Below, one piece after another: positions 1 to 64,000 of a stretch of DNA of 64,000 nt. How positions within the stretch are numbered: the first letter of the stretch is position 1; the number at the start of each line of letters is the position of its first letter. A model generated the notes under the pieces. That model made no database searches. It had not been told where the DNA came from and worked only from the letters and a program-made list of their open reading frames with translations. Source of the DNA: Synechococcus sp. C9 (GTDB taxonomy: Bacteria; Cyanobacteriota; Cyanobacteriia; Gloeomargaritales; Gloeomargaritaceae); assembly GCF_022984075.1 (NCBI RefSeq), contig NZ_JALAAD010000001.1, positions 2,026,455 through 2,090,454 on the forward strand, given 5' to 3'. A program made the position numbers and the translations under genes.

Positions 1-25
1 GCCATAATTGCGCCTCAAAAAACAT
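1..25 (-). CDS. start of an unidentified gene, cut by the window edge
   Basis: On the minus strand an ATG at 25 is preceded by a strong Shine-Dalgarno (AGGAGG, complement of 33-38) at about 7 nt spacing. The frame MFFEAQLW stays open to the edge. It lies 68 bp downstream of the antenna gene and in the same direction, so it may be co-transcribed. It does not look like the start of flavodoxin (isiB), which often follows isiA. Only eight codons are visible and no function is assigned. Confidence 0.4.
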
Positions 26-93
26 GATAAAGTCCTCCTCTCTTGGCAATGGATATTTATTTTTCTGGACAGATTGCTTCTCGATGCATTGAC

Positions 94-1122
94 TCACACT
101 TGCATGGAATTTAAGGCTCGTTCCACCCGCCGAAAATCAAACCCCAATGCCCGTAAAGCGTGCCACAAATGACCTTGTAAAAAGAAAAAGGCTAGGAAAA
201 AATGGGCATTTGCTAACCATGACCGGGATGTATAGGTACCGTAGGGCAATTTCACCGTGTCGGCAAAATAGGGCGTAATCCCCAATTTGACCTCTAAAAC
301 CGAACCATAAAATTCCGGCGGATAGGCAAACGTATTCACCGCACAAAAATAGGCGGCGACGAACCCCGCTAACGCAATGCCCCCAAGGGAATAGGACAAA
401 ATCGCTTCGCCGGAGAATAACAAAACCCTTCTTGCCCAGTTCAATGGCGGCACTAAAATATGCCAAATTCCCCCGGCAATTAACAGAATGCCGACAAAAA
501 TATGCCCCCCCACTAAATCCTCTAAATTATCCAAGCTGGCGAAGTGGGTTTGATAGCCATAAATGACCAGGGGATTGAGCGTCGGTTGGGTCACCAAACG
601 CACGGTTTGGGTAGCGGCATCGTACAAACCACCCCACCAGCAGGCTTTTGCTACTAAGAGTAATGCCCCCATGCCCAAAAATAATAAATGATGCCCCAAA
701 ATGATGCCCAATTGTTGCGGATTCTCCCACTCAAAATGGAAGCGTTTGGCAAACCCGGTGGCATTTTTCAAGTCCTCCGGGGCTTTGAACGTGTGAAACA
801 AGGCGCCTGCCCCCAGCACCGCCGAAGAAATCAGATGCACCGCCCCGACCACAAAGTAGGGATAGGTATCCGCAATTTGCCCGCCTTGACCAACCCCCAA
901 CCCCAAGGTGGCGAGATGGGGCAAAAGAATCAACCCCTGTTCCCCCATTGGCTGGGCGGGATTAAAGCGAGAAATTTCAAATAAGGTAAAGGCTCCCGCC
1001 CAAAAGGTAATCAACGCCGCTTGGGCAGTATGGGCGGCAATAAATAAACCGGATTTATCAGCAAAACGGGCATTTCCCGCCCACCAGCCATAGGTCACTT
1101 CCGGCTCACCATAGGTTTGCAT
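94..1122 (-). CDS. pcb: chlorophyll-binding antenna protein of the Pcb/IsiA (CP43') family
   Basis: 342 residues, the usual length for the family, with six hydrophobic helices and the conserved opening [17 protein letters not shown]. Family hallmarks include [27 protein letters not shown] and the C-terminal block [27 protein letters not shown]; the helix histidines are the expected chlorophyll ligands. It should be a thylakoid-membrane chlorophyll a antenna around photosystem I or II. It lacks the large lumenal loop of true CP43. The internal sequence looks to me closer to Pcb-type proteins than to classical IsiA, but the two intergrade. A Fur-box-like palindrome about 160 bp upstream would fit induction by iron starvation. 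Confidence 0.9.
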
Positions 1123-1278
1123 CGCAGGTACTCCTTAGCCAAACAACAGGTCAATAACAACCGGGTTAGAGGCACCCCTAAACCCTCAAGCCTAGGCATA
1201 ATCGGACTTTTCGGACTGGGTGACCTTTGGTTATTAAGATTAAATCTCAACAACAACCCAAGACCTACCCTAACACAG

Positions 1279-1301
1279 TTAATGAGAATTTAAGTCATTA
1301 A
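1279..1301. promoter_or_regulatory. Fur-box-like palindrome upstream of the antenna gene
   Basis: Perfect 7-bp arms TTAATGA (1279-1285) and TCATTAA (1295-1301) flank a 9-bp AT-rich centre. AATGA...TCATT resembles the arms of the Fur box. It lies in the 223-bp gap upstream of the minus-strand antenna gene, whose relatives are Fur-repressed. Regulation is inferred. Confidence 0.4.
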
Positions 1302-1345
1302 TTTCGTTAAGTAATGTGAAGATTATGGTGAGCGGGGGATGGGAT

Positions 1346-2716
1346 TCACGCACAGTCCGCCTGGGCTTTTGCCAGAGCCGTTCGCACCTGGGCAAATCCG
1401 GTTCCCCCCAGACTATTGCGCCGAGCCACCACCTCCTGCGGGGTAATCGCCTGGTAAATATCCTCAGCAAATTGGGGGTGAAATCCTTGCCATTCCGCCA
1501 GGGTTAAATCCTTGAGTAAACGCCCGGAATTCACGCAAAATTTTACGATTTGCCCGGTGATTTGATAGGCGGAACGGAAGGGCACGCCCTTGGTAGTTAA
1601 ATAATCAGCCACATCCGTTGCGTTGCTTAAATCCGACTCCACCGCTTGCGCCAGCCGCTGCTTTTGAAAAACGATTCCCTCCTGCCAGACAATGGTCATA
1701 GCGGCTAAACAGGTTTTGAGGGTTTTTACCGTATCAAATACTGCTTCTTTGTCCTCTTGCAGGTCTTTATTGTACGCCAAGGGCAAGCCTTTTAGAATCA
1801 CCAATAGGGCTTGTAAATGCCCAAAAACCCGCCCGGTTTTCCCCCGCACCAATTCCGGCACATCGGGATTTTTTTTCTGGGGCATCATGCTGGAGCCGGT
1901 GGCGCAACTGTCCCGCCATTGGATAAAACCAAATTCCTGGGAAGACCAGAGAATTAACTCTTCAGACATCCGGCTTAAATGCACCAAAATTAAACTTGCC
2001 GTCGTTAAAAATTCCACCACAAAATCCCGGTCGCTCACCGCATCCAAACTATTGGCGCATACCCCCTGAAAGCCCAACAATTCCGCCGTATATTCCCGGT
2101 CAATGGGAAAAGTGGTTCCCGCCAACGCCCCCGCTCCCAAAGGGGAAATGTTCACCCGTTGTCGGATTTCCTGGAGGCGGATTTTGTCCCGCTGAAACAT
2201 TTCAAAATAAGCCAAAAGATGATGCGCTAAACTCACCGGTTGCGCCCGCTGTAAGTGGGTATAGCCGGGGATCAGGGTTTCCACGTGTGCCGCCGCCACC
2301 CCACACAAAACCTGTTGGAACCGCCGCAGTTGTTCCGTCACGTCATCAATAGCTTCCCGCAGGTACAAACGCAAATCCGTCGCCACCTGGTCGTTGCGGG
2401 AACGGGCGGTGTGGAGTTTTTTGCCCACCTCCCCCACCAATTCGGTCAGACGGCGTTCCACGGCAAAATGCACATCCTCCCCCTGGGCGGGAAAGGTGCC
2501 CTGCTCGTACTCCCGTAGAATCTGCGCCAACCCCTGCACCAACTGCTCCCCTTCCTCCGGGGTAATAATGCCCTGGCGTGCCAACATCCGGGCGTGCGCC
2601 TGGGAACCCCGCACATCCACCGGCAGGAGCGCCAAATCAAAGCCGATGCTGGCATTGAACGCCTCAATCGTCGGATGCAAGGGCGAATCAAACCGCTGAC
2701 TCCAGGGCTGGCTCAT
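1346..2716 (-). CDS. argH: argininosuccinate lyase
   Basis: 456 residues, typical length. It splits argininosuccinate into arginine and fumarate, the last step of arginine synthesis, in the cytosol. The superfamily signature loop [12 protein letters not shown] carries the catalytic serine. Further support comes from [19 protein letters not shown] and the TxxQ/H-containing segment [16 protein letters not shown]. The start at 2716 overlaps the stop of the upstream shell-protein gene by 4 bp (ATGA), so the two are probably translationally coupled, an unusual pairing. Confidence 0.98.
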
Positions 2717-3042
2717 ACCCGGAACCGTTCCACCGCCGGGCGGTAGGCAATGGGTAACACCCGCTCCAAATTGGGATGGGGACGGGGAATGATGTGATAG
2801 GAAAGCAGGAGGGTTTTCTCCTTGGGTTGGTTGTAGGGCAGTACCTTTTTCGCCGCCTCCACCCCAGCCGCCACCGCCATTTTCACCTCGGAGACATCCC
2901 CTCGCACGATCACCGTCATGTAGGCACCGCTCACCCGTTCGCAGTACACCAGGGTCACCCGCCCCGCCTTCACCATCACGTCCGCCACCGCCAGGGTCGG
3001 GGGTGTCCCCAAAACCTCAACCATTCCCAAGGCTACCGACAT
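2713..3042 (-). CDS. ccmK: CcmK-type carboxysome shell protein (BMC-H), divergent paralogue
   Basis: 109 residues, one BMC domain. The start is placed at [12 protein letters not shown] by alignment with CcmK proteins; an upstream in-frame ATG would add 18 unrelated residues. The core [11 protein letters not shown] and the ending [16 protein letters not shown] are classical CcmK. Two features are unusual. The pore-loop stretch that reads KIGSG in CcmK1/K2 reads ERVSG here, and about five extra residues (PYNQPKEK) precede the last strand. It should be a hexameric shell tile, probably a minor paralogue (CcmK3-K6 kind). It stands alone with argH, away from any visible ccm operon. Confidence 0.9.
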
Positions 3043-3246
3043 AGTTCCCCAAAGCTCACTGGAGGCATTATCGCCTGGGAAGCTTAGCCAACGCAAATCC
3101 CCACGCCCTTGCCCGCCGTTGAATAGTTTACAATCATTCGCAACAAATCCAGCTTGTTGCCAATTTATATTTTTTTTAGTAAGGTATTAGGTAGGGATGA
3201 CCATATCCAAAAGTCCAGTAAATCAGTAGCACAATTAGGTATTCCT

Positions 3247-3771
3247 ATGGCACTGTATGATGCCGCTGACCTGCGCTCCGAGTTACATCAAATTGGTTGT
3301 CGTTTGACCCCCCAACGGGAAAAAATTCTCAAATTTTTCCAGAATTTACCCCAGGGCAATCATCTGAGTGCGGAAGACCTGTACCATGCCCTTGGTCAGC
3401 GGGGGGAAAATATTAGCCTGTCCACGATTTATCGCAGTTTGAAATTGATGGCACGGATGGGGTTATTGCGGGAATTGGAACTGGCGGAAGGGCATAAACA
3501 TTACGAACTCAACCAGCCCTACCCGCACCATCACCACCATTTGGTCTGTGTGCAATGCAACCGCACCATTGAATTTACCAATACGTCCATTCTCAAAACC
3601 GGCATCAAACAGGCGGAAAAAGAGGGTTTACATTTACTGGATTGTCAGTTGACCATCCATGCCATTTGTCCCGAAGCCCTGCGCCGGGGCTGGCCCTCCC
3701 TGCTCCCTGCCCACTGGGTCTGCCCCCGCACCTTAAACGGCACGGTCACTGGGGTGATCACCGAAAGTTAA
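3247..3771 (+). CDS. Fur-family transcriptional regulator, PerR/FurC-like
   Basis: 174 residues from the ATG at 3247; a longer frame from 3154 adds residues not typical of the family. The winged-helix part contains RLTPQREKIL and SLSTIYRSLKLMARMGLL. The metal-binding part has the histidine run HHHHH followed by CVQC. A second Cys pair is not a tight CxxC: CPEA is followed 19 residues later by WVC, which I believe occurs in cyanobacterial PerR-like members. It probably senses peroxide or metal and represses target promoters. Its stop overlaps the convergent VTT gene stop by 4 bp. Confidence 0.9.
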   Translation: MALYDAADLRSELHQIGCRLTPQREKILKFFQNLPQGNHLSAEDLYHALGQRGENISLSTIYRSLKLMARMGLLRELELAEGHKHYELNQPYPHHHHHLVCVQCNRTIEFTNTSILKTGIKQAEKEGLHLLDCQLTIHAICPEALRRGWPSLLPAHWVCPRTLNGTVTGVITES

Positions 3772-4355
3772 ATCCCCACCAGCCAATTCAATATGCCACT
3801 GCCCAAGTAAATATAAAAACCCACAATTGTGAACGCACTGAAACTCAAGGCGATGGCAAAATCCCGATAGGGAATGCGGGTCAAGCCCAGGGCATAACTG
3901 ACAATATCTTGTGATAAGTGCATCACCAAAAACATATAAAAAATGCTGTGGTGTGCCTGCAAATCCTGAAACCAGCGGTCGAGGGTTTCCACCTGCTGTG
4001 CCCCCACCAACCGGGTGACGAGCCGCCGCCCCCAGCACCGCCCCAGCCAAAAATTCACACTGCATCCCAACAGGGTCGCCACCACACTCAGGACAAACGC
4101 CAGATTTTGTCCAAACAATGTCCCCCCCACCACGTACAGGGAACTGCCGCTCAAGGGAGCCAGGATCAGACTGCCCGCCGAGAGGAAGATAAACACCAAC
4201 CAGGAAAAGATGCCAAACTGCGCCAGCCACGCCTGCACCGGTGCCACCCCCCCCAGCCAGCGCAAGACGATGACCGCCAGGGCATAAAACCCGACGACGA
4301 CCAGGAGCGCCCCAAGAATGCGGGAGCGTACCGTTACCTTTGGCTCACCCACCAT
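3768..4355 (-). CDS. TVP38/TMEM64 (VTT domain) membrane protein
   Basis: 195 residues from the ATG at 4355 (MVGEPKVTVRSR). There are about five hydrophobic segments, and the VTT signature lies around GGTLFGQNLAFVLSVVATLLG with NFWLGRCWGRR after it. The DedA/VTT superfamily acts in lipid scrambling or undecaprenyl-phosphate and polyisoprenoid handling in the inner membrane; the substrate here is unknown. It is the last gene of the overlapping minus-strand run ycf23-aminotransferase-protease-VTT, overlapping the protease gene by 11 bp. Confidence 0.85.
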   Translation of the reverse strand: MVGEPKVTVRSRILGALLVVVGFYALAVIVLRWLGGVAPVQAWLAQFGIFSWLVFIFLSAGSLILAPLSGSSLYVVGGTLFGQNLAFVLSVVATLLGCSVNFWLGRCWGRRLVTRLVGAQQVETLDRWFQDLQAHHSIFYMFLVMHLSQDIVSYALGLTRIPYRDFAIALSFSAFTIVGFYIYLGSGILNWLVGI

Positions 4356-5787
4356 GTCCCAGCACCAGCAGTGCCACCAGCGACCCCCCATTCCACAGGC
4401 TATGCAACACAATGGGTGCCCACAGCCCCCGCTGACGAGTATAAACAAAACCTAAAAGGATGCCCAGCACCGTCAGGGGCAGTAGGTCCGCCACACTCAG
4501 ATGCGCCAGGGCAAACACCAACCCACTCACCACCACCGCCCCCCCCACCGGCAAATTCCGGGTTAACGAAGGCAGGAGAAACCCCCGAAAAATCGTTTCC
4601 TCAAATAGGGGTGCCAAGACCACGATCACCAAGGCAAAAATCCCCACCACCCAGGGGTCTTGGGTCTGTGCCAACAGCGGGAGCAAAGGATTGCCACCCC
4701 CCCGCCCTTGCAAGAGGGATTGATTCACCCAGGAAGCGACAAACACCAGGGGTTGCGCCACCAGATAGCCCCCCACCGCCCACACCCACGTCCGCCCCCG
4801 CACCCGGAAGTCAAACCAGTGGCTGTCCAGGGGTTGATAGCTCCGCAAATTCGCCACCAAAATCCCCATCCCGGCGGCAATCAAGGTCGTGTAATTCACC
4901 AAAACGTACACCGCCTTGCCCAAGGGCGTTTGCACCCAGCCCCACCCACCCAACAGGCGCACCAGCAGGGGCACCCCCACCTGTCCCAAACCGAAAAAAG
5001 CCACAAACCACAGCACCATGACCTGGAGTACCACCTCCAGCCCCCAGGGCACCGACCACCCCGGCGGTTCCCCCCGCCCCAAGAGCGACTGCCGCCCCCG
5101 CAGTAGCCATTGCACCCCCAACGCCAGCAGTAAAATTGTCCCCAGGGTGCCCCCCACCACCGGCAGTCCCACCAACACCACCAGGCGATTCACCGCATCC
5201 GCCGCCCACTCCTGTTGTTCCTCCAGCAGAGCCATTTCCTCCGCCTGCCGTTGTTGTAAGCGGTACAAACGCAGTAAAGCCACCTGTTCAAACCAGCCGG
5301 ATAAATGCTCCGCCAACAGCACTTCCGCATTGGGGTAGATCAGTGCTGGTTCCCCCCACAACCCCTGCAACACCTGCGCCGTTTGCCCCAACGTTCCCTC
5401 CGGCTGACGTTGTACCACCTCCTGCCACGTCCTTTGCGCCTGCGCCACCTCCCCCCGTTTCACCCCCAAGCGCAGGTTCAACCCCAGCCATTGCGCCACC
5501 TGCCCCGGTTCTGTGGGGTCAAGGGCTTTTTGCCCCACCTGCTGTTGCCGCCGATAGGATTCTTCCGCCTGCACTAGGGTAGATTGGCGAAACCATTGGG
5601 GCAGTTCCCCACCGCCCTGCCAGACACTCGCCTGCAATTGTAAATCCACCGCCCGCAGTTGCAAAACATTCTGGGTCTGGGGCTGTTGCCAACTGTTCAG
5701 CAGGGACAAGCCCAGCAACGCCGTCACCAGCAGGGTCAAAAATGGCAACCACAACCGCCGCCACCGGGGGATGCCCACCTCCGTCAT
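4345..5787 (-). CDS. CPBP-family intramembrane glutamic protease with large N-terminal extension
   Basis: 480 residues. The C-terminal third carries the three Abi/CaaX (CPBP) motifs: EETIFRG (Glu-Glu and Arg), FALAH, and HSLWN. The N-terminal ~190 residues hold one membrane anchor and a Gln/Glu-rich helical stretch that probably lies outside the membrane core; several membrane helices follow. The family includes CaaX-like proteases and bacteriocin-immunity proteins; the substrate is unknown. It overlaps the upstream aminotransferase gene by ATGA. Confidence 0.9.
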   Translation of the reverse strand: MTEVGIPRWRRLWLPFLTLLVTALLGLSLLNSWQQPQTQNVLQLRAVDLQLQASVWQGGGELPQWFRQSTLVQAEESYRRQQQVGQKALDPTEPGQVAQWLGLNLRLGVKRGEVAQAQRTWQEVVQRQPEGTLGQTAQVLQGLWGEPALIYPNAEVLLAEHLSGWFEQVALLRLYRLQQRQAEEMALLEEQQEWAADAVNRLVVLVGLPVVGGTLGTILLLALGVQWLLRGRQSLLGRGEPPGWSVPWGLEVVLQVMVLWFVAFFGLGQVGVPLLVRLLGGWGWVQTPLGKAVYVLVNYTTLIAAGMGILVANLRSYQPLDSHWFDFRVRGRTWVWAVGGYLVAQPLVFVASWVNQSLLQGRGGGNPLLPLLAQTQDPWVVGIFALVIVVLAPLFEETIFRGFLLPSLTRNLPVGGAVVVSGLVFALAHLSVADLLPLTVLGILLGFVYTRQRGLWAPIVLHSLWNGGSLVALLVLGHGG

Positions 5788-6911
5788 AACCCGACTCCCC
5801 GCCGCACCGCCACCGCCACCTGCTCCTGCTCCCCTGGGGTCAACTCCGGGAACAAGGGCAGGGATAAAACCCGCTCACTCAGGGCGACCGCCTGGGGAAT
5901 AGCCGCTTTATCGTACTGTAAAAATTCATACACTGGTTGCAGGGGCAAGGGCATCGGGTAATACACGGCTGTACCAATTCCCGCCTGGTGCAATTTCGCC
6001 CGCAGGTCATCCCGCTTCAGGGTTCGATGGTTCCAAATCACCGTGTACTGGTTCCAACTATGACCGGGGCAATCTGGAGGGAGCACCAACCCCGGAATGT
6101 CCCCTAGCAATTCCTGATAATGGGCCGCCAACCGCCGCCTTCGGGTCAGCCATTGGGGTAAATAGGTCAATTTCGCCGTCAACAAAGCCGCCTGTAGGGC
6201 ATCCAAACGGCTGTTCACCCCCACCGTCACCGAACAGTACCGTTCCCGTTGCCCGTGATTTTTCAATTCCCGCAACCGTTGCGCCAACTGCGGGTCGTGG
6301 GTGGTCACCGCTCCCCCATCCCCCATCGCCCCCAGGTTTTTGGTGGGATAAAAGCTAAAACAGCCCAGGGTGCCCCAACTCCCCACCGGTCGCCCCTGCC
6401 AAGTACTGCCCGTCGCCTGGGCACAGTCCTCAATGATCGCCAAACCATGCGCCTGCGCCAACTGTTGCAACGCCGTCATATCCACCGGACGACCAAACAA
6501 ATGCACGGGCATCACCGCCTTGGTACGGGGGGTCAACCGTTGTTGCACCTGGGTTAAGTCTAAATTAAATGTCTCCGGCTCCACATCCACAAATACGGGC
6601 GTGGCTCCCGTCAAACTGATGGCTTCCGCCGTGGCAATGAACGAAAACGCCGAGGTAATGACCTCATCCCCTGCCCCGATGTGCAACGCCCGCAACGCCA
6701 GATACAGGGCATCCGTCCCGGAATTGCAACTGACGCAGTAGGGTACGCCAATGTAAGCCGCAAACGCCTGTTCAAACCGAGTAACGGCTTCCCCCCCGAT
6801 ATAGGCTCCCGTCGCCAATACTGCCTGGGCAATGGGGGTCAGCACATCCTGCAATTGTTGGTACTGGCGGGTGAGGTCAAACTGGGGGATGGCCGTTGCC
6901 ACAGGCATCAT
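5784..6911 (-). CDS. DegT/DnrJ/EryC1/StrS PLP-dependent sugar aminotransferase
   Basis: 375 residues from the ATG at 6911 (one codon later is equally possible). Family motifs are SCNSGTDALYLALRAL, the Asp/Gln region IEDCAQATGS, and the PLP lysine in SFYPTKNLGAMGDGGA. These enzymes usually transfer an amino group to a nucleotide-linked keto-sugar for cell-surface or antibiotic sugars. No other sugar genes are adjacent, so the substrate is unknown. The start overlaps the ycf23 stop and the stop overlaps the CPBP protease start (both ATGA). Confidence 0.93.
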   Translation of the reverse strand: MMPVATAIPQFDLTRQYQQLQDVLTPIAQAVLATGAYIGGEAVTRFEQAFAAYIGVPYCVSCNSGTDALYLALRALHIGAGDEVITSAFSFIATAEAISLTGATPVFVDVEPETFNLDLTQVQQRLTPRTKAVMPVHLFGRPVDMTALQQLAQAHGLAIIEDCAQATGSTWQGRPVGSWGTLGCFSFYPTKNLGAMGDGGAVTTHDPQLAQRLRELKNHGQRERYCSVTVGVNSRLDALQAALLTAKLTYLPQWLTRRRRLAAHYQELLGDIPGLVLPPDCPGHSWNQYTVIWNHRTLKRDDLRAKLHQAGIGTAVYYPMPLPLQPVYEFLQYDKAAIPQAVALSERVLSLPLFPELTPGEQEQVAVAVRRGVGL

Positions 6912-7651
6912 ACCACCGCCGTTGGCACCAGAGCTTCTACGATAGCCCGCACCGCCGCCGTCATGGCCCATTCGTCCTCCAGGCGATTGACCGCCCGGCC
7001 AATCCCGACCCCAGCCGCCCCCACCGCCTGCGCCATTGGCACTGTCACCACCGACAGCCCGGAAGCACACACCACCGGCACCGCCACCGCCCGCGCCAAA
7101 GTATAGGTAGCCGCCAAGGCCGGAGCCGCTTTTTCGATCAAGCCCAGCACCCCAGGGTTCTGCGGTTGCAGGCTGACACTCCCTTCCGTCTGCAACACAT
7201 CCGCCCCCAGGGCCACCAACCCCTGTGCCAATTCCGCCTGGGCATCCAGGGGCAGGGTATGGGGTACCGTCACCGCCAGGGGAATATCCGGTAACAGTTC
7301 CCGGGTGTGGATGGTCAACGCCCGTACCCGTGCCCCATCGAAGGTTTCCCCCTGGGCATAGAAGGGGTCAAAATTGCCCAACTCCACCATGTCCGCCCCC
7401 GCCGCCACACAGGCCGGTAACCGTTCCGGGTCAATGGTGGACACACACAGGGGCAGATGGGTCAATTCCCGGGCGAAACGCACCAAATCCGGGTCAGCGG
7501 CCAGGTCCACATAGCTCGCTCCCCCCCGGGTGGCCGCCCGTACCACCCGTCCCACCACCTGCGGGTCAAACTGGGTAATGCCGCTGATAATCTTCACCGC
7601 CCGTCTCTGGGCAAATACCGACCGCCATTGGGAAGAGAGTGCCATAATCAA
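6908..7651 (-). CDS. ycf23: Ycf23 / DUF561 TIM-barrel-like protein
   Basis: 247 residues. Segments such as AVKIISGITQFDPQVV, ASYVDLAADPDLV and GADMVELGNFDPFY match the DUF561 family, conserved in cyanobacteria and in red-algal plastids as ycf23. The fold is expected to be a (beta/alpha)8 barrel with a C-terminal phosphate-binding-like GVGIGRAVN. The biochemical role is not established. It is the first gene of a four-gene overlapping run and is divergent from the ABC exporter with only 55 bp between the starts. Confidence 0.85.
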   Translation of the reverse strand: MIMALSSQWRSVFAQRRAVKIISGITQFDPQVVGRVVRAATRGGASYVDLAADPDLVRFARELTHLPLCVSTIDPERLPACVAAGADMVELGNFDPFYAQGETFDGARVRALTIHTRELLPDIPLAVTVPHTLPLDAQAELAQGLVALGADVLQTEGSVSLQPQNPGVLGLIEKAAPALAATYTLARAVAVPVVCASGLSVVTVPMAQAVGAAGVGIGRAVNRLEDEWAMTAAVRAIVEALVPTAVV

Positions 7652-7706
7652 CCCACCACAAAATCACCCCATCCATCTTAACCCGTGCGGTTGTTACACT
7701 GGCAGT

Positions 7707-9461
7707 ATGGCCAAACCCCACCGCGGGCAACTCCGCAAACTGCTCAGCTATGTCCGACCCTACTGGCGGGCTGAACTGGTGGGCATTGGGGCGTTGGTGG
7801 TGGTCAATCTCCTGGGGGTGGGGATTCCCCTGGTACTGCGCCGAGCCATTAACCAATTGGAAACCAACCTCCAGCCGGGGGCGATTTTGGGCTATGGGTT
7901 TGGCATTATTGGCTTAGCCTCCTTGATGTGGCTGATTCGCATGGTGTCCCGCCTGGTGTTGTTTGGGGTGGGTCGCCAGGTGGAATTTGATTTGAAACAA
8001 AAACTCTTTGAGCATTTTCTGCGCTTAGACCAGCATTATTTCAGCCAACATCCGCCGGGGGAATTAATTAGCCGTGCCACCAGCGATGTGGATAATGTGC
8101 GCCGGTTGGTGGGGTTTTCGGTGCTGAGTTTGGTGAATACGGTTTTAGCCTATGGGTTCACCCTGCCGGTGATGCTGGGCATTAGTGTGCCCCTGACGTT
8201 AGCGGCTCTATCGGTTTATCCATTTTTATTTCTTTTGGTGTATGCCTTTGGGGATACCTTGCGGGCGCAACAGGCGCAGGTGCAGGAACGGTTGGCGGAA
8301 TTGAGCGACCTGATCCAAGAGGACATGAGCGGCATGGCGTTGATCAAAATCTATGCCCAGGAAGCGGTGGAGCAACGGGGATTTGCCCAGCTCAACCGGG
8401 AACTCCTCCAGGATAATCTCGCCCTCGCCCGCACCCGTAGTTTTTTGTTTCCCTTGTTTGGGGGCATTGCCAGTCTGAGCTTTTTGGTACTGCTCTGGCT
8501 GGGGAGTCAGGCGATGGAAGCCCAAATCCTGACCCTGGGCGGCTTTGTGGCACTTTTACTCTATGTGGAACGGCTGATCTTTCCCACGGCGTTGCTGGGG
8601 TTTACGATTACGGCACTGCAACGGGGCCAGGTGAGTATCGAGCGGGTGGAGGCACTGCTCCGGGAGGTGCCGCAAATCCAAAATGCCCCGACCGCCCAAC
8701 GCCTATCCCCAGTCCGGGGAGAATTAACCGTCCGGCATCTCACCTATACCTATCCTGGGCAAACCCAGCCCGCCTTGCGGGAGGTGAGTTTCTCCGTATC
8801 CCCAGGGGAAACCCTGGTGGTGGTCGGACCCGTGGGGGCGGGGAAAAGCACCCTCATCCAAGCCCTGTGTCGGCTACTGCCCATTGCGCCGGGGCAAGTG
8901 TTTCTCGACGGCTACGACATTACCCAGCTTGACCTGAGCGACCTGCGGCGGGGAATTGCCTACGTTCCCCAGGAAAGTTTTTTGTTTAGTGCCCCTCTGG
9001 CGGACAACATCCGTTACGGTGAACCGGAGGCGGACATGGGGCGGGTGGAAGGGGCGGCGGTTCAAGCCCAGATTCACGGGGAAATTCTCACCTTTCCGGC
9101 GCAGTACGAAACCCTGGTGGGGGAGCGGGGGATCACCCTTTCCGGCGGGCAACGGCAACGCACAGCCTTGGCACGGGGTCTGTTGGTATCCGCACCGGTA
9201 CTGCTGTTGGACGATGCCCTCGCCAGCGTGGACAGCCAGACTGCCCAGGGAATCATCCAGTCGATTACCGCCCTCGACCGCACCATCATCCTGGCGACCC
9301 ATCACTTGGGAATTGCCCCTTTAGCCGACCGGGTATTGGTTTTAGCCCAGGGGCGGGTGGTACAACAGGGCACCCATCGGGAACTGGTGCAACAACCGGG
9401 TTTGTATCAGGAACTCTGGCAGACCTACCAATTAGAAGAACAACAAAAACCCCTGGCCTAA
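7707..9461 (+). CDS. ABC exporter, fused membrane and ATPase domains (MsbA/MdlA-like half-transporter)
   Basis: 584 residues from the ATG at 7707 (MAKPHRGQLRKLL); an upstream extension covers the divergent promoter and is unlikely. The N-terminal six-helix type-I exporter domain spans about 20-310. The ATPase domain has Walker A GPVGAGKST, the signature LSGGQRQRTALARGLL, Walker B VLLLDDALASVD and a switch His in ILATHHLG. It probably works as a homodimer exporting a lipid, peptide or drug; the substrate cannot be told. Confidence 0.92.
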   Translation: MAKPHRGQLRKLLSYVRPYWRAELVGIGALVVVNLLGVGIPLVLRRAINQLETNLQPGAILGYGFGIIGLASLMWLIRMVSRLVLFGVGRQVEFDLKQKLFEHFLRLDQHYFSQHPPGELISRATSDVDNVRRLVGFSVLSLVNTVLAYGFTLPVMLGISVPLTLAALSVYPFLFLLVYAFGDTLRAQQAQVQERLAELSDLIQEDMSGMALIKIYAQEAVEQRGFAQLNRELLQDNLALARTRSFLFPLFGGIASLSFLVLLWLGSQAMEAQILTLGGFVALLLYVERLIFPTALLGFTITALQRGQVSIERVEALLREVPQIQNAPTAQRLSPVRGELTVRHLTYTYPGQTQPALREVSFSVSPGETLVVVGPVGAGKSTLIQALCRLLPIAPGQVFLDGYDITQLDLSDLRRGIAYVPQESFLFSAPLADNIRYGEPEADMGRVEGAAVQAQIHGEILTFPAQYETLVGERGITLSGGQRQRTALARGLLVSAPVLLLDDALASVDSQTAQGIIQSITALDRTIILATHHLGIAPLADRVLVLAQGRVVQQGTHRELVQQPGLYQELWQTYQLEEQQKPLA

Positions 9462-9601
9462 TTCATCCAAATTTCGCCAATAAGACGGGCAAAAAATCAA
9501 GACCGCCCCCTGTAGAACAAAGGTTTCTGGGTAATTCAACAAATTCAATTAACCTATTGGAAGTGGGATGTTCACCTACTCCACAGGTTGTTTCCACCCA
9601 A

Positions 9602-10915
9602 CTACCGATAATCAGGGGTTTGGATATGGCGAATTCGTGTCGCATCCCGTATCCCATATTCCGGGCGACAAAAGCGATCCAGTTGGGCTTCAAAAAAGCG
9701 GCGATTGGCTAATAAATGCCGGGGATTCGGGTCATCCAAAGGATACAACAAAGCCGCCCGCAACGCCTGAAACACCGCCGAGGTCACGCAATACATGGAG
9801 CGTTGAAAACTAATCGCCAACTGTATCAACATATCCCCCTCCCCCCGACAATGTTTCCGGTAATAATCCAGCAAATAATCCGGCAAAAAGTGAAACATAT
9901 CCTGCGCCAGCAACGTAGGGGGAATCCCCGCCGTCCCCACCGGAAACTTGTCCGCATAGAGCACCCCGTAATGGAAATCCTCCTGCTTGTCCGGCACCAT
10001 CGCCGCTTGAGCATTGTAGGACTTCGTACCCCGGAACGGTGACGTGCGATAAAACACCGCCTCCACATAGGGCAACGCCGCCTCATACAACCACATAAAA
10101 CCCTTGGATTTCGGGATAACTTCGTAGCATTCCCCCCGGATGTAAACGTGATGGTAAATCGGGCGACCGGCAATCGCAAAAATCCCATTCACAATGAAAT
10201 TCATGGCATCCTTGACCGTGGCGATCTTCCCTTCCAGATATTGGTCATGGATTTCAAAAAATACCGGTGCCATGATCTCCCAAAACAGCCCCAAATTCGC
10301 ATAGTAGGAAGCCTGCCGACACTGCTCCAAAAACATCTCCGGGAACAGGCGATACAGCCCCAACATCAGCGGGTTCCCCTGGAAATACGCCCGAATCGCC
10401 CGATCCGCATTTTGTTTATATTCCTCACTGTCCAAATAGGGGTCAAACTGACCGCCCATCCCCCGGTGCCAGAGCATCGCCCGCATACATTCTTCCGCAA
10501 ATTCCATATTGATCCGGTCATGCCACAGGTGATGCAACCAACGGGGCAACGGACGGGTTTCCCCTTGCCGGATGAATTTCAATAACTCAGGATGCGCCGT
10601 CGCTTCCCCCCGCCAAATCCGCAAATCCGCATCATCCCCCGCATAGTGATTGTGCCGGTTCAGATATTCCTCAGAAATAAAAAACTTGCGGAACGCCAAC
10701 GGGTTCAAAAACACCTGCTCGCCAATGTACAACAAATCCCGCCAATAAAAATCCATCGGCACCGCATAGGCATACCAAATCCCCACAATCTGCATCAGAT
10801 TTTCCGGGGTATCGGGCACCATCGCCCCCCCCGCCTCCAACCGATGCACAATCTCCGCCAACTCATGCTGAGAAGGGGGTAATGTCGTCCGAGGTTCTAA
10901 AGTCGCCGTCGTCAT
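9602..10915 (-). CDS. CO2 hydration protein of the specialised NDH-1 complex (CupA/CupB, ChpX/ChpY family)
   Basis: 437 residues, closer in length to CupA (ChpY) than to the shorter CupB. Family segments include YAYAVPMDFYWRDLLYIGEQVFLNPL, HHLWHDRINMEFAEECMRAMLWH and YLDSEEYKQNADRAIRAYF. The protein couples CO2 hydration to bicarbonate with NDH-1 electron flow at the thylakoid membrane. It lies 18 bp downstream of ndhD in the order ndhF-ndhD-cup, the arrangement of ndhF3-ndhD3-cupA. No cupS follows, so whether it is the inducible (MS) or constitutive (MS') form remains open. Confidence 0.9.
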   Translation of the reverse strand: MTTATLEPRTTLPPSQHELAEIVHRLEAGGAMVPDTPENLMQIVGIWYAYAVPMDFYWRDLLYIGEQVFLNPLAFRKFFISEEYLNRHNHYAGDDADLRIWRGEATAHPELLKFIRQGETRPLPRWLHHLWHDRINMEFAEECMRAMLWHRGMGGQFDPYLDSEEYKQNADRAIRAYFQGNPLMLGLYRLFPEMFLEQCRQASYYANLGLFWEIMAPVFFEIHDQYLEGKIATVKDAMNFIVNGIFAIAGRPIYHHVYIRGECYEVIPKSKGFMWLYEAALPYVEAVFYRTSPFRGTKSYNAQAAMVPDKQEDFHYGVLYADKFPVGTAGIPPTLLAQDMFHFLPDYLLDYYRKHCRGEGDMLIQLAISFQRSMYCVTSAVFQALRAALLYPLDDPNPRHLLANRRFFEAQLDRFCRPEYGIRDATRIRHIQTPDYR

Positions 10916-10933
10916 GGGGTTCCTCCTAGTTAA

Positions 10934-12427
10934 TTATTCTGGTAATAATTCCGAGATGGGGGGTGCCACCGCCACCGTCGTCAGGGACAAACCCTGAGCC
11001 GTCTGTTCACTCCACTGCACCAACCAGTGGGGTTGAATCCCCAGGAATAAAATCAAACCCGCCAGCACCAACGCCGGGATTTTCTCCGCCGCCCACACCG
11101 GGGGATAATACGCCGTGCGGTTGTCCAGCTTGCCAAAACAGGTGCGGTTGAGCAAAATCACGAAATACACCGCCGTCAACCCCGTCCCCAACACACACAG
11201 CAAGGTGAACAGGGGAAACACCTGGTAACTGCCCTGAAAGACCAGAAATTCCGCCACAAAGCCCGCCATCCCCGGAATCCCCGCACTCGCCATCCCCCCC
11301 AACACCAGCAGGGAACTCACCGTCGGCAACCCCCGCAGGGGATTCATCAGCCCATTCAACACATCCAACTCCCGGGTGCCCACCTTCGCCTCGATCACCC
11401 CCACCAGATGGAACAAAATCGCCAAAATCAACCCGTGACTCACCATCTGCCCAATCGCCCCCACCAAAGCCAAAGGGGTCGCCGTCGCACATCCCAACAT
11501 GACATAGCCCATGTGCCCAATCGAACTGTACGCCACCATGCGCTTAATATCCTTTTGGGCAATCGCCGCCAACGCCCCAAACAACACCCCCACCGTGCCC
11601 CAGAGCGCCAGCCCCGGCGACCACTGCCACCACAACTCCGGAAACAACTGCACCCCGAACCGCACCAACCCGTAGGTACCCAACTTCGCCAAAATCCCCC
11701 CCAACAGAATCGCAATCGGCGGGGACGCCTCCACATAGGCATCCGGCAACCAAGTATGCAGGGGCACCAACGGCGTTTTGATCCCAAACCCCAGCAGTAG
11801 GGTCAACAACAGCGTTCCCTGCACCGCCAGCGGCAACCCCGCCACCGTCCCCCGGATATGCTCATACTCAAAATCCGCCTGCCCACTCAGCCAGCCCAGC
11901 GCCAGAATTCCCCCCAGCAACAAAATCCCCGACACCGCCGTATAGAGGAGAAATTTCAACGCCGCATACTGTTTGCGCACCCCACCCCAAATCCCAATCA
12001 AAAAATAAACAGGAATTAATTCCAATTCATAAAACAGGACAAACAACAGGGCATTCTGCGCCGCAAACGCCCCCGCCAAACCCCCGCTCACCCACAACAC
12101 CAAACCGTAATACAACCGGGGACGCACCACCCCCACCGGCGTACTATAGACCACAATCCAAGTAATGATACTGTTCAACGCCAACAGGGACACACTCACG
12201 CCATCACAGCCCAGGTGATAATTCAGCCCCAAATTTGGCAACCAGGGAGTGAATTCCGGCAACTGCATTCCCGGCACTGCCACATCAAACCGAGCCAACA
12301 CCACCCCCATCCAAGCCACCATCAACCCCGCCAACACCAGTGCCAAGGTTTTTGCCTGCCGTTCATCCCGCAGGAGAAAGACCGCCAAACCCGCCACAAT
12401 CGGACCAAAAATCAAAACACTGAGCAT
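10934..12427 (-). CDS. ndhD: NDH-1 subunit NdhD, CO2-uptake type (D3/D4)
   Basis: 497 residues, about 14 membrane helices, homologous to complex I NuoM. Support: NAD(P)H-quinone oxidoreductase chain-4 signatures such as KTPLVPLHTWLPDAYVEA and AIAQKDIKRMVAYSSIGHMGYV, with the helix lysines and glutamates of the proton channel. Its place between ndhF and a CO2 hydration gene identifies it as part of NDH-1MS or MS', which drives CO2 uptake, rather than the respiratory form. Confidence 0.95.
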   Translation of the reverse strand: MLSVLIFGPIVAGLAVFLLRDERQAKTLALVLAGLMVAWMGVVLARFDVAVPGMQLPEFTPWLPNLGLNYHLGCDGVSVSLLALNSIITWIVVYSTPVGVVRPRLYYGLVLWVSGGLAGAFAAQNALLFVLFYELELIPVYFLIGIWGGVRKQYAALKFLLYTAVSGILLLGGILALGWLSGQADFEYEHIRGTVAGLPLAVQGTLLLTLLLGFGIKTPLVPLHTWLPDAYVEASPPIAILLGGILAKLGTYGLVRFGVQLFPELWWQWSPGLALWGTVGVLFGALAAIAQKDIKRMVAYSSIGHMGYVMLGCATATPLALVGAIGQMVSHGLILAILFHLVGVIEAKVGTRELDVLNGLMNPLRGLPTVSSLLVLGGMASAGIPGMAGFVAEFLVFQGSYQVFPLFTLLCVLGTGLTAVYFVILLNRTCFGKLDNRTAYYPPVWAAEKIPALVLAGLILFLGIQPHWLVQWSEQTAQGLSLTTVAVAPPISELLPE

Positions 12428-12453
12428 GGTTGCGCCTCGCTTCCTTCAGGTAA

Positions 12454-14322
12454 TTAATGCAAAATCGTTGTCACCGCCAATCCCACCACCAGTGCCATGC
12501 CCACCAAAATGGTGAACAAATACCACTGAAACTTCCCGGACGTACTATATTTAAGCGTTTCGCCCCCAAACACCGTCGCCACCCCCACCAAATTCACCAA
12601 CCCATCCACCAAATACCGGTCCAACGCATCCGTAATCCGGGACACCCAATCCACCAACCCCACCACCGTCAGCCGGTAAAGTTTTGGCGTGTAGAGGTCG
12701 TAAGCCAACAAATCCTGGAGACTCGCCACCGGCAACCGCACCGGCTTGGGAATCCCCGGACTCAGATACACCAGCGCCGCCAAACTCCCCCCCGACAGGG
12801 TACTCAGGGTCAACAACAGTCCCCAATCCTGTTGCCAAGCGGGCAATAACCCCGTCACCGCCAGCAGATGGGGCACGTGTAACACCACCCCCGCCAACAC
12901 CGTCATCGGCAGGATAAACGGCCAGTGCAGTTCCGGCGACCGTTCACTCATCGGCTGGGGACGATTGCCAAAAATCAAACACACCACCCGCACCAACCCA
13001 AAGGTCAACAACCCATTCACCAGCAGCACCACCGCCACCAGCCCCGGCGATTGCTCCGCCAAATCCGTCACCAACTGCAACCAACTCCAGAACCCTCCCA
13101 AGGGCGGGACTGCCACCACCCCAGCGATCCCCACCAACCAGCACAGCAAAGTCACGGGTCGCCGTGCCGCCAATCCCCCCAACCGCCGCACATCCTGGGT
13201 AATACTGTTCCAAACCACATTCCCCGCCGCCATCACCGGCAGTCCCATTGCCACCCCATAGGTCAACATCATCAGCAGTGCCGTTTCCGGGTGTCCCGTC
13301 CCCACCGCCACCAACACCAAACCCAGATAGGCACTCACCGGATAGGACAACGTGCGCTTCACACAAGTCTGGGCAATGGCAATCAACGCCGCCCCCAAGG
13401 CCGTCGCCACCCCTATCCCCACCGTCACCCCCATCACCCCCGGCGAAAGAGCCAAAATCGGGGTCAATTTCACCAGCACCCAACTCCCCGTCGCCACCAC
13501 CACCGCATTCCGCAAAATCGTCGCCGGTAGGGGCCCCTCCATCGCCTCATCCAACCACAGATGAAACGGAAACTGGGCACATTTCCCCAACGGCCCCGCC
13601 AGCAGGGCCAGCCCCAACCAAAAAAACACCTGCGGATGCGCCTCGGCATAGGCCACCGTCTCCGGCTGCGTCGCCCATTGCGCCAACTCCGTAAAATTCC
13701 AGGTGTGGGACAAAGGCCACAACGCCAACACCCCCATCAACAAAAACAAATCCCCCACCCGTTTGGTCAAAAACGCATCCCGTGCCCCCGTCACCACCAA
13801 CGGCTGATTCAGCCAAAACCCCACCAATAGATAGGTGCCCAGGGTCAACAATTCCAAAATCATGTAGCTAAAAAACAGGGAATCGCAGAGGACTAGGGCA
13901 GACATCCCCGCCTCAAAAAACGCCAACAGGGAGAAAAACCGCGCCCAGCCCCAATCCATTTCCAAATAGCCAAACGCATACACCTGCGCCAAAAAATTCA
14001 CCCCAAAAATCACCACCATCGCCGCCAAGGACACCGGCGACACCACCAACGGCAACGACAAATCCAGCCCCGCCACCTGCAACCACGGCACGGTATAACT
14101 CAGAGGTTCCCGCCCCCCCATGGCGACCAACGCCAACACCGTATGCCCCAAACTCAGTAAGGTCATCAGCGTATTCACATAACCCGCCGGACGAGGACCC
14201 GTGCGCCGAATGATCCCCGGAAACCAAAGTGCCGCCACCACCGTCCCTACCAACGGATACACAGGCACCAGCCAGACCGACTCCAAAAACCAGGACACCA
14301 TGACGACCTCAGATGAACACAA
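12454..14322 (-). CDS. ndhF: NDH-1 subunit NdhF, CO2-uptake type (F3/F4)
   Basis: 622 residues, homologous to complex I NuoL. Core segments include LTLGTYLLVGFWLNQP, FPFHLWLDEAMEGPLPATILRNAVVVATGSWVLVKL and AIAQTCVKRTLSYPVSAYLGLV. It is the first gene of the minus-strand operon, with 26 bp to ndhD. The HxWLxxAMEGP loop is the usual proton-channel landmark (here HLWLDEAMEGP). A long 3' helix and transmembrane tail clamps the membrane arm in the family. Upstream lies a possible NdhR site (14440-14466). Confidence 0.95.
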   Translation of the reverse strand: MCSSEVVMVSWFLESVWLVPVYPLVGTVVAALWFPGIIRRTGPRPAGYVNTLMTLLSLGHTVLALVAMGGREPLSYTVPWLQVAGLDLSLPLVVSPVSLAAMVVIFGVNFLAQVYAFGYLEMDWGWARFFSLLAFFEAGMSALVLCDSLFFSYMILELLTLGTYLLVGFWLNQPLVVTGARDAFLTKRVGDLFLLMGVLALWPLSHTWNFTELAQWATQPETVAYAEAHPQVFFWLGLALLAGPLGKCAQFPFHLWLDEAMEGPLPATILRNAVVVATGSWVLVKLTPILALSPGVMGVTVGIGVATALGAALIAIAQTCVKRTLSYPVSAYLGLVLVAVGTGHPETALLMMLTYGVAMGLPVMAAGNVVWNSITQDVRRLGGLAARRPVTLLCWLVGIAGVVAVPPLGGFWSWLQLVTDLAEQSPGLVAVVLLVNGLLTFGLVRVVCLIFGNRPQPMSERSPELHWPFILPMTVLAGVVLHVPHLLAVTGLLPAWQQDWGLLLTLSTLSGGSLAALVYLSPGIPKPVRLPVASLQDLLAYDLYTPKLYRLTVVGLVDWVSRITDALDRYLVDGLVNLVGVATVFGGETLKYSTSGKFQWYLFTILVGMALVVGLAVTTILH

Positions 14323-14439
14323 CAGGGATCACGCAAAAGGGTAAATAAAACCAGAGTAGTACAGCCATTTGCCCACCCTGCTTTTACCATAACGACCCTT
14401 GCTCAGAAAAGGAAGGGAATCACCCCTCAAAATATGTAA

Positions 14440-14466
14440 TCAATGCTGTTAATTTTTCTTATCAAT
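14440..14466. promoter_or_regulatory. possible NdhR/CcmR-type LysR site
   Basis: TCAATG (14440-14445) and ATCAAT (14461-14466) are separated by 15 bp. A TCAATG-N10-ATCAAT motif has been described for NdhR; the spacing here differs. It lies about 120 bp upstream of ndhF, where a low-carbon regulator would bind. Confidence 0.28.
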
Positions 14467-14517
14467 TCTTAACTCCGCCCTACCGTCTAAACTAGAAACC
14501 AGTGAACCCCGCCCCCT

Positions 14518-15306
14518 ATGGAACCCAGTTCCCATCGCATTCCTGAACATTTAGCCACTGCCGTCTTCACCCGGGCGGCACGTTTGCACCTGCAATCCCA
14601 GGGACGATTGGACAGCTACTCCCTCACGGAATTGCTCGAAGCCGGTCAGGCGGCGAATATCCCCCCGGAATTTATCCACCAAGCCCTGCACGAACTCCAT
14701 CAACCCCAACCCAACCGCTGGCGACCCCTGGCATTGGCTTTGATCGCCATAACCTTGGGTTTCGGCACCTGGCATTACCTTGCCCGCCCGCTATCCCAGC
14801 AAGATTTAGCAACCCGCCTGCGCCAAAAAAACTGCAATCAATGTACCTTAAATGGCGTTGATTTACGGGGCAAGAATTTAAGTTCTTTCAATTTAGAAGG
14901 GGCGAATTTGCGAGGAGCCAATTTAACGGGTGCTAACCTCAGCAATGCCAATTTGCAGGGTGCTGATTTGAGTGGAGCGATCCTGGAGGATACCAATTTA
15001 GCAAATGCCAATTTAAGCGGGGCAAATTTAAGCGGGGCAAAAATCAATCGAGCCAATTTAATCGCCGCCAATTTACAAGGGGTACTCGCCAATGGCACGG
15101 AAATCCAATCCGCCAATTTAACCGGTGCCGACCTCAAAGCTACCCGATTACAAGGTAGTAATTTCACTGGTGCAGATTTGACAAAAACCACTTTTCAAGG
15201 TGCGGATTTAGCGCAAGTAAACATGAGCGGTACTGTCCTCAAAAATACGGATTTTACCCAAGCAAAAAATCTGGAAACCGTTGATTTTTCCGGGGCAAAA
15301 CAATGA
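14518..15306 (+). CDS. membrane-anchored pentapeptide-repeat protein
   Basis: 262 residues. Residues ~1-70 are a soluble helical head, a single hydrophobic helix follows at about 73-90 (LALALIAITLGFGTW), and from ~100 to the end there are about 25-30 pentapeptide repeats of A(N/D)LxG type. These fold as a right-handed quadrilateral beta helix. A linker CNQC before the repeats is conspicuous. The pentapeptide domain probably faces the lumen or periplasm; no function is assigned. The stop overlaps the next gene by ATGA. Confidence 0.92.
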   Translation: MEPSSHRIPEHLATAVFTRAARLHLQSQGRLDSYSLTELLEAGQAANIPPEFIHQALHELHQPQPNRWRPLALALIAITLGFGTWHYLARPLSQQDLATRLRQKNCNQCTLNGVDLRGKNLSSFNLEGANLRGANLTGANLSNANLQGADLSGAILEDTNLANANLSGANLSGAKINRANLIAANLQGVLANGTEIQSANLTGADLKATRLQGSNFTGADLTKTTFQGADLAQVNMSGTVLKNTDFTQAKNLETVDFSGAKQ

Positions 15307-16100
15307 CAGAAACAACTAAAAAGTCTTTTAGCAAAATTCGGGATGATTACGCTTTTTTTGAAAACCATACCACAGAATTTGACCAGGATTTATACCATTA
15401 TCAACAAACCCTTGCCAAATTTACTCCCCCTGCGAAACCCCTCAAATTTTTAGACTTTGGCTGTGGCACCGGCGTATTTACCTCCCGATTTATCAAACTA
15501 TTTCATTTGTTTCATCCCCCGGTTGAAGAATTAGAAATTACCCTGATTGAACCCGATGAATCCTATCGCCACAATGCCGTTCATCTGCTCAGTCAATATG
15601 CCCATTCTCCCATCCAAAGTTTTCCCTATCTCCCCCCCGATATTAGCGACCAATTTCATCTGATTCTCAGCAATCATGTTTTGTACTATGTACCCAATTT
15701 ACGAGCCACAATTACCTGGCTACTCCAACGACGACATCCCCAGGGCATGATGTTAGTGACAATGGCAGGTAAAGATAATATCATTAGTCAGTTTTGGCGT
15801 TCTTGTTTTGATTTTTTAGGGCAAGCAATTCCCTACCATTTGGCAGAAGATTTAATCCCCATCATTCATAATTTATACCCTAGTTACCAACGGCGAACCG
15901 TGACCTATACCCTACGGTTTCCTGACACTTTGGATAATCGCTGGAAACTCCTGCGATTCATGCTGGGTGAGCATTTAGCCCAACTTCAGGCATACGATTT
16001 ACCCAGTTTATTTGACCCCTATGCTTCCCAGGGACAGGTGGACATCACCACCTCCCATTACCAATTTATTTTTGCCCCCGCTGATGGGTACCGTTCCTAA
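15303..16100 (+). CDS. class I SAM-dependent methyltransferase
   Basis: 265 residues. Motif I is FLDFGCGTGVFTSRF and an acidic motif II is LIEPDESYRH. The middle segment LILSNHVLYYVPNLRATITWLL is the usual post-motif-II strand and helix. The acceptor is unknown. It is translationally coupled to the pentapeptide-repeat gene by a 4-bp overlap. The C-terminal ~90 residues (RFPDTLDNRWKLLRFMLGE and on) resemble the helical cap of small-molecule methyltransferases. Confidence 0.85.
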   Translation: MTETTKKSFSKIRDDYAFFENHTTEFDQDLYHYQQTLAKFTPPAKPLKFLDFGCGTGVFTSRFIKLFHLFHPPVEELEITLIEPDESYRHNAVHLLSQYAHSPIQSFPYLPPDISDQFHLILSNHVLYYVPNLRATITWLLQRRHPQGMMLVTMAGKDNIISQFWRSCFDFLGQAIPYHLAEDLIPIIHNLYPSYQRRTVTYTLRFPDTLDNRWKLLRFMLGEHLAQLQAYDLPSLFDPYASQGQVDITTSHYQFIFAPADGYRS

Positions 16101-16184
16101 TCGTTTACCCAATTCCTTCCCGAATCTTCCCTTGGGGGCTAAACTAGAGGCAGTTCCTGTCACGCCTGTTCCCCTCACCCGGTT

Positions 16185-18227
16185 ATGACCGTTTCCCGGA
16201 TCACTTTTGCGCCGGAAAATACGGCGGTTCCCGATGCTTGTATCATCTGTGGCTTAGGGAGTTTGGGGCAATATTGTGTCGTTAACCTGAAAAATTTTGG
16301 TATCCGGGTGACGGGCATTGACCTGAATCGCCCCAAGCATTGGGAGGTGGGTCAGTTGGATACCCTGCTCGATGAATTGATTGAGGATGATGCCCGCAAG
16401 ACGGAGGTTTTGGAACAGGCAGGGGTGACGCACGCTCGGGCGGTGTTGGCGGTGACGGAAAATGAACGGGTGAATATCCAAATTGCGTTTGCGGCTCGGT
16501 TGTTGAACCCGAAGGTACGGTTGGTGGTGCGTTCGGCGAAGCAAAATCTAACGGAATTATTGGGTCAAGAATTGCATAATTTTGTCGCCTATGAACCGAC
16601 CCAACTTTCAGCGGTGCCCTTTACGTTAGCGGCATTGGGGGAGGAAATTATTGGGTTTTTTCGGGTGGAAGAACAGCTATTTCAGGTGCATCGGCGGGTG
16701 ATTTCCCCGCAGGACCCCTGGGCAAATTCCCGGCGTTTGTATGAACTTTACAGCCGCAGTCGCAAGGTGTTGGCGTACCAATCCACGACCCGCCCCCCTT
16801 TGTCCGAGGAATTGTACCTGTTTCGCTGGGACCCGGAAATCCTCGCCTATCCGGGGGATACCCTGGTGACGGTGGAATTGCAGTCTTCCAGTAGTTTTAG
16901 TCCAGTGGTCACGGCGGCTCCAACCACGCCCAAACGACAGGGTTGGGACTGGCAAAAGTGGCTCCGCTGGGGGCATTGGCGGGAACGGATCAGCACTTGG
17001 TGGGAAAAGGGGGGAACCCATCGGGTAGCGTTGGTGGTGGCGGGGCTGATGCTGTTTCTGCTCCTGACCGGCACCCTGCTGTACGACCTGTATTACCCGG
17101 AGTTGAATTTCCCGGACACATTTTACACGACGATGATCCTGCTTTTGGGCGGGTATGGGGATGTGTTTGGCGGGTTACAGCGGTTTGAATTGCCCGTGCC
17201 CTGGTGGTTGCGGCTGTTGAGCCTGGGGTTGACCCTGACGGGGATCGCCTTTACTGGGGTGATTTACGCCCTACTGACGGAAAAATTACTCGCTACCCAA
17301 TTCCAATTTTTGCAACGCCGTCCGCCGGTGCCCGCCCAAGGTCATGTGGTGATGGTCGGTCTCGGGCGAGTGGGTCGTCAAGTTGCCAATTTATTGCAAG
17401 AATTTCGCCAACCCCTAACGGTGATCACCTCAATGGAAGTGGGCAGTGAAGTATTGCCCCAGGTGCCCATTTTTAGCGGTGCTACGGCAACCCTCTTGCC
17501 CAAGGTGAATCTGAACACCGCCAAAAGCATCGTCACGGTTACCGATGATGAGTTGGAAAACCTGGAAATTGCCCTGATGACCCGGGGCATCAATCCCCAA
17601 AGCCAGGTGGTGATTCGTACCTTTGACCCTACCTTTAGCGAAAATGTGCGCCGGTTGTTCCCCTTTGCCCAAGTCCTATGTGCTAATGAAATTGCCGCCG
17701 AAGCCTTTGCCGCCGCCGCCTTTGGGGAAAATATCCTGGGTTTGTTTCGGCTAGAGGGGCGTACCATCCTGGTGGTGGAATACGAAATTGAGGCGGGGGA
17801 CACCCTCAACGGGCTGATTTTGGCGCAGGTGAGCTACGGCTACGGGGTCGTGCCGGTGTACTACCATTCCGCCGCCGAGCAAGAGCGTAAAACCATGCCC
17901 TCGGACGATTTACGCCTGCATCCGGGGGATAAACTGGTGGTGCTGGCGACGAGTCGGGGGTTGCAACGGGTGGAACTGGGGGAACGGTTACCGCCCCGCT
18001 ACCAGGTACAGGTGCAAAAAGCTCTCAACAAGGATGCTATTTTTTACGGCGGGAATGTGATTGCCCAGGTGACGGGGTTTGACCTAAAACTCTGCCGCCA
18101 GCTCATGGAGCGATTGCCCAACACCCTGCCGGAACCCATCTATCGGCATCAGGCGCAACGGTTGGTGCGGGAATTAGCCAAAGCCCAAGTGACCAGCCGT
18201 TTGATTCCACCCAGCCGGGGTTCGTGA
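16185..18227 (+). CDS. two-RCK potassium-channel-like protein (TrkA-N/KTN domains plus ion-channel pore)
   Basis: 680 residues. Rossmann/RCK domain 1 begins at CIICGLGSLGQYCVVNL and is followed by an RCK-C-like part to ~230. A membrane unit lies at ~280-375: one helix, a pore loop with the GYGD filter-like motif (LLGGYGDVFGG), then a second helix. A second RCK-N (MVGLGRVGRQVANLL) and RCK-C complete the protein. The layout RCK-2TM-RCK suggests a ligand-gated K+ channel with two cytosolic nucleotide-binding modules per subunit. The filter starts LGGYGD rather than TVGYGD, so selectivity is uncertain. Confidence 0.85.
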   Translation: MTVSRITFAPENTAVPDACIICGLGSLGQYCVVNLKNFGIRVTGIDLNRPKHWEVGQLDTLLDELIEDDARKTEVLEQAGVTHARAVLAVTENERVNIQIAFAARLLNPKVRLVVRSAKQNLTELLGQELHNFVAYEPTQLSAVPFTLAALGEEIIGFFRVEEQLFQVHRRVISPQDPWANSRRLYELYSRSRKVLAYQSTTRPPLSEELYLFRWDPEILAYPGDTLVTVELQSSSSFSPVVTAAPTTPKRQGWDWQKWLRWGHWRERISTWWEKGGTHRVALVVAGLMLFLLLTGTLLYDLYYPELNFPDTFYTTMILLLGGYGDVFGGLQRFELPVPWWLRLLSLGLTLTGIAFTGVIYALLTEKLLATQFQFLQRRPPVPAQGHVVMVGLGRVGRQVANLLQEFRQPLTVITSMEVGSEVLPQVPIFSGATATLLPKVNLNTAKSIVTVTDDELENLEIALMTRGINPQSQVVIRTFDPTFSENVRRLFPFAQVLCANEIAAEAFAAAAFGENILGLFRLEGRTILVVEYEIEAGDTLNGLILAQVSYGYGVVPVYYHSAAEQERKTMPSDDLRLHPGDKLVVLATSRGLQRVELGERLPPRYQVQVQKALNKDAIFYGGNVIAQVTGFDLKLCRQLMERLPNTLPEPIYRHQAQRLVRELAKAQVTSRLIPPSRGS

Positions 18228-18290
18228 CCATCATGGAGTCATTATTAGAATTGGCTCTCCTGAGTTTATGGTGTAAATTGTACACAGTAA

Positions 18291-18409
18291 TATAGCAATC
18301 CTACTTGATTAGTGAACAGAGATTTCCCAGAACCATACACCGCAGGTGCTTCTTGGACGGGGGCGTTGCCCCTGCGACCCCTGTTCCATTCTCATTTAGG
18401 ACTGCTATA
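18291..18409 (+). repeat. MITE-like repeat family 1, copy A (nested in the ISL3 remnant)
   Basis: 119 bp from TATAGCAATCCTAC to GGACTGCTATA with a GC-rich core GGGGGCGTTGCCCCTGCGACC. Ends are inverted repeats with TA at both edges, as expected for TA-inserting IS630/Tc1-type MITEs. Other copies lie at 51786, 51924, 62785 and in part at 50557 and 63786. Confidence 0.75.
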
Positions 18410-18835
18410 GATCAGATTCGTAGACAGGTCAGGATAACAGCCAAAGGGGTCAGATTTATACTACTCAAGAATCGAGCAGACTTGAGCGAACAAGAAGCAG
18501 TTAAATTGACTGCAATACTTGCTCATTCAAAACGCTTAAGCATCGCTTATCACTTGAAAGAAGAGTTCAGGAATATCTATGAGTTAAGTGCAACGGTTGA
18601 AGAGGGTAAAGAAAAGTTCAAACAATGGCTCCTAAAAGCCCAATCTATTTATGGAAAAGTTGTCCAAACAATCCGTACTCATCTCTTAGAAATTTGCAAT
18701 TATTTTATTAATAGAACCACGAGTGGTGTTATGGCAGGAATTAATAATCGAATTAAGTTAATTAAGAGGCAAGCCTATGGCTTTTTACGTTTTGATAATT
18801 TCCGGGCGAGAACTTTGGCTGGATTCTCTGATTAG
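18410..18835 (+). pseudogene. C-terminal fragment of an ISL3-family transposase
   Basis: The open frame continues from the repeat into ~140 residues typical of the DDE_Tnp_ISL3 C-terminus: LLKNRADLSEQE, KEEFRNIYEL, and the ending GINNRIKLIKRQAYGF followed by FDNFRARTLAGF. The N-terminal zinc and DNA-binding part and the first catalytic acidic residues are missing, so it cannot be active. Confidence 0.8.
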
Positions 18836-19120
18836 AGAAACTTATCACCTCAAGGACAGGAGAGCCGGGCTTAGTGATCCTCAAACTCTATGCTTTACCT
18901 TCCCTATATCGGCAAGGACAATTTGACCGAGCCAGTCTTTACGAAACTGATATTTTACAGCTCGTTTACCATCACCAGGTCAGTTTAGAGAGAGCCATTA
19001 TACAAGTTGAGCCTCATCTCATTTCTAGTGATTGTGCAGAAATCCGCAATATCGCTCAAGAAATTCAACAGAAAATGATTAGGATGGGTTCCCGTTTTCA
19101 GTCTGAACCAGAAATGTAGC

Positions 19121-21124
19121 TCACCCCACCATCTGCGCCAATTTAGCCCGATACTCCGCCACCGTCAAGAGTTGCCATCCCCCCCCGCCGGTGAGTTCCA
19201 AGACCTTTTGATGATAATCCACCAAGGTCGGTCGGTGCCCCACGCTTAAATAGACCACCGCCGTATGTTGCAATTCCTGATACAAATGCCGTTCATTGGT
19301 CACATCCAAAGCACTGGTCGCCTCATCTAAAATGGCGTAACGGGGTTGGGTTAAAAAGATGCGGGCAAATGCCAACCGTTGCTGTTCCCCCAGGGATAAA
19401 ACCATAGACCAATCCAGAATTTCATCCCAATTAAAACGGTCTGTTAAATAGGCTAAATTCACCCGCTCTAATACCTTTGCCAGTTGCTCATTGCTAATGG
19501 TTTCATCATTTTTGGGATAAAGTAATTGCTCCCGTAATGTTCCCAATAACATATAGGGTCGCTGGGGCAGAAAGAGCATTTCGCTAATATCCGGGCGGAC
19601 AACAATACCACTACCATTTGTCCACAAACCTGCCACCGCCCGCAGAATCGAACTTTTGCCTGCCCCACTCGCCCCCACAATCAACAACCGTTCATCCGGG
19701 GCTAAATTCACCGTCAAATCCCGCACCAACTCCTGCTCCGAATTAGGCGTGAATAACGTCATTCTTTGGATGCTCAATTGCTGGGCAGTTTGGATTTGAA
19801 TTTGCTGTTCCGGGTGCTTTACTGGTAAGCCCTGTCGGGACAACACTTCCTCAAACGCCCCCAAGCGATTCACCCCAGCGGCAAAACTGGAAATTTGTTG
19901 AATCTGATTGGTCACCAACGACAATGCCCCCAACACCTGACTAAAGGCAATATACGCCTGGGTGATTGTCCCCAAATCCGTCTGCCCCGAAAAATACAAA
20001 GGAGCCACAATCACATAGGGAACCACCCGGGTAAAATAGTTATATCCATACTGAAATAAATCAATCAACGCCTGCCAAATAATCAACAGATTAAAGTTGT
20101 CAACAACCCGACCAAAACGGCGACCGACCTGCCGCAATTCCTGGGGTTCTCCCCGATAAAAAGCGATGGATTCCGCATTATCTCGCACATGCACGAGACC
20201 ATAACGAAAATCAGCTTCCAACCGTAATTGGTCGTAATTAATTTTGATCAAGCGGCGACCCGCCACCAGGGCAATCACCGTACCCAAGGTGGCATACACC
20301 AACAGCCCATAGGTCAAAGGTTTAGAAATCGTATAGAGAATGGCTGTAAATGAAATCAGCGTTAATATTGTATCCAAAACATCCAACAAAAATGATAACG
20401 TCACCGAAGTAAACGAACGAATATCCTCGGTAATCCGTTGGTCAGGATTGTCAATTTCCGTATGGGAAGAATTGGAATCTAATTCATAATAAGAACGATC
20501 CTTAAAGTAGTCATTCAAAAAACTCTTGGTCAACCATTCTCGCCAGTAAAGCCCCAGCTTCAAACGGGTAAAACGATAGCCTACTAGAATGGGAATTGCG
20601 GCAATAATCAAGCCCCCATAGAGGGTTAAATTCAGCCAAAATGTGGGCTGGTCTTTTTGCCCCAAAGCCGTATCAATAAACCGGAAAATATAACTCAAGG
20701 AGACGTTGGCACCATTGACCGCAAAGGAGAGAAATAAAAGCAATCCCAGCAAACTCCATTGTTTCCAACGGGGTGCCACCGCCCGCCGGGTCAGCCCAAA
20801 CGCCAGGGCACTTAGAACCAATCCTCCCACTGCCCAAAAAATTGCCGGTGAAGCGACTAAGGCTTTGACCTGTTTCACCAAACCACCAGCATATTTATTC
20901 ACAAAATTAGGTGCCAAGGATTCCCCCAACAGGGTACCCCCCACCACCACAAAAAAGGCAACGCACACCACCGCCACCAATAACACCACAAGCAGGGCAG
21001 TAAACACCCAAAAATTCAACCGATTTTCCTGGGGATAAAAATAGGGTTGGGCAATCTTGGTAAACCGGCGCCATAACTGGCGGTCAAAGTTAAATTGGGG
21101 CGTTGCAGGTACACCACTGGTCAC
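19121..21124 (-). CDS. ABC transporter of the SbmA/BacA-YddA (ABCD-like) type, fused ATPase
   Basis: 667 residues. The N-terminal membrane domain (~30-400) includes the ABC_membrane_2/SbmA-like signature YWREWLTKSFLNDYF with DNPDQRITEDI. The ATPase domain has Walker A GASGAGKSSIL, signature LSLGEQQRLAFAR, Walker B YAILDEATSALD, and a switch His in SVGHR. Relatives move hydrophobic cofactors, fatty acyl groups, peptides or cobalamin; the substrate here is unknown. It lies convergent to the split ORF and divergent from the kinase gene. Confidence 0.9.
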   Translation of the reverse strand: MTSGVPATPQFNFDRQLWRRFTKIAQPYFYPQENRLNFWVFTALLVVLLVAVVCVAFFVVVGGTLLGESLAPNFVNKYAGGLVKQVKALVASPAIFWAVGGLVLSALAFGLTRRAVAPRWKQWSLLGLLLFLSFAVNGANVSLSYIFRFIDTALGQKDQPTFWLNLTLYGGLIIAAIPILVGYRFTRLKLGLYWREWLTKSFLNDYFKDRSYYELDSNSSHTEIDNPDQRITEDIRSFTSVTLSFLLDVLDTILTLISFTAILYTISKPLTYGLLVYATLGTVIALVAGRRLIKINYDQLRLEADFRYGLVHVRDNAESIAFYRGEPQELRQVGRRFGRVVDNFNLLIIWQALIDLFQYGYNYFTRVVPYVIVAPLYFSGQTDLGTITQAYIAFSQVLGALSLVTNQIQQISSFAAGVNRLGAFEEVLSRQGLPVKHPEQQIQIQTAQQLSIQRMTLFTPNSEQELVRDLTVNLAPDERLLIVGASGAGKSSILRAVAGLWTNGSGIVVRPDISEMLFLPQRPYMLLGTLREQLLYPKNDETISNEQLAKVLERVNLAYLTDRFNWDEILDWSMVLSLGEQQRLAFARIFLTQPRYAILDEATSALDVTNERHLYQELQHTAVVYLSVGHRPTLVDYHQKVLELTGGGGWQLLTVAEYRAKLAQMVG

Positions 21125-21266
21125 GGCAATTGATCCACACCAACGAAAGGAATCCCGTTGAGTATAGCGTAAAATAAGGTATCTCCAAACTGCCTGGGCG
21201 TTTAGAAGCCACCCTATCTTTGGTTAACATAAGGTAAAATCACCCCCAGCCTGACCCTCGCCGACC

Positions 21267-23201
21267 ATGAGCTATTGCCTCAACCCCGACTGCCCCCGAC
21301 CTGGGCAAAATCCCCCAGAGGCTTTGGCTTGTCAAGCCTGTGGCAGTGGTTTAGTATTACAAAATCGGTACAGACCCCTGCGACCTTTGGGACAGGGGGG
21401 CTTTGGGCGCACCTTTTTGGCGGTGGATGAGGACAAACCCTCCAAACCCAAGTGCGTGGTCAAGCAGTTTTTGCCGATGGAAATGGATGCCCAGTCCTAT
21501 GCCAAGGCTTCGGAACTCTTCCAGCGGGAGGCACTGCGGTTGGATGAACTGGGGCACCATGAGCAAATTCCCAAGCTGTATGCCTACTTTGAGCAGGAAC
21601 AACGGCAGTACATTATCCAGGAATTTATTGATGGGAACAATTTGGCGCGGGAGTTGCAACTGTACGGTCCATACAACGAGGCGAAGGCACTGCAATTGCT
21701 CCGGGATTTGGTGCCGGTTTTGGAATTTGTGCACAACCATCATGTGATCCACCGGGATGTGAAACCGGAAAATGTGATCCGCAGTGGGGTGAATGGCAAG
21801 CTCTATTTGGTGGACTTTGGGGCGGCTAAGTTTGCCCCGAGTACCTCCATGTCCAATTTACGCACGATTATCAGCAGTGCCGGGTTTACCGCCCCGGAAC
21901 AGATGGTGGGCAAGGCGGAATTTGTCAGTGATTTGTACAGCTTGGGGGTGACCTGTGTGCATCTGATGACCGGTCGTCCGCCCCTGGAACTTTACGATAT
22001 GTCCCAGGATGGCTGGGTCTGGCAGGACTACGTGGCAGAGCCGGTGAGTCCAGGGTTGGCGCAGATTTTGAACCGCTTGTTGGAACGGGCGACCCGCAAA
22101 CGCTACCAATCGGCAACCGAGGTGCGCCAGGATTTGGAAGCCCTCAACCAGGGCAGTCGCCTGGGAACCCCTTCCCGATTACAGCCAGCGAGCGCACCGA
22201 CTCCTTCTAAGTTGGTTTTGAATTTTCCCCAACGGCAAAAAAATACCACTGCCAGCCAAGTCAGAACGCCCACCTGGGAATGTGTGTGTACCCTGGGACC
22301 CTACAGCAACTGGATTACGGCGGTGGCGAGTGTGGAAGCCTTGGGCGGGGGAACTCTGATTGCGGCGGCGGGAAAAGATGGGATTTTGCGGGTCTGGCAG
22401 TTGAGCGGGCAGGAGCATTTGACCGTCACCACCCTCTGGTCCCACACCTACACGGCACCGATCATGGCGTTGCAATTCACCCCGGATGGGCAGTCCGTGG
22501 TCGCTGGGTGTGAAGACCGCACCCTGCGGCTCTGGGATGTGAGCAAAGGAAAAATTACCCAAACCCTGGGGGGGATGTTTGCCAAACACAGCAGTCCCAT
22601 CTGTGCGATTGCCGTCAGCCCCAACGGGCGGTTGGTGGCGAGTGGGAGCGAGGATAAAACCATTCGGATTTGGGAATTGGGGAGCGGCAAATGTCTGTGT
22701 ACCCTCACCGGGCATAGCAGTCATGTGCGGGGGTTGAGTTTTACCCCGGATGGGTTTTTGTTGGTCAGTGGCGGCTGGGACAATACCTTGGTGATTTGGG
22801 AAGCGGGGAATGGGCGTTCCCTGCGGACGATTGCCGAGCCGTTTCGGTTTGGGGACAATGGCTTCAATGCGGTGGTGGTCAGCCCCGATAGCCAGTGGAT
22901 CGCCACCGGCAATGAAAACCGCTTGATTCACCTGTGGGATTTTAACAAAGGGGAGCGGGTGCATTCCTTCCCGGAGCAAAAAACCGCCGTGAGTGCCCTC
23001 GCCTTTGCGCCCCGGGGCAACATTTTGGTCAGCGGCAACCAGGATGGTTTGATCCAGACCTGGGATATGGTACTGCGCCAACAGCGGGATACCCTCAAGG
23101 GGCACAGCAAGCAGGTCACCAGTTTAGCCTTCACCCCCGATGGCAACTTTCTCATTTCTGGGAGCCGGGACAATTCGATTCGGATTTGGCGACACCCATG
23201 A
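21267..23201 (+). CDS. Ser/Thr protein kinase with N-terminal zinc ribbon and C-terminal WD40 repeats
   Basis: 644 residues in three parts. A Cys4 ribbon ([10 protein letters not shown]...CQACGSG) occupies ~1-30. A Hanks-type kinase (~33-300) has the glycine loop [15 protein letters not shown] (ATP lysine), HRDVKPEN and DFGAAK. WD40 repeats from ~335 to the end (six or seven) carry repeated GH-x-WD-type ends such as LRLWDV, IRIWEL and IRIWRH. This architecture is common in filamentous and other cyanobacteria for scaffolded signalling. The stop overlaps cofH by ATGA. Confidence 0.95.
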
Positions 23202-24325
23202 TCCTGGGAATTTTAGACCGTGCCGTTGCGGGAAACAGCATCACCCCGGCGGAAGGGTACCTGCTTTTAACCGAACCCTACCCACAGGCATGGCTCCAGC
23301 AGGCTGCCGATGAACTGCGCCGCACCTTGGTGGGGGAGCCGGTCAGCTATGTGGTCAACCGGAATGTGAATTTCACCAATATCTGTGAACAACACTGCGG
23401 GTTCTGTGCCTTTCGCCGGGATGGGGGGCAACCGGGGAGTTTTTGGTTGACGATGGCACAGGTGACGGCTAAAGTCCGGGAGGCGGTGACCCAAGGGGCA
23501 ACGGAAATCTGCCTGCAAGGGGGACTTAATCCCCACGCCCAACGCCAGGGCAGTACCCTTGCCTACTATCGGGAGTTGGTGACGGCGATCAAAACCACCG
23601 CCCCTGGGATCCATCTCCACGCCTTTTCCCCCCAGGAAATCCAATTCATCAGCCGCCAGGATGGGATCAGTATTGCTCATGTACTTAAATCACTCCAGGA
23701 GGCGGGGGTGGACTCCCTACCCGGTACGGCGGCGGAAGTGCTGGACGACCGGGTACGGCGGGTGATTTGCCCGGAAAAAATTGACACCGCCACCTGGCTG
23801 GGGATTGTCACCCAAGCCCACCAGATGGGAATTCCCACCACCAGTACCATGCTCTGCGGTCATGTGGAAACCCCTGCCCAGCAAATTCAGCACTTGCACC
23901 ACCTGCGGGAACTGCAACAACGCACGGGTGGGTTGACCGAATTTATCCTGCTCCCGTTTGTGGGGGCACAGGCACCAGCGATGCTCCGGCGACGGGTGGG
24001 GCGACTGCAACCGGACATGACAGCCACCTTGCGGTTAACGGCGGTGGCACGGCTCTTTTTGGGGCGGTGGGTCAAGCATCATCAGCCCAGTTGGGTGAAA
24101 TTGGGGCTAGGGGGGGCGGTGCAGGCTTTACAATGGGGTTGTGATGACATTGGCGGTACATTGATGGAAGAGCATATTACCACGATGGCGGGGGCACAAG
24201 GGGGCACAAGCAAAACGGTTGCGGAACTCCAGGCGGCGATTGCCAGTATTGGTCGTCCCCATTGGCAACGCACCACCCTGTACCAGCCTTGTCAGCCGGC
24301 GCCAGAACTGGTAACGTATGGCTAA
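23198..24325 (+). CDS. cofH: FO synthase subunit 2 (radical SAM), deazaflavin synthesis
   Basis: 375 residues from the ATG at 23198, which overlaps the kinase stop; a TTG four codons earlier is less likely. The radical SAM cluster motif is [10 protein letters not shown] (CxxxCxxC). It joins a tyrosine-derived fragment to 5-amino-6-ribitylaminouracil; CofG then closes the ring to give FO (8-HDF), the antenna chromophore of some photolyases. Segments such as HAFSPQEI and [16 protein letters not shown] are CofH-like. CofG is not in this window. It is followed 19 bp later by alr. Confidence 0.93.
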
Positions 24326-24344
24326 TGTGTGAGCGAATGAACGG

Positions 24345-25529
24345 ATGTCTGGGGAATGCTTGCCTGATCCGCAGGCGAGGGCTTGGGTAGAGATTGACCC
24401 GGTGGCGTTGGCGCAAAATACCAGGGCAATTCGCAGTTATTTAGGGGCGCAGACCGAGTTACTGGCGGTGATCAAAGCCGATGCCTACGGGCACGGGGCG
24501 GTGGCAGTGGCGGAGGTGGTTTTGGCGCAGGGGGCGACCTGGTTGGGGGTGGCGACCCTGGGGGAGGCGATTCAACTGCGGCGGGCGGGGATTGGGGCAC
24601 CGATTTTGCTCCTGGGGGGGGTGGACACGGCGCAACAGGTGCAGGCGTTGCTCTACTGGCGGGTGGAACCGACCCTGGCGACCTGGGAACACCTGCGGCT
24701 ATTTACCCAAGTGGCGCAAACGGCAGGCACGATTTTGCCGGTGCATCTGGATGTGGATACGGGGATGTCCCGGTTTGGGGTACCTTGGCATGAAGCGATA
24801 CCGCTGATCCAAGCCGTGTGGCATAGCCCTGGCGTGCGTTTAGCGAGTCTTTATTCCCATTTGGCGACGGCGGATGACCCCGACCCCCAGGGGGTGTATT
24901 TACAACAGCAACGGTTTCGCCAGGTACTCCAGGAGGTGCAACGGCTGGGCATTCCCTGTCCCAAAGTGCATCTTGCCAATTCCGCCGGAATGCTTTTGGA
25001 TAGACATCTGCATTACGATATGGTGCGGGTGGGCTTGGCTCTGTACGGGTATGCACCAGCGCCACACCTGGAGGGGATTCTGCCTCTGCACCCGGTGATG
25101 GGGGTACGGGCACGGATTACCCAAATCAAGGAAATTGCGCCGGGGACGGGGGTGAGCTATGGGCATCGGTTTGTGGCGACGCAACCCATGCGTTTGGCGA
25201 CGGTGGGCATCGGTTATGCGGACGGGGTGCCCCGGGGGTTATCCAATCGGATGACGGCTTTGGTGAGGGGGCGTCGGGTGCGGCAAGTGGGCATGATCAC
25301 GATGGATCAACTGATGTTGGATGTGACGGCGGTGCCAGAGGTGCAGGTGGGGCAAATCGTCACCCTAATTGGGCGGGAGGGCAATCACCAAATCACGGCG
25401 CAGGATTGGGCAAACGATTTAGACACTATCACCTGGGAAATTTTGTGTGGCTTTAAGCACCGTTTACCCCGGATATTGAGTGCATCCCCAGTCCCGGTCA
25501 GTCTTGGGGCAATTGCATCGGAATCGTGA
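24345..25529 (+). CDS. alr: alanine racemase
   Basis: 394 residues, normal length. The PLP lysine lies in LLAVIKADAYGHGA near residue 45. The second catalytic base is the tyrosine in ISYGH-like VSYGHRFVAT, and the fold is a TIM barrel plus a C-terminal beta domain. It makes D-alanine for peptidoglycan in the cytosol. It follows cofH by 19 bp and is probably co-transcribed. Confidence 0.96.
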   Translation: MSGECLPDPQARAWVEIDPVALAQNTRAIRSYLGAQTELLAVIKADAYGHGAVAVAEVVLAQGATWLGVATLGEAIQLRRAGIGAPILLLGGVDTAQQVQALLYWRVEPTLATWEHLRLFTQVAQTAGTILPVHLDVDTGMSRFGVPWHEAIPLIQAVWHSPGVRLASLYSHLATADDPDPQGVYLQQQRFRQVLQEVQRLGIPCPKVHLANSAGMLLDRHLHYDMVRVGLALYGYAPAPHLEGILPLHPVMGVRARITQIKEIAPGTGVSYGHRFVATQPMRLATVGIGYADGVPRGLSNRMTALVRGRRVRQVGMITMDQLMLDVTAVPEVQVGQIVTLIGREGNHQITAQDWANDLDTITWEILCGFKHRLPRILSASPVPVSLGAIASES

Positions 25530-25732
25530 GCGAAAATTTTGTGCTTATAGCAATTTCAAACAGGTTTGCGACATTCGCTTTTACTTAAAAAAACCTTTCT
25601 CAGAAGGGGATAAAGGGATTACAAATGCTCATAGCGTAGCGTGGTGAAGCCATCAAAGTATTGCACTTGCTTCTGAAATTATCCCTAATGGTGACTAAAT
25701 TGTTAGCAAAACTGAGATGACCTATGTGGAAA

Positions 25733-25844
25733 GGTATAGCTAAGCATACAAAGGTTGACATGATATGGGTCGCTGGGCGTAGCCCCACATTGGTTCCCCA
25801 GAATCTTAAGGCGACAACCTTAACCTACCTAGCTATAGAATACC
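25733..25844. repeat. imperfect 112-bp palindrome
   Basis: Outer arms GGTATAGCTAAG and the complement of TAGCTATAGAATACC, inner arms AAGGTTGAC and GACAACCTT, with a small GGG/CCC hairpin at the centre. It could be a MITE or a structured RNA; no second copy is seen here. Confidence 0.4.
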
Positions 25845-25898
25845 AGGCTAAGTCCTTATCCTGCTACTTTTTATCGTAAGATTTTTTGTAGTTTTATC

Positions 25899-25998
25899 AG
25901 GGCACTTCTATAAATTCAAAGTTAGCGGTCGCAAGCGCCCTTGGTTCTGGGTAATAGGGGCATTCCCACGATGGGATTGATGATTGGTTCAAATAAAG
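25899..25998 (+). repeat. MITE-like repeat family 2, copy at 25.9 kb
   Basis: Starts AGGGCACTTCTATAAATTC, then CAAAGTTAGCGGTCGCAAGC, and ends GATTGGTTCAAATAAA. Nearly the same sequence recurs at 62887-62993. The right terminal repeat is lost in this copy. Confidence 0.65.
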
Positions 25999-26007
25999 CA
26001 GTACCGT

Positions 26008-27282
26008 CTATGCTTTGACACTCTTTACCAGTCCTTCCACCCACGCCAGTTGCTTGGGCAGGCACACGGTTTTGAGGTCATAGTTCGCCTGAGCAAAGGC
26101 TCGTGCGTTCACCCCCAACCGTTGTCGTTCCGCCGGGTCGCCGAGGAGGGTGCAGACCTCATTGGCTAGCCCAGCCACATCGAAGAAATCAACCAGCCGC
26201 CCCGTTTCCCCGTGATGGATGGCTTCGTGGAGGGGTGGGGTGTCACTGGCAACGATGGCACAGCCCGCACTCATGGCTTCCAGCAGGCTCCAACTCAAGA
26301 CAAATGGATAGGTGAGATAGACGTGCACGGTGGAAAGTTGCAAAAGCGGTATGAAGTACTTATAGGGCACTTTACCTAGAAAATGTACCCGTGCCCAATC
26401 AGCCGCTGGGATTTGCGGTTGGACTTCATCGCAAAAAATCTGCCGCCAGGGGCGTTGCCCGTAGCGTTGGGGGTCAGGGGGGGCACCATAGCTCACTTCA
26501 CTGCCGCCCACGATCAGCACCCGGGCGTTGGGGCGACGGCGGAGGATTTCTGGCAATGCCCGCATAAAGATGTGGTAACCCCGGTAAGGCTCCAGGTTGC
26601 GGTTGACGAAGGTGATCACCTCATCCTGGCGGGTGAGCGTGAACTGCTGATTGCCCTGGGTGGAAAGGGTGAGGGAGACCTGCGGGTTAGGGGCAACCGC
26701 TTCGGTGTCAATGCCGTCGTGGACTACGGTGATCCTCGAGCGAAAGGGTTCAGGAAACGTGCTGGCCTGCCAGTGGGTAGGGGAGATGCCTGCATCAGCA
26801 ATCTCGAAGTGCAACAGGTTGTTCAGGTTTTTCAGGTGTACCCGACAGGCATCGCCGACGTCATAGTTGCTAAACTCCGGGTCAAAGCCCGCATCGGCTC
26901 CCTGCACGTGGTAGAAGAACTCGCAGTAGATGCCGAGTTTTGCCTGTGGCCACACCTCTTTGATAAACAGGCTCTCCCCCCAGCCAGGGTGGGCAATCAC
27001 CGCATCAGGCACAAAGCCCTGGGCTTTTAGTTTCAGGGCGGCACGAAAACAGGCTTCCCCACGGATCACCTTGGTTTCAAAGTCACTCACCCAGGGGTGT
27101 ACGCCGGGGGTAGTACCACGGTTTACCCCATAGGGAACGAGCTTGACCCCTTGCCACTGCTCAACCGCCACCTTCTGCATGGTCATGCCCACCACCGTAT
27201 GCCCCTGGGCGGCCACCGCCGGTGCCAGAAATTTGAACTGGCCCGGGAAGTTTTGGTGGACAAAAAGCAGGTTCATGTGCAT
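26008..27282 (-). CDS. glycosyltransferase, GT-B fold (GT4-like)
   Basis: 424 residues. A Rossmann start (MNLLFVHQNFPGQFKFLA) is followed by a donor domain with VVHDGIDTEAV, FVNRNLEPYRGYHIFMRALPEIL and the E-x7-E type segment SWSLLEAMSAGCAIVASDTPPLHE. It transfers a sugar from a nucleotide donor; the acceptor is unknown. An ATG two codons downstream (27276) is an alternative start. It follows a methyltransferase by 81 bp; both genes look somewhat GC-richer than their neighbours. Confidence 0.9.
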   Translation of the reverse strand: MHMNLLFVHQNFPGQFKFLAPAVAAQGHTVVGMTMQKVAVEQWQGVKLVPYGVNRGTTPGVHPWVSDFETKVIRGEACFRAALKLKAQGFVPDAVIAHPGWGESLFIKEVWPQAKLGIYCEFFYHVQGADAGFDPEFSNYDVGDACRVHLKNLNNLLHFEIADAGISPTHWQASTFPEPFRSRITVVHDGIDTEAVAPNPQVSLTLSTQGNQQFTLTRQDEVITFVNRNLEPYRGYHIFMRALPEILRRRPNARVLIVGGSEVSYGAPPDPQRYGQRPWRQIFCDEVQPQIPAADWARVHFLGKVPYKYFIPLLQLSTVHVYLTYPFVLSWSLLEAMSAGCAIVASDTPPLHEAIHHGETGRLVDFFDVAGLANEVCTLLGDPAERQRLGVNARAFAQANYDLKTVCLPKQLAWVEGLVKSVKA

Positions 27283-27363
27283 CCGTTCACAATACCCCCA
27301 TTTTCACCCGTCGTACCCGCTGTCGTAGTCCGAATGCCGTTATTTCTCCAGTGCGAGCAGGCA

Positions 27364-28041
27364 TCATGGACGAGCACCCGCCAGGGGCAGATGTTGAACC
27401 GCCAGCGCCCGCAGTGCCGTCTCCTCCATCGGGCTTTTGGTCGCCAGCGCCCAGAGGTCGTAGGAGGGGTGACCACGGCGGGTGGCCGCCACCTGAGCAA
27501 AACCGGCGGCGTACAGCGTGCCCGTGAGGACTTTTTGGGTGAACCCACAGCGGTGCGCCATATAGAGGTTGCCACGAGCTAACGCCGGACGGTAACCGTA
27601 GAGGATGTCCAGCGGCGCAATGGGGCCAACCGGGGCGGTGTAGGCTGGCTCGGTCAGCTTGTCTGCGGCCACCAGAGCACAGACACTCTGCAAATCGGGG
27701 CAGGTGATCACCGCAAAACCCTGGGGATTCAGGACACGCAGAAATTCTTTGAGTGCCACCGGTACCTCGTGCGGGTAGAGGTGCTCGATGTTGTGGCTAG
27801 AGAAAATTGAATCCACCGATTCGCTGGCCACCGCACTCATGTCGGTCATGGTGCCAACAATATCGGGTGATACCGCCGGGTCAATATCCAGCCGTAACTC
27901 ATGCCACTCTGGCGTGTTGAAGCCCCGAGTTGTCTGGTTTTTCCGTTTGGAGCCGCAGCCCACGTGTAACAAAATAGGCACTGTTTCATCCACACGATAA
28001 GGTCGAAATTGTCCCAGGTTGGGTCTGGATGGGTAGCACAT
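27364..28041 (-). CDS. class I SAM-dependent methyltransferase, surface-polysaccharide type
   Basis: 225 residues. Motif I LLHVGCGSKRKN is preceded by a short leader. LRLDIDP forms motif II, and DSIFSSHNIEHLYPHEVPVALKEFLRVL is the characteristic segment of methyltransferase_11/23-like enzymes often found with glycosyltransferases. Acceptor unknown. It precedes the glycosyltransferase in the same direction. Confidence 0.85.
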   Translation of the reverse strand: MCYPSRPNLGQFRPYRVDETVPILLHVGCGSKRKNQTTRGFNTPEWHELRLDIDPAVSPDIVGTMTDMSAVASESVDSIFSSHNIEHLYPHEVPVALKEFLRVLNPQGFAVITCPDLQSVCALVAADKLTEPAYTAPVGPIAPLDILYGYRPALARGNLYMAHRCGFTQKVLTGTLYAAGFAQVAATRRGHPSYDLWALATKSPMEETALRALAVQHLPLAGARP

Positions 28042-28385
28042 CTCGCCTGAGCATGACCTACCCGGATAATTTTTAGTCAGTCGGCAAAATCATATCATAC
28101 TGACACCGCCCATCTCAAAAAATGATCTAAAAATCCCGCTATCTCTAGCGTTATAGGGGAATTGCCGGTACACTAAAAAGGTACTTTTGCTTAAATCACC
28201 CATGTCTCGCCAACCAACCGTGCTTTGGGCAGTGTAAATATGGTTCATTGTGCAAAATTTTCGGCAGGGCGGCACAAAAAATAAATATGGATAGATTCCT
28301 ATCCCAAGTTTTTTTTCGCCATCACCCCATGCCGCTGTTTGATGAGCGTTTTCCTCAAAAAAAAATTACCCAAAGGTGAGGCAGT
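28042..28385. other. 344-bp divergent intergenic region
   Basis: It separates the methyltransferase (minus) from the radical SAM gene (plus) and should hold both promoters. It is AT-rich with runs of T near 28305. I see no RNA gene, repeat copy or ORF that I can support. Confidence 0.5.
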
Positions 28386-29981
28386 ATGCGTGTTTTATTG
28401 ATTTATCCCCAATTTCCACCCAGTTTTTGGTCATTTGAAAATACCCTGAAGTTAATTAATCTCAAAGCCCAACTCCCCCCCTTGGGGATGCTGACGGTGG
28501 CGGCACTTCTGCCCCAAACCTGGGAATTTAAGCTGGTGGATCGCAACGTGCGGGAGGTGACCGCATCCGAATGGGACTGGGCGGAATTGGTGATCCTTTC
28601 GGCCATGATTGTGCAAAAAGAGGATTTTGCCAGACAAATTCAACGGGCCAAACAACGGGGCAAATTGGTGGCGGTGGGGGGGCCCTATGCTACGGCATTA
28701 CCCGCAGAAGCGCAGGCCGCAGGCGCCGATTTTTTGGTCTTAGATGAGGGGGAAATTACCCTGCCCATGCTGGTGAACGCCTTGGCACGGGGGGAAACCC
28801 AGGGTATTTTTCGGGCGAACGGGGAAAAACCAGCGGTGACGGAAACGCCGGTGCCTCGGTTTGATTTATTGCAGATGTCTGCCTATGCGGAAATGTCCGT
28901 GCAATTTTCCCGGGGTTGTCCCTTTCAATGCGAATTTTGCGACATTATCGTCCTCTATGGGCGCAAACCCCGCACCAAAACCCCGGCGCAATTATTAGCA
29001 GAATTGCAGTGTTTATATGACCTAGGGTGGCGCAAAAGTATTTTTGTAGTGGATGATAATTTCATTGGCAATAAACGCAACGTCAAACTCTTTTTACAGG
29101 CACTCAAACCCTGGTTAGAAGAACGGAATTATCCTTTCTCCTTTGGGACGGAAGCCTCGGTGAATTTAGCAGAAGACCAGGAGTTGATGGATTTGATGGT
29201 ATCCTGCAATTTTGGCACGGTCTTTTTAGGGATTGAAACCCCGGATGCGGACAGTTTAGAACGCACCCGCAAATTCCAAAATAATCGGGACCCATTGCGG
29301 GAATCAGTACTCACGATTGCCCGGTCAGGGTTACGCATTATGGCGGGTTTTATCATTGGTTTTGATGGGGAAAAAGCGGGGGCAGGGCAACGGATTGTGG
29401 AATTTGTTGAGGATACGGCGATTCCCACCGCAATGTTGAGTATGTTGCAGGCGTTACCGGATACAGCCCTATGGCATCGGCTGCAAAAAGAAGGGCGGTT
29501 ACTCAATGGTAAAGGGGATATTCACCAGGCGACTTTAATGAACTTTGTCCCCACCCGTCCCCTCGGGGAAGTCACCCGGGAATTTGTGGATGCTTTTTGG
29601 AATTTGTATGAACCCCAAGCGATGCTCAAACGCACGTATCAACATTATTTAATCCTTGGGAAAGCCCGTCGCCAACGCTATCAAAAACGGTCAAAATCCC
29701 AGGAAAAAGCACCCATCAATTGGGTCTATGTGCGGGCTTTATTGATTCTCTGTTGGCGGCAAGGGGTAAAGCGTTCCACTCGCTGGCAATTTTGGCTTTA
29801 TTTAGCGCATATTCTCTGGCAATATCCCCAGGTAGTAAGTAGTTACCTTTCCGTGTGTGCCCAGGCGGAACATTTCTTGGAATATCGGCAAATTGTGCGG
29901 CGCCATATCGAAATGCAATTAGAGGAAGTTTTAGCACCAAATGAAAATAACCCTATACCTGTACCAGTAACTTCTGGGTAG
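28386..29981 (+). CDS. B12-binding-domain radical SAM protein (DUF4070 type)
   Basis: 531 residues. The N-terminal ~1-140 is cobalamin-binding-like (MRVLLIYPQFPPSF ... VAVGGPYAT ... VLDEGEITLP) but lacks the classical DxHxxG. The radical SAM core has SRGCPFQCEFCDI (CxxxCxxC). The C-terminal DUF4070-like helical part runs from ~390. Relatives methylate unreactive carbons, for example hopanoids and other lipids or pigments; the product here is unknown. A GAGG-type ribosome site precedes the ATG. Confidence 0.9.
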   Translation: MRVLLIYPQFPPSFWSFENTLKLINLKAQLPPLGMLTVAALLPQTWEFKLVDRNVREVTASEWDWAELVILSAMIVQKEDFARQIQRAKQRGKLVAVGGPYATALPAEAQAAGADFLVLDEGEITLPMLVNALARGETQGIFRANGEKPAVTETPVPRFDLLQMSAYAEMSVQFSRGCPFQCEFCDIIVLYGRKPRTKTPAQLLAELQCLYDLGWRKSIFVVDDNFIGNKRNVKLFLQALKPWLEERNYPFSFGTEASVNLAEDQELMDLMVSCNFGTVFLGIETPDADSLERTRKFQNNRDPLRESVLTIARSGLRIMAGFIIGFDGEKAGAGQRIVEFVEDTAIPTAMLSMLQALPDTALWHRLQKEGRLLNGKGDIHQATLMNFVPTRPLGEVTREFVDAFWNLYEPQAMLKRTYQHYLILGKARRQRYQKRSKSQEKAPINWVYVRALLILCWRQGVKRSTRWQFWLYLAHILWQYPQVVSSYLSVCAQAEHFLEYRQIVRRHIEMQLEEVLAPNENNPIPVPVTSG

Positions 29982-30066
29982 TTTATTCATTGATTTCCAG
30001 ATGCTTCTGTGAGCTAATTACTACTAGCAATATGGAGAAAAAAAATGGGTCAAAGCAATGAGATAG

Positions 30067-30085
30067 AAGTGCCCTTTATACTCTT
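30067..30085 (-). repeat. fragment of repeat family 2
   Basis: TAGAAGTGCCCTTTATA is the reverse complement of the family 2 left end (GGGCACTTCTA). Only the end remains, just upstream of birA. Confidence 0.4.
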
Positions 30086-30114
30086 TGGGTATTGCTGAAT
30101 TTTTTGTGCCGGTT

Positions 30115-30882
30115 ATGTGCTTGCCCCCTTGGTTGCACTGGCTCGATGAATGTCCCAGTACCAACACTTGGGCATTACAATCGCTGGACAGATTAGCCCA
30201 GGGCGATGTGGTCTTTACCCCCCGACAGACGGCAGGACGGGGACAACAGGAACGCCCTTGGTATGCGCCACCGGGAGTTTTAACCGCTTCGTTTATTTTA
30301 GAACCGCTGGCTCCCCCCGAATTGCCCTGGTTGAGTTTGGCGGCGGGGTTGGCGGTGATCCATGCGGTCGAGGATTTACTGCCCTTGCCTGCCCTGGCGT
30401 TGGGGATCAAATGGCCGAACGATGTCCTGCTCTGGGGGCGGAAGGTGGCGGGGGTGCTGTGCGAAGCCCGGTTGCCCAAAGCGGTGGTCGGGGTGGGGCT
30501 GAATCGGCAGGTGGATTGGCCAAGGGTTTTGGCAGGGGGCACGATGGATGTATCCCCGGCTCAGGTGGCGAGTCTTTCGGAGGTGAGCGATACGCCGCCG
30601 GAGGTACTGCCTTTGTTAACACAATTGCGAGATTACTTTTTGCAGGCTCATGGGGTAATTCGGCAGAAGGGCTTGACCGGGCTTTTGCCCCAACTGCGCC
30701 AGCGGGATGTGCTGTATAGTTGTCCGCTGGTTGTCCATACATCGGACGGGATGCTTAGCGGGGTGGGGGCGGGGATTGACGCTTGGGGGCGGTTACAGGT
30801 GCAACGGGCCGATGGAACAGTGCAAGCCTTGTCCGCCGGTCGGGTGGTGCGCTGGGAGCCTTCACGCCGCTGGGATGAGTAA
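30115..30882 (+). CDS. birA: biotin--protein ligase
   Basis: 255 residues from the ATG at 30115 (MCLPPWLHWL). No N-terminal HTH, so it is a ligase only. The biotinyl-AMP site has ECPSTNTWA, TAGRGQQERPW (the GRGxxxR loop) and GIKWPNDVL with GRKVAGVLCE. It attaches biotin to carboxylases such as acetyl-CoA carboxylase. Its last 21 bp overlap the 3' end of the convergent biotin-dependent guanidine/urea carboxylase gene, one of its likely substrates. Confidence 0.93.
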   Translation: MCLPPWLHWLDECPSTNTWALQSLDRLAQGDVVFTPRQTAGRGQQERPWYAPPGVLTASFILEPLAPPELPWLSLAAGLAVIHAVEDLLPLPALALGIKWPNDVLLWGRKVAGVLCEARLPKAVVGVGLNRQVDWPRVLAGGTMDVSPAQVASLSEVSDTPPEVLPLLTQLRDYFLQAHGVIRQKGLTGLLPQLRQRDVLYSCPLVVHTSDGMLSGVGAGIDAWGRLQVQRADGTVQALSAGRVVRWEPSRRWDE

Positions 30883-33800
30883 AAGCACGATTTGTCCCGC
30901 TGTCACGGCTTGTCCGGGTTGACAGAGGATTTGGGCAACGGTAGCGTCTAGGGGGCTAAGCACCGCAATTTCGGTTTTCATGGCTTCGATAATCATCAAC
31001 TTTTCCCCGGCATGAACCACTGCTTGCGGGGTGACCACCACCTGCCAAACCGTGCCACTGACTTCCGCCCGCACCGCCACCTGCCCTGGGGGGATGGGAA
31101 TTTCCGTCGCCTCTAGCGGAGCAGTTGCCGCTTCCGTGTCCGGTCGGTCAAATTCCCCAGCCGCTACCCACCGTTCCCGTTCGGCATCAAAGGCGTTTTG
31201 TTGTTGAGTTTTGAAAGCCTGAATGGATGCGGCATGGTCTTGCAGAAATTGCTGATAGTCCCCCAGATGAAACGTTTCCTCGTGAATGTCTAATTTCACC
31301 CGCCCATAGGTCACATCCTCCCGGTAGCGCTGGAGTTCCGCCCCGGTGACTGGGAAAAAGCGAATTTGGTCAAAAAACCGCAACAGCCAGGGCTGGGTAA
31401 AATCGGCAGTCCGGTAATAGCGATTCCACACGGGCACCGTGCGCCCCACCAACTGATACCCCCCCGGTCCTTCCATGCCGTAAATGCACAGATACGCCCC
31501 GCCAATTCCCACCGCATTCTCCGGCGTCCAGGTGCGGGCAGGGTTGTATTTGGTTGTGACCAGCCGATGCCGGGGGTCAAGCGGGGTTGCCACCGGTGCC
31601 CCCAGATACACATCCCCCAACCCCAGCACCAAATAACTCGCTCCAAACACAATGTCATACACCTGCTGGACATCCGCCAAGCCATTCACCCGCCGGATAA
31701 ATTCCAAATTGCTCGGACACCAAGGCGCATCCGGTCGCACCGACTGCATATATTTAGTGATGGCAAGCTGGATCGATTCATCATTCCAGGACAGGGGCAA
31801 ATGCACGATGCGGGTGGGCACGGTCATCTGCGCCACGTCAGGTAATTCGGCTTCCGCCGTTGCTAATATATCCAAAAGTTCAGAACGGGGCAGTCGCTGG
31901 TTATCGTAATGCACTTGTAATGAGCGAATACCGGGGGTCAGGTCAATAATGCCGGGAATCTTTTGCGCTTGCAACCAGGTCATCAGCCCATGCACCCGGA
32001 ACCGCAGGGTCAAATCCAAAGTTAACGGCCCGTATTCGATCAATATATATTTGTCCCCCGCCTGCCGATAGGTCACCCCCACCGGATGGGGAGCCGTCAT
32101 CTGCTTGAGTACTGGTTCCGTAGCCACTGGTACGGCGGGGATAGGCGGTAGGGGCGCCAGGCGAGCCAGTTCTTCTTCCTGTCGCTGTTCCCAGGCGCAG
32201 GCGGTCGGTTCATCCATCGGGAAAAATCGCACCCGGTCCCCCGGTCTCAACTGCCCGATTTTCCACAGTTCCGCCTGCACAATCGTCGCCGGACAGACAA
32301 ACCCCCCCAAACTCGGCCCGTCGTACCCCAAAATGATCGGCATATCCCCGGTAAAGTCAATCGTGCCGATGGCATAGGCGTTGTCGTGGATGTTGGAAGG
32401 GTGCAGACCCGCTTCCCCCCCATCCGGTCTGGCCCAGGTGGGCGCCGGGCCAATCAGCCTTATCCCCGTGCGGGCCGAATTGTGATGCACCACCCAGGCG
32501 TGGCTCAACAGCAGTTCCATATCCTGCGGGGTAAAAAAATCCGGTGCCCCGTGGGGACCCACCATCACAGCGATTTCCCAGGCATCCGTGTATTGGGGAA
32601 TTAAGTCCGGGGGCAAAACTGCCGGTTGGTCCTGCCCATCCCAGGGTGTCAGCGGCAACCCATCCCCCGCCCGCAGGACTCTGCCGCCATGTCCGCCAAA
32701 TTGCCCCAGGGTAAAGGTCGCCCGACTGCCCAAATACTCCGGCACCGACACCCCCCCCTGCACCGTAATATAGGTGCGATACCCCGCCCCCTGCACCGCC
32801 TTCAGGGTCAACACACTCCCGGCTTGCACCGTCACCGTCTGCCAGTAGGGAACCGGTTGCCCGTCCAGAGTCGCAGGCATCATCGCCCCAGTCAGGCAAA
32901 TGCGGGTCGGTGCATTAAAGCGCAGGGTCGGCCCCGCCATCGTACATTCCAGCCCAGCCGCCCCCAGGGGATTGCCCAGCAGACGATTGCCCCAGCGAAA
33001 GGCTAGGTGATCCATCGGACCCGACGGCGGCACCCCCACATCCCAATACCCCAACCGCCCCGGATAGTCCTGCACGGTAGTAAAGGTACCGGGAGCCAAT
33101 ACGTCAATCGTCTGGGGCTGATAGGTGAATTGGGAGAGCCACTGGGTACTCACTTCGCCCCGCTGAAACTCCGGGGTCGCCACCACCTGTTGCAGGTATT
33201 CCAGATTGGTCGCAATCCCTGCCAGAGTGGTGTGCGCCAACACCGTTTGCAACTTTTGGAGCGCCGCCGCCCGGTTTTCCCCATGCACCATCGCTTTCGC
33301 CAACAGGGGGTCGTAGAAGGGGGTTACCTCGGTCCCACTGCGAATCCAGGCATCCCACCGGGCACCCTCCGCCAATGCCACATGGGTCAGCACCCCGGCG
33401 CTGGGCTGGTGGTTTTTGTGGGGGTCTTCGGCATAAATCCGGACTTGGATGGCATGACCCTGGGGCTGGTGATGATAACGGTCGAAAAAATCCCGTTCCC
33501 CGGCAGCCAAACGCACCATCCATTCCACTAAGTCAATACCGCAGACCAACTCGGTGACCCCGTGTTCCACCTGCAACCGGGTATTGACCTCCAGGAAATA
33601 AAATTCGCCCGTTGTCCCGTCCACAATAAATTCCACCGTGCCCGCCGACTGGTACTGCACCGCTTCCCCCAACCGTTGCGCCGCTTGGTAGAGTCCCTGC
33701 CGCACCGATTCTGGCAACCCTGGCGCTGGCGTTTCCTCGATCACCTTTTGATTGCGCCGCTGGCTGGAACAATCCCGCTCCCCCAGGGTGAGAACCCGCC

Positions 33801-34452
33801 CCTGCCCATCCCCAAAAATCTGCACCTCCACATGGCGAGCCACAGGAATGTATTTCTCCAGGAACACCCCACTATCCCGGAAATTAGCCTGGCTCAACCG
33901 TTGCACCTGCTCATAGGCTACCGCCAATTCCGCCGCATCTTCACACCGACGCATCCCAATTCCCCCGCCCCCCGCCGTACTTTTGAGCATCACCGGATAG
34001 CCGATCTGCGCTGCTGCCGCCTGCGCCTCGGTGAGATTATTTAATAAAGAAGTACCAGGAACCAGGGGAATCCCCTGACGGGCCGCCAGATCACGGGCAA
34101 GGTGCTTGCGACCAAACTGGCGAATGTGTTCCGGCTTGGGTCCAATAAACACCAGCCCCCGTTGGGCACAGGCACTAGCAAAATCCCCATTTTCGCTGAG
34201 AAACCCGTACCCCGGATGGATCGCCGCCGCCCCCACCTGCACCGCCAGGTCCAACACCCGCTCCCCTTGCAGATAACTCTCGCTGGCCAGGGTTCCCCCC
34301 AACGCTAACGCTTCCGTCGCCTCCTCTACATGGGGACTGTGCCGATCCGGTTCCGAATAAACCGCCACACTGGCAATCCCCAGCCGGTTTAAGGTGCGGA
34401 TAATCCGCAGGGCAATTTCCCCCCGATTGGCGACCAGGACTTTGGCGAACAT
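30862..34452 (-). CDS. guanidine carboxylase of the urea carboxylase family (biotin-dependent)
   Basis: 1196 residues from ATG 34452, which shares one base with the upstream stop. In order: biotin carboxylase (~1-450; KVLVANRGEIALRIIRT, ATP loop KSTAGGGGIGMR, LEVNTRLQVEHGVTE); carboxyltransferase of KipA/AHS2 type (~470-770) then KipI/AHS1 type (~800-1010); biotinyl domain with EAMKTE, biotin Lys ~1159. It carboxylates guanidine or urea with ATP and bicarbonate. The guanidine-I riboswitch and two CgdAB-like partners point to guanidine; urea as an additional substrate cannot be excluded. Confidence 0.88.
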   Translation of the reverse strand: MFAKVLVANRGEIALRIIRTLNRLGIASVAVYSEPDRHSPHVEEATEALALGGTLASESYLQGERVLDLAVQVGAAAIHPGYGFLSENGDFASACAQRGLVFIGPKPEHIRQFGRKHLARDLAARQGIPLVPGTSLLNNLTEAQAAAAQIGYPVMLKSTAGGGGIGMRRCEDAAELAVAYEQVQRLSQANFRDSGVFLEKYIPVARHVEVQIFGDGQGRVLTLGERDCSSQRRNQKVIEETPAPGLPESVRQGLYQAAQRLGEAVQYQSAGTVEFIVDGTTGEFYFLEVNTRLQVEHGVTELVCGIDLVEWMVRLAAGERDFFDRYHHQPQGHAIQVRIYAEDPHKNHQPSAGVLTHVALAEGARWDAWIRSGTEVTPFYDPLLAKAMVHGENRAAALQKLQTVLAHTTLAGIATNLEYLQQVVATPEFQRGEVSTQWLSQFTYQPQTIDVLAPGTFTTVQDYPGRLGYWDVGVPPSGPMDHLAFRWGNRLLGNPLGAAGLECTMAGPTLRFNAPTRICLTGAMMPATLDGQPVPYWQTVTVQAGSVLTLKAVQGAGYRTYITVQGGVSVPEYLGSRATFTLGQFGGHGGRVLRAGDGLPLTPWDGQDQPAVLPPDLIPQYTDAWEIAVMVGPHGAPDFFTPQDMELLLSHAWVVHHNSARTGIRLIGPAPTWARPDGGEAGLHPSNIHDNAYAIGTIDFTGDMPIILGYDGPSLGGFVCPATIVQAELWKIGQLRPGDRVRFFPMDEPTACAWEQRQEEELARLAPLPPIPAVPVATEPVLKQMTAPHPVGVTYRQAGDKYILIEYGPLTLDLTLRFRVHGLMTWLQAQKIPGIIDLTPGIRSLQVHYDNQRLPRSELLDILATAEAELPDVAQMTVPTRIVHLPLSWNDESIQLAITKYMQSVRPDAPWCPSNLEFIRRVNGLADVQQVYDIVFGASYLVLGLGDVYLGAPVATPLDPRHRLVTTKYNPARTWTPENAVGIGGAYLCIYGMEGPGGYQLVGRTVPVWNRYYRTADFTQPWLLRFFDQIRFFPVTGAELQRYREDVTYGRVKLDIHEETFHLGDYQQFLQDHAASIQAFKTQQQNAFDAERERWVAAGEFDRPDTEAATAPLEATEIPIPPGQVAVRAEVSGTVWQVVVTPQAVVHAGEKLMIIEAMKTEIAVLSPLDATVAQILCQPGQAVTAGQIVLLLIPAA

Positions 34453-35102
34453 CAGCCCGCCGCATCCCAAATTAGCAACCGCACCGGCGTCGGGTGGTAG
34501 GCATTACAGGGATTGTTAATTTGGGGACAGTTGGAAATCAACACCAGCACATCCATTTCCGCCCGCAAATCCACATATTTCCCCGCCTCGGAAATCCCGT
34601 CCACAATTTCCAGCGTGCCATCCGCCGCCACCGGCACATTCATAAAGAAATTGATATTGCTCACCAAATCCCGCTTGTTCATCCCGTACTGGCTCAATTC
34701 CAGCAGGTAATTTTCCACACAGGCGTGCAGATGCTTCTTGTGCAGACCATAGCGCACCGAATTGCTCTCCATACTGCACGCACCCCCCAGGGTATCGTGA
34801 CGACCACAGGTATCGTTCAGCACCGTCATCAGTACATTGCCCGCATTGGACAGCAATTGCGTCCCCGCCGTGATAAAGATATTCCCCTGGCGCACCACTG
34901 TATCCGGCGCACTGTAGCGCTCCGAGGTATCGGCGGCATTGTAAATCAGGGTGTCCACCGCCTGATTCCCCTCCACATCCACAATCCGTAAAATTTGCCC
35001 CTTGTGCACCACCTTCGACCAGGGCTGGCGGGCAGGCAATTCGTAGTCGTAAATCGCCTGGGTGGGGTCAAGGGTGGGGGTCGCCATCGTCATCGTCGCC
35101 AT
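34452..35102 (-). CDS. urea carboxylase-associated protein, probable carboxyguanidine deiminase subunit
   Basis: 216 residues from ATG 35102, placed about 10 nt after AGGAGG; ATGs at 35111 and inside the Met-rich start are alternatives. Core segments are LRIVDVEGNQAVDTLIYNA, DTLGGACSMESN and YVDLRAEMDVLVLISNCPQINNPCN. It is homologous to the neighbouring gene. The pair corresponds to the 'urea_degr' proteins, shown in other bacteria to form carboxyguanidine deiminase (CgdA/CgdB), releasing ammonia to give allophanate. Which subunit is A or B I cannot say. Confidence 0.85.
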   Translation of the reverse strand: MATMTMATPTLDPTQAIYDYELPARQPWSKVVHKGQILRIVDVEGNQAVDTLIYNAADTSERYSAPDTVVRQGNIFITAGTQLLSNAGNVLMTVLNDTCGRHDTLGGACSMESNSVRYGLHKKHLHACVENYLLELSQYGMNKRDLVSNINFFMNVPVAADGTLEIVDGISEAGKYVDLRAEMDVLVLISNCPQINNPCNAYHPTPVRLLIWDAAG

Positions 35103-35161
35103 CGTTTTCATGCCTCCTGAAAAAAAGTTACTGCAAACATTAGTACAAAAAATTACATTCC

Positions 35162-35941
35162 CTAGAGGGCGTAATGGGGAGCCAGCGGTCGTTGCCGCCA
35201 CCAGGTATCCGTGTTGATAAATCCCCGCACCACCTCCTCGTTCGCCGTGCGACAGGGGTCATCAGCCGCCGGTTCCGGGGAACGCCACACCGTCAGTTGG
35301 ATGGGTTGCGGTCGGTACACCGTATCCGGGTGCAGGACATGGGGACAGTTGGCAATCACCACCAGCACATTCATTTCCGCCCGCAAATCCACATAAGCAC
35401 CGGGTTTAGCCGCCCCGGCATCGTACTGCAAATCCCCCGTCGGTGTCACCGTCACCCGGCTAAAGAAATTCACATTCGGCATCAAATCCCGGCGGGACAT
35501 CCCCCACTTGCCCAACGCCCGCAGAAACTGATCCTGGGCACTGTGAAAATCCTGGCGACCCTGAATCTCCGTGCCCGTTCCCCCATGCCCGTACTTGGCT
35601 CGATTGGTCGCCGCCGTACTGCAACCGCAGATCAGGTCATGACCGTTGGACGTATCCGCCGTGATGGAAAACAAAATCCGCCCCATGTCCGAGTACAGCA
35701 CCATCCCCTGGCGCAAAAAGGCGTTGAACTGGATTTTGGCTGTATCCGCCACATTCAAGCGCTCCATCGGGCGGTCAGCGTTATAGCCAATCATCGCCAC
35801 TCCCTGCGACCCCCCCAAATCCGTAATCCGCAGGGTCTGCCAGCGGGGAATCACCCCATGCCAATAGCCTCCCCCCGGCACCTTCTCCGACCAAACCACC
35901 AATTCCGGGCGAATGTCCGTTTCTGCCACCGTTGCCACCAT
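35162..35941 (-). CDS. urea carboxylase-associated protein, second carboxyguanidine deiminase subunit
   Basis: 259 residues from ATG 35941 (MVATVAETDIRPEL) behind AGGAGGT; a longer frame would run through the riboswitch and is rejected. Core LRITDLGGSQGVAMIGYNAD, HDLICGCSTAATN and YVDLRAEMNVLVVIANCPHVLHP parallels the next gene. First gene of the riboswitch-controlled operon; 59 bp precede the second subunit. Conserved Cys and His in the core (CGCST, NCPH) may bind metal, by family analogy. Confidence 0.86.
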   Translation of the reverse strand: MVATVAETDIRPELVVWSEKVPGGGYWHGVIPRWQTLRITDLGGSQGVAMIGYNADRPMERLNVADTAKIQFNAFLRQGMVLYSDMGRILFSITADTSNGHDLICGCSTAATNRAKYGHGGTGTEIQGRQDFHSAQDQFLRALGKWGMSRRDLMPNVNFFSRVTVTPTGDLQYDAGAAKPGAYVDLRAEMNVLVVIANCPHVLHPDTVYRPQPIQLTVWRSPEPAADDPCRTANEEVVRGFINTDTWWRQRPLAPHYAL

Positions 35942-35947
35942 GACACC

Positions 35948-35990
35948 TACCTCCTTGACTGGGTTACTCAACGACGAAGCCCCGGAGATA
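35948..35990 (-). promoter_or_regulatory. possible Shine-Dalgarno-sequestering helix downstream of the riboswitch
   Basis: On the minus strand TATCTCC (35990-35984) can pair over seven positions, one G-U, with GGAGGTA (35954-35948), the ribosome site of the first deiminase gene. It could be the expression platform if guanidine binding prevents this pairing. No intrinsic terminator is evident. Confidence 0.35.
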
Positions 35991-36025
35991 ACGCAACTTA
36001 GCCTGTCTCCCAGACTAATCGCACA

Positions 36026-36136
36026 ACCTCCCGGGCTTTTATCCCGCCGTGTAACCGCACCCACCAAGGCAACGGTCTGCTTCTCTCGGACCAGCCACAG
36101 TAGTCAACGCCACTGCCGGAACCCTAGAAGCTCTCC
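36026..36136 (-). promoter_or_regulatory. guanidine-I (ykkC) riboswitch
   Basis: Read on the minus strand the leader has all conserved blocks in order: CTTCTAGGGTTCCGGC near 36131-36115, GGCTGGTCCGAGAGAAGC near 36096-36079, and ACACGG with GGGATAAAAGCCCGGGAGGT near 36053-36026. These are diagnostic for the guanidine-I aptamer. It lies 85 bp upstream of the first deiminase gene, so free guanidine should switch the operon on. Confidence 0.95.
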
Positions 36137-36269
36137 TAATTGGCTTATGACCCTATCCTAATCCTCCCCCTGTAAAAAACAGTTGCTTTTGCTACTTTTT
36201 ACAAAAATTTACAATCTTTTTCTTGGGGATTGTTCCTATGTATGCCCACAGATTTCCGCCTCAAAAAGT

Positions 36270-36283
36270 GTATCTCAAGATAC
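36270..36283. promoter_or_regulatory. NtcA-type nitrogen-control palindrome
   Basis: GTATCTCAAGATAC is a perfect palindrome matching GTA-N8-TAC. It lies in the divergent region between the riboswitch operon and the ABC importer, about 144 bp upstream of the importer start. A clear -10 at the expected distance is not obvious. Confidence 0.55.
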
Positions 36284-36426
36284 TGTTTTCCCTGATTTGC
36301 TTTGGGGATGCTTAAGGCGATACAGGGAGCGTTGACGTTGGGGGTGAAATCATCACGATTTCCCACTCCCTTCACTGGTGATGAACAGTTGGGTTCTAGT
36401 TCGTTTTTCGGGAGTTTACGGGTGGC

Positions 36427-37497
36427 ATGAAATGGAAATCTCACGCTTGGAATGGGTTGTTGTTTGTGTTGGCAATGATGCTAGCCGTCAGTTGTGTTCC
36501 TCCGAAGGTGCAAAGTGAAAGTCCGGTGGTGCGCCTGGGTTTTAGTGCCTGGCCGGGCTGGTTTCCCTGGCAAGTCGCCCAGGAAAAAGCGATTTTTACC
36601 ACCAAAAATGTGCAGGTAGATTTGAAGTGGTTTGATAGCTATTTGGACTCAATTAATGCCCTCACAGCCCAACAATTGGAAGCGAATTCCCAGACCCTTA
36701 ATGACACGATTAGCGCCGTAGCCGGTGGTGCGGATCAGGTGATTGTTTTGGTGAATGATAATTCGACGGGAAATGACAAAATCATCGTCCGGGAAGGCAT
36801 TAATACCATTGCGGATTTGAAGGGGAAAAAAGTAGCCGCCGAAGAGGGAACAGTGGATCATTTTCTCCTGCTTTTGGGGATGGAAAAAGCGGGATTAAAA
36901 CCCTCGGATATTACGTTTGTGCCCTTGGAAACCGGGAAAGCCGCCACCGCCTTTGTCGCCGGACAGGTGGATGCGGTGGGGGTGTTTGCGCCGTTTACCA
37001 CCCAAGCCTTGAAACGTCCGGGCAGTAAGGAATTATTTAGTTCCAAGGATTTTCCGGGGGCGATTTCTGACCATTTGGTGTTTACCCGGAGCTTTGTGAA
37101 TGAGCATCCCGAACAGGTGCAGGCGCTGGTGGATGCCTGGTTTGCGACGACGAAATTTTTGGAAACTAATCCCGAAGAAGCCATTGCCATTATGGCGAAA
37201 AAAGCCAATGTTTCGGTGGAGGAATACAAACAATATGCGGCGGGTACCCGGATTTTTACGGTGCAGGAAAATATCGCCGCTTTTCAACCTGGTAATGATA
37301 TGTCCTCGTTGCCTTTTGCGGCTCAGAAAATCAGTGCCTTTTTAACCCAAGTCGGTTTAGCGAAAACCCAACCGGATTTGAGCAAATTGTTTGACGACCG
37401 GTTTGTGAAAGCCTATGCCGCCCGTGCCCAAGCCCAAATGTCCCCCGTTCCAGTGACTTCCCATGACCGATCCCCAACGTTCCCAGCCCCTGCGTGA
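36427..37497 (+). CDS. ABC transporter substrate-binding lipoprotein (NMT1/SsuA-TauA type)
   Basis: 356 residues. A lipoprotein signal (LAMMLAVSC, lipobox Cys at residue 23) is followed by a periplasmic binding fold beginning RLGFSAWPGWFPWQVAQEK. This family binds nitrate, sulfonates, taurine, pyrimidine precursors and similar small ions. Context with guanidine catabolism suggests guanidine or a guanidino compound as ligand. It overlaps the permease start by 35 bp. The C-terminal tail after ~345 is Pro/Ser-rich. Confidence 0.88.
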   Translation: MKWKSHAWNGLLFVLAMMLAVSCVPPKVQSESPVVRLGFSAWPGWFPWQVAQEKAIFTTKNVQVDLKWFDSYLDSINALTAQQLEANSQTLNDTISAVAGGADQVIVLVNDNSTGNDKIIVREGINTIADLKGKKVAAEEGTVDHFLLLLGMEKAGLKPSDITFVPLETGKAATAFVAGQVDAVGVFAPFTTQALKRPGSKELFSSKDFPGAISDHLVFTRSFVNEHPEQVQALVDAWFATTKFLETNPEEAIAIMAKKANVSVEEYKQYAAGTRIFTVQENIAAFQPGNDMSSLPFAAQKISAFLTQVGLAKTQPDLSKLFDDRFVKAYAARAQAQMSPVPVTSHDRSPTFPAPA

Positions 37498-38311
37498 CCA
37501 GTTACAGCCCCGGCAGTTGCGCCCGTCGGTGTTTTGGCGGATTGCTGAGGACATTCCCCGCCGGTTGTACTGGCGGTTGGTCACCCTCTCCATCTTGTTT
37601 CCCCTGGTGGCGTGGGGCTTGGTGACCTGGATCAAAGCCGTTGACCCGACGTTTTTGCCCTCGCCGGGACAGGTGGTGCAGGCGGCGGTTCGCCTGGGGC
37701 GTTCGGGGGAGTTGTGGCGGGATACCTGGGCAAGTGTGGGGCGGGTGGGGGTGGGGTTTGCGCTCTCGGCGTTGGTGGCGATTCCGGTGGGACTGCTGAT
37801 GGGAAGTTTTGCCAGTATCCGGGCGTTGTTGGAACCCCTGTTTGGGTTGATGCGCTATATGCCGGCGCCAGCGTTTATTCCCCTGTTGATTTTGTATCAG
37901 GGGGTGGGGGAAGAACCAAAGGTGACGCTGATTTTTATTGGTACGTTTTTTTTCAATGCGTTGATGGTGATGGATACGGTGAAATTTGTGCCGAAGGAGT
38001 TAATTGAAACCACGTTTATGCTGGGAGGAAATCGGATGGCGACGGTGATGCAGGTGATTTTTCCCCATGTCCTGCCGGGGGTTTTGGATGCCTGTCGGAT
38101 CAATTTGGCGGCGGCTTGGCAGTTGGTGATTGTGGCGGAATTGGTAGCGGCGACGGAGGGGTTGGGGCGACGGATTAGTTTGGCGGGCAGATTTTTGCGG
38201 ACGGATGAAATTTTTGTAGGGATTATCGTGATTGGATTGATCGGGTTGGGGTTGGATTTGTTGTTTCAATATCTGGTGCGGTTGACCAGTCCTTGGGCGG
38301 ATGCGAAATGA
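37463..38311 (+). CDS. ABC transporter permease (SsuC/NrtB type)
   Basis: 282 residues with about six membrane helices. A coupling-helix segment of BPD_transp_1 type is present: ETTFMLGGNRMATVMQVIFPHVLPGVLDA (EAA-like G at the loop). It overlaps the binding-protein gene and is followed 32 bp later by the ATPase. Probably a homodimeric channel for the imported nitrogen compound. Confidence 0.9.
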   Translation: MTDPQRSQPLRDQLQPRQLRPSVFWRIAEDIPRRLYWRLVTLSILFPLVAWGLVTWIKAVDPTFLPSPGQVVQAAVRLGRSGELWRDTWASVGRVGVGFALSALVAIPVGLLMGSFASIRALLEPLFGLMRYMPAPAFIPLLILYQGVGEEPKVTLIFIGTFFFNALMVMDTVKFVPKELIETTFMLGGNRMATVMQVIFPHVLPGVLDACRINLAAAWQLVIVAELVAATEGLGRRISLAGRFLRTDEIFVGIIVIGLIGLGLDLLFQYLVRLTSPWADAK

Positions 38312-38343
38312 GTTGTTTCTATGACCAATTGGGAGGTGCATTC

Positions 38344-39138
38344 ATGTTTTTACAGGTGCGACAGTTGACGAAACATTTCCCGACTAAGCGGGGGACGTTG
38401 GTGGCGTTGGAGGATATTAATTTCTCGATGACCGCCGGGGAGTTTGTCTGTGCGGTGGGGGCTTCCGGTTCTGGTAAATCTACTCTCCTGCGGCAGATTG
38501 CGGGGTTGGATCAGCCGACCCGTGGGGGGGTGTGGATTGATGGACAGAGGGTGACGGGACCGGGGGCGGACCGGGGGATCGTCTTTCAGCATTACTCCCT
38601 GTACCCCTGGATGACGGTGCAGGAGAATGTGGAATTTGGGTTGAAATTGCACGGGATTCCCCCCCGGGTGCGGCGGGAACAGGCGCAGTACTACCTGGAG
38701 GTGGTGGGATTGACGGCGTTTGCCCAGGCGTTGCCCCGGCAGTTGTCTGGGGGGATGAAACAGCGGGTGGCGATTGCCCGGGCGTTGGCGGCGGAACCCC
38801 GGATTTTGTTGCTGGATGAACCGTTTGGGGCGTTGGATTTGCACACCCGGGAAACCATGCACGAATTTATGGTGCAACTGTGGCAGCGCACCCGTCTCAC
38901 GGTGTTTATGATCACCCACGATGTGGAGGAGGCGGTGTTTTTGGCGAATCGGATTTTGGCGTTGAGTGCTCACCCGGGGCGCATCTGTCGGGAGATGCAG
39001 GTGGAATTGCCGGATCGGAGTTTGGGGGTGATGGCAATCAAACGCCATCCGGCTTTTCATGACTACCGGGATGAATTGGTGCGGCTGTTGCGGCAACAGG
39101 GACGGGCGGATGCGCCTACCCCAGCGTTGGTGGCTTAG
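38344..39138 (+). CDS. ABC transporter ATPase (SsuB/NrtD/TauB type)
   Basis: 264 residues from ATG 38344, chosen because GGGAGG precedes it; an ATG at 38308 overlapping the permease stop is possible. Walker A GASGSGKSTLLRQIAG, signature LSGGMKQRVAIARAL, Walker B ILLLDEPFGALD, switch His in MITHDVEEA. Energises the importer. Confidence 0.93.
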   Translation: MFLQVRQLTKHFPTKRGTLVALEDINFSMTAGEFVCAVGASGSGKSTLLRQIAGLDQPTRGGVWIDGQRVTGPGADRGIVFQHYSLYPWMTVQENVEFGLKLHGIPPRVRREQAQYYLEVVGLTAFAQALPRQLSGGMKQRVAIARALAAEPRILLLDEPFGALDLHTRETMHEFMVQLWQRTRLTVFMITHDVEEAVFLANRILALSAHPGRICREMQVELPDRSLGVMAIKRHPAFHDYRDELVRLLRQQGRADAPTPALVA

Positions 39139-39155
39139 GGTAATCCTGCCAGGTT

Positions 39156-39342
39156 AGAAGTGTTGAATCCTGCAACAAAGGTTCGTAAATTTGGGGCAGG
39201 TAAAACGCTTTATGATGACAAATCTTTTCGTTATCAATGAGAATCTGGCTCTCAAATGGTAATGGTTTTCGTTGTCAGACTAGATGCACATTCTGGTGCA
39301 AACCCTCAAAATCTCCTCAAAATCTTAGGATTCGACACTTCT
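39156..39342. repeat. single MITE-like element between importer and allophanate hydrolase
   Basis: Terminal arms AGAAGTGTTGAATCCT (39156-39171) and AGGATTCGACACTTCT (39327-39342) are inverted with one mismatch. A second, imperfect palindrome lies near the centre (GTTATCAATGAGA ... TCTCAAATGGTAAT). No other copy found in the window. Confidence 0.5.
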
Positions 39343-39357
39343 GCTTCTAAGTAACTT

Positions 39358-40737
39358 ATGATCTCAAGCCTCGATTTGCCATCCTTGCGTCAGGCGTACA
39401 GCACGGGGCAGGTGACCCCGGTTGACGTTGTCGAAACGGTGTACGAACGGATTGAACGGTATGCTGACCCGGCGGTGTGGATTTATTTAGCACCTAAGGA
39501 GGAGAGTTTACGGCGGGCGCAGGCGTTGACCAAAACCGAACCGAGCCAGTTGCCCCTGTACGGTATTCCCTTTGCCATCAAGGACAATATCGATTGGGCG
39601 GGGGTGCCCACGACGGCGGGGTGTCCCAGTTTTGCCTATGTGCCCCAACAGTCGGCGACGGTGGTGAACCGGTTAATCTTCGCCGGGGCAATCCCCATCG
39701 GGAAAACCAATTTGGATCAGTTTGCGACGGGGTTGGTGGGCACCCGTTCTCCCTACGGCATTTGCCGCAATCCCTTTCACCCGGAGTACATTCCGGGGGG
39801 GTCGAGTTCCGGGTCGGCGGTGGCGGTGGCGGCGGGGCTGGTGAGTTTTAGTTTGGGGACGGATACGGCGGGTTCCGGGCGGGTGCCTGCGGCGTTTAAC
39901 CAGATTGTGGGCTTGAAACCCACCCGGGGTTATCTCAGTACCCAGGGGGTGGTGCCCGCCGTGCGGAGTCTGGATTGTGTGTCCATCTTTGCCCTCACCT
40001 GCCGGGATGTCCAGGCGATTCTCCGGGTAGCCGCTGGGTTTGACCCGCTTGACCCCTTTTCCCGGTCGCCCCAGTGGACGGAGCAACCGCCGGGTCTGCG
40101 GGTGGGGGTGCCGCCGAGGGAACAGTTGGAATTTTTTGGCAATGAGGCGGCGGCAAAGAATTACCAGCAGGCGTTGACCCGGTTGGCGGCGCTGGGGTGT
40201 ACTTTAGTTGAAATCAATCTAACGCCGTTTTTGACAGCGGGTGACTTGCTGTACGAGGGGGCGTGGTTAGCGGAGCGGACGGCGGCGGTGGGGGAATTTC
40301 TCCGCCAGACCCAAGCGGGGGTTGACCCGGTGGTGCGGCAAATTATCCTGGCGGGTGAGGCGATTTCCGGGGTGCGGGTGTTCCAGGATATGTACCGTTT
40401 GGCGGCGCTGAAACGGAAAACGGAAATGCAATGGGCGCAGATGGATATGCTGGTTCTGCCCACCACCGGGACGATTTACCGGGTAACAGAAGTGCTGGCT
40501 GAACCCATCGCCCTGAATCGCCATTTGGGACGGTACACCAACTTTGTCAATCTCCTCGACCTGTGTGCCTTGGCAGTACCGAGCGGCAGGCAACCCAACG
40601 GTCTCCCGACCGGCATCACCCTCATGGCTCCGGCGGGGCGGGATCAATGGCTGTGCTACTGGGGGCAACGGTATCAAGCGGCGTTGGGGGGAATGTTGGG
40701 AGCCACCGGGATTGCTTATGGGGAGGTGTCCCCATGA
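39358..40737 (+). CDS. atzF: allophanate hydrolase, amidase domain (AtzF-like)
   Basis: 459 residues, an amidase-signature enzyme. The Lys-cisSer-Ser triad sits in AIKDNID (Lys), GGSSSGSAVAVAAG and LGTDTAGSGRVPA (nucleophile Ser). It hydrolyses allophanate, the deaminated product of carboxyguanidine, toward ammonia and CO2. Fused AtzF/DUR-type enzymes are about 600 residues; here the C-terminal domain is a separate gene overlapping by ATGA. No strong ribosome site is seen before the ATG. The gene lies divergently from the carboxylase but completes the same pathway. Confidence 0.92.
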   Translation: MISSLDLPSLRQAYSTGQVTPVDVVETVYERIERYADPAVWIYLAPKEESLRRAQALTKTEPSQLPLYGIPFAIKDNIDWAGVPTTAGCPSFAYVPQQSATVVNRLIFAGAIPIGKTNLDQFATGLVGTRSPYGICRNPFHPEYIPGGSSSGSAVAVAAGLVSFSLGTDTAGSGRVPAAFNQIVGLKPTRGYLSTQGVVPAVRSLDCVSIFALTCRDVQAILRVAAGFDPLDPFSRSPQWTEQPPGLRVGVPPREQLEFFGNEAAAKNYQQALTRLAALGCTLVEINLTPFLTAGDLLYEGAWLAERTAAVGEFLRQTQAGVDPVVRQIILAGEAISGVRVFQDMYRLAALKRKTEMQWAQMDMLVLPTTGTIYRVTEVLAEPIALNRHLGRYTNFVNLLDLCALAVPSGRQPNGLPTGITLMAPAGRDQWLCYWGQRYQAALGGMLGATGIAYGEVSP

Positions 40738-41180
40738 CCGAACCCTACCGCTTGGCGGTCGTCGGTGCCCATTTGACCGGACAACCCCTGAACTATCAAC
40801 TCCAGGAATTACAGGCTCGGTGCCTGCGTACCTGTACCACCGCACCCCTCTATCGTCTGTACGCCCTTTTTGGGGGGGAAATACCCAAACCCGGTCTGGT
40901 GCGCCAAAGGGCAGGGCAACCGGGCTATGCCATTGAGGTGGAAGTCTGGGCTTTGTCGGCTGGTGGTTTTGGGCACTTTGTGGCGCAAATTCCCTCGCCC
41001 CTGGGGATTGGCACGCTCATTTTAGAGGACGGGGAAACGGTCAAGGGCTTTGTGTGTGAGTCGTTTGCGGTGGCGGATGCCCTGGATATTTCCCACTACG
41101 GCGGTTGGCGGGCGTATCTGGCGGCGCAGGCGAGAAAAAATTCCTCAGAACCCCTAGACAAATCCAGAGATTCAGTCTAA
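40734..41180 (+). CDS. allophanate hydrolase C-terminal domain as separate protein
   Basis: 148 residues, matching the AH_C part of allophanate hydrolase (gamma-glutamylcyclotransferase-like fold): MTEPYRLAVVGAHLTGQPLNYQLQ, VEVWALSAGGFGHFVAQIPSPLGIGTL and VKGFVCESFAVADALDISHYGGWRAY. The start overlaps the amidase stop (ATGA). In fused enzymes this part handles the N-carboxycarbamate intermediate; probably it acts with the amidase as a two-subunit enzyme. Confidence 0.88.
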   Translation: MTEPYRLAVVGAHLTGQPLNYQLQELQARCLRTCTTAPLYRLYALFGGEIPKPGLVRQRAGQPGYAIEVEVWALSAGGFGHFVAQIPSPLGIGTLILEDGETVKGFVCESFAVADALDISHYGGWRAYLAAQARKNSSEPLDKSRDSV

Positions 41181-41384
41181 GATTTTAGATCGTGTCGCTA
41201 ATCCACTGACCCGGTTGACCCTGGAACAGTGGGGGATACTGCATCCCTTAGTCATGTGCGGGGGATGTAAGTCTCGGGGCGATCAAACTAGAGCTTGGTG
41301 CGGTGCAGAGGTTCGGCAGTCTCGGGTTTTCCGCTGGGAAATGCGGTCGAGCCTGTGGCGTTTATTTCGTTGTGGAGGCCAGTC
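41181..41384 (+). promoter_or_regulatory. leader and promoter region of the ribosomal protein operon
   Basis: 204 bp without an ORF of its own. It contains GGAGG about 7 nt before the rplC GTG start. Stem-rich stretches between 41255 and 41360 may form an autoregulatory leader, but I cannot identify a known one. Confidence 0.35.
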
Positions 41385-42026
41385 GTGGCATTGGGAATCC
41401 TGGGAACCAAGTTGGGCATGACCCAGCTTTTTGATGAAACGGGCAAGGCGGTGCCGGTGACGGTGGTGCAGGCGGGGCCCTGTACGGTGACGCAGTTGAA
41501 AACCACAGCCACGGATGGCTACGATGCGGTGCAACTGGGGTTTGGGGTGACCCGGGAAAAGACCTTGAGCAAGCCGGAGCGGGGACATTTACAAAAGGCG
41601 AACGCCCCGTGGGTCAAGCATCTGCGGGAATACCGGTTGGACAATCCCAGCCAGTACCAGGTGGGTCAGCAGATCACGGTGGAATTATTCCAGCCGGGGC
41701 AACGGGTGGACGTGGTGGGCACCAGCATTGGGCGGGGCTTTGCCGGGTATCAACGGCGGCACCATTTTGGGCGGGGGCCGATGGCGCACGGTTCCAAAAA
41801 TCACTGCCAGCCCGGTTCGATTGGGGCGGGTACCACCCCGGGGCGGGTCTATCCGGGGAAACGCATGGCGGGACAGATGGGCAACCAGCGGGTGACAATC
41901 AAAGATTTGCGCGTCTTTAAGATTGACCCGGAGCGTCATCTGATCCTGATTCGGGGGTCGGTGCCGGGGAAACCGGGTGCCTTGGTGAGTGTCACCCCCG
42001 CCAAACTTGTGGGCGCAAAGGGGTAA
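41385..42026 (+). CDS. rplC: 50S ribosomal protein L3
   Basis: 213 residues. Start is a GTG at 41385 ([14 protein letters not shown]), preceded by GGAGG; the longer frame upstream is leader sequence. L3 signatures include [18 protein letters not shown] and [17 protein letters not shown], the latter the peptidyl-transferase-centre loop. First visible gene of the S10-type operon; rpsJ (S10) is not beside it, as is usual in cyanobacteria. Confidence 0.97.
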
Positions 42027-42029
42027 ATC

Positions 42030-42680
42030 ATGGTGGCATTAGCGGTCAAAAATTGGCAAGGGGAAACCAGCGGCGAAGCGCCCTTGGAACTGCGGGTGGC
42101 GAAACCGGAAACGGCGAACCACATCCTGCATCGGGCGGTGGTGCGGCAGTTAGCCCATGCCCGGCAAGGGACAGCCTGTACCAAAACCCGCTCGGAGGTC
42201 AGCGGGGGTGGACGCAAACCCTGGCGACAAAAGGGCACGGGGCGGGCACGGGCGGGTTCCAATCGGTCGCCTTTGTGGCGGGGTGGGGGGGTGATTTTTG
42301 GTCCCAAACCCCGGGATTACGAGTTGAAAATGAACCGGAAAGAACGCCGGTTGGCCCTGCGCACCGCCTTGATGAACCGGGCCGAGCAAACCATTGTGGT
42401 GGAAGAATTTACGGAGCAATTGCCCCGCCCCAAAACCAAGGAGATGGTACAAGCCCTGAGCCGGTGGGGGGCTGACCCGGAAGCCAAAATTCTGTTGATC
42501 GTGCCGGAGATTACGGAAACCCTGGGGTTATCGGTGCGGAATTTGCCCCGGTTGACCCTATTGCGGGCGGATCAATTAAATGTGTGGGACATTCTCCATG
42601 CGGACACTCTGGTGGTGACGGTGGGGGCTTTGCAAAAAATTCAGGAGGTGTACGGGGATGGGTCGGATCACCACGCTTAA
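42030..42680 (+). CDS. rplD: 50S ribosomal protein L4
   Basis: 216 residues; 3 bp after rplC. The exit-tunnel loop is [31 protein letters not shown]. It overlaps rplW by 23 bp. L4 is in some bacteria an autoregulator of the operon. Confidence 0.97.
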
Positions 42681-42984
42681 ACCCCGCCAGGATGACCCCC
42701 GTCGGTTGGTGGACTGCATTATCCGCCCCTTGGTGACGGAGAAGGCGACCCGGTTGTTGGAACAAAACCAGTACACGTTTGCGGTGCGTCCCCAAGCCAC
42801 CAAGCCGGAGATCAAGGCGGCGATTGAACTGCTGTTTGACGTGAAGGTGGTGGCGGTGAATACCCTGCACCCGGCGGAGCGCCGGAAACGGGTGGGGCGG
42901 TTTGCGGGGCAAAAACCCCACTACAAGAAGGCCATGGTGACCCTGGCCGCGGGTGACAAAATTGTGCTATTCCCGGAGGTGTAG
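42658..42984 (+). CDS. rplW: 50S ribosomal protein L23
   Basis: 108 residues. A GGAGGT site precedes the ATG inside the rplD end. Signature [22 protein letters not shown] and [17 protein letters not shown]23 lies at the exit-tunnel mouth and docks trigger factor and SRP. Confidence 0.97.
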
Positions 42985-42993
42985 GAGCGACCT

Positions 42994-43830
42994 ATGGCTT
43001 TACGTATTTATCGTCCGTTAACGCCAGGCACCCGGGAACGCTCGGTTGCAGATTTTGCGGAAATTACCAAAACCAAACCGGAAAAATCCCTGGTCACCCA
43101 CCACCATTCCCCCAAGGGGCGCAACAACCGGGGGGTGATCACCACTCGCCATCGGGGCGGCGGCCACAAGCAGTTGTACCGGCTCGTGGATTTTCGGCGG
43201 GACAAACGGGGGATTCCGGCCAAAGTGGCGGCGATTGAGTACGACCCCAACCGCAACGCCCGTTTAGCCCTACTCCATTACCGGGATGGGGAAAAACGCT
43301 ACATTTTGCATCCCCGCAAGCTGGCGGTGGGAGCGACGGTGATTGCTGGCCCGGATGCCCCGATTGAGATTGGCAATGCCCTGCCCCTGAGCAACATCCC
43401 TTTGGGGACGGAGGTGCATAACGTGGAATTGGTGCCCGGTAAGGGGGGGCAGATGGTGCGTTCAGCGGGTGCCAGTGCCCAGGTGGTGGCCAAGGAGGGG
43501 GATTTTGTCGCCCTGAAATTGCCCTCTGGGGAGGTGCGCCTGTTCCGGCGGGAAGGCTATGCCACCATCGGGCAGGTGGGGAATGTGGAACACAACAACA
43601 TCACCCTGGGGAAAGCGGGGCGCAAACGCTGGCTGGGTCGTCGTCCCGAGGTGCGTGGTTCGGTGATGAACCCGGTGGATCACCCCCACGGGGGCGGGGA
43701 AGGGCGGGCACCCATTGGCCGCAGTGGCCCGGTCACCCCCTGGGGCAAACCGGCCTTGGGGCAGAAAACCCGCAAGCGCCATAAACCCAGCGATAAATTG
43801 ATTATCCGTCGTCGGAAAGGGAGGAACTAG
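42994..43830 (+). CDS. rplB: 50S ribosomal protein L2
   Basis: 278 residues. The conserved end [23 protein letters not shown] holds the invariant peptidyl-transferase histidine region. 9 bp after rplW; 2 bp before rpsS. Confidence 0.98.
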
Positions 43831-43832
43831 CC

Positions 43833-44111
43833 ATGCCCCGGTCATTGAAAAAAGGGCCGTTTGTGGCCGACCACCTGCTCACCAAAATTGAAAAGCTGAA
43901 CGAGCGCAATGAGAAGCAGGTGATCAAAACCTGGTCCCGGGCATCCACGATTGTGCCGGAGATGATCGGGCATACCATTGCGGTCTATAACGGCAAACAG
44001 CACGTCCCCGTGTACGTCACCGACCAGATGGTGGGGCATAAATTGGGGGAATTTGCCCCGACCCGCACCTTCAAGGGGCACACCAAAAGTGACAAGAAAG
44101 CCAAACGCTAG
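43833..44111 (+). CDS. rpsS: 30S ribosomal protein S19
   Basis: 92 residues. [16 protein letters not shown] and [22 protein letters not shown] are typical. It binds the 30S head together with S13. Confidence 0.98.
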
Positions 44112-44120
44112 GAGGAGGAC

Positions 44121-44498
44121 ATGGTGATTGCCACGGAAGGCCCGGAAGTGCGTGCTGTATTGCGTTTTACCCGTTTAGCGCCCAACAAGGTGCGGCGGGT
44201 GTTGGATCAGATTCGGGGGCGTACGTACCGGGAAGCCCTGATGATCCTGGAATTTATGCCCTACCGTCCCTGTGGGCCCGTGATGCAGCTTTTGCGGTCG
44301 GCGGCGGCCAATGCGGAGCACAATAACGGTTTGAACCGCGCCAAGCTGGTGATTACCGAAGCGAAGGCCGATGGGGGACCGGTGCTCAAGCGCTTTCAAC
44401 CCCGGGCCCGGGGGCAAGCCTACCGGATTCACAAACCTACTTGTCACATCACCATTGCCGTGCGGGAACGGGCGGACAACCAAGGGGAGGCTGAATAA
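44121..44498 (+). CDS. rplV: 50S ribosomal protein L22
   Basis: 125 residues. The tunnel loop is near [32 protein letters not shown] precedes the ATG. Confidence 0.97.
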
Positions 44499-44500
44499 TC

Positions 44501-45235
44501 ATGGGACAAAAAACACATCCGGTGGGATTTCGGTTGGGGATTACCCGGGAGCACCAGTCCCGTTGGTTTGCCCCCCACCGCCAGTACCCGGAACTCCTGC
44601 AGGAAGACCAAAAAATCCGCCAGTTCATCATGAAAAAGCTGGGGAAAGCCGCCATTGCCCGGGTGCAAATCCAGCGCAAGGCCGACCAAATTGAATTGGC
44701 GGTGCATACAGGTCGCCCGGGGGTGGTGGTGGGTCAGCGGGGTGCGGGGATTGAAGCCCTCCGCAAGGACGTGGAAAAACTCCTGGGGCGGCAACAGGTG
44801 AAAATCCGGGTGGTGGAAATCAACAAGGTGGATGCGGAAGCTCCCCTGCTGGCGGATTACATTGTGGAGCAGTTGGAAAAGCGGGTGGCCTTCCGGCGGG
44901 CGGTGAAACAGGCGATCCAGCGGGCCCAACGGGCGGAGGTACAGGGGATCAAGATCATGGTGGCCGGACGGCTGAACGGGGCGGAAATCGCCCGCAGTGA
45001 ATGGGTGCGGGAAGGGCGGGTGCCCCTACAAACCCTGCGTGCTGATATTGACTTTGCCCAGCGCACCGCCAAAACCATCTACGGCATCCTGGGGGTGAAG
45101 GTGTGGGTGTTTCGCGGGGAAGTGGTGCCCGGTGTGCCGGAAGCCCCGGCCGTCCGCACGGGTAAACCCAACGCCCGTCCCCCCCGCCGCCGGCAACAGT
45201 TTGAAGACCGTTCCACCGCCGAGGTACAGGAGTAG
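44501..45235 (+). CDS. rpsC: 30S ribosomal protein S3
   Basis: 244 residues. KH-domain segment [25 protein letters not shown] and C-terminal [14 protein letters not shown]. mRNA entry-tunnel protein; the C-terminal tail is basic and Pro/Arg-rich. Confidence 0.98.
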
Positions 45236-45241
45236 GAGATT

Positions 45242-45691
45242 ATGCTTAGCCCAAAACGTACCAAATTTCGCAAACAACAACGGGGCAACCGCCGGGGAGC
45301 CGCCAGCCGGGGGAATACGATTGTGTTCGGGGACTACGGACTGCAAGCCCAAGCCCCTGCCTGGATTACGGCGCGCCAGATCGAAGCCTGCCGTCGTGCC
45401 ATGAACCGGTGCATCAAGCGGGTCGGGAAAATTTGGATTCGCATTTTTCCCGACAAACCCGTGACCCTGCGCCCGGCGGAAACCCGCATGGGTTCGGGGA
45501 AAGGCTCCCCGGAATTTTGGGTGGCGGTGGTCAAACCCGGCACCATCCTCTTTGAAATGGGCAACGGTGTCCCGGAGAGTGTAGCCCGGGAGGCCATGCG
45601 GTTAGCCGCCTACAAACTGCCCATCAAAACCAAATTTATTAGTCGCACGCAAGAGGAGGTGCCCAGCGATGGCATTCCCCAAAATGTCTGA
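45242..45691 (+). CDS. rplP: 50S ribosomal protein L16
   Basis: 149 residues. [15 protein letters not shown] and [19 protein letters not shown] are diagnostic. It overlaps rpmC by 23 bp. Confidence 0.98.
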
Positions 45692-45878
45692 TATCCAAGC
45701 CCTGGACGACACCCGGTTGGCTGAGGAAATCCTGGCGGTCAAAAAGGAACTCTTCCAACTGCGGTTTCGCCAAGCCACCCGCCAGCCGGTGAAAGCCCAT
45801 GAATTTCGCCATGCCCGACATAAGCTGGCGCAGTTACTCACCCTAGAACACCAACGGAGGCAACATCATGGCGGTTAA
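45669..45878 (+). CDS. rpmC: 50S ribosomal protein L29
   Basis: 69 residues. [20 protein letters not shown] is typical. GAGGAGG precedes the ATG at 45669, which supports this start over the Met six codons on. It overlaps rpsQ by 11 bp. Confidence 0.94.
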
Positions 45879-46125
45879 ACAATTGGTGGGGGTGGTGGTC
45901 AGCAACAAGATGGACAAAACCGTGGTGGTAGCCGTGGAAAACCGGGTGGCTCACCCCCGCTACGGCAAAATCGTGGTGCGTACCAAGAAATACAAAGCCC
46001 ACGACGAAGCCAACCGTTGCCAAGAGGGGGATCGGGTGCGGATTCAAGAAACCCGCCCCTTGAGCCGTACCAAGCGGTGGCAGGTGATTGACATTCTCAG
46101 TACCACAGCCGGAGACACCCCATGA
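45868..46125 (+). CDS. rpsQ: 30S ribosomal protein S17
   Basis: 85 residues. [20 protein letters not shown] and [21 protein letters not shown] are S17 motifs. ATGA overlap with rplN. Confidence 0.97.
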
Positions 46126-46523
46126 TCCAACCCCAGACCTATTTGAATGTGGCCGACAACAGCGGTGCCCGCCGGATCATGTGCATCCGGGTGCTGGGTT
46201 CTACTGTGGGCAGTAAGGGTTTAACCAAGGGCGGTGGGAGCAAAGTCACGGCGGGGATCGGCGATGTGATTGTGGCCGTGGTCAAGGATGCTGCCCCCAA
46301 TATGCCCGTGAAAAAATCCGAGGTGGTGCGGGCGGTGGTCGTTCGTACCCGCAAAAACCTGCGCCGGGACAGTGGCATGAGCATCCGGTTTGACGACAAT
46401 GCCGCCGTGATTATCAACAAGGACGGCAACCCCCGGGGCACCCGGGTCTTTGGCCCGGTGGCGCGGGAACTGCGGGACCGCAACTTTACCAAAATCGTTT
46501 CCTTGGCACCGGAGGTCTTGTAA
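46122..46523 (+). CDS. rplN: 50S ribosomal protein L14
   Basis: 133 residues, about 11 longer than the usual 122. Core [17 protein letters not shown] and [26 protein letters not shown]. An extra stretch near [17 protein letters not shown] partly explains the length. Confidence 0.97.
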
Positions 46524-46948
46524 TGGTACGGCGTTTGCAACCGGGGTTGGTGAAAAAGCTGACCAAACAGGCGGGGATTCGCCCCCACCGCAACGGCCTG
46601 CGCTACAAAATGCACGTCCGCCAAGGGGACACGGTGCAGGTGATCAGCGGGGACGACAAGGGCAAAGTCGGGGAAGTGTTGCGGGTCTTGCCGGAAACCA
46701 GCCAGGTGATCGTGGCGGGGGTGAACATTCGCACCAAGCACGTTAAGCCCCAACGGGAGGGGGAAAAGGGGCAAATTGTCCGGGCGGAAGCCCCCCTCCA
46801 CAGCAGTAAGGTGATGCTCTATTCCAAAGAGAAAGATGTCGCCAGCCGGGTTTGCCACACCTACACGGAGGACGGGCGCAAGGTGCGGATGCTGAAGAAA
46901 ACCGGCGAACTGTTACTGCCGAAACCGACCAAGAAGAAGGGGAACTAG
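46523..46948 (+). CDS. rplX: 50S ribosomal protein L24
   Basis: 141 residues, longer than the bacterial ~105. KOW motif [22 protein letters not shown]. Shares one base with the rplN stop. The C-terminal extension is Lys-rich. Confidence 0.96.
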
Positions 46949-46949
46949 C

Positions 46950-47495
46950 ATGGCACAACGATTGAAATCCCAATACCAGGAAACCATCATCCCCCGCCTG
47001 ATGCAGGAGTTTGGCTACACCAATGTGCATCAGGTGCCCAAATTGGTGAAAGTCACCGTCAACCGGGGCTTGGGAGAAGCCGCCCAAAACGCCAAAGCCC
47101 TGGAATCCTCCCTCCAGGAGATCACCCTGATCACCGGGCAAAAGGCGGTGGTCACCCGGGCGAAAAAGGCCATCGCGGGGTTCAAAATCCGCCAGGGGAT
47201 GCCGGTGGGGATGATGGTGACCCTGAGGGGCGACCGGATGTACAGCTTTTTGGAGCGGTTGATCCATCTGGCCTTGCCCCGGATTCGGGACTTTCGGGGG
47301 ATCAACCCCAAGGGCTTTGACGGGCGGGGGAATTACAGTTTGGGGCTAAAAGAGCAGTTGATTTTTCCAGAGATCGAATATGACAAAATTGACAAAATTC
47401 GGGGCATGGACATTGCCATCATCACCACCGCCCGCACCGACCGGGAGGGGTTGGCCCTGCTCAAAGCCCTCGGGATGCCGTTTCGGGAGAACTAA
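46950..47495 (+). CDS. rplE: 50S ribosomal protein L5
   Basis: 181 residues. [23 protein letters not shown] and [21 protein letters not shown] are typical. 5S rRNA-binding protein. Confidence 0.98.
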
Positions 47496-47497
47496 CG

Positions 47498-47896
47498 ATG
47501 GTTAACGACACCATTGCCGATATGCTCACCCGGATTCGCAACGCCGGTTTGGCGCACCACCAGACCACCCAGGTGCCCGCCACCCGCATGACCCGCAGTA
47601 TCGCCCAGGTGCTGAAGTCCGAGGGCTTTATCCAGGACTTCCGGGAGGAGGGGGAAGGGGTACGCAAGGTGCTGGTGATCACCCTCAAGTACAGTGGCCG
47701 CCAACGCCAGCCGGTGATTCGCACCCTACGGCGGGTCAGCCGTCCAGGTCTGCGGGTTTATGCCAACCACCGGGAACTGCCCAAGGTACTGGGGGGGATT
47801 GGCATTGCCGTCATTTCCACCTCCCGGGGGATCATGACCGACCGGGAAGCCCGCAAAAACGGCATCGGTGGGGAAGTTCTTTGTTATGTTTGGTAG
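47498..47896 (+). CDS. rpsH: 30S ribosomal protein S8
   Basis: 132 residues. [21 protein letters not shown] and the C-terminal [14 protein letters not shown]. It regulates the spc operon in E. coli. The end overlaps no other start. Confidence 0.98.
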
Positions 47897-47904
47897 GAGC
47901 CGCC

Positions 47905-48474
47905 ATGTCCCGGATTGGTAAACGACCGATTCCTTTGCCCGCCAAGGTCACCGTCGCCCTCGATGGCCAGCGGGTACGGGTCAAAGGCCCCAAAGGGGAA
48001 CTCCAGCGGGAATTTCCCCCAGGGGTGGTGATCCAACAACAGGAGAACGTTCTGCTGGTCACCCGGGCGGATGACTCCCGCCAAAGTCGCCAGTTGCACG
48101 GCCTGTGCCGCACCCTGATGGCCAACATGGTCGAGGGGGTGGCCAAGGAATTTGAGCGCAAACTGGAAATCCAGGGGGTGGGCTATCGGGCGCAGATGTC
48201 CGGTACCAAATTAGTCCTCACCGTGGGCTACAGCCATCCGGTAGAGTTTACCCCGCCCCCCGGCATCACCTTCAGCATCGAAGATGCCACCGGCAAAAGC
48301 GTCAACCAGGGCACCATCGTCGTGGTGCGGGGCATTGACAAGGAGCAGGTGGGCAATTTAGCCGCCCAGATTCGCTTTGTGCGTCCGCCGGAACCCTACA
48401 AGGGCAAAGGGATTCGCTACCTGGGCGAAGCGGTGCGGCGCAAGGAAGGCAAAACCACTGGTAAGAAGAAGTAA
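47905..48474 (+). CDS. rplF: 50S ribosomal protein L6
   Basis: 189 residues from the ATG at 47905 ([15 protein letters not shown]) behind TAGGAG; a longer frame from 47881 overlaps rpsH and is rejected. Signature [17 protein letters not shown]. Confidence 0.98.
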
Positions 48475-48478
48475 CACC

Positions 48479-48844
48479 ATGAAACTCACCCGTATCGAAG
48501 CCATTCAACGTCGTCACCGCCGTATCCGCCAGCGGGTGGTGGGCACCCCGGAACGTCCCCGGTTGGCGGTCTTTCGCTCCCACCAGCACATCTATGCCCA
48601 GGTGATTGACGACACCCGACACCATACCCTAGTGGCAGCCGCCTCCGTGGAACCCAGCCTGCGCCAGGAATTGGACAACAACGGTGCCACCTGTACGGCC
48701 TCCACCAAGGTCGGTCAGGTGATCGCCGAACGGGCCCTCGCCAAGGGGATTCAGCGGGTCGTCTTTGACCGGGGGGGGAACCTCTACCACGGGCGGGTCA
48801 AAGCCCTGGCGGAAGCCGCCCGCGCCGCCGGATTAGAATTTTAG
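48479..48844 (+). CDS. rplR: 50S ribosomal protein L18
   Basis: 121 residues from ATG 48479 ([13 protein letters not shown]); the longer frame lies within rplF. Motifs [18 protein letters not shown] and [27 protein letters not shown]. 5S rRNA binding. Confidence 0.98.
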
Positions 48845-48862
48845 TCAAAAAAGGAGGACCGC

Positions 48863-49390
48863 ATGGCTAAAGAACGTCGTAGCAAAGCCGCCCGCACCCT
48901 GGAAAAAGACCCGGAATGGCAAGAGCGGGTCGTGCAAACCCGCCGGGTGACCAAGGTGGTCAAGGGGGGGAAAAAGCTCAGCTTCCGGGCCATCGTCATC
49001 GTCGGCAACGAAAAAGGCCAGGTGGGCGTCGGGGTGGGTAAAGCCAACGATGTGAGCGGTGCTGTCCGCAAGGGGGTAGCCGATGGCAAAAAACACCTGA
49101 TCACCGTGCCCCTGACCCGTGCCAATTCCATCCCCCACCCCACCCGGGCGGTTTCCGGGGCGGCCAGCGTCCTGATGCGGCCAGCGGCACCCGGTACCGG
49201 GGTGATTGCCGGGGGAGCCGTGCGTACCGTGTTGGAATTGGCCGGGGTGAAAAACGTCCTAGCCAAGCAGTTGGGTTCCAGTAGCCCCTTGAATAACGCC
49301 CGTGCCGCTGTGGCCGCCCTCTCCAGCCTGCGGACGCTCTCCCAGGTCGCCCAGGAGCGGGGCATTCCCCTAGAACAACTGTACGGTTAA
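48863..49390 (+). CDS. rpsE: 30S ribosomal protein S5
   Basis: 175 residues. Motif [27 protein letters not shown] and [18 protein letters not shown] strong GGAGGA site precedes the ATG. Confidence 0.98.
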
Positions 49391-49416
49391 GTGTTTCGGA
49401 ATTACAGGTAATCACC

Positions 49417-49881
49417 ATGAACTTACATGATTTACATCCCCAACCCGGTTCCCAGCATCGGCGACGGCGGATTGGCCGGGGCATCAGTGCGGGGCAGGGA
49501 GCCAGCGGCGGCTTTGGGATGCGGGGGCAAAAATCCCGTTCCGGTCGCCCCACCCGTCCGGGGTTTGAGGGGGGGCAAAACCCTTTGTACCGGCGGATTC
49601 CCAAATTGCATGGCTTCCCTGTGGTCAACCCCACCCGCTACACCATCCTCAACGTGGGGGATTTGGCTAACTGGGAAGGCGAACAACCCGTGACCCTGGA
49701 AGCCTTACAGGCGGCGGGCTGGGTCAAACAACCCCAGGGGGCATTGAAAATTTTGGGCAAAGGGGAAATTACCCGCCCGATGCGGGTGGTAGCTGCGAGC
49801 TTCAGTACCTCCGCCGAAGCCAAAATTACCGCGGCGGGGGGCACCTGTGAACGGCTAGCGGGTCATGCCCCCGACAGGTGA
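49417..49881 (+). CDS. rplO: 50S ribosomal protein L15
   Basis: 154 residues. [24 protein letters not shown] and [17 protein letters not shown]. Last gene of this ribosomal cluster; normally secY and adk follow, but here a PAP/fibrillin gene does. Confidence 0.97.
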
Positions 49882-49948
49882 CGTCCAGCACCGCTTGTCT
49901 TGCCCCGGCAAACCTGGTCTAATAACGGTGGTCACTTGCGGGGGTAGT

Positions 49949-50533
49949 ATGCAGGAAAAAATCAAACTTTTGAAGGCGGTAGCCGTGACCAATCGGGGTT
50001 TGCTGGCCTCCCCTCGGTCACAGGCGGAACTGGATCAATTGATTCGCCAACTGGAAGCCCACAACCCTACTCCCAACCCAGCGCAGGCTCCCGAATTGCT
50101 CAGCGGCTGTTGGCAGTTGCTCTACACCACCAGCGTGGATGTGATTGGTCTGGGGCGGGTGCCGGGGGTGACCCTGGGGCAAATTTATCAGGTCATTCAA
50201 GCCGACAAAAATCGGGTGTACAACCTCGCCGAAGCCCAGGGAATCCCTTTTTTAGAAGGGTTATTGGCGGTCAAAGCTCGTTTTGAGGTGGTGAATCCCA
50301 GCCGGATTGCCATTTATTTTGAACAAAGTATGCTGGCACTGCAACGATTGGTGGACTATCGCCATCCCACCCAATGGCTCGAGCGATTGGAGCAGGAAGA
50401 ACCTTTACCTTTGCTCCAAATTCCCTTGGACAGTGGTCGTTCCCAGGGTTGGTTGGACATTACCTACCTGGACATTGACCTACGGATTAGCCGGGGCGAC
50501 AAGGGGAATGTGTTTGTCCTGGCACGGGTGTAG
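49949..50533 (+). CDS. PAP/fibrillin (plastoglobulin)-family protein
   Basis: 194 residues from the ATG at 49949 ([21 protein letters not shown]); a longer frame overlaps the rplO end and does not fit the family. The lipocalin-like core [24 protein letters not shown] and the C-terminal [24 protein letters not shown] are typical. Fibrillins attach to thylakoid membranes or lipid bodies and bind lipids or prenylquinones; the exact role is unknown. Confidence 0.9.
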
Positions 50534-50556
50534 GGGCTGTGGGCACAAGTCATTAA

Positions 50557-50598
50557 CCCCCTGCGACCCCTATTCTATTCTCATTTAGGACTGCTATA
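50557..50598 (+). repeat. MITE-like repeat family 1, right-half fragment
   Basis: CCCCTGCGACCCCTATTCTATTCTC ... GGACTGCTATA matches the right half of copy A. The left half is missing. It lies between the PAP gene and the convergent DUF389 gene. Confidence 0.6.
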
Positions 50599-50599
50599 T

Positions 50600-51631
50600 T
50601 TAGGGGTTATCTGTATCATCGGCACGCACTTCTTGAATGGGATTGACATTGAAAACCAGGGTGAACTTTTGTCCCATGCGGCGTTCCAAAAACGCTTCGA
50701 GGAGTTTCACTTGGCGGGGCGTGATGGGTTCCTGTGCCCGCACCGTCAAGCGAGTCTCCGGGGGGTGCATTTGCCAATTGGTCTGAGTGCGGATCAATTC
50801 CACCCGTTGAAACGTAATCGTGCCGCTCAGGAGGGCTTTGCGAAGATTCGTTTCCAAACGATTTTGGCGGGTGAGTTCCACAAAACTAATGCCCAGGGGA
50901 ACCACCAATCCACTGGTCAACAGGGTCGCCACAGCTAAAACACCCCGGGCTTTGGTCCAATGGGCATAGCCTGCCAACAGAAACGCCACCATACACGCCA
51001 GGGCAATCCCCAGAAAATTGGTCAAAAACAGCAAAAATGCACCCCAACTCAGCACCCAATTGCCCTGGGACAACCCCAACCCCACCACACACACAGGCGG
51101 CATCAACGCCACCGCAATCGCCGTCCCTGGCAACGTCGCCGACACCTTGGGTTCCACCGAGGCATAGCCGCAAATGGCTCCCGCCGCAATCGCAATGCCC
51201 AAATCCAACAAATTGGGGGTCGAACGTGCCAAAATTTCACTCCCAAAAGTAGATAACCCCGCCACCAGTCCCAACCCACAGGACAGCAGGATCGCCACCC
51301 CCGCCCCCACCGCCAGCGACAGGAAAGCCCGCCGAAATAGGGTCAGATCGCCGATGAGTGCCCCAAATGCCAACCCCCGAATCGGCATCATCAAAGGAGC
51401 CACAATCATCGCCCCGATAATCACAGCGGCACTGTTGGCGAGCAAACCCAAAGTAGCAATGATGCAGGAACCCACCACCAGCACCAGGTAGGGCGTATCC
51501 AACTGGGATTCCGCACCCAAAGTGATCTGAATTTGCTGTAATTGCTCTAAATCCTCGAGGTTCTGTGGGCTGGTCGGTCGAGGGGTGAATCGTTGACCGA
51601 AGTGCCGATACCAAGGTTTCCGTTCAGACAT
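50600..51631 (-). CDS. DUF389 membrane protein
   Basis: 343 residues with about six or seven membrane helices between ~45 and ~250. The family segment is LLANSAAVIIGAMIVAPLMMPIRGLAFG, and VSATLPGTAIAVALMPPVCVVG follows. The C-terminal ~90 residues form a soluble alpha/beta part. Function is unknown in the family. Its promoter should lie in the repeat-rich region upstream. Confidence 0.88.
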   Translation of the reverse strand: MSERKPWYRHFGQRFTPRPTSPQNLEDLEQLQQIQITLGAESQLDTPYLVLVVGSCIIATLGLLANSAAVIIGAMIVAPLMMPIRGLAFGALIGDLTLFRRAFLSLAVGAGVAILLSCGLGLVAGLSTFGSEILARSTPNLLDLGIAIAAGAICGYASVEPKVSATLPGTAIAVALMPPVCVVGLGLSQGNWVLSWGAFLLFLTNFLGIALACMVAFLLAGYAHWTKARGVLAVATLLTSGLVVPLGISFVELTRQNRLETNLRKALLSGTITFQRVELIRTQTNWQMHPPETRLTVRAQEPITPRQVKLLEAFLERRMGQKFTLVFNVNPIQEVRADDTDNP

Positions 51632-51785
51632 GGTGATGCCTCGCTATGGTTTAAGTATTAACAATATTAGGACTGATTAGGATTTATTAAAATGCTCTTA
51701 TTCATTGGCACTGCCAGAAAATTATCTCGCTGGAATGTCCATATTGTAACTTATTGCATATCCATCAGTTGGTATTAGTTTGATA

Positions 51786-51904
51786 TATAGCGATCCTACT
51801 TGATTTACAACCAAAAATTCTGCAGAACCATACACCGCAGGTGCTTCTTTTACGGGGGCGGTGCCCCTGCGACCCTTGTTTTAAACTTAGTTAAAATTAC
51901 TATA
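51786..51904 (+). repeat. MITE-like repeat family 1, copy B
   Basis: TATAGCGATCCTACTTGATT ... ACGGGGGCGGTGCCCCTGCGACCC ends in AATTACTATA. Left and centre match copy A closely; the right arm is diverged. Confidence 0.75.
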
Positions 51905-51923
51905 ATCACGTTTTCAAGTTAGC

Positions 51924-52023
51924 TATAGCAATCCTACTTGATTTACAACCAAAAATTCTCCAGAACCAAATACGGGGACGGCGCCCCTGCAACCCCTGTT
52001 CTATTCTCGTTTAGGATGGCTAT
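51924..52023 (+). repeat. MITE-like repeat family 1, copy C
   Basis: TATAGCAATCCTACTTGATT ... GGGGACGGCGCCCCTGCAACC ... TTTAGGATGGCTAT. A central ~20 bp block (CATACACCGCAGGTGCTTCT in A and B) is deleted. The right end reaches within about 12 bp of the BMC-like gene stop. Confidence 0.75.
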
Positions 52024-52035
52024 TAAAAATAAACT

Positions 52036-52692
52036 TTACTCCCTAGCTTCTGACCCCGACGGACTCGTACCCTGTAATTGTTCAATCGCCGCCAAAGCCG
52101 CCCGGGAACCCGCCAAAATATCCCGCTCTTCTCCCCCCAAATAGACCCGCCCAAAACTGCCAAAGGGTTGGACTTCCAGGATATTGATCAAAGCCGCTTT
52201 TTCCGCCTCATTCGCCGCTAGGGGGGCATAGGCCGCCGGTTCCACCTCTAAAATGTACAGGGTTTGTCCAGCCAAAATCATCTGTCCCCGCCGCATCCGG
52301 TTGATCAATTGCGCCTGATGGGGGTCGAGATTGCGGATCACCTGACTGGACACCACCCGGGGTTTGAGGCGTTGGTGTTCCCGCACCCCTAAAGCCGCCA
52401 AAATCGCTTGCCCCGCCGAGCGCACTTCCCCCTGACGGCTGGCGTGAATTTCCAACAGACCATACAGCCGTTCCACCACCTGCACCCCAGGCCGCACCAA
52501 ATTCGATTTCAGAGCCACATCGGTAATGCGATTGATCTCAATCCCCGGTGAAATTTCCACCCACAGGGACGCATCCCCCGGCAGGGGCAAAAACCCGGAC
52601 GATACCGTGCCCAGGTACGCCGCATACTGGGATTGGAGACTGTCAATGTACACATAACTGCGGAGAATTGCACCCACGCTCTGGTCGTCCAC
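52036..52692 (-). CDS. BMC-like tandem-domain protein, conserved in cyanobacteria
   Basis: 218 residues. The C-terminal half ([24 protein letters not shown], then [21 protein letters not shown]) has the helix-strand pattern of a bacterial microcompartment domain; the first half ([21 protein letters not shown] ... [17 protein letters not shown]) resembles a second, diverged copy. I recall similar cyanobacterial proteins labelled as BMC-domain proteins. A role in carboxysome or other shells is unproven. It lies divergently from the alkane gene ADO. Confidence 0.65.
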
Positions 52693-52827
52693 GGGATTAC
52701 CATACCCCAGTGTAAAGGGAACCGGTGGGAAATTTTTGCACCCATCGCCGGATTCTGATACAGTAAAAATGCTGGTTAGTGCTTTGGCAATATCGTTTCC
52801 CCAGAGTTTAAGGAGTGGCGTGAGATT

Positions 52828-53514
52828 ATGGTGGATAGTACGGCGACCCTAGATTTTCAGAGCGATGTTTATCGGGATGCCTACAGCCGCATCAATGGCA
52901 TCGTCATCGAAGGGGAACAGGAAGCGGCGGATAACTACATTCAAATTGCCGAATTGATTCCTGACCGCCGGGAAGAATTGCTCTCTTTATCCAAAATGGA
53001 AAGCCGCCATAAGAAGGGTTTTGAAGCCTGCGGCCGCAACCTCCAGGTCACTCCCGATCTGCCATTTGCCAAGGAATTTTTCAAAGGTCTGCATGATAAT
53101 TTTCAGAAGGCATTTGCCGCTGGTGATGTGGTGACGTGTCTTCTCATTCAAGCGTTAATTATCGAGGCTTTTGCCATATCGGCCTACAACATTTATATTC
53201 CGGTAGCTGACCCCTTCGCCCGCAAAATTACCGAGGGGGTGGTCAAGGATGAGTACCTGCATTTGAATTTCGGTCAACAGTGGTTAAAAGAGCATTTTAC
53301 CGAAGTCAAAGACCGTTTGAAGACAGCCAACCGGGAAAATTTGCCCTTGGTCTGGCGGATGTTAAATGAGGTGGAACAAGACGCAGCGCAATTGGGTATG
53401 GAAAAATCAGCCCTGGTGGAGGATTTTCTGATTGCCTATGGGGATGCGTTGGCGGACATTGGCTTTACCACCCGGGAAGTCATGCAGTTAACGGCAATGG
53501 GGCTGGCGGCTTAG
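52828..53514 (+). CDS. aldehyde-deformylating oxygenase (alkane synthase)
   Basis: 228 residues, usual length 231. The ferritin-like di-iron site uses EXXH-type helices, seen in [13 protein letters not shown] and [13 protein letters not shown]. It converts fatty aldehydes to alkanes plus formate using reduced ferredoxin and oxygen, near thylakoid membranes. GGAG precedes the ATG at 52828. Followed by the AAR gene after 88 bp, the standard cyanobacterial alkane pair. Confidence 0.97.
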
Positions 53515-53602
53515 GGATTTTATTGCCAATTCTGCTGATGAATTTCCCACCCGCAGGAGATTTCCGTTATCCTGGGGAAGGTGTACTCTGGAACCATCAT
53601 TT

Positions 53603-54622
53603 ATGTTTGGATTAATCGGGCATTTGACGAATTTAGAACACGCTCAATCCGTTGCCGACAGGATGGGTTATCCAGAATATGCGGAGCAGGGGTTGGATTT
53701 TTGGTGCATGGCACCCCCCCAGGTAGTGGATGAAATCAAAGTGCGGAGCATCACGGGGCAGGTGATTGAAGGCCGTTATGTGGAGTCCTGTTTTTTGCCG
53801 GAAATGCTCTCCCAAAATCGGTTCAAAGCCGCCACCCGTAAAGTGATCAATGCGATGGCCCACGCCCAAAAGCACGACATAGATATTACGGCGTTGGGAG
53901 GGTTTACTTCGATTATTTTTGAGAATTTTAATTTAGACCAAATTCGGGATATTCGCAATGTTTCCTTGGATTTTCGCCGCTTTACGACTGGCAATACCCA
54001 TACAGCCTATATCATTGCCCGCCAAATCGAATTGACGGCTCCCCAAATGGACATTGATCTGGAGCGGGCAAGTATTTTGGTATGTGGGGCGACGGGGGAT
54101 ATTGGCAGTGGTGTATGCCGTTGGTTAGCCCATCATTTTCCCGGTATTGATCTAATTTTGGTTGCCCGGAATCAACAGCGCTTGCAGGAATTTCAACAGG
54201 AATTGGGCACAGGACGGGTATTACCATTGACGGCGGGATTGCCCTTAGCGGATGTGATTGTTTGGGTGGCGAGTATGCCGCAAGGGGTGGAAATTAACCC
54301 GGCAGAGTTAAAAAATCCCTGTCTGATTATTGATGGGGGTTATCCCAAAAATCTGAGTACGCAAATTCAACATCCGGGGGTGCGGGTATTGAATGGGGGC
54401 ATGGTTGAACATTCCCTAGATATTGATTGGAAAATCATGTCCATGCTGAATTTAGATGTACCAGAACGGCAATTATTTGCTTGTTTTGCTGAGGCGATGT
54501 TATTGGAATTTGAAGGCTGGCATACCAATTTTTCCTGGGGTCGCAACCAGATCACTATCGAAAAGATGGCGCAGATTGGTGCCGCTTCTGTGAAACATGG
54601 GTTTCGCCCTTTGTTGGCCTAA
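53603..54622 (+). CDS. long-chain acyl-[acyl-carrier protein] reductase
   Basis: 339 residues, usual length. The NADPH-binding loop [17 protein letters not shown] is near residue 162-178 and the family start is [18 protein letters not shown]. The active-site cysteine region is at [14 protein letters not shown]. It makes the fatty aldehyde used by the neighbouring oxygenase from acyl-ACP. Confidence 0.97.
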
Positions 54623-54710
54623 GGGCACCTCGATCAATTCAAAGTTAGCGGTCATAGCGCCCTTGGTTCTGGGGAATATGGGTATGCCAGCGATGAAATT
54701 TATAGCTACG
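54622..54710 (+). repeat. repeat family 2, degraded copy
   Basis: AGGGCACCTCGATCAATTC, then AAAGTTAGCGGTCATAGCGC and CCTTGGTTCTGGGGAATATG. It begins in the last base of the AAR stop. The right end is lost. Confidence 0.6.
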
Positions 54711-54719
54711 CCACAATGA

Positions 54720-55682
54720 CTAAAACTTCCACAACAGGGCATCGGCAGGAATTAAATCATTGACGGAACGGCTAATTTGATCCATTGCCGCTAAGGTCTC
54801 TGCCCTCAGTTGCAAGGTTATCGCGGGTAAATTCGCCAAAACCTGTTCCCGGTTGCGTACCCCAATGATGGCGTGGGTTCGGGGTTGGTGCAGTAGCCAT
54901 GCAAGCGCAAGAGTTCCCAGGGAAACCTGGTAGGCTACGGCAATCGGACGCAGTTGGGCAAGGGCAGATTGGGCTCGCTGGTACAATTCCCCTTGAAAAA
55001 GGATATTTTTGGAGCGCACATCCTCCGGGGGAAATTGCTGGTCAGGGGGAAATTTTCCGGTCAACAATCCCTGCGCAAGGGGGGAATAAGCCAAAATAGA
55101 AATCCCTTGAGTAACACAGTAGGGAATTAACTCCCGCTCCGGTATCCGCCAAAAGAGAGAATAGGGCGGTTGCAGGCTACTAATCACCCCATAGTTTTGT
55201 GCTTCTTTGAGTTGTGCTAGGTTAAAGTTAGAAACTCCTATGGCTCGAATTTTCCCCTGTTCTTGCAGCTTGACCAAGGCACTCATGGTTTCAGCAATCG
55301 GTACGACCGGACTTTTCCAGCTACCACTCGGCCAGTGAATTTGATAGAGATCAATCACATCAATTTGCAACCGTTTGAGGGAGTTTTCACAGGCTAAAAG
55401 TACCTGGTCATAGGCTAAATGATTGGCAAAAACTTTAGTCGCAATGACTGCCTGACCCCGATAATTTTTAATTGCTTTGCCTACCAATTCTTCGCTATAG
55501 CCATCCCCATAAATTTCCGCTGTATCAATGGTGGTAATCCCCTGCTCTAAAGCGGTTTGAATCGCTGTGATAATATCCTGGTCGTCAATCCCTACCCAAC
55601 CCCGTTTGCCCGCCTGCCAAGTGCCGAGGATCAGGGGAGTGATTTTAATATCCGTTTGACCGAGGGGTATTTGGGAAATCAT
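54720..55682 (-). CDS. aldo/keto reductase
   Basis: 320 residues. The catalytic tetrad is visible: Asp and Tyr in [11 protein letters not shown], Lys in VIATKVF, His in [10 protein letters not shown]. The NADPH tail is [14 protein letters not shown]. Broad aldehyde and ketone reduction; the substrate is unknown, though the neighbouring alkane pathway makes aldehydes. Its start overlaps the stop of the upstream ATPase gene by ATGA. Confidence 0.94.
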
Positions 55683-56875
55683 GGGGTCGTGACCAATTCA
55701 ACAAGCGGGAATTCAATTTTTAAGTAATCGTTTTCCATACTGGCTTTTTGGGGTTGCAGACCGGCTAGGGCTTGGGGTAAGACCATATTGCGGCGGTGGT
55801 TGCCAATGCGAATGTTCAATTCATCCCCAGTTTTGGTGAGTTGAATTTGCTCTTTGGGAATCCCCGGTAAATATAATTCGAGGCAATATCCCTGGGGCAT
55901 TTCCGTCACTTTCACCGTCTGTTCCTGGTAATAAATTTGGGTGGGGTCTTCATCGGGGTAAAGGGTGTTTTTTAACCGTTCTAAAGCCGCCAAACCACAT
56001 AATTCCTCCGGGTACAAAGGCACTTCTTTGACCGGTAGAGGATGGAAACTACTTTGAATTTCCTGGCGGTATTGGTTTTGGCTGGTCTGCCATTTTCGGA
56101 AAAAGGGGTCGGTGACATCGGCGGGTAAAATCCGGTTGGTAATCACTAAATCCGTAGCGACATTGTATAAACTTAGGTAGGCGTGCGCCCGCAGGGATTC
56201 TTTAATCACCATTTTTTCCGGGTTGGTGACCAAGCGAACTGAGGTGCGGGTATTGTCGGTCAAAACCCGTTCCAACTGTTCAATCTGTTCATAAAATTCA
56301 TAAGGGGCATCCATCACCTCCCGGTTGGGCAGGGAAAAGCCCATCACCCGTTTGAAAATTGGCTCAAAGACGGGGGTGAGCACCTGAGCCATGCCTTGCA
56401 GGGGTTTGTAAAACCGCCGCATATACCAGCCCGCCACTTCGGGAATGCTCAAGAGGCGCAGGGCGGTTCCGGTGGGAGCCGAATCAATAATCAGTACATC
56501 ATAAGTATTTTCATCGTAATGACGTTTGACCCGCACCAGTCCAAAAATTTCGTCCATCCCCGGCAGGACAGCCAATTCTTCGGCTTGTACCCCGTCTAAC
56601 CCCCGGGCTTGCAGGACTTCCGTGACGTAGCGTTTGACCGACCCCCAGTTCAATTCCAATTCCCGCAGGGCATCCAATTCCGCACCCCAGAGGTTGGGTT
56701 GTACCAGGCGGGGTTCGTGGTCGAGGGGTTGGTCGAAACTATCCGCCAGGGAATGGGCCGGGTCGGTGCTGAGGACTAGGGTGCGGTAGCCCAGTTCCGC
56801 ACAACGGAGACCCGTCGCTGCTGCTACGGAGGTTTTGCCGACCCCGCCTTTACCCGTCATTAACAAAAGCCGCAT
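55679..56875 (-). CDS. ArsA/GET3-type ATPase with C-terminal Hsp20-like domain
   Basis: 398 residues. P-loop [15 protein letters not shown], switch [12 protein letters not shown], and [12 protein letters not shown]. The last ~85 residues ([25 protein letters not shown]) form an alpha-crystallin-like (ArsA_HSP20) domain. The arsenite or membrane-protein client is unknown; a chaperone-type role for tail-anchored or thylakoid proteins is possible. It overlaps the aldo/keto reductase gene by ATGA and is divergent from cysW. Confidence 0.93.
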
Positions 56876-56956
56876 GGGTTCACCTTAGCCCCTACTGGGC
56901 GCAATTTTGTGATTTGATTAACCTTAAGATAACGTTTTCACCAAAAGGAACGTGCA

Positions 56957-57790
56957 ATGGCGGTGACCCGTCCGGCGGTGCCCCAGGGGTGGATGGCTTG
57001 GTTACTGATTGGGGTGGGGGCGATGTACCTGCTTCTGATGGTGGCTTTGCCCTTGGGAAATGTGTTTTACCAGGCGTTCCGGTCGGGTTGGGGGGCGTAT
57101 GTGGAGGGGTTGACCACACCGGAGGCTCGCCATGCGATTGGATTGACGCTTCTGGTGGTAGGGGTGGCGGTGCCGGTGAATACGGCAATGGGGTTGGTGA
57201 CGGCTTGGGTGTTGGCTCGTTATTCGCTTCCTGGTAAAGGCTTAATTTTGGCTTTGATTGATGCGCCTTTGGCGATTTCGCCGGTGATTGTAGGGCTGAT
57301 GTTTATCCTGCTCTACAGCACGACGGTGGGGATGTTTCGGGAATGGGTGACGTGGCTGGGGCTGAAAATTATTTTTGCGCCGCCGGGAATTATCCTGACG
57401 ACTTTGTTCATTACCTTGCCGTTTGTGGTGCGGGAGGTACTGCCGGTTTTGGAAAGCACCGGGCGGGAGGAGGAGGAAGCGGCGTGTACATTGGGGGCCC
57501 AGGGGTGGCAGATTTTCTGGCGGGTGACCTTGCCCCAGATTCGTTGGGCGTTGTTGTACGGGGTGATTTTGACGACGGCTCGGGGGTTGGGGGAATTTGG
57601 GGCGGTGGCGGTGGTCTCTGGCAAGGTGATTGGCCAGACCAATACCCTCACCCTGCACATCGAACGGGTCTATATGGAATATCAAACCATAGCGGCGTTT
57701 GCCGGGGCTTCCCTGCTGACCCTGATTGCCCTGGGCACGGTGGCGGGGCAAGCCCTGTTGGGGCAGTCAGAGCAGGGGCAAAAGGGATAA
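56957..57790 (+). CDS. cysW: sulfate/molybdate-type ABC transporter permease (CysW-like)
   Basis: 277 residues, about six membrane helices. The conserved BPD loop near EEEEAACTLGAQGWQIFWRVTLPQIRW, then ARGLGEFGAVAVVSG, is CysW-typical. No sbpA, cysT or cysA lies next to it, so partners must be elsewhere. It stands 81 bp from the divergent ArsA-like gene. Confidence 0.9.
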   Translation: MAVTRPAVPQGWMAWLLIGVGAMYLLLMVALPLGNVFYQAFRSGWGAYVEGLTTPEARHAIGLTLLVVGVAVPVNTAMGLVTAWVLARYSLPGKGLILALIDAPLAISPVIVGLMFILLYSTTVGMFREWVTWLGLKIIFAPPGIILTTLFITLPFVVREVLPVLESTGREEEEAACTLGAQGWQIFWRVTLPQIRWALLYGVILTTARGLGEFGAVAVVSGKVIGQTNTLTLHIERVYMEYQTIAAFAGASLLTLIALGTVAGQALLGQSEQGQKG

Positions 57791-57828
57791 ACTAAATCCT
57801 AAATCCCAACTGTGGGATGGGAGCCAGG

Positions 57829-58908
57829 ATGCGGATCGGGGTACCGAAGGAAATAAAAGACCAGGAATTTCGGGTGGGGCTGAGTCCGGCCAGTGTGGCG
57901 GCGTTGGTGGCCCAGGGGCATCCGGTGGTGGTGGAAACCCAGGCGGGGGCTGGGGCGGGGTTTGGGGATGAATTGTATGAACAGGCGGGGGCAACCATTG
58001 TAGCGGAGGCCGCGACCGCTTGGGCCCAGGATTTGGTAGTCAAGGTCAAGGAACCCTTGCCCCAGGAATACGGGTTTTTGCGGGAGGATTTACTGCTCTT
58101 TACCTATCTCCATCTGGCGGCGCAGCCGGATTTGGTCAAAGCCCTGCTCCATGCGGGAACGACCGCGATTGCCTACGAAATGGTGGAATTGAACGATGGG
58201 CGGTTACCGCTGTTGCATCCCATGAGCGTGATTGCGGGGCGGTTGGCGGTGCAGTTTGGGAGCCACTTTTTGCAACGGCAGTCCGGCGGCAGGGGGGTGC
58301 TTCTGGGGGGTGTCCCAGGGGTGAAACCGGCGCAGGTGGTCATTTTGGGGGGCGGGGTCGTAGGCACGGAAGCGGCACGGATGGCGGTGGGCTTGGGGGC
58401 GCAGGTGACGATTATTGAACTCAACCTGGATCGGTTACACGCGTTGGGGGATTTATTTGGCTTCCGGGTGCAGTTACTCCACAGCAATAGCTCCCACATT
58501 GCCGAAATGGTACCCCAGGCGGATTTACTCATCGGGGCGGTACTCCTGCCCGGACGGCGCACCCCCACCCTTGTCCCCGAAGCCCTGGTGAAATCCATGA
58601 CCCCTGGAAGCGTGATTATTGATGTGGCGGTGGATCAGGGAGGATGCGTAGAAACTTTGCGACCAACGAGCCACACGGAACCGGTTTACACAAAATATGG
58701 CATATTGCATTACGGTGTCCCGAATATGCCGGGGGCAGTGCCCTGGACAGCGACGCAAGCGTTGAACCAGAGTATCTGGCCGTACCTGTTGGATTTGGCG
58801 GAACGGGGGCGAGCCGCCCTGCAACCTGATACGCCTTTGGGGCGGGGGGTGAATACCCAGGGGGGACGACTGATTCCGGCGGTGTTACAGGAATTGTTTC
58901 CTGGGTAG
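57829..58908 (+). CDS. ald: alanine dehydrogenase
   Basis: 359 residues from ATG 57829 (MRIGVPKEIKDQEFRVG), preceded by GGGAG; an ATG four codons upstream is possible. The NAD loop VVILGGGVVGTEAARMAVGLGA is near 170-190, and the catalytic His/Lys region is KVKEPLPQEY. It interconverts alanine and pyruvate plus ammonia with NAD(H). Spaced 38 bp from cysW. Confidence 0.96.
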   Translation: MRIGVPKEIKDQEFRVGLSPASVAALVAQGHPVVVETQAGAGAGFGDELYEQAGATIVAEAATAWAQDLVVKVKEPLPQEYGFLREDLLLFTYLHLAAQPDLVKALLHAGTTAIAYEMVELNDGRLPLLHPMSVIAGRLAVQFGSHFLQRQSGGRGVLLGGVPGVKPAQVVILGGGVVGTEAARMAVGLGAQVTIIELNLDRLHALGDLFGFRVQLLHSNSSHIAEMVPQADLLIGAVLLPGRRTPTLVPEALVKSMTPGSVIIDVAVDQGGCVETLRPTSHTEPVYTKYGILHYGVPNMPGAVPWTATQALNQSIWPYLLDLAERGRAALQPDTPLGRGVNTQGGRLIPAVLQELFPG

Positions 58909-58920
58909 GTGGCGGGCGGG

Positions 58921-58984
58921 AATTTTGTTATTTACAGGGGCGCTTGTATAGCCATTGCCAATCATTGGTGCGAATAACAAAATT
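58921..58984. repeat. inverted repeat downstream of ald
   Basis: Perfect 12-bp arms AATTTTGTTATT (58921-58932) and AATAACAAAATT (58973-58984), with a further CCAATCATTGG palindrome inside. It may be a terminator-like hairpin or a small mobile repeat. Confidence 0.5.
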
Positions 58985-59108
58985 AGATGGCTACATGGTG
59001 TAGGGGAGCAGAATCAGGGCGGGGTGGAACCCTGCGATCTTTCTGAATATAAAATCAAGCCTTAAAATTAAGGATAAAATACTCAACTAGGGGGGGAAAG
59101 CACACCAA

Positions 59109-59948
59109 ATGTACTTACTGGTAATCGCTGGTCTGGGATTTTTTTTGGGATTATTTTTAGGGCAAAATTTATTGCGCCGGGGCATAACTTGGAATATGGA
59201 TTTAAGTCCCTATCAAAAACAAATATATCTACTTTTAGCTTGGTTGGCAGGCATGGGAATCATTATGGCTTTAATCGGGCGATTTCATCTGACCCATTGG
59301 TTGCCCGTTTGGTTCCTGTTAGTGCTTAGTGAATTGCCAATTTTTGTTTTGTTTTTCGGTTGGGTTGTGGTGGGTATTTTAGTAAAATTATCCCTGGCAA
59401 ATCAGCGGCAAGGCTTAATATTGGTGGGACTATTAAGTATGGTTTTGAGTTGGCAAATTCATCGGTATTGGCCGATTACCCATTGGGTGCAAACGCCATC
59501 CGTAACCCGTCAACAAGTGGTTTTACAAAGCACTTCCTATAGCTGTGCGGCAGCGAGTGTGGCAACGTTGGCACGCCTCTATGGTCAAATGCCGGAAATT
59601 GGGGAACGGGAGGTGATTGCCCTCACGGCTACCAGTCGCCAGGGGACAAGTTCATTCCGGGAGTGGTGGGCATTATTTCATTTGGGTTTGCGCCCCGAAT
59701 ATCGCAGTAATTTAACCCTAGCTGACCTACTCCAGGTGAACCGACCCGCTCTGCTCCATGTGCATGAACCAGTGGGGGCAGGGCAAACCATTTTACACGC
59801 AGTGGTGTTGCTGGCTATAGAACCTAAACAACAAAAAGTTATTATTGGCAATCCCCTCTATGGTCGGCAGGAAAAATTCTTCACAGAAATGGGAACTTAT
59901 TGGACAAAAGAAGCGATTTTTATTACCCCCAAATCTGCTGATTTTTGA
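59109..59948 (+). CDS. membrane protein with a C39-like cysteine peptidase domain
   Basis: 279 residues. Four hydrophobic helices lie in the first ~130. The C-terminal domain has the Cys of a C39-like fold (TSYSCAAASVATLARLYG) and the His partner HAVVLLAIEPKQQKVIIGNPLYG. C39 peptidases cut double-glycine leaders, usually fused to ABC exporters, but no ABC transporter is adjacent. Substrate unknown. GGGGG lies before the ATG. Confidence 0.8.
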   Translation: MYLLVIAGLGFFLGLFLGQNLLRRGITWNMDLSPYQKQIYLLLAWLAGMGIIMALIGRFHLTHWLPVWFLLVLSELPIFVLFFGWVVVGILVKLSLANQRQGLILVGLLSMVLSWQIHRYWPITHWVQTPSVTRQQVVLQSTSYSCAAASVATLARLYGQMPEIGEREVIALTATSRQGTSSFREWWALFHLGLRPEYRSNLTLADLLQVNRPALLHVHEPVGAGQTILHAVVLLAIEPKQQKVIIGNPLYGRQEKFFTEMGTYWTKEAIFITPKSADF

Positions 59949-60025
59949 AAAATTGCTTGCCGGTAGGGTTGCATTGGCCGCTGTAGGATTTATGATAAAA
60001 GAGCAGTTCCCATTGAGCCTTCCCG

Positions 60026-61192
60026 ATGCAATTAGCCAGCCGTTTGCAACAGATTCCCCCCTACCTCTTTGCCGAAATTGACCGCAAGCGGGATGAATTG
60101 GTGGCACAGGGGGTGGATGTGATCAATATGGGCATCGGCGACCCGGATCAACCCACGCCCGCCCATGTGGTTCAGGCGATGCACACGGCGATTGATGACC
60201 CCAGCACCCACAATTATCCGCCCTATCAGGGGACGAAGGAGTACCGGCAGGCGGCGGCGGACTGGATGCAACGGCGGTTTGGGGTGACGGTTGACCCCCA
60301 ACGGGAGGTGGTGTCCTCGATTGGTTCCAAAGAGGCGATTCACAATACGTTTTTGGCATTTGTGGAAGCGGGGGATTATGTGCTGATCCCCGACCCAGCC
60401 TACCCGGTGTACCGAACCTCGACGATTTTTGCGGGGGGGAAATCCTGGACGATGCCTTTATTGAAAGAGCGGGGATTTTTGCCGGATTTGACCGCGATTC
60501 CCACCGAGGTGGCGCAGGCAGCGAAATTGCTCTGGTTGAACTACCCCAATAATCCGACGGGGGCGGTGGCCAGTCGCGAGTTTTTCGCAGAAGTGGTGGA
60601 TTTTTGTCGCCAGTACGACATGCTCCTTTGCCATGACCACGCCTATTCGGAAATGGCCTACGACGGCTACAAACCCCCCAGTGTGCTGGAAGTGCCGGGG
60701 GCGAAGGAGGTGGCGATTGAGTTTCACAGCCTGTCCAAGTCCTACAATATGACCGGCTGGCGGGTGGGGTTTGTCTGCGGGTCCGCCTTGGGGATTCAGG
60801 GGTTGGGGCAGGTGAAAACCAATGTGGACTCCGGGGTGTTCAAGGCGATTCAACGGGCGGCGATGGCGGCGTTTCAAACCACTGAGGCGGCGTTGCAGGA
60901 TTTGATGCAGGTGTACCAACGGCGGCGGGATTTGATCGTGCAAGGGTTGCAATCCTTGGGCTGGCCACTTGTTCCCCCCAAAGCCACGCTGTACGTCTGG
61001 GCACCGGTTCCTCAGGGCTACACGTCCACTGAATTTGTCACGCTCTTATTAGAAAAATGTGGCATTATTGTCCCACCGGGGGTGGGCTACGGTGCCGCTG
61101 GGGAAGGATTTTTCCGCATTGCCCTGACGGTCCCAGAAGCACGGATGGAATTGGCTCTGGAACGGATGCGGCAGGCGGGGATTCGCTTTTGA
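60026..61192 (+). CDS. LL-diaminopimelate aminotransferase-type class I aminotransferase
   Basis: 388 residues. PLP lysine in HSLSKSYNMTGWRVGF near residue 237, the carboxylate-binding Arg in FFRIALTVPEARME, and MGIGDPDQPTPAHV at the start. It resembles the shorter ~385-residue LL-DAP aminotransferase group, which makes LL-diaminopimelate from tetrahydrodipicolinate for lysine and peptidoglycan, but broader aspartate aminotransferases look alike. A single-copy gene here. Confidence 0.85.
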   Translation: MQLASRLQQIPPYLFAEIDRKRDELVAQGVDVINMGIGDPDQPTPAHVVQAMHTAIDDPSTHNYPPYQGTKEYRQAAADWMQRRFGVTVDPQREVVSSIGSKEAIHNTFLAFVEAGDYVLIPDPAYPVYRTSTIFAGGKSWTMPLLKERGFLPDLTAIPTEVAQAAKLLWLNYPNNPTGAVASREFFAEVVDFCRQYDMLLCHDHAYSEMAYDGYKPPSVLEVPGAKEVAIEFHSLSKSYNMTGWRVGFVCGSALGIQGLGQVKTNVDSGVFKAIQRAAMAAFQTTEAALQDLMQVYQRRRDLIVQGLQSLGWPLVPPKATLYVWAPVPQGYTSTEFVTLLLEKCGIIVPPGVGYGAAGEGFFRIALTVPEARMELALERMRQAGIRF

Positions 61193-61207
61193 AAAACCCA
61201 GAGGTCA

Positions 61208-61363
61208 ATGACAATTCCCACAATTCCTGTTGGGCTTTTGACTGCCTCTAAAAGTGAGAACCAACTGACTGAAATGCAAAAAAGTCTCTCACTAACAACT
61301 TTATTGGCAAAAGCCAATACCAAGGGATTTTTCGTAACCCTGAAAACATCAAACTCTCAATGA
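61208..61363 (+). CDS. 51-residue ORF leading the restriction-modification-like cassette
   Basis: ATG at 61208 (MTIPTIPVGLLTASKSENQL) with the TGA at 61361-61363 inside the next gene's ATGA. No family recognised; no Cys, no membrane helix. The coupling argues for a real translated peptide, but the ORF is short and its upstream sequence GAGGTC is only a modest ribosome site. It could be a controller, an inhibitor or a leader. Confidence 0.45.
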   Translation: MTIPTIPVGLLTASKSENQLTEMQKSLSLTTLLAKANTKGFFVTLKTSNSQ

Positions 61364-61911
61364 TTATGCGTCTTTTCACGACGAAGCAAATGGTTAGCAT
61401 TGATGCTAGAACTATACAAAAGGCAAAAGATTTTGCTGAAAATGTTGTAAAAACCACCAACTACGGTGACAGCCATCAATTTGATCTAAATAAAATTAAA
61501 GATGACCACTTCATTAGTAAAATCGGCGAGGAAGCGGTTAGGATTATTTTTGAACAGCTGAATAGAGTGGTCAAGGGGCCCGATTACGCAATATACCAGG
61601 AAAAACAAAAATCTTGGGATGAGGATTTGTATATTGATGGTGTCCCTCTGGCCGTAAAAACACAAAAAACAACTGCATCAGCAAGGTATGGTTTATCTTG
61701 GACATTTCAGTCTTCATCCTATCGAAAAGACCCAATACTAACAAAGCCGAATGCTTGGGTTTGTTTTGTTGAGTGTAATGATAAAAATAATTTTGAGTGT
61801 ACCGTTTACCCACCCTACCAAATGAAAGAAATTATTTTGCGAGAGCCAAAACTGGATTATTTGAAAGGAAAGAAAAAAGTTGCTTACGCCCAAGACTTGC
61901 CAATCCTATGA
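61360..61911 (+). CDS. putative restriction endonuclease-like protein
   Basis: 183 residues. AT-rich codons stand out from neighbours. The segment SWDEDLYIDGVPLAVKTQKT resembles the beta-strand core of PD-(D/E)xK nucleases (acid, then K-x-Q), but the acidic residue before xK appears as Ala, so catalysis is uncertain. The function is proposed chiefly because the stop overlaps a DNA adenine methylase start by ATGA. The start at 61360 overlaps the leader ORF; a second ATG lies two codons later. Confidence 0.55.
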   Translation: MIMRLFTTKQMVSIDARTIQKAKDFAENVVKTTNYGDSHQFDLNKIKDDHFISKIGEEAVRIIFEQLNRVVKGPDYAIYQEKQKSWDEDLYIDGVPLAVKTQKTTASARYGLSWTFQSSSYRKDPILTKPNAWVCFVECNDKNNFECTVYPPYQMKEIILREPKLDYLKGKKKVAYAQDLPIL

Positions 61912-62762
61912 TCAGAAGCCCCCTCAGATACCCTGGCGGCAAAAGTAAAGCCATACACCAAATTTTGCCTTTAATTCCTGATTTTGAAGAATTTAGAGAG
62001 CCTTTTGTGGGTGGTGGTTCGGTATTTCTGGCATTAAAACAACTCTATCCCGATAGAAAATATTGGATAAATGACTTGTATTTTGAATTGTACAAGTTCT
62101 GGGAATATGTGCAAAAAGACCTACAAAGTGTTGTCAATCAAGTAAATAATTGGAAGCGTGAGTTTGAAGACGGTAAAGAATTACACAGGTTTTTAAGTGA
62201 AAACATGGACAGTTTTGACGATGTACAAAAAGCAAGTGCCTTCTTTGTATTCAATAGAATTACTTTTTCAGGCACAACGGAAGCGGGTGGATTTTCAGAA
62301 CAAGCCTTTCAAAAACGATTTACGGAAAGTAGTATTCAACGGTTAAGGCTTCTAAAAAATGTAATGAAAGATACAAAAATTACCAACTTAGATTACGAAG
62401 ATGTTATCAAAGCCGAGGGAAACAATGTACTTATTTTTCTTGACCCACCGTATTTTTCGGCAACCAAGTCAGCACTTTATGGCAGAAATGGGAAATTACA
62501 CAAAGGTTTTGACCACGAAAAATTTGCACAAGTCATGAAAAATTGTCATCATCAATGGCTGATAACTTACGATAATTGCGATTATATTAAAGATTTATTT
62601 GCGTTTGCCCATATTGCCGAGTGGCACTTAATGTATGGTATGCGTAATCAAACAGAAAATTCTGACCAGTTGGGAAAAGAGATTTTTATTGCCAACTTTG
62701 AACTTGACCCCAAAAATGTAGCGAAAAAAGGCCAAATATCGCTTGACATTAGGTTTGCGTAA
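61908..62762 (+). CDS. DNA adenine methyltransferase, D12 class (Dam-like)
   Basis: 284 residues from ATG 61908 (MIRSPLRYPGGKSKA). SAM-binding motif I lies in REPFVGGGSVFL, and the catalytic motif IV is DPPYF. It methylates adenine N6 in an unknown site. AT-rich; probably acquired together with the upstream gene as a type II-like system. Confidence 0.9.
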   Translation: MIRSPLRYPGGKSKAIHQILPLIPDFEEFREPFVGGGSVFLALKQLYPDRKYWINDLYFELYKFWEYVQKDLQSVVNQVNNWKREFEDGKELHRFLSENMDSFDDVQKASAFFVFNRITFSGTTEAGGFSEQAFQKRFTESSIQRLRLLKNVMKDTKITNLDYEDVIKAEGNNVLIFLDPPYFSATKSALYGRNGKLHKGFDHEKFAQVMKNCHHQWLITYDNCDYIKDLFAFAHIAEWHLMYGMRNQTENSDQLGKEIFIANFELDPKNVAKKGQISLDIRFA

Positions 62763-62784
62763 CGATGGGCTTAAAACAGTAAGC

Positions 62785-62885
62785 GATAGCAATCCTAAAT
62801 GAAAATAGAATAGGAGTCGCAGAGGCACCGTCCCCGTGCTTGGTTCTAAGTAATTCCCATTGGTTAATCAAGTGGGATTGCTATA
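62785..62885 (-). repeat. MITE-like repeat family 1, copy D (reversed)
   Basis: Read on the minus strand: TATAGCAATCCCACTTGATT ... GGGGACGGTGCCTCTGCGAC ... TTTAGGATTGCTATC. Begins 23 bp after the methylase stop and abuts a family 2 copy. Confidence 0.75.
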
Positions 62886-62886
62886 T

Positions 62887-62993
62887 GGGCACTTCTATAA
62901 ATTCAAAGTTAGCGGTCGCCGCCCTTAGTTCTGGCTAATATGGGCATTCCCACGATGGGATTGATGATTGGTTCAAATAATATAGAGGTTCCC
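62887..62993 (+). repeat. repeat family 2, copy with both ends
   Basis: Left end GGGCACTTCTATA, right end TATAGAGGTTCCC (inverted, imperfect). Flanked by ATAT on both sides, a possible 4-bp target duplication. Interior is nearly that of the 25.9 kb copy. Confidence 0.7.
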
Positions 62994-63048
62994 ATATGTC
63001 ACAGGAATTTCAGAAAATTCATCTAAACCTAACCCCTGCACCCGATCC

Positions 63049-63519
63049 CTAGGCGGCTCCCTTGGCGGGAATGACTTGGAATTTCACCGTTGCGATCACT
63101 TCCGGGTGGAGGCGAACTTGCGCTTCGTAGGTACCCAGTTTGCGAATTTCTGGGATGGTAATCTCCCGGCGGTCCACCACCTGCCCCGTCCCAGTCTGGA
63201 TCATCTCCGCCACATCTTTTTCGGTGACGCTCCCGAACAAATTGCCGTTCTCCCCAGCGGTCATGGCAATGGTCAACTGCCCGATCACTTCCAGGGCGGT
63301 TTTGCGGGCGAGGGCTTCCTCTTTTTCCCGAATTTTCCGCTGGCGTTCCTGTTCCTGCCGCCGCTCGACCTGACGCAAGATACCGGGTGTCGCCGCCACC
63401 GCTTTCCCCTGGGGGATTAAGTAGTTGCGGGCATAACCGGGAGCCACTTCCACCAAATCCCCGGTCGTCCCCAATTTGACCACGGGAGCCGTCAAAACCA
63501 CCTGGACACGCTTTGCCAT
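63049..63519 (-). CDS. rplI: 50S ribosomal protein L9
   Basis: 156 residues. The L9 N-domain signature [14 protein letters not shown], then a long helix rich in Glu/Arg/Gln ([24 protein letters not shown]) and the C-domain [17 protein letters not shown]. Single gene, not with rpsF or rpsR. Confidence 0.97.
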
Positions 63520-63670
63520 ATTCTCGTCAGCTCGTAAATTTGATGCGGTATATCAATATATCTCAAAAACCGACTAAATACAAGCATACTTGGATAACAG
63601 TCCCACCGCATCGGTCAACCAATGTTTCAGAGAAACCAGAGCGGGCAGTGCCTTAAACGCCTTAGTGTTT

Positions 63671-63770
63671 TAAGGGCACTTCTAAAAATGGGTTGTAGGG
63701 GTGTAGCCATTAATAGGGGCATTCCAGCGACATAACCTGCAATGGGTGCAAATAAATAGAGGTATCCTTA
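63671..63770 (+). repeat. repeat family 2, diverged copy
   Basis: AAGGGCACTTCTAAAAATGG to AATAGAGGTATCCTT, with ends inverted and imperfect, flanked by TTA/TAA. Interior differs from the other copies but shares the ends and TAATAGGGGCATTCC. Confidence 0.6.
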
Positions 63771-63785
63771 ATGGCACTTCTAAAA

Positions 63786-63859
63786 ATGGGTCGCAGGGGC
63801 ACCGCCCCCGTCTTTGGTTCTGGGGAATTTTTGTTGGGTAATAGTTTAAGATTGCTATA
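63786..63859 (-). repeat. repeat family 1, truncated copy E with a family 2 end
   Basis: GGGTCGCAGGGGCACCGCCCCCG ... GATTGCTATA is family 1 reversed. Its left part is replaced by GGCACTTCTAAAA, the family 2 end, so it is a chimera. Confidence 0.6.
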
Positions 63860-64000
63860 TAAAATTTTCAAATACAAAATATAAAATTTTTACGCATCAT
63901 GCGGGTGGGATTGCCGGATGCCGACATTGATAGAGACCCCCGTGGCAATTATTTTTGGCAAGGTTCCTCGCCTGGCCCCCAGTCCTGCCGCTTATTGTTA

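Follow-up and report, generated by a model that had tools for sequence, protein, structure and literature searches.

A riboswitch-headed gene island predicted to assimilate guanidine by the carboxylase route in a urease-less cyanobacterium

The stretch of Synechococcus sp. C9 DNA analysed here (64,000 nucleotides, hereafter the window) comes from a cyanobacterial genome of 2.96 Mb and carries an island that is very probably a complete carboxylase-type guanidine-assimilation system. In the model that we favor, an ABC transporter would import guanidinium, and guanidine binding to the nascent leader RNA would switch on a minus-strand operon whose guanidine carboxylase would use ATP, bicarbonate and biotin to convert guanidine to carboxyguanidine. 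CgdAB would then convert carboxyguanidine to allophanate and ammonia, a two-gene allophanate hydrolase would turn allophanate into two more ammonia and CO2, and both operons would also be gated by nitrogen hunger via NtcA-like boxes. Because free urea would never be an intermediate, the cell would have no need of urease. A first-pass annotation had already proposed the passage from guanidine through allophanate to ammonia, and four independent lines of sequence evidence now speak for it: (i) a guanidine riboswitch is present; (ii) the carboxylase has Asp at the positions equivalent to residues 1330 and 1584 of the Kluyveromyces lactis enzyme; (iii) a Cgd pair, an allophanate hydrolase and an importer of a riboswitch-associated family lie in the same island; and (iv) the genome has neither an arginase-family protein nor urease.

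On the minus strand the order is riboswitch, TIGR03425 gene, TIGR03424 gene and carboxylase gene. The first-pass annotation had placed a guanidine-I riboswitch at the head of two urea carboxylase-associated proteins and a carboxylase, and suggested a covariance-model search as a check; that search returned RF00442 (guanidine-I, ykkC) at 36138-36026 on the minus strand with 80.1 bits against a gathering threshold of 63 (E=1.2e-12, full model 1-107), and the profile matches of all three genes lie above their cut-offs. This is the only RF00442 copy in the genome. It stands in the leader of the guanidine-metabolism genes, the aptamer ending 85 nt before the start codon of the first gene on the same strand, and its core is near-invariant across six congeners. 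The first gene (35162-35941, likely start ATG at 35941; TIGR03425, UAAP1-type) scores 294 bits (cut-off 206) and the second (34452-35111, likely start ATG at 35111; TIGR03424, UAAP2-type) 348 bits (cut-off 285). They encode paralogous DUF1989-type proteins, as expected of the CgdAB-like pair annotated earlier, and we label them CgdB-type and CgdA-type, respectively, by profile and position, as predicted subunits of a carboxyguanidine deiminase. The stop codon of the CgdA-type gene meets the start codon of the carboxylase gene (likely ATG at 34452).

The carboxylase gene (30862-34452, minus strand) had been described as a biotin carboxylase, which is right in that a carboxylase is present but falls short of a gene that encodes a complete enzyme of about 1196 amino acids with BC, CT and BCCP parts. 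The product matches the TIGR02712 profile over positions 1-1200 (1831 bits, cut-off 1304), has its biotin-accepting Lys in the motif EAMKTE and aligns with the K. lactis urea amidolyase structures 3va7 and 5i8i at 1151-1153 bits. It has been reported that guanidine and urea carboxylases differ by Asp versus Asn at K. lactis position 1330, and that Asp at 1584 is required (PMC11410670). Alignment to the K. lactis structures and codon reading place Asp699 (GAC, 32356-32358, minus strand) at position 1330, where a urea carboxylase would have Asn, and Asp947 (GAT, 31612-31614, minus strand) at position 1584; this is the published guanidine-carboxylase signature. We therefore predict that guanidine is the substrate, while catalysis, like ligand binding by the riboswitch, is something we infer from family knowledge. 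The residues, the riboswitch and the Cgd pair agree with the earlier suspicion that a default 'urea carboxylase' label would probably be wrong.

The same picture extends to other cyanobacteria. Forty-seven of 49 cyanobacterial carboxylases are of the Asp type at position 1330, CgdA is found in all 47 genomes that encode them (in one only partly, at a contig edge), and the guanidine-I riboswitch is present in 45 of the 49 genomes that encode a carboxylase. The two Asn-type enzymes differ in kind. In G336 the carboxylase adjoins a split allophanate hydrolase, and the genome has no CgdA, no riboswitch and no urease; by every mark in the sequence this would be a true urea carboxylase, and it is a natural control. 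The G585 enzyme is of the Asn type in a genome that retains CgdAB, importer and riboswitches, and its closest relatives carry Asp; candidate explanations are a recent substitution, an error in the sequence or a true departure from the rule. A Hyphomicrobium likewise has Asn at 1330 although CgdAB is kept, and together with G585 it makes the Asp/Asn rule an imperfect one. In a quick-search maximum-likelihood tree of 71 sequences, of which only 22 are non-cyanobacterial and some are on long branches, all cyanobacterial carboxylases lie on one side of a single branch (SH-aLRT 100). Since both Asn enzymes nest within this cyanobacterial clade, the Asn state arose inside a guanidine-type clade.

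The divergent plus-strand operon begins across a short intergenic stretch (36139-36426) and runs from substrate-binding protein to permease, ATPase, amidase gene and C-terminal-domain gene, profile matches bearing out the earlier annotation of an ABC importer and allophanate hydrolase on this side. The substrate-binding protein (36427-37497; SsuA/NrtA type, TIGR01728, 243 bits, cut-off 163.5) is predicted to bind guanidine; the permease (37463-38311) is TauC/NtrB-like and the ATPase (38293-39138) TauB/NtrCD-like. Against TIGR03427, the only model for a urea-carboxylase-associated ABC substrate-binding protein, the protein scored 157 bits where the cut-off is 334, and it falls in SsuA_fam. It is 54-67% identical to substrate-binding proteins behind guanidine-I riboswitches in guanidinase genomes, and the permease is 57-86% identical to those of riboswitch-linked importers; the importer family is thus common to the carboxylase and guanidinase genomes examined.

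The amidase part of the allophanate hydrolase (39358-40737, plus strand; TIGR02713, 589 bits over positions 2-417 of 563, cut-off 511) and its C-terminal part (40734-41180, plus strand; 179 bits over positions 439-563) are encoded separately, by genes that overlap by ATGA (ATG 40734-40736, TGA 40735-40737), and the enzyme is thus split as first annotated. The split is not a sequencing error, as it recurs in the congeners and in several other cyanobacteria; the fused form is found in Gloeobacter and most proteobacteria. The whole gene set of the island is the same in five congeners. Allophanate hydrolase occurs in every carboxylase-bearing genome of the Gloeomargarita group, and Gloeobacter keeps it as well. 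Across the carboxylase genomes it exceeds the cut-off in 20 of 57, with CgdA in 54 of the same 57, and the genomes in which it is not recognisable have generic amidases only. A search for a conserved replacement in these other cyanobacteria, by neighbour clustering and inspection of second-riboswitch loci, yielded only lineage-specific candidates for the allophanate step, namely biuret-hydrolase-like proteins, an amidase beside CgdBA and creatininase-like proteins.

No arginase-family protein was found in the genome of the window at E<=1e-20, which argues that it has no guanidinase, and no urease alpha subunit was found either; the guanidinase (GdmH) route, which combines an arginase-family nickel enzyme with urease, is thus represented by neither of its parts. 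Given these two absences, the carboxylase route looks like the sole guanidine route of this genome. A guanidinase would yield urea that a urease-less cell could not use, and the occurrence of allophanate hydrolase in all carboxylase-bearing Gloeomargarita-group genomes fits with this.

When genomes were sampled evenly across the phylum, 120 of 386 had RF00442 and 9 had TIGR02712; a sample confined to Cyanobacteriia gave TIGR02712 in 57 of 390 genomes, representing 25 of 160 genera. Of the Gloeomargaritales genomes, six of eight carry it. The carboxylase route is on these numbers a scattered minority trait rather than a singularity; the first-pass annotation had called it notable in this phylum, which is only partly right, as the carboxylase recurs at this frequency and had been published in 2019 as urea carboxylase, with Gloeomargarita and Gloeobacter among its carriers. 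Its remark that some other cyanobacteria use a guanidine hydrolase-type enzyme is borne out, since all 42 tested riboswitch-bearing genomes without the carboxylase have an arginase-family gene. These 42, among 50 riboswitch-bearing Cyanobacteriia compared, have that gene 293-436 bp behind the riboswitch; the other eight have the carboxylase and no guanidinase-type gene behind the riboswitch, and a lone lower-scoring arginase-family gene, where present, lies elsewhere. None of the 50 genomes thus combined carboxylase and guanidinase behind the riboswitch (Fisher p about 2e-9, ignoring relatedness). The simplest reading is that one sensing and uptake module is joined to either of two enzymes. 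What is new here is this exclusion, together with the Asp type of 47 of the 49 enzymes and the presence of CgdA in all 47 genomes concerned.

With regard to regulation, no second guanidine riboswitch was detected on the importer side down to E=1 (30000-41500). The importer operon is without one of its own here; in many other cyanobacteria the importer is preceded by a second riboswitch in divergent orientation. One congener, G239, has its riboswitch and carboxylase far apart. The leader contains no U-run terminator and no terminator-like site. It does contain a strong alternative hairpin (z -4.8) competing with aptamer P3, and this P3-breaking structure is the more stable one by 4.6-12.7 kcal/mol in the window and five congeners; changes in Shine-Dalgarno accessibility, as would be expected of ligand-gated exposure, were inconsistent across the same six. 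Together with the imperfect Asp/Asn rule and the TIGR03427 score of the binding protein, these observations on the importer side, G239 and the leader weigh against the proposed system. Upstream of the aptamer, all six have GTAN8(A/G)AC, about 21 nt and TAN3T. The putative NtcA-type promoter of the window (36155-36195, minus strand) has GTAN8AAC at 36182-36195, 21 nt and a -10 element TAGGAT at 36155-36160; this A form recurs in two congeners and GTAN8GAC-N-TAN3T is found in the other three. The A-form pattern, which was chosen post hoc after inspection, occurs once in the whole window when both strands are counted. Before the importer operon lies a putative NtcA box of the GTAN8TAC pattern, GTATCTCAAGATAC (36270-36283), and such a box is present in six of six Gloeomargarita-group genomes having the island. 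The upstream boxes of both operons match, by a pattern selected post hoc, the consensus of NtcA-activated promoters. Their conservation suggests that nitrogen hunger would also be needed for expression, giving a two-input gate.

These features bear on the purpose of the island. It is conceivable, though we consider it unlikely, that the riboswitch induces breakdown of internal or incoming guanidine for detoxification and not for nitrogen assimilation. There is precedent, export and detoxification being common targets of guanidine riboswitches (PMC12186494), and the carboxylase route would also detoxify, but a dedicated ATP-driven importer in the same locus, the NtcA-like boxes before both operons and a route ending in three ammonia all argue for assimilation. 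The two purposes are compatible rather than exclusive. We regard it as quite improbable that the real substrate is a substituted guanidine, such as methylguanidine or a creatinine-type compound, with guanidine as an intermediate. Methylguanidine demethylation does feed a carboxylase operon in Vreelandella (PMC12508155), a Rieske oxygenase adjoins the riboswitch in three congeners and a creatininase gene lies in a riboswitch-headed operon of G527; however, the island of the window has no such gene, and 36139-36426 is only a short intergenic stretch. Most improbable of all is a urea-assimilation island in which urea carboxylase and allophanate hydrolase stand in for the missing urease, as proposed in 2019 for Gloeomargarita and Gloeobacter: the genome is indeed without urease, these two enzymes would suffice for urea, and the name of the TIGR02712 model ('urea carboxylase') and the assignment in PMC6737895 favor it, but residue 1330 is Asp and not Asn, CgdAB would be superfluous, a guanidine riboswitch heads the operon, and the cyanobacterial enzyme that fits is that of G336, with Asn and without CgdA or riboswitch.

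The pathway itself is already known, and the window is a further carrier of it. In Pseudomonas syringae, Klebsiella and Raoultella it comprises guanidine carboxylase, CgdAB, allophanate hydrolase, an ABC importer and guanidine riboswitches (PMC12186494, PMC11410670). The island resembles these systems in its enzymes, specificity residue, riboswitch class and neighbouring ABC importer; unlike them, it is arranged as a divergent operon pair of which only the enzyme operon carries a riboswitch, and has a two-gene allophanate hydrolase, birA alongside, NtcA-like boxes and a urease-less host. With the Synechocystis guanidinase system (GdmH/Sll1077, HypA/B-like factors and the importer Sll1080-1082) it shares a guanidine-I riboswitch and the importer family, but in place of the nickel guanidinase and urease it has the carboxylase route, which depends on ATP and biotin. 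The urea amidolyase of yeast (K. lactis, PDB 5i8i/3va7) is homologous to the carboxylase over its full length but differs in being fused, in having Asn1330 and in being urea-specific.

The guanidine reading conflicts with published assignments. The cyanobacterial genes described as uc, ah, ucp1 and ucp2 are the same genes, encoding the carboxylase, allophanate hydrolase and two Cgd paralogues, and the Cgd pair ucp1/ucp2 was placed beside uc in Microcoleus vaginatus FGP-2 (PMC6737895). In that 2019 study the cyanobacteria listed as having 'urea carboxylase' and allophanate hydrolase in the absence of urease were Gloeomargarita lithophora, two species of Gloeobacter and Calothrix PCC 7507; guanidine was never mentioned, and uc/ah of Gloeomargarita and Gloeobacter were taken as evidence that in cyanobacteria urea carboxylase came before urease (Veaudor 2019, PMC6737895). 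In 2024 induction of uc/ah in M. vaginatus was read as urea use and gave partial support to a urea-based mutualism (PMC11844795). Both papers assign urea and leave guanidine unmentioned, whereas guanidine is what the specificity residues, the Cgd pair and the riboswitch indicate. The carboxylases of G. violaceus (G393) and G. kilaueensis (G410) are of the Asp type, with CgdA in both genomes and the guanidine-I riboswitch, of these two, only in G. violaceus. The congener G239, which is probably Gloeomargarita lithophora, fits the urease-less uc/ah profile reported in 2019. Calothrix PCC 7507 is probably G336, the real urea carboxylase case.

We would give an even chance to a broader generalization: that cyanobacterial 'urea carboxylase' is nearly all guanidine carboxylase, which descends as a single clade and, behind the guanidine riboswitch common to both, excludes guanidinase; that the only clear urea carboxylase re-evolved inside this clade by an Asp-to-Asn change, with CgdAB and riboswitch absent; and that most carriers are without allophanate hydrolase and dispose of allophanate by another enzyme. 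If this is true, what was taken as urea transfer in the Microcoleus biocrust mutualism, the uc/ah signal, may instead reflect guanidine or nitrogen starvation, although the direct urea measurements of PMC11844795 are untouched by reassignment of the carboxylase. Apart from this generalization, the substrate assigned to a gene set published as urea catabolism changes: the Gloeomargarita and Gloeobacter enzymes of the Veaudor 2019 argument are of the guanidine type, and the comparison across genomes speaks cleanly against the accepted annotation. Cyanobacterial enzymes of the Asp and Asn types offer a ready natural experiment on a switch of substrate choice.

The left end of the interval covered by the first-pass annotation is occupied by a gene that it did not mention, the biotin-protein ligase gene birA (30085-30882, plus strand; TIGR00121, 122 bits). 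It is convergent with the carboxylase gene, the ends of the two genes overlapping, and is single-copy in the genome; of the 49 cyanobacterial carboxylase loci, about 15 have birA nearby.

A recognisable allophanate hydrolase was found in 20 of the 57 cyanobacterial genomes searched, which leaves about two thirds of the genomes carrying guanidine carboxylase and the carboxyguanidine deiminase pair CgdAB without one (loci L041, L201, L210 and L229 are examples). Biuret-hydrolase-like cysteine hydrolases lie near the carboxylase in three genomes, each lacking allophanate hydrolase (L211, 18603-19361; L219, 5022-5747; L220, 13646-14320). In three further loci, from genomes of a single genus, an amidase directly adjoins CgdBA (L246, 2790-4256; L248, 3785-5263; L250, 5111-6607). 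These amidases are 31-34% identical to the amidase part of the window allophanate hydrolase and have no C-domain; it is possible that they stand in for allophanate hydrolase.

Rieske-type oxygenases (L236, 13489-14586, also L237 and L238; L226, 7046-8158; L211, 15500-16648) are encoded directly upstream of the guanidine-I riboswitch in three genomes of the Gloeomargarita group; Gloeobacter and other genomes have them near the carboxylase. They possibly free guanidine from a substituted guanidine. There are also riboswitch-headed operons with a different importer (L219, 970-3952; L244, 6301-9262), which encode a creatininase, scoring 370 bits, or a protein that resembles creatininase only remotely. 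A glutamine-synthetase-type protein is encoded close by in several of them, which points to other guanidino compounds. With regard to the carboxylase itself, the enzyme of G585 (locus L223) has Asn rather than Asp at the residue equivalent to K. lactis 1330, where Asp marks guanidine carboxylases and Asn urea carboxylases. The genome nevertheless keeps CgdAB, the importer and riboswitches, and its near relatives have Asp at this position.

The sole birA of the window genome (30085-30882) adjoins the carboxylase, and this linkage recurs in approximately 15 of 49 cyanobacterial loci from several families; in two of these (L202 and L203) birA ends a riboswitch-headed importer operon. In the congener G239 (3,049,282 bp; L051 and L052) the riboswitch lies at 2.02 Mb together with CgdBA, the importer and allophanate hydrolase, and the carboxylase and birA are found at 1.68 Mb. 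With some 330 kb between it and the riboswitch, the G239 carboxylase escapes riboswitch control.

Guanidine-I riboswitches were also seen in about 60 small (~2 Mb) genomes from another class of the phylum (family f31). Separately, an IsrR antisense RNA was detected on the plus strand at window positions 552-729 (98 bits against a gathering threshold of 52), which indicates that the complementary strand carries an isiA gene.

Follow-up and report, generated by a model that had tools for sequence, protein, structure and literature searches.

Guanidine-I riboswitches (RF00442, ykkC) are usually transcriptional ON switches according to a 2025 review, and an antitermination logic has been described for the class. 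One route of guanidine use is the carboxylase pathway from guanidine to ammonia, as outlined in a review (PMC12186494). In enterobacteria and halophiles (Raoultella, Vreelandella), guanidine carboxylase operons are described in which the carboxylase, the deiminase pair, an ABC importer and allophanate hydrolase are found at one locus. In Synechocystis, a guanidine-I riboswitch and an ABC importer belong to the gdmH operon (sll1077-1082), and this guanidinase operon is repressed by ammonium, according to PMC10094980. For NtcA-activated promoters, the abstract of PMC3898017 places the box GTAN8TAC about 41.5 nt before the transcription start.

Here we describe a locus within 64,000 nucleotides of the Synechococcus sp. 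C9 genome; this whole stretch is referred to as the window. In our interpretation, which we hold with good confidence, the guanidine-I riboswitch at this locus would act as the genetic ON switch of a guanidine-carboxylase operon in a Gloeomargarita-type cyanobacterium. Gloeomargarita is an early-branching cyanobacterial lineage, and the locus is a clear case of a known riboswitch class in such a lineage that uses the carboxylase route. The element resembles RF00442 in its sequence blocks, its fold, the guanidine genes behind it and the use of its 3' strand by a downstream hairpin; it departs from the class in details only, namely a weak U-tract and placement ahead of the catabolic half alone. 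The gene content is that described for the Raoultella and Vreelandella operons, but here the genes for the importer and allophanate hydrolase are transcribed divergently with no riboswitch ahead of them, and allophanate hydrolase is split into two ORFs. Riboswitch and importer are shared with the Synechocystis gdmH operon, whose arrangement is the commonest in our survey, whereas in the present genome no arginase-family gene could be detected and the carboxylase route is taken. As in NtcA-activated promoters, a box, the spacing and a -10-like element lie upstream of the aptamer and an exact box faces the importer; unlike in those promoters, the aptamer-side box, a candidate site, has one mismatch. 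To the first-pass annotation of this DNA, which had marked the aptamer, the present analysis adds a hairpin as the likely platform, a carboxylase that bears the guanidine-specific residues, a divergent importer lacking a riboswitch and a proposed coupling to NtcA.

Genes of the locus

The catabolic operon follows the aptamer on the minus strand. Its first two genes encode two DUF1989 (PF09347) proteins, one of the UAAP1 type (35162-35941; TIGR03425, 294.9 bits, cut-off 205.95) and one of the UAAP2 type (34452-35111; TIGR03424, 348.6 bits, cut-off 284.7), which are the predicted subunits of carboxyguanidine deiminase. UAAP1 is 100% identical to its counterpart in isolate VI4D9 and 80% identical to that of Gloeomargarita sp. 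SKYG116, and the closest named genomes are Gloeomargaritales. The third gene (30862-34452) matches a family annotated as urea carboxylase (TIGR02712, 1831.2 bits, cut-off 1303.85). According to the comammox paper (PMC11410670), an Asp at position 1330 of the Kluyveromyces lactis enzyme distinguishes guanidine carboxylase from urea carboxylase, and Asp 1584 is required. In an alignment to urea amidolyase 5i8i, with positions counted by eye, the window protein has D opposite K. lactis N1330 and D at 1584. Both marker aspartates point to a guanidine carboxylase rather than a urea carboxylase.

Neither urease alpha nor an arginase-family member (guanidinase) was detectable in the genome itself. 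Taken together, the genes of the locus appear to encode the carboxylase pathway, which would convert guanidine to ammonia without free urea. Absence of urease was considered as the explanation of the carboxylase route and rejected in general, because urease alpha is present in 9 of the 11 other genomes searched (three Gloeomargarita and six from other genera); it is also absent from G239 and G389. The idea that the carboxylase always stands behind the switch at carboxylase loci was likewise rejected, as the G239 carboxylase lies elsewhere (C1:1684685-1688248). In that genome (L131; L210:2683-7020) it is about 330 kb from the riboswitch-deiminase operon and beside a convergent, overlapping biotin ligase gene, and the same carboxylase/biotin-ligase overlap occurs in the window at 30862-30882.

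On the plus strand, a divergent operon encodes an ABC transporter substrate-binding protein (36427-37497; TIGR01728, 243.4 bits), a permease (37463-38311) and an ATPase (38344-39138). The amidase part of allophanate hydrolase (39358-40737; TIGR02713, 589 bits; PF01425) and its C-terminal part, a separate ORF (40734-41180; PF21986, 164.1 bits) joined to it by an ATGA overlap, follow. In L002, L003 and L131, too, the two halves do not share a frame. In six other genomes (G127, G060, G183, G276, G097 and G334), substrate-binding proteins encoded immediately after guanidine-I riboswitches share 67-73% identity with the window protein, which makes the window transporter a probable guanidine importer. 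Among the other carboxylase genomes, the importer stands behind its own riboswitch in G127, G276, G060 and G183, and one riboswitch is common to the importer and the carboxylase operon in G097 and G334; in Gloeomargarita the riboswitch governs the catabolic side only and the importer has none. At the locus of an SKYG116-like Gloeomargarita (L003:5665-6744, plus strand), a Rieske-type oxygenase (PF00355, PF00848) is encoded between the importer and the riboswitch. Its best NCBIfam match is GbcA, far under the cut-off, and upstream of it the TGTAAATTTTTGTAAA motif occurs a second time, together with an exact NtcA box. Our guess is that this oxygenase could free guanidine from a guanidino compound.

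The aptamer and the reading frame across it

A whole-window Rfam cmscan returned two matches, one of which is Guanidine-I on the minus strand at 36138-36026 (80.1 bits, gathering score 63, E 1.2e-12), covering model positions 1-107 of 107. This match is far above chance. The first-pass annotation had recognized a guanidine-I aptamer with all its conserved blocks on this strand and had proposed a covariance-model scan; the scan places the element above the cut-off, and the three blocks are present in order, CTAGGGTTCCG at 36127-36117, CTGGTCCGAGAGA at 36094-36082 and GGATAAAAGCCCGGGAG at 36044-36028. The interval given at first, 36026-36136, is the right site but 2 nt short at one end. The element is the only copy in the entire 2.96-Mb genome. 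Between 35900 and 36600, no second guanidine riboswitch was found on the transporter side at E up to 5, and the sole other match in that interval was a chance match to an lncRNA. In six Gloeomargarita aptamers, which are close relatives, 88.3% of cells are paired, compared with 24-47% when the structure is slid; helix 3 is paired in 100% of cells and shows double-sided change at two pairs. Covariation among these close relatives is weak, and 101 of the 500 shuffles score just as high. We regard the element as a genuine, well-supported guanidine-I riboswitch of an ordinary kind, found where one would be expected.

After a TGA at 36106-36104, the downstream gene's reading frame has no stop from 36103 onwards into the coding sequence; it overlaps 78 of the aptamer's 113 bases and leaves out the 5' third. 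It had been noted earlier that a longer frame runs through the aptamer and could mislead annotation into a false N-terminal extension. The frame does enter the aptamer, but it opens inside (at 36103) and does not run through all of it; in substance the warning was right. The first ATG, GTG or TTG of the open frame is TTG 36067, within the aptamer, and a mechanical gene caller starting there could add 42 residues to UAAP1. The true UAAP1 start is likely ATG 35941, which is preceded by the Shine-Dalgarno sequence AAGGAGG (35956-35950). From stop to stop the frame has 313 codons in the window, whereas just 266 are open at the same gene in the related genome G239, so the N-terminal extension is not conserved. 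The site is thus a warning to gene callers that riboswitch sequence can become an N-terminal extension.

Two other explanations of these bases can be weighed here. The ykkC subtypes include RNAs with ppGpp and PRPP as ligands, and much of the fold is common to them, so that the RNA might be a relative for such another ligand. The full-length match to the Guanidine-I model and the control of guanidine-carboxylase pathway genes both speak against this, and we regard it as hardly credible. Equally remote is a coding role, in which the protein truly begins at TTG 36067 or upstream: the frame is indeed open from 36103 into the gene, but the same bases carry a full covariance-model match, ATG 35941 has a good Shine-Dalgarno sequence, and the open frame is shorter in G239.

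Proposed expression platform

The sequence AAGCCCGGGAG (36038-36028, minus strand) is the 3' strand of aptamer helix P3 with the conserved GGGAG, and may also serve as the 5' arm of an alternative (terminator) hairpin. The candidate 3' arm, CTCCGGGGCTT (35987-35977, minus strand), is complementary to it at 10 of the 11 positions and separated from it by an inner hairpin; it is followed by the weak U-tract CGTCGTTGAGTAAC. A downstream arm complementary to the aptamer 3' strand, as expected of an ON switch, is therefore present. The 83-nt hairpin segment has a predicted energy of -43.3 kcal/mol (z -6.5; as good in 0 of 200 shuffles). The 189-nt leader folds at -77.7 with the hairpin versus -57.7 with the 3' arm kept unpaired, a difference of 20 kcal/mol. 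The U-tract holds 4 T in 14, compared with a mean of 6.9 over 59 non-picocyanobacterial sites, and is poorer than that sought for a transcriptional ON switch; the stem is broken by a G-G mismatch, and a simple terminator scan found none at the alternative hairpin. Because the U-tract is weak and the scan negative, termination is something that we only infer. Six Gloeomargarita leaders contain two double-change pairs in the alternative hairpin, with weak covariation (score equalled by 33 of 500 shuffles).

A survey of 72 sites, comprising the window, 67 other class-level matches (one of which, G294, scores under Rfam's cut-off) and four named loci, showed how widely this arrangement is kept. 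At 57 of the 59 non-picocyanobacterial sites, at least 9 of the 11 positions of the aptamer 3' strand have complementary partners in a downstream arm; the same holds at 1 of the 13 sites of family f19, which are presumed picocyanobacteria on the basis of genome size and gene order. When at most 5% of shuffles were allowed to be as good, the counts are 47/59 and 0/13. At the 13 f19 sites (e.g., L141, L142 and L144), the aptamer lies 15-36 nt ahead of the first long ORF; 12 of them have no terminator arm, and an exact NtcA box is absent upstream of all 13. These aptamers probably use another expression platform, and other platforms would therefore exist in the phylum.

NtcA boxes and possible nitrogen control

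TAN3T is the -10 element of NtcA-activated promoters. Upstream of the aptamer, an NtcA-like box, GTAGCAAAAGCAAC (36182-36195, minus strand), reads GTAN8AAC. It differs from GTAN8TAC at one of the six consensus positions, and because of this mismatch it is called NtcA-like only. The -10-like TAGGAT (36155-36160, minus strand) stands 21 nt after it, within the 20-24 nt sought, with a predicted start near 36147. All seven of the Gloeomargarita loci compared have the relaxed box with this spacing, two of them (L003 and L207) with the same sequence; the half-sites GTA/AC and the TAN3T spacing are kept throughout, and the inner eight bases vary. Facing the transporter operon is an exact palindromic NtcA box, GTATCTCAAGATAC (36270-36283, plus strand), and an exact GTAN8TAC also occurs on this side in 6 of 6 other Gloeomargarita loci examined, of which L003 and L211 seem to come from one genome. 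Where a TAN3T element was looked for on the transporter side, GATGCT is situated 23 nt after the exact box. The genome also has a gene for NtcA itself (TIGR03697, 370.9 bits, cut-off 244.95). In the whole 64-kb window, GTAN8TAC occurs 11 times, against 4.6 expected from shuffles.

Among 75 cyanobacterial aptamers (the 72 survey sites and L205-L207), 41 have an exact GTAN8TAC within 200 nt upstream, compared with 1.83 expected from shuffles, and three of these boxes (window, G239 and L002) are the importer-side box. All 41 boxed aptamers are non-picocyanobacterial (41/62), whereas a box occurs in 1 of 127 control regions, drawn from the remaining upstream regions at these loci. The full layout of box and -10 element is present at 23 of the 75 aptamers versus 0.16 expected. 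Because the sites are related and their counts not independent, counts by lineage are fairer: with the unassigned L004 and L005 set aside, 25 of the 35 genera and 19 of the 21 families have a box. In f31, a more distant group that has further loci, 2 of the 23 loci examined have one. In the literature searched, no description of a link between NtcA and guanidine riboswitches was found; Itzenhauser et al. (PNAS 2025; PMC12704784) may contain one.

The enrichment of NtcA boxes suggests a nitrogen-AND-guanidine gate. In this model, which we favor slightly, non-picocyanobacterial guanidine-I riboswitches would provide the second of a gate's two inputs: the NtcA promoter would transcribe when nitrogen is short and the riboswitch would let transcription pass when guanidine is present, the importer and allophanate hydrolase of Gloeomargarita responding to the nitrogen input alone. 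If this is true, a Gloeomargarita cell would import first and turn catabolism on only once guanidine arrives, since nitrogen would be the sole input controlling the importer and allophanate hydrolase. At the window locus, an NtcA-type promoter probably drives transcription from a start near 36147. Without guanidine, the aptamer end AAGCCCGGGAG would pair with CTCCGGGGCTT, 40 nt downstream, and the resulting long hairpin would stop or stall transcription. With guanidine, the aptamer would keep AAGCCCGGGAG in P3, allowing transcription into both deiminase subunits and the carboxylase. The divergent importer and allophanate hydrolase, with no riboswitch of their own, are probably governed by nitrogen status alone through the exact NtcA box. 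If the NtcA coupling holds, it shows guanidine use placed under general nitrogen control, and would support a role of guanidine here as a nitrogen source rather than mainly a toxin.

Both inputs of this proposed gate have a competing explanation. At the RNA level, the aptamer could be genuine and the long hairpin could act on RNA decay, pausing or translation, with no intrinsic termination here. The weak U-tract, the terminator scan without a match and the missing downstream arm at 12 of 13 picocyanobacterial sites favor such a role. On the other side, the Shine-Dalgarno sequence AAGGAGG lies outside the hairpin, most other families retain the complementary arm and a T-richer tail, and the 2025 review has the class as usually transcriptional; we consider this alternative improbable, and an ON switch by antitermination the most likely mechanism. 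At the promoter level, the match to GTAN8AAC could be fortuitous and guanidine alone could decide expression. The mismatch in the window box is in keeping with this, as are the 21 of 62 non-picocyanobacterial sites without an exact box within 200 nt. It is opposed by the half-sites and TAN3T spacing kept in all seven Gloeomargarita loci around a varying 8-nt spacer, by the strong enrichment of exact boxes at other aptamers, and by the ammonium repression of the Synechocystis gdmH operon mentioned above. We grant promoter control independent of NtcA a real, if minor, chance.

Distribution and other observations

Guanidine-I elements above the cut-off are present in 118 of 386 sampled genomes of the phylum, and UAAP1, a marker of the carboxylase route, above its cut-off in just 8 of the 386. 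Within the genus, 6 of 7 genomes searched have the riboswitch; the seventh is 83% complete. Counting the first ORF of at least 200 aa behind the riboswitch at 68 class-level sites, one protein cluster accounts for 52 (agmatinase family, from one member scanned), a substrate-binding protein for 8 and UAAP1 for 6. The remaining two, named from their sequences only, are ABC ATPase-like (G027b) and solute symporter-like (G169). In the latter genome (L149), the riboswitch is directly ahead of the 500-aa symporter-like protein, which is a possible non-ABC guanidine importer.

Elsewhere in the window, the Rfam scan located the antisense RNA IsrR at 552-729 on the plus strand (RF01419, 98.2 bits, cut-off 52). 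It is situated within a 342-aa minus-strand ORF (94-1122), which resembles isiA.
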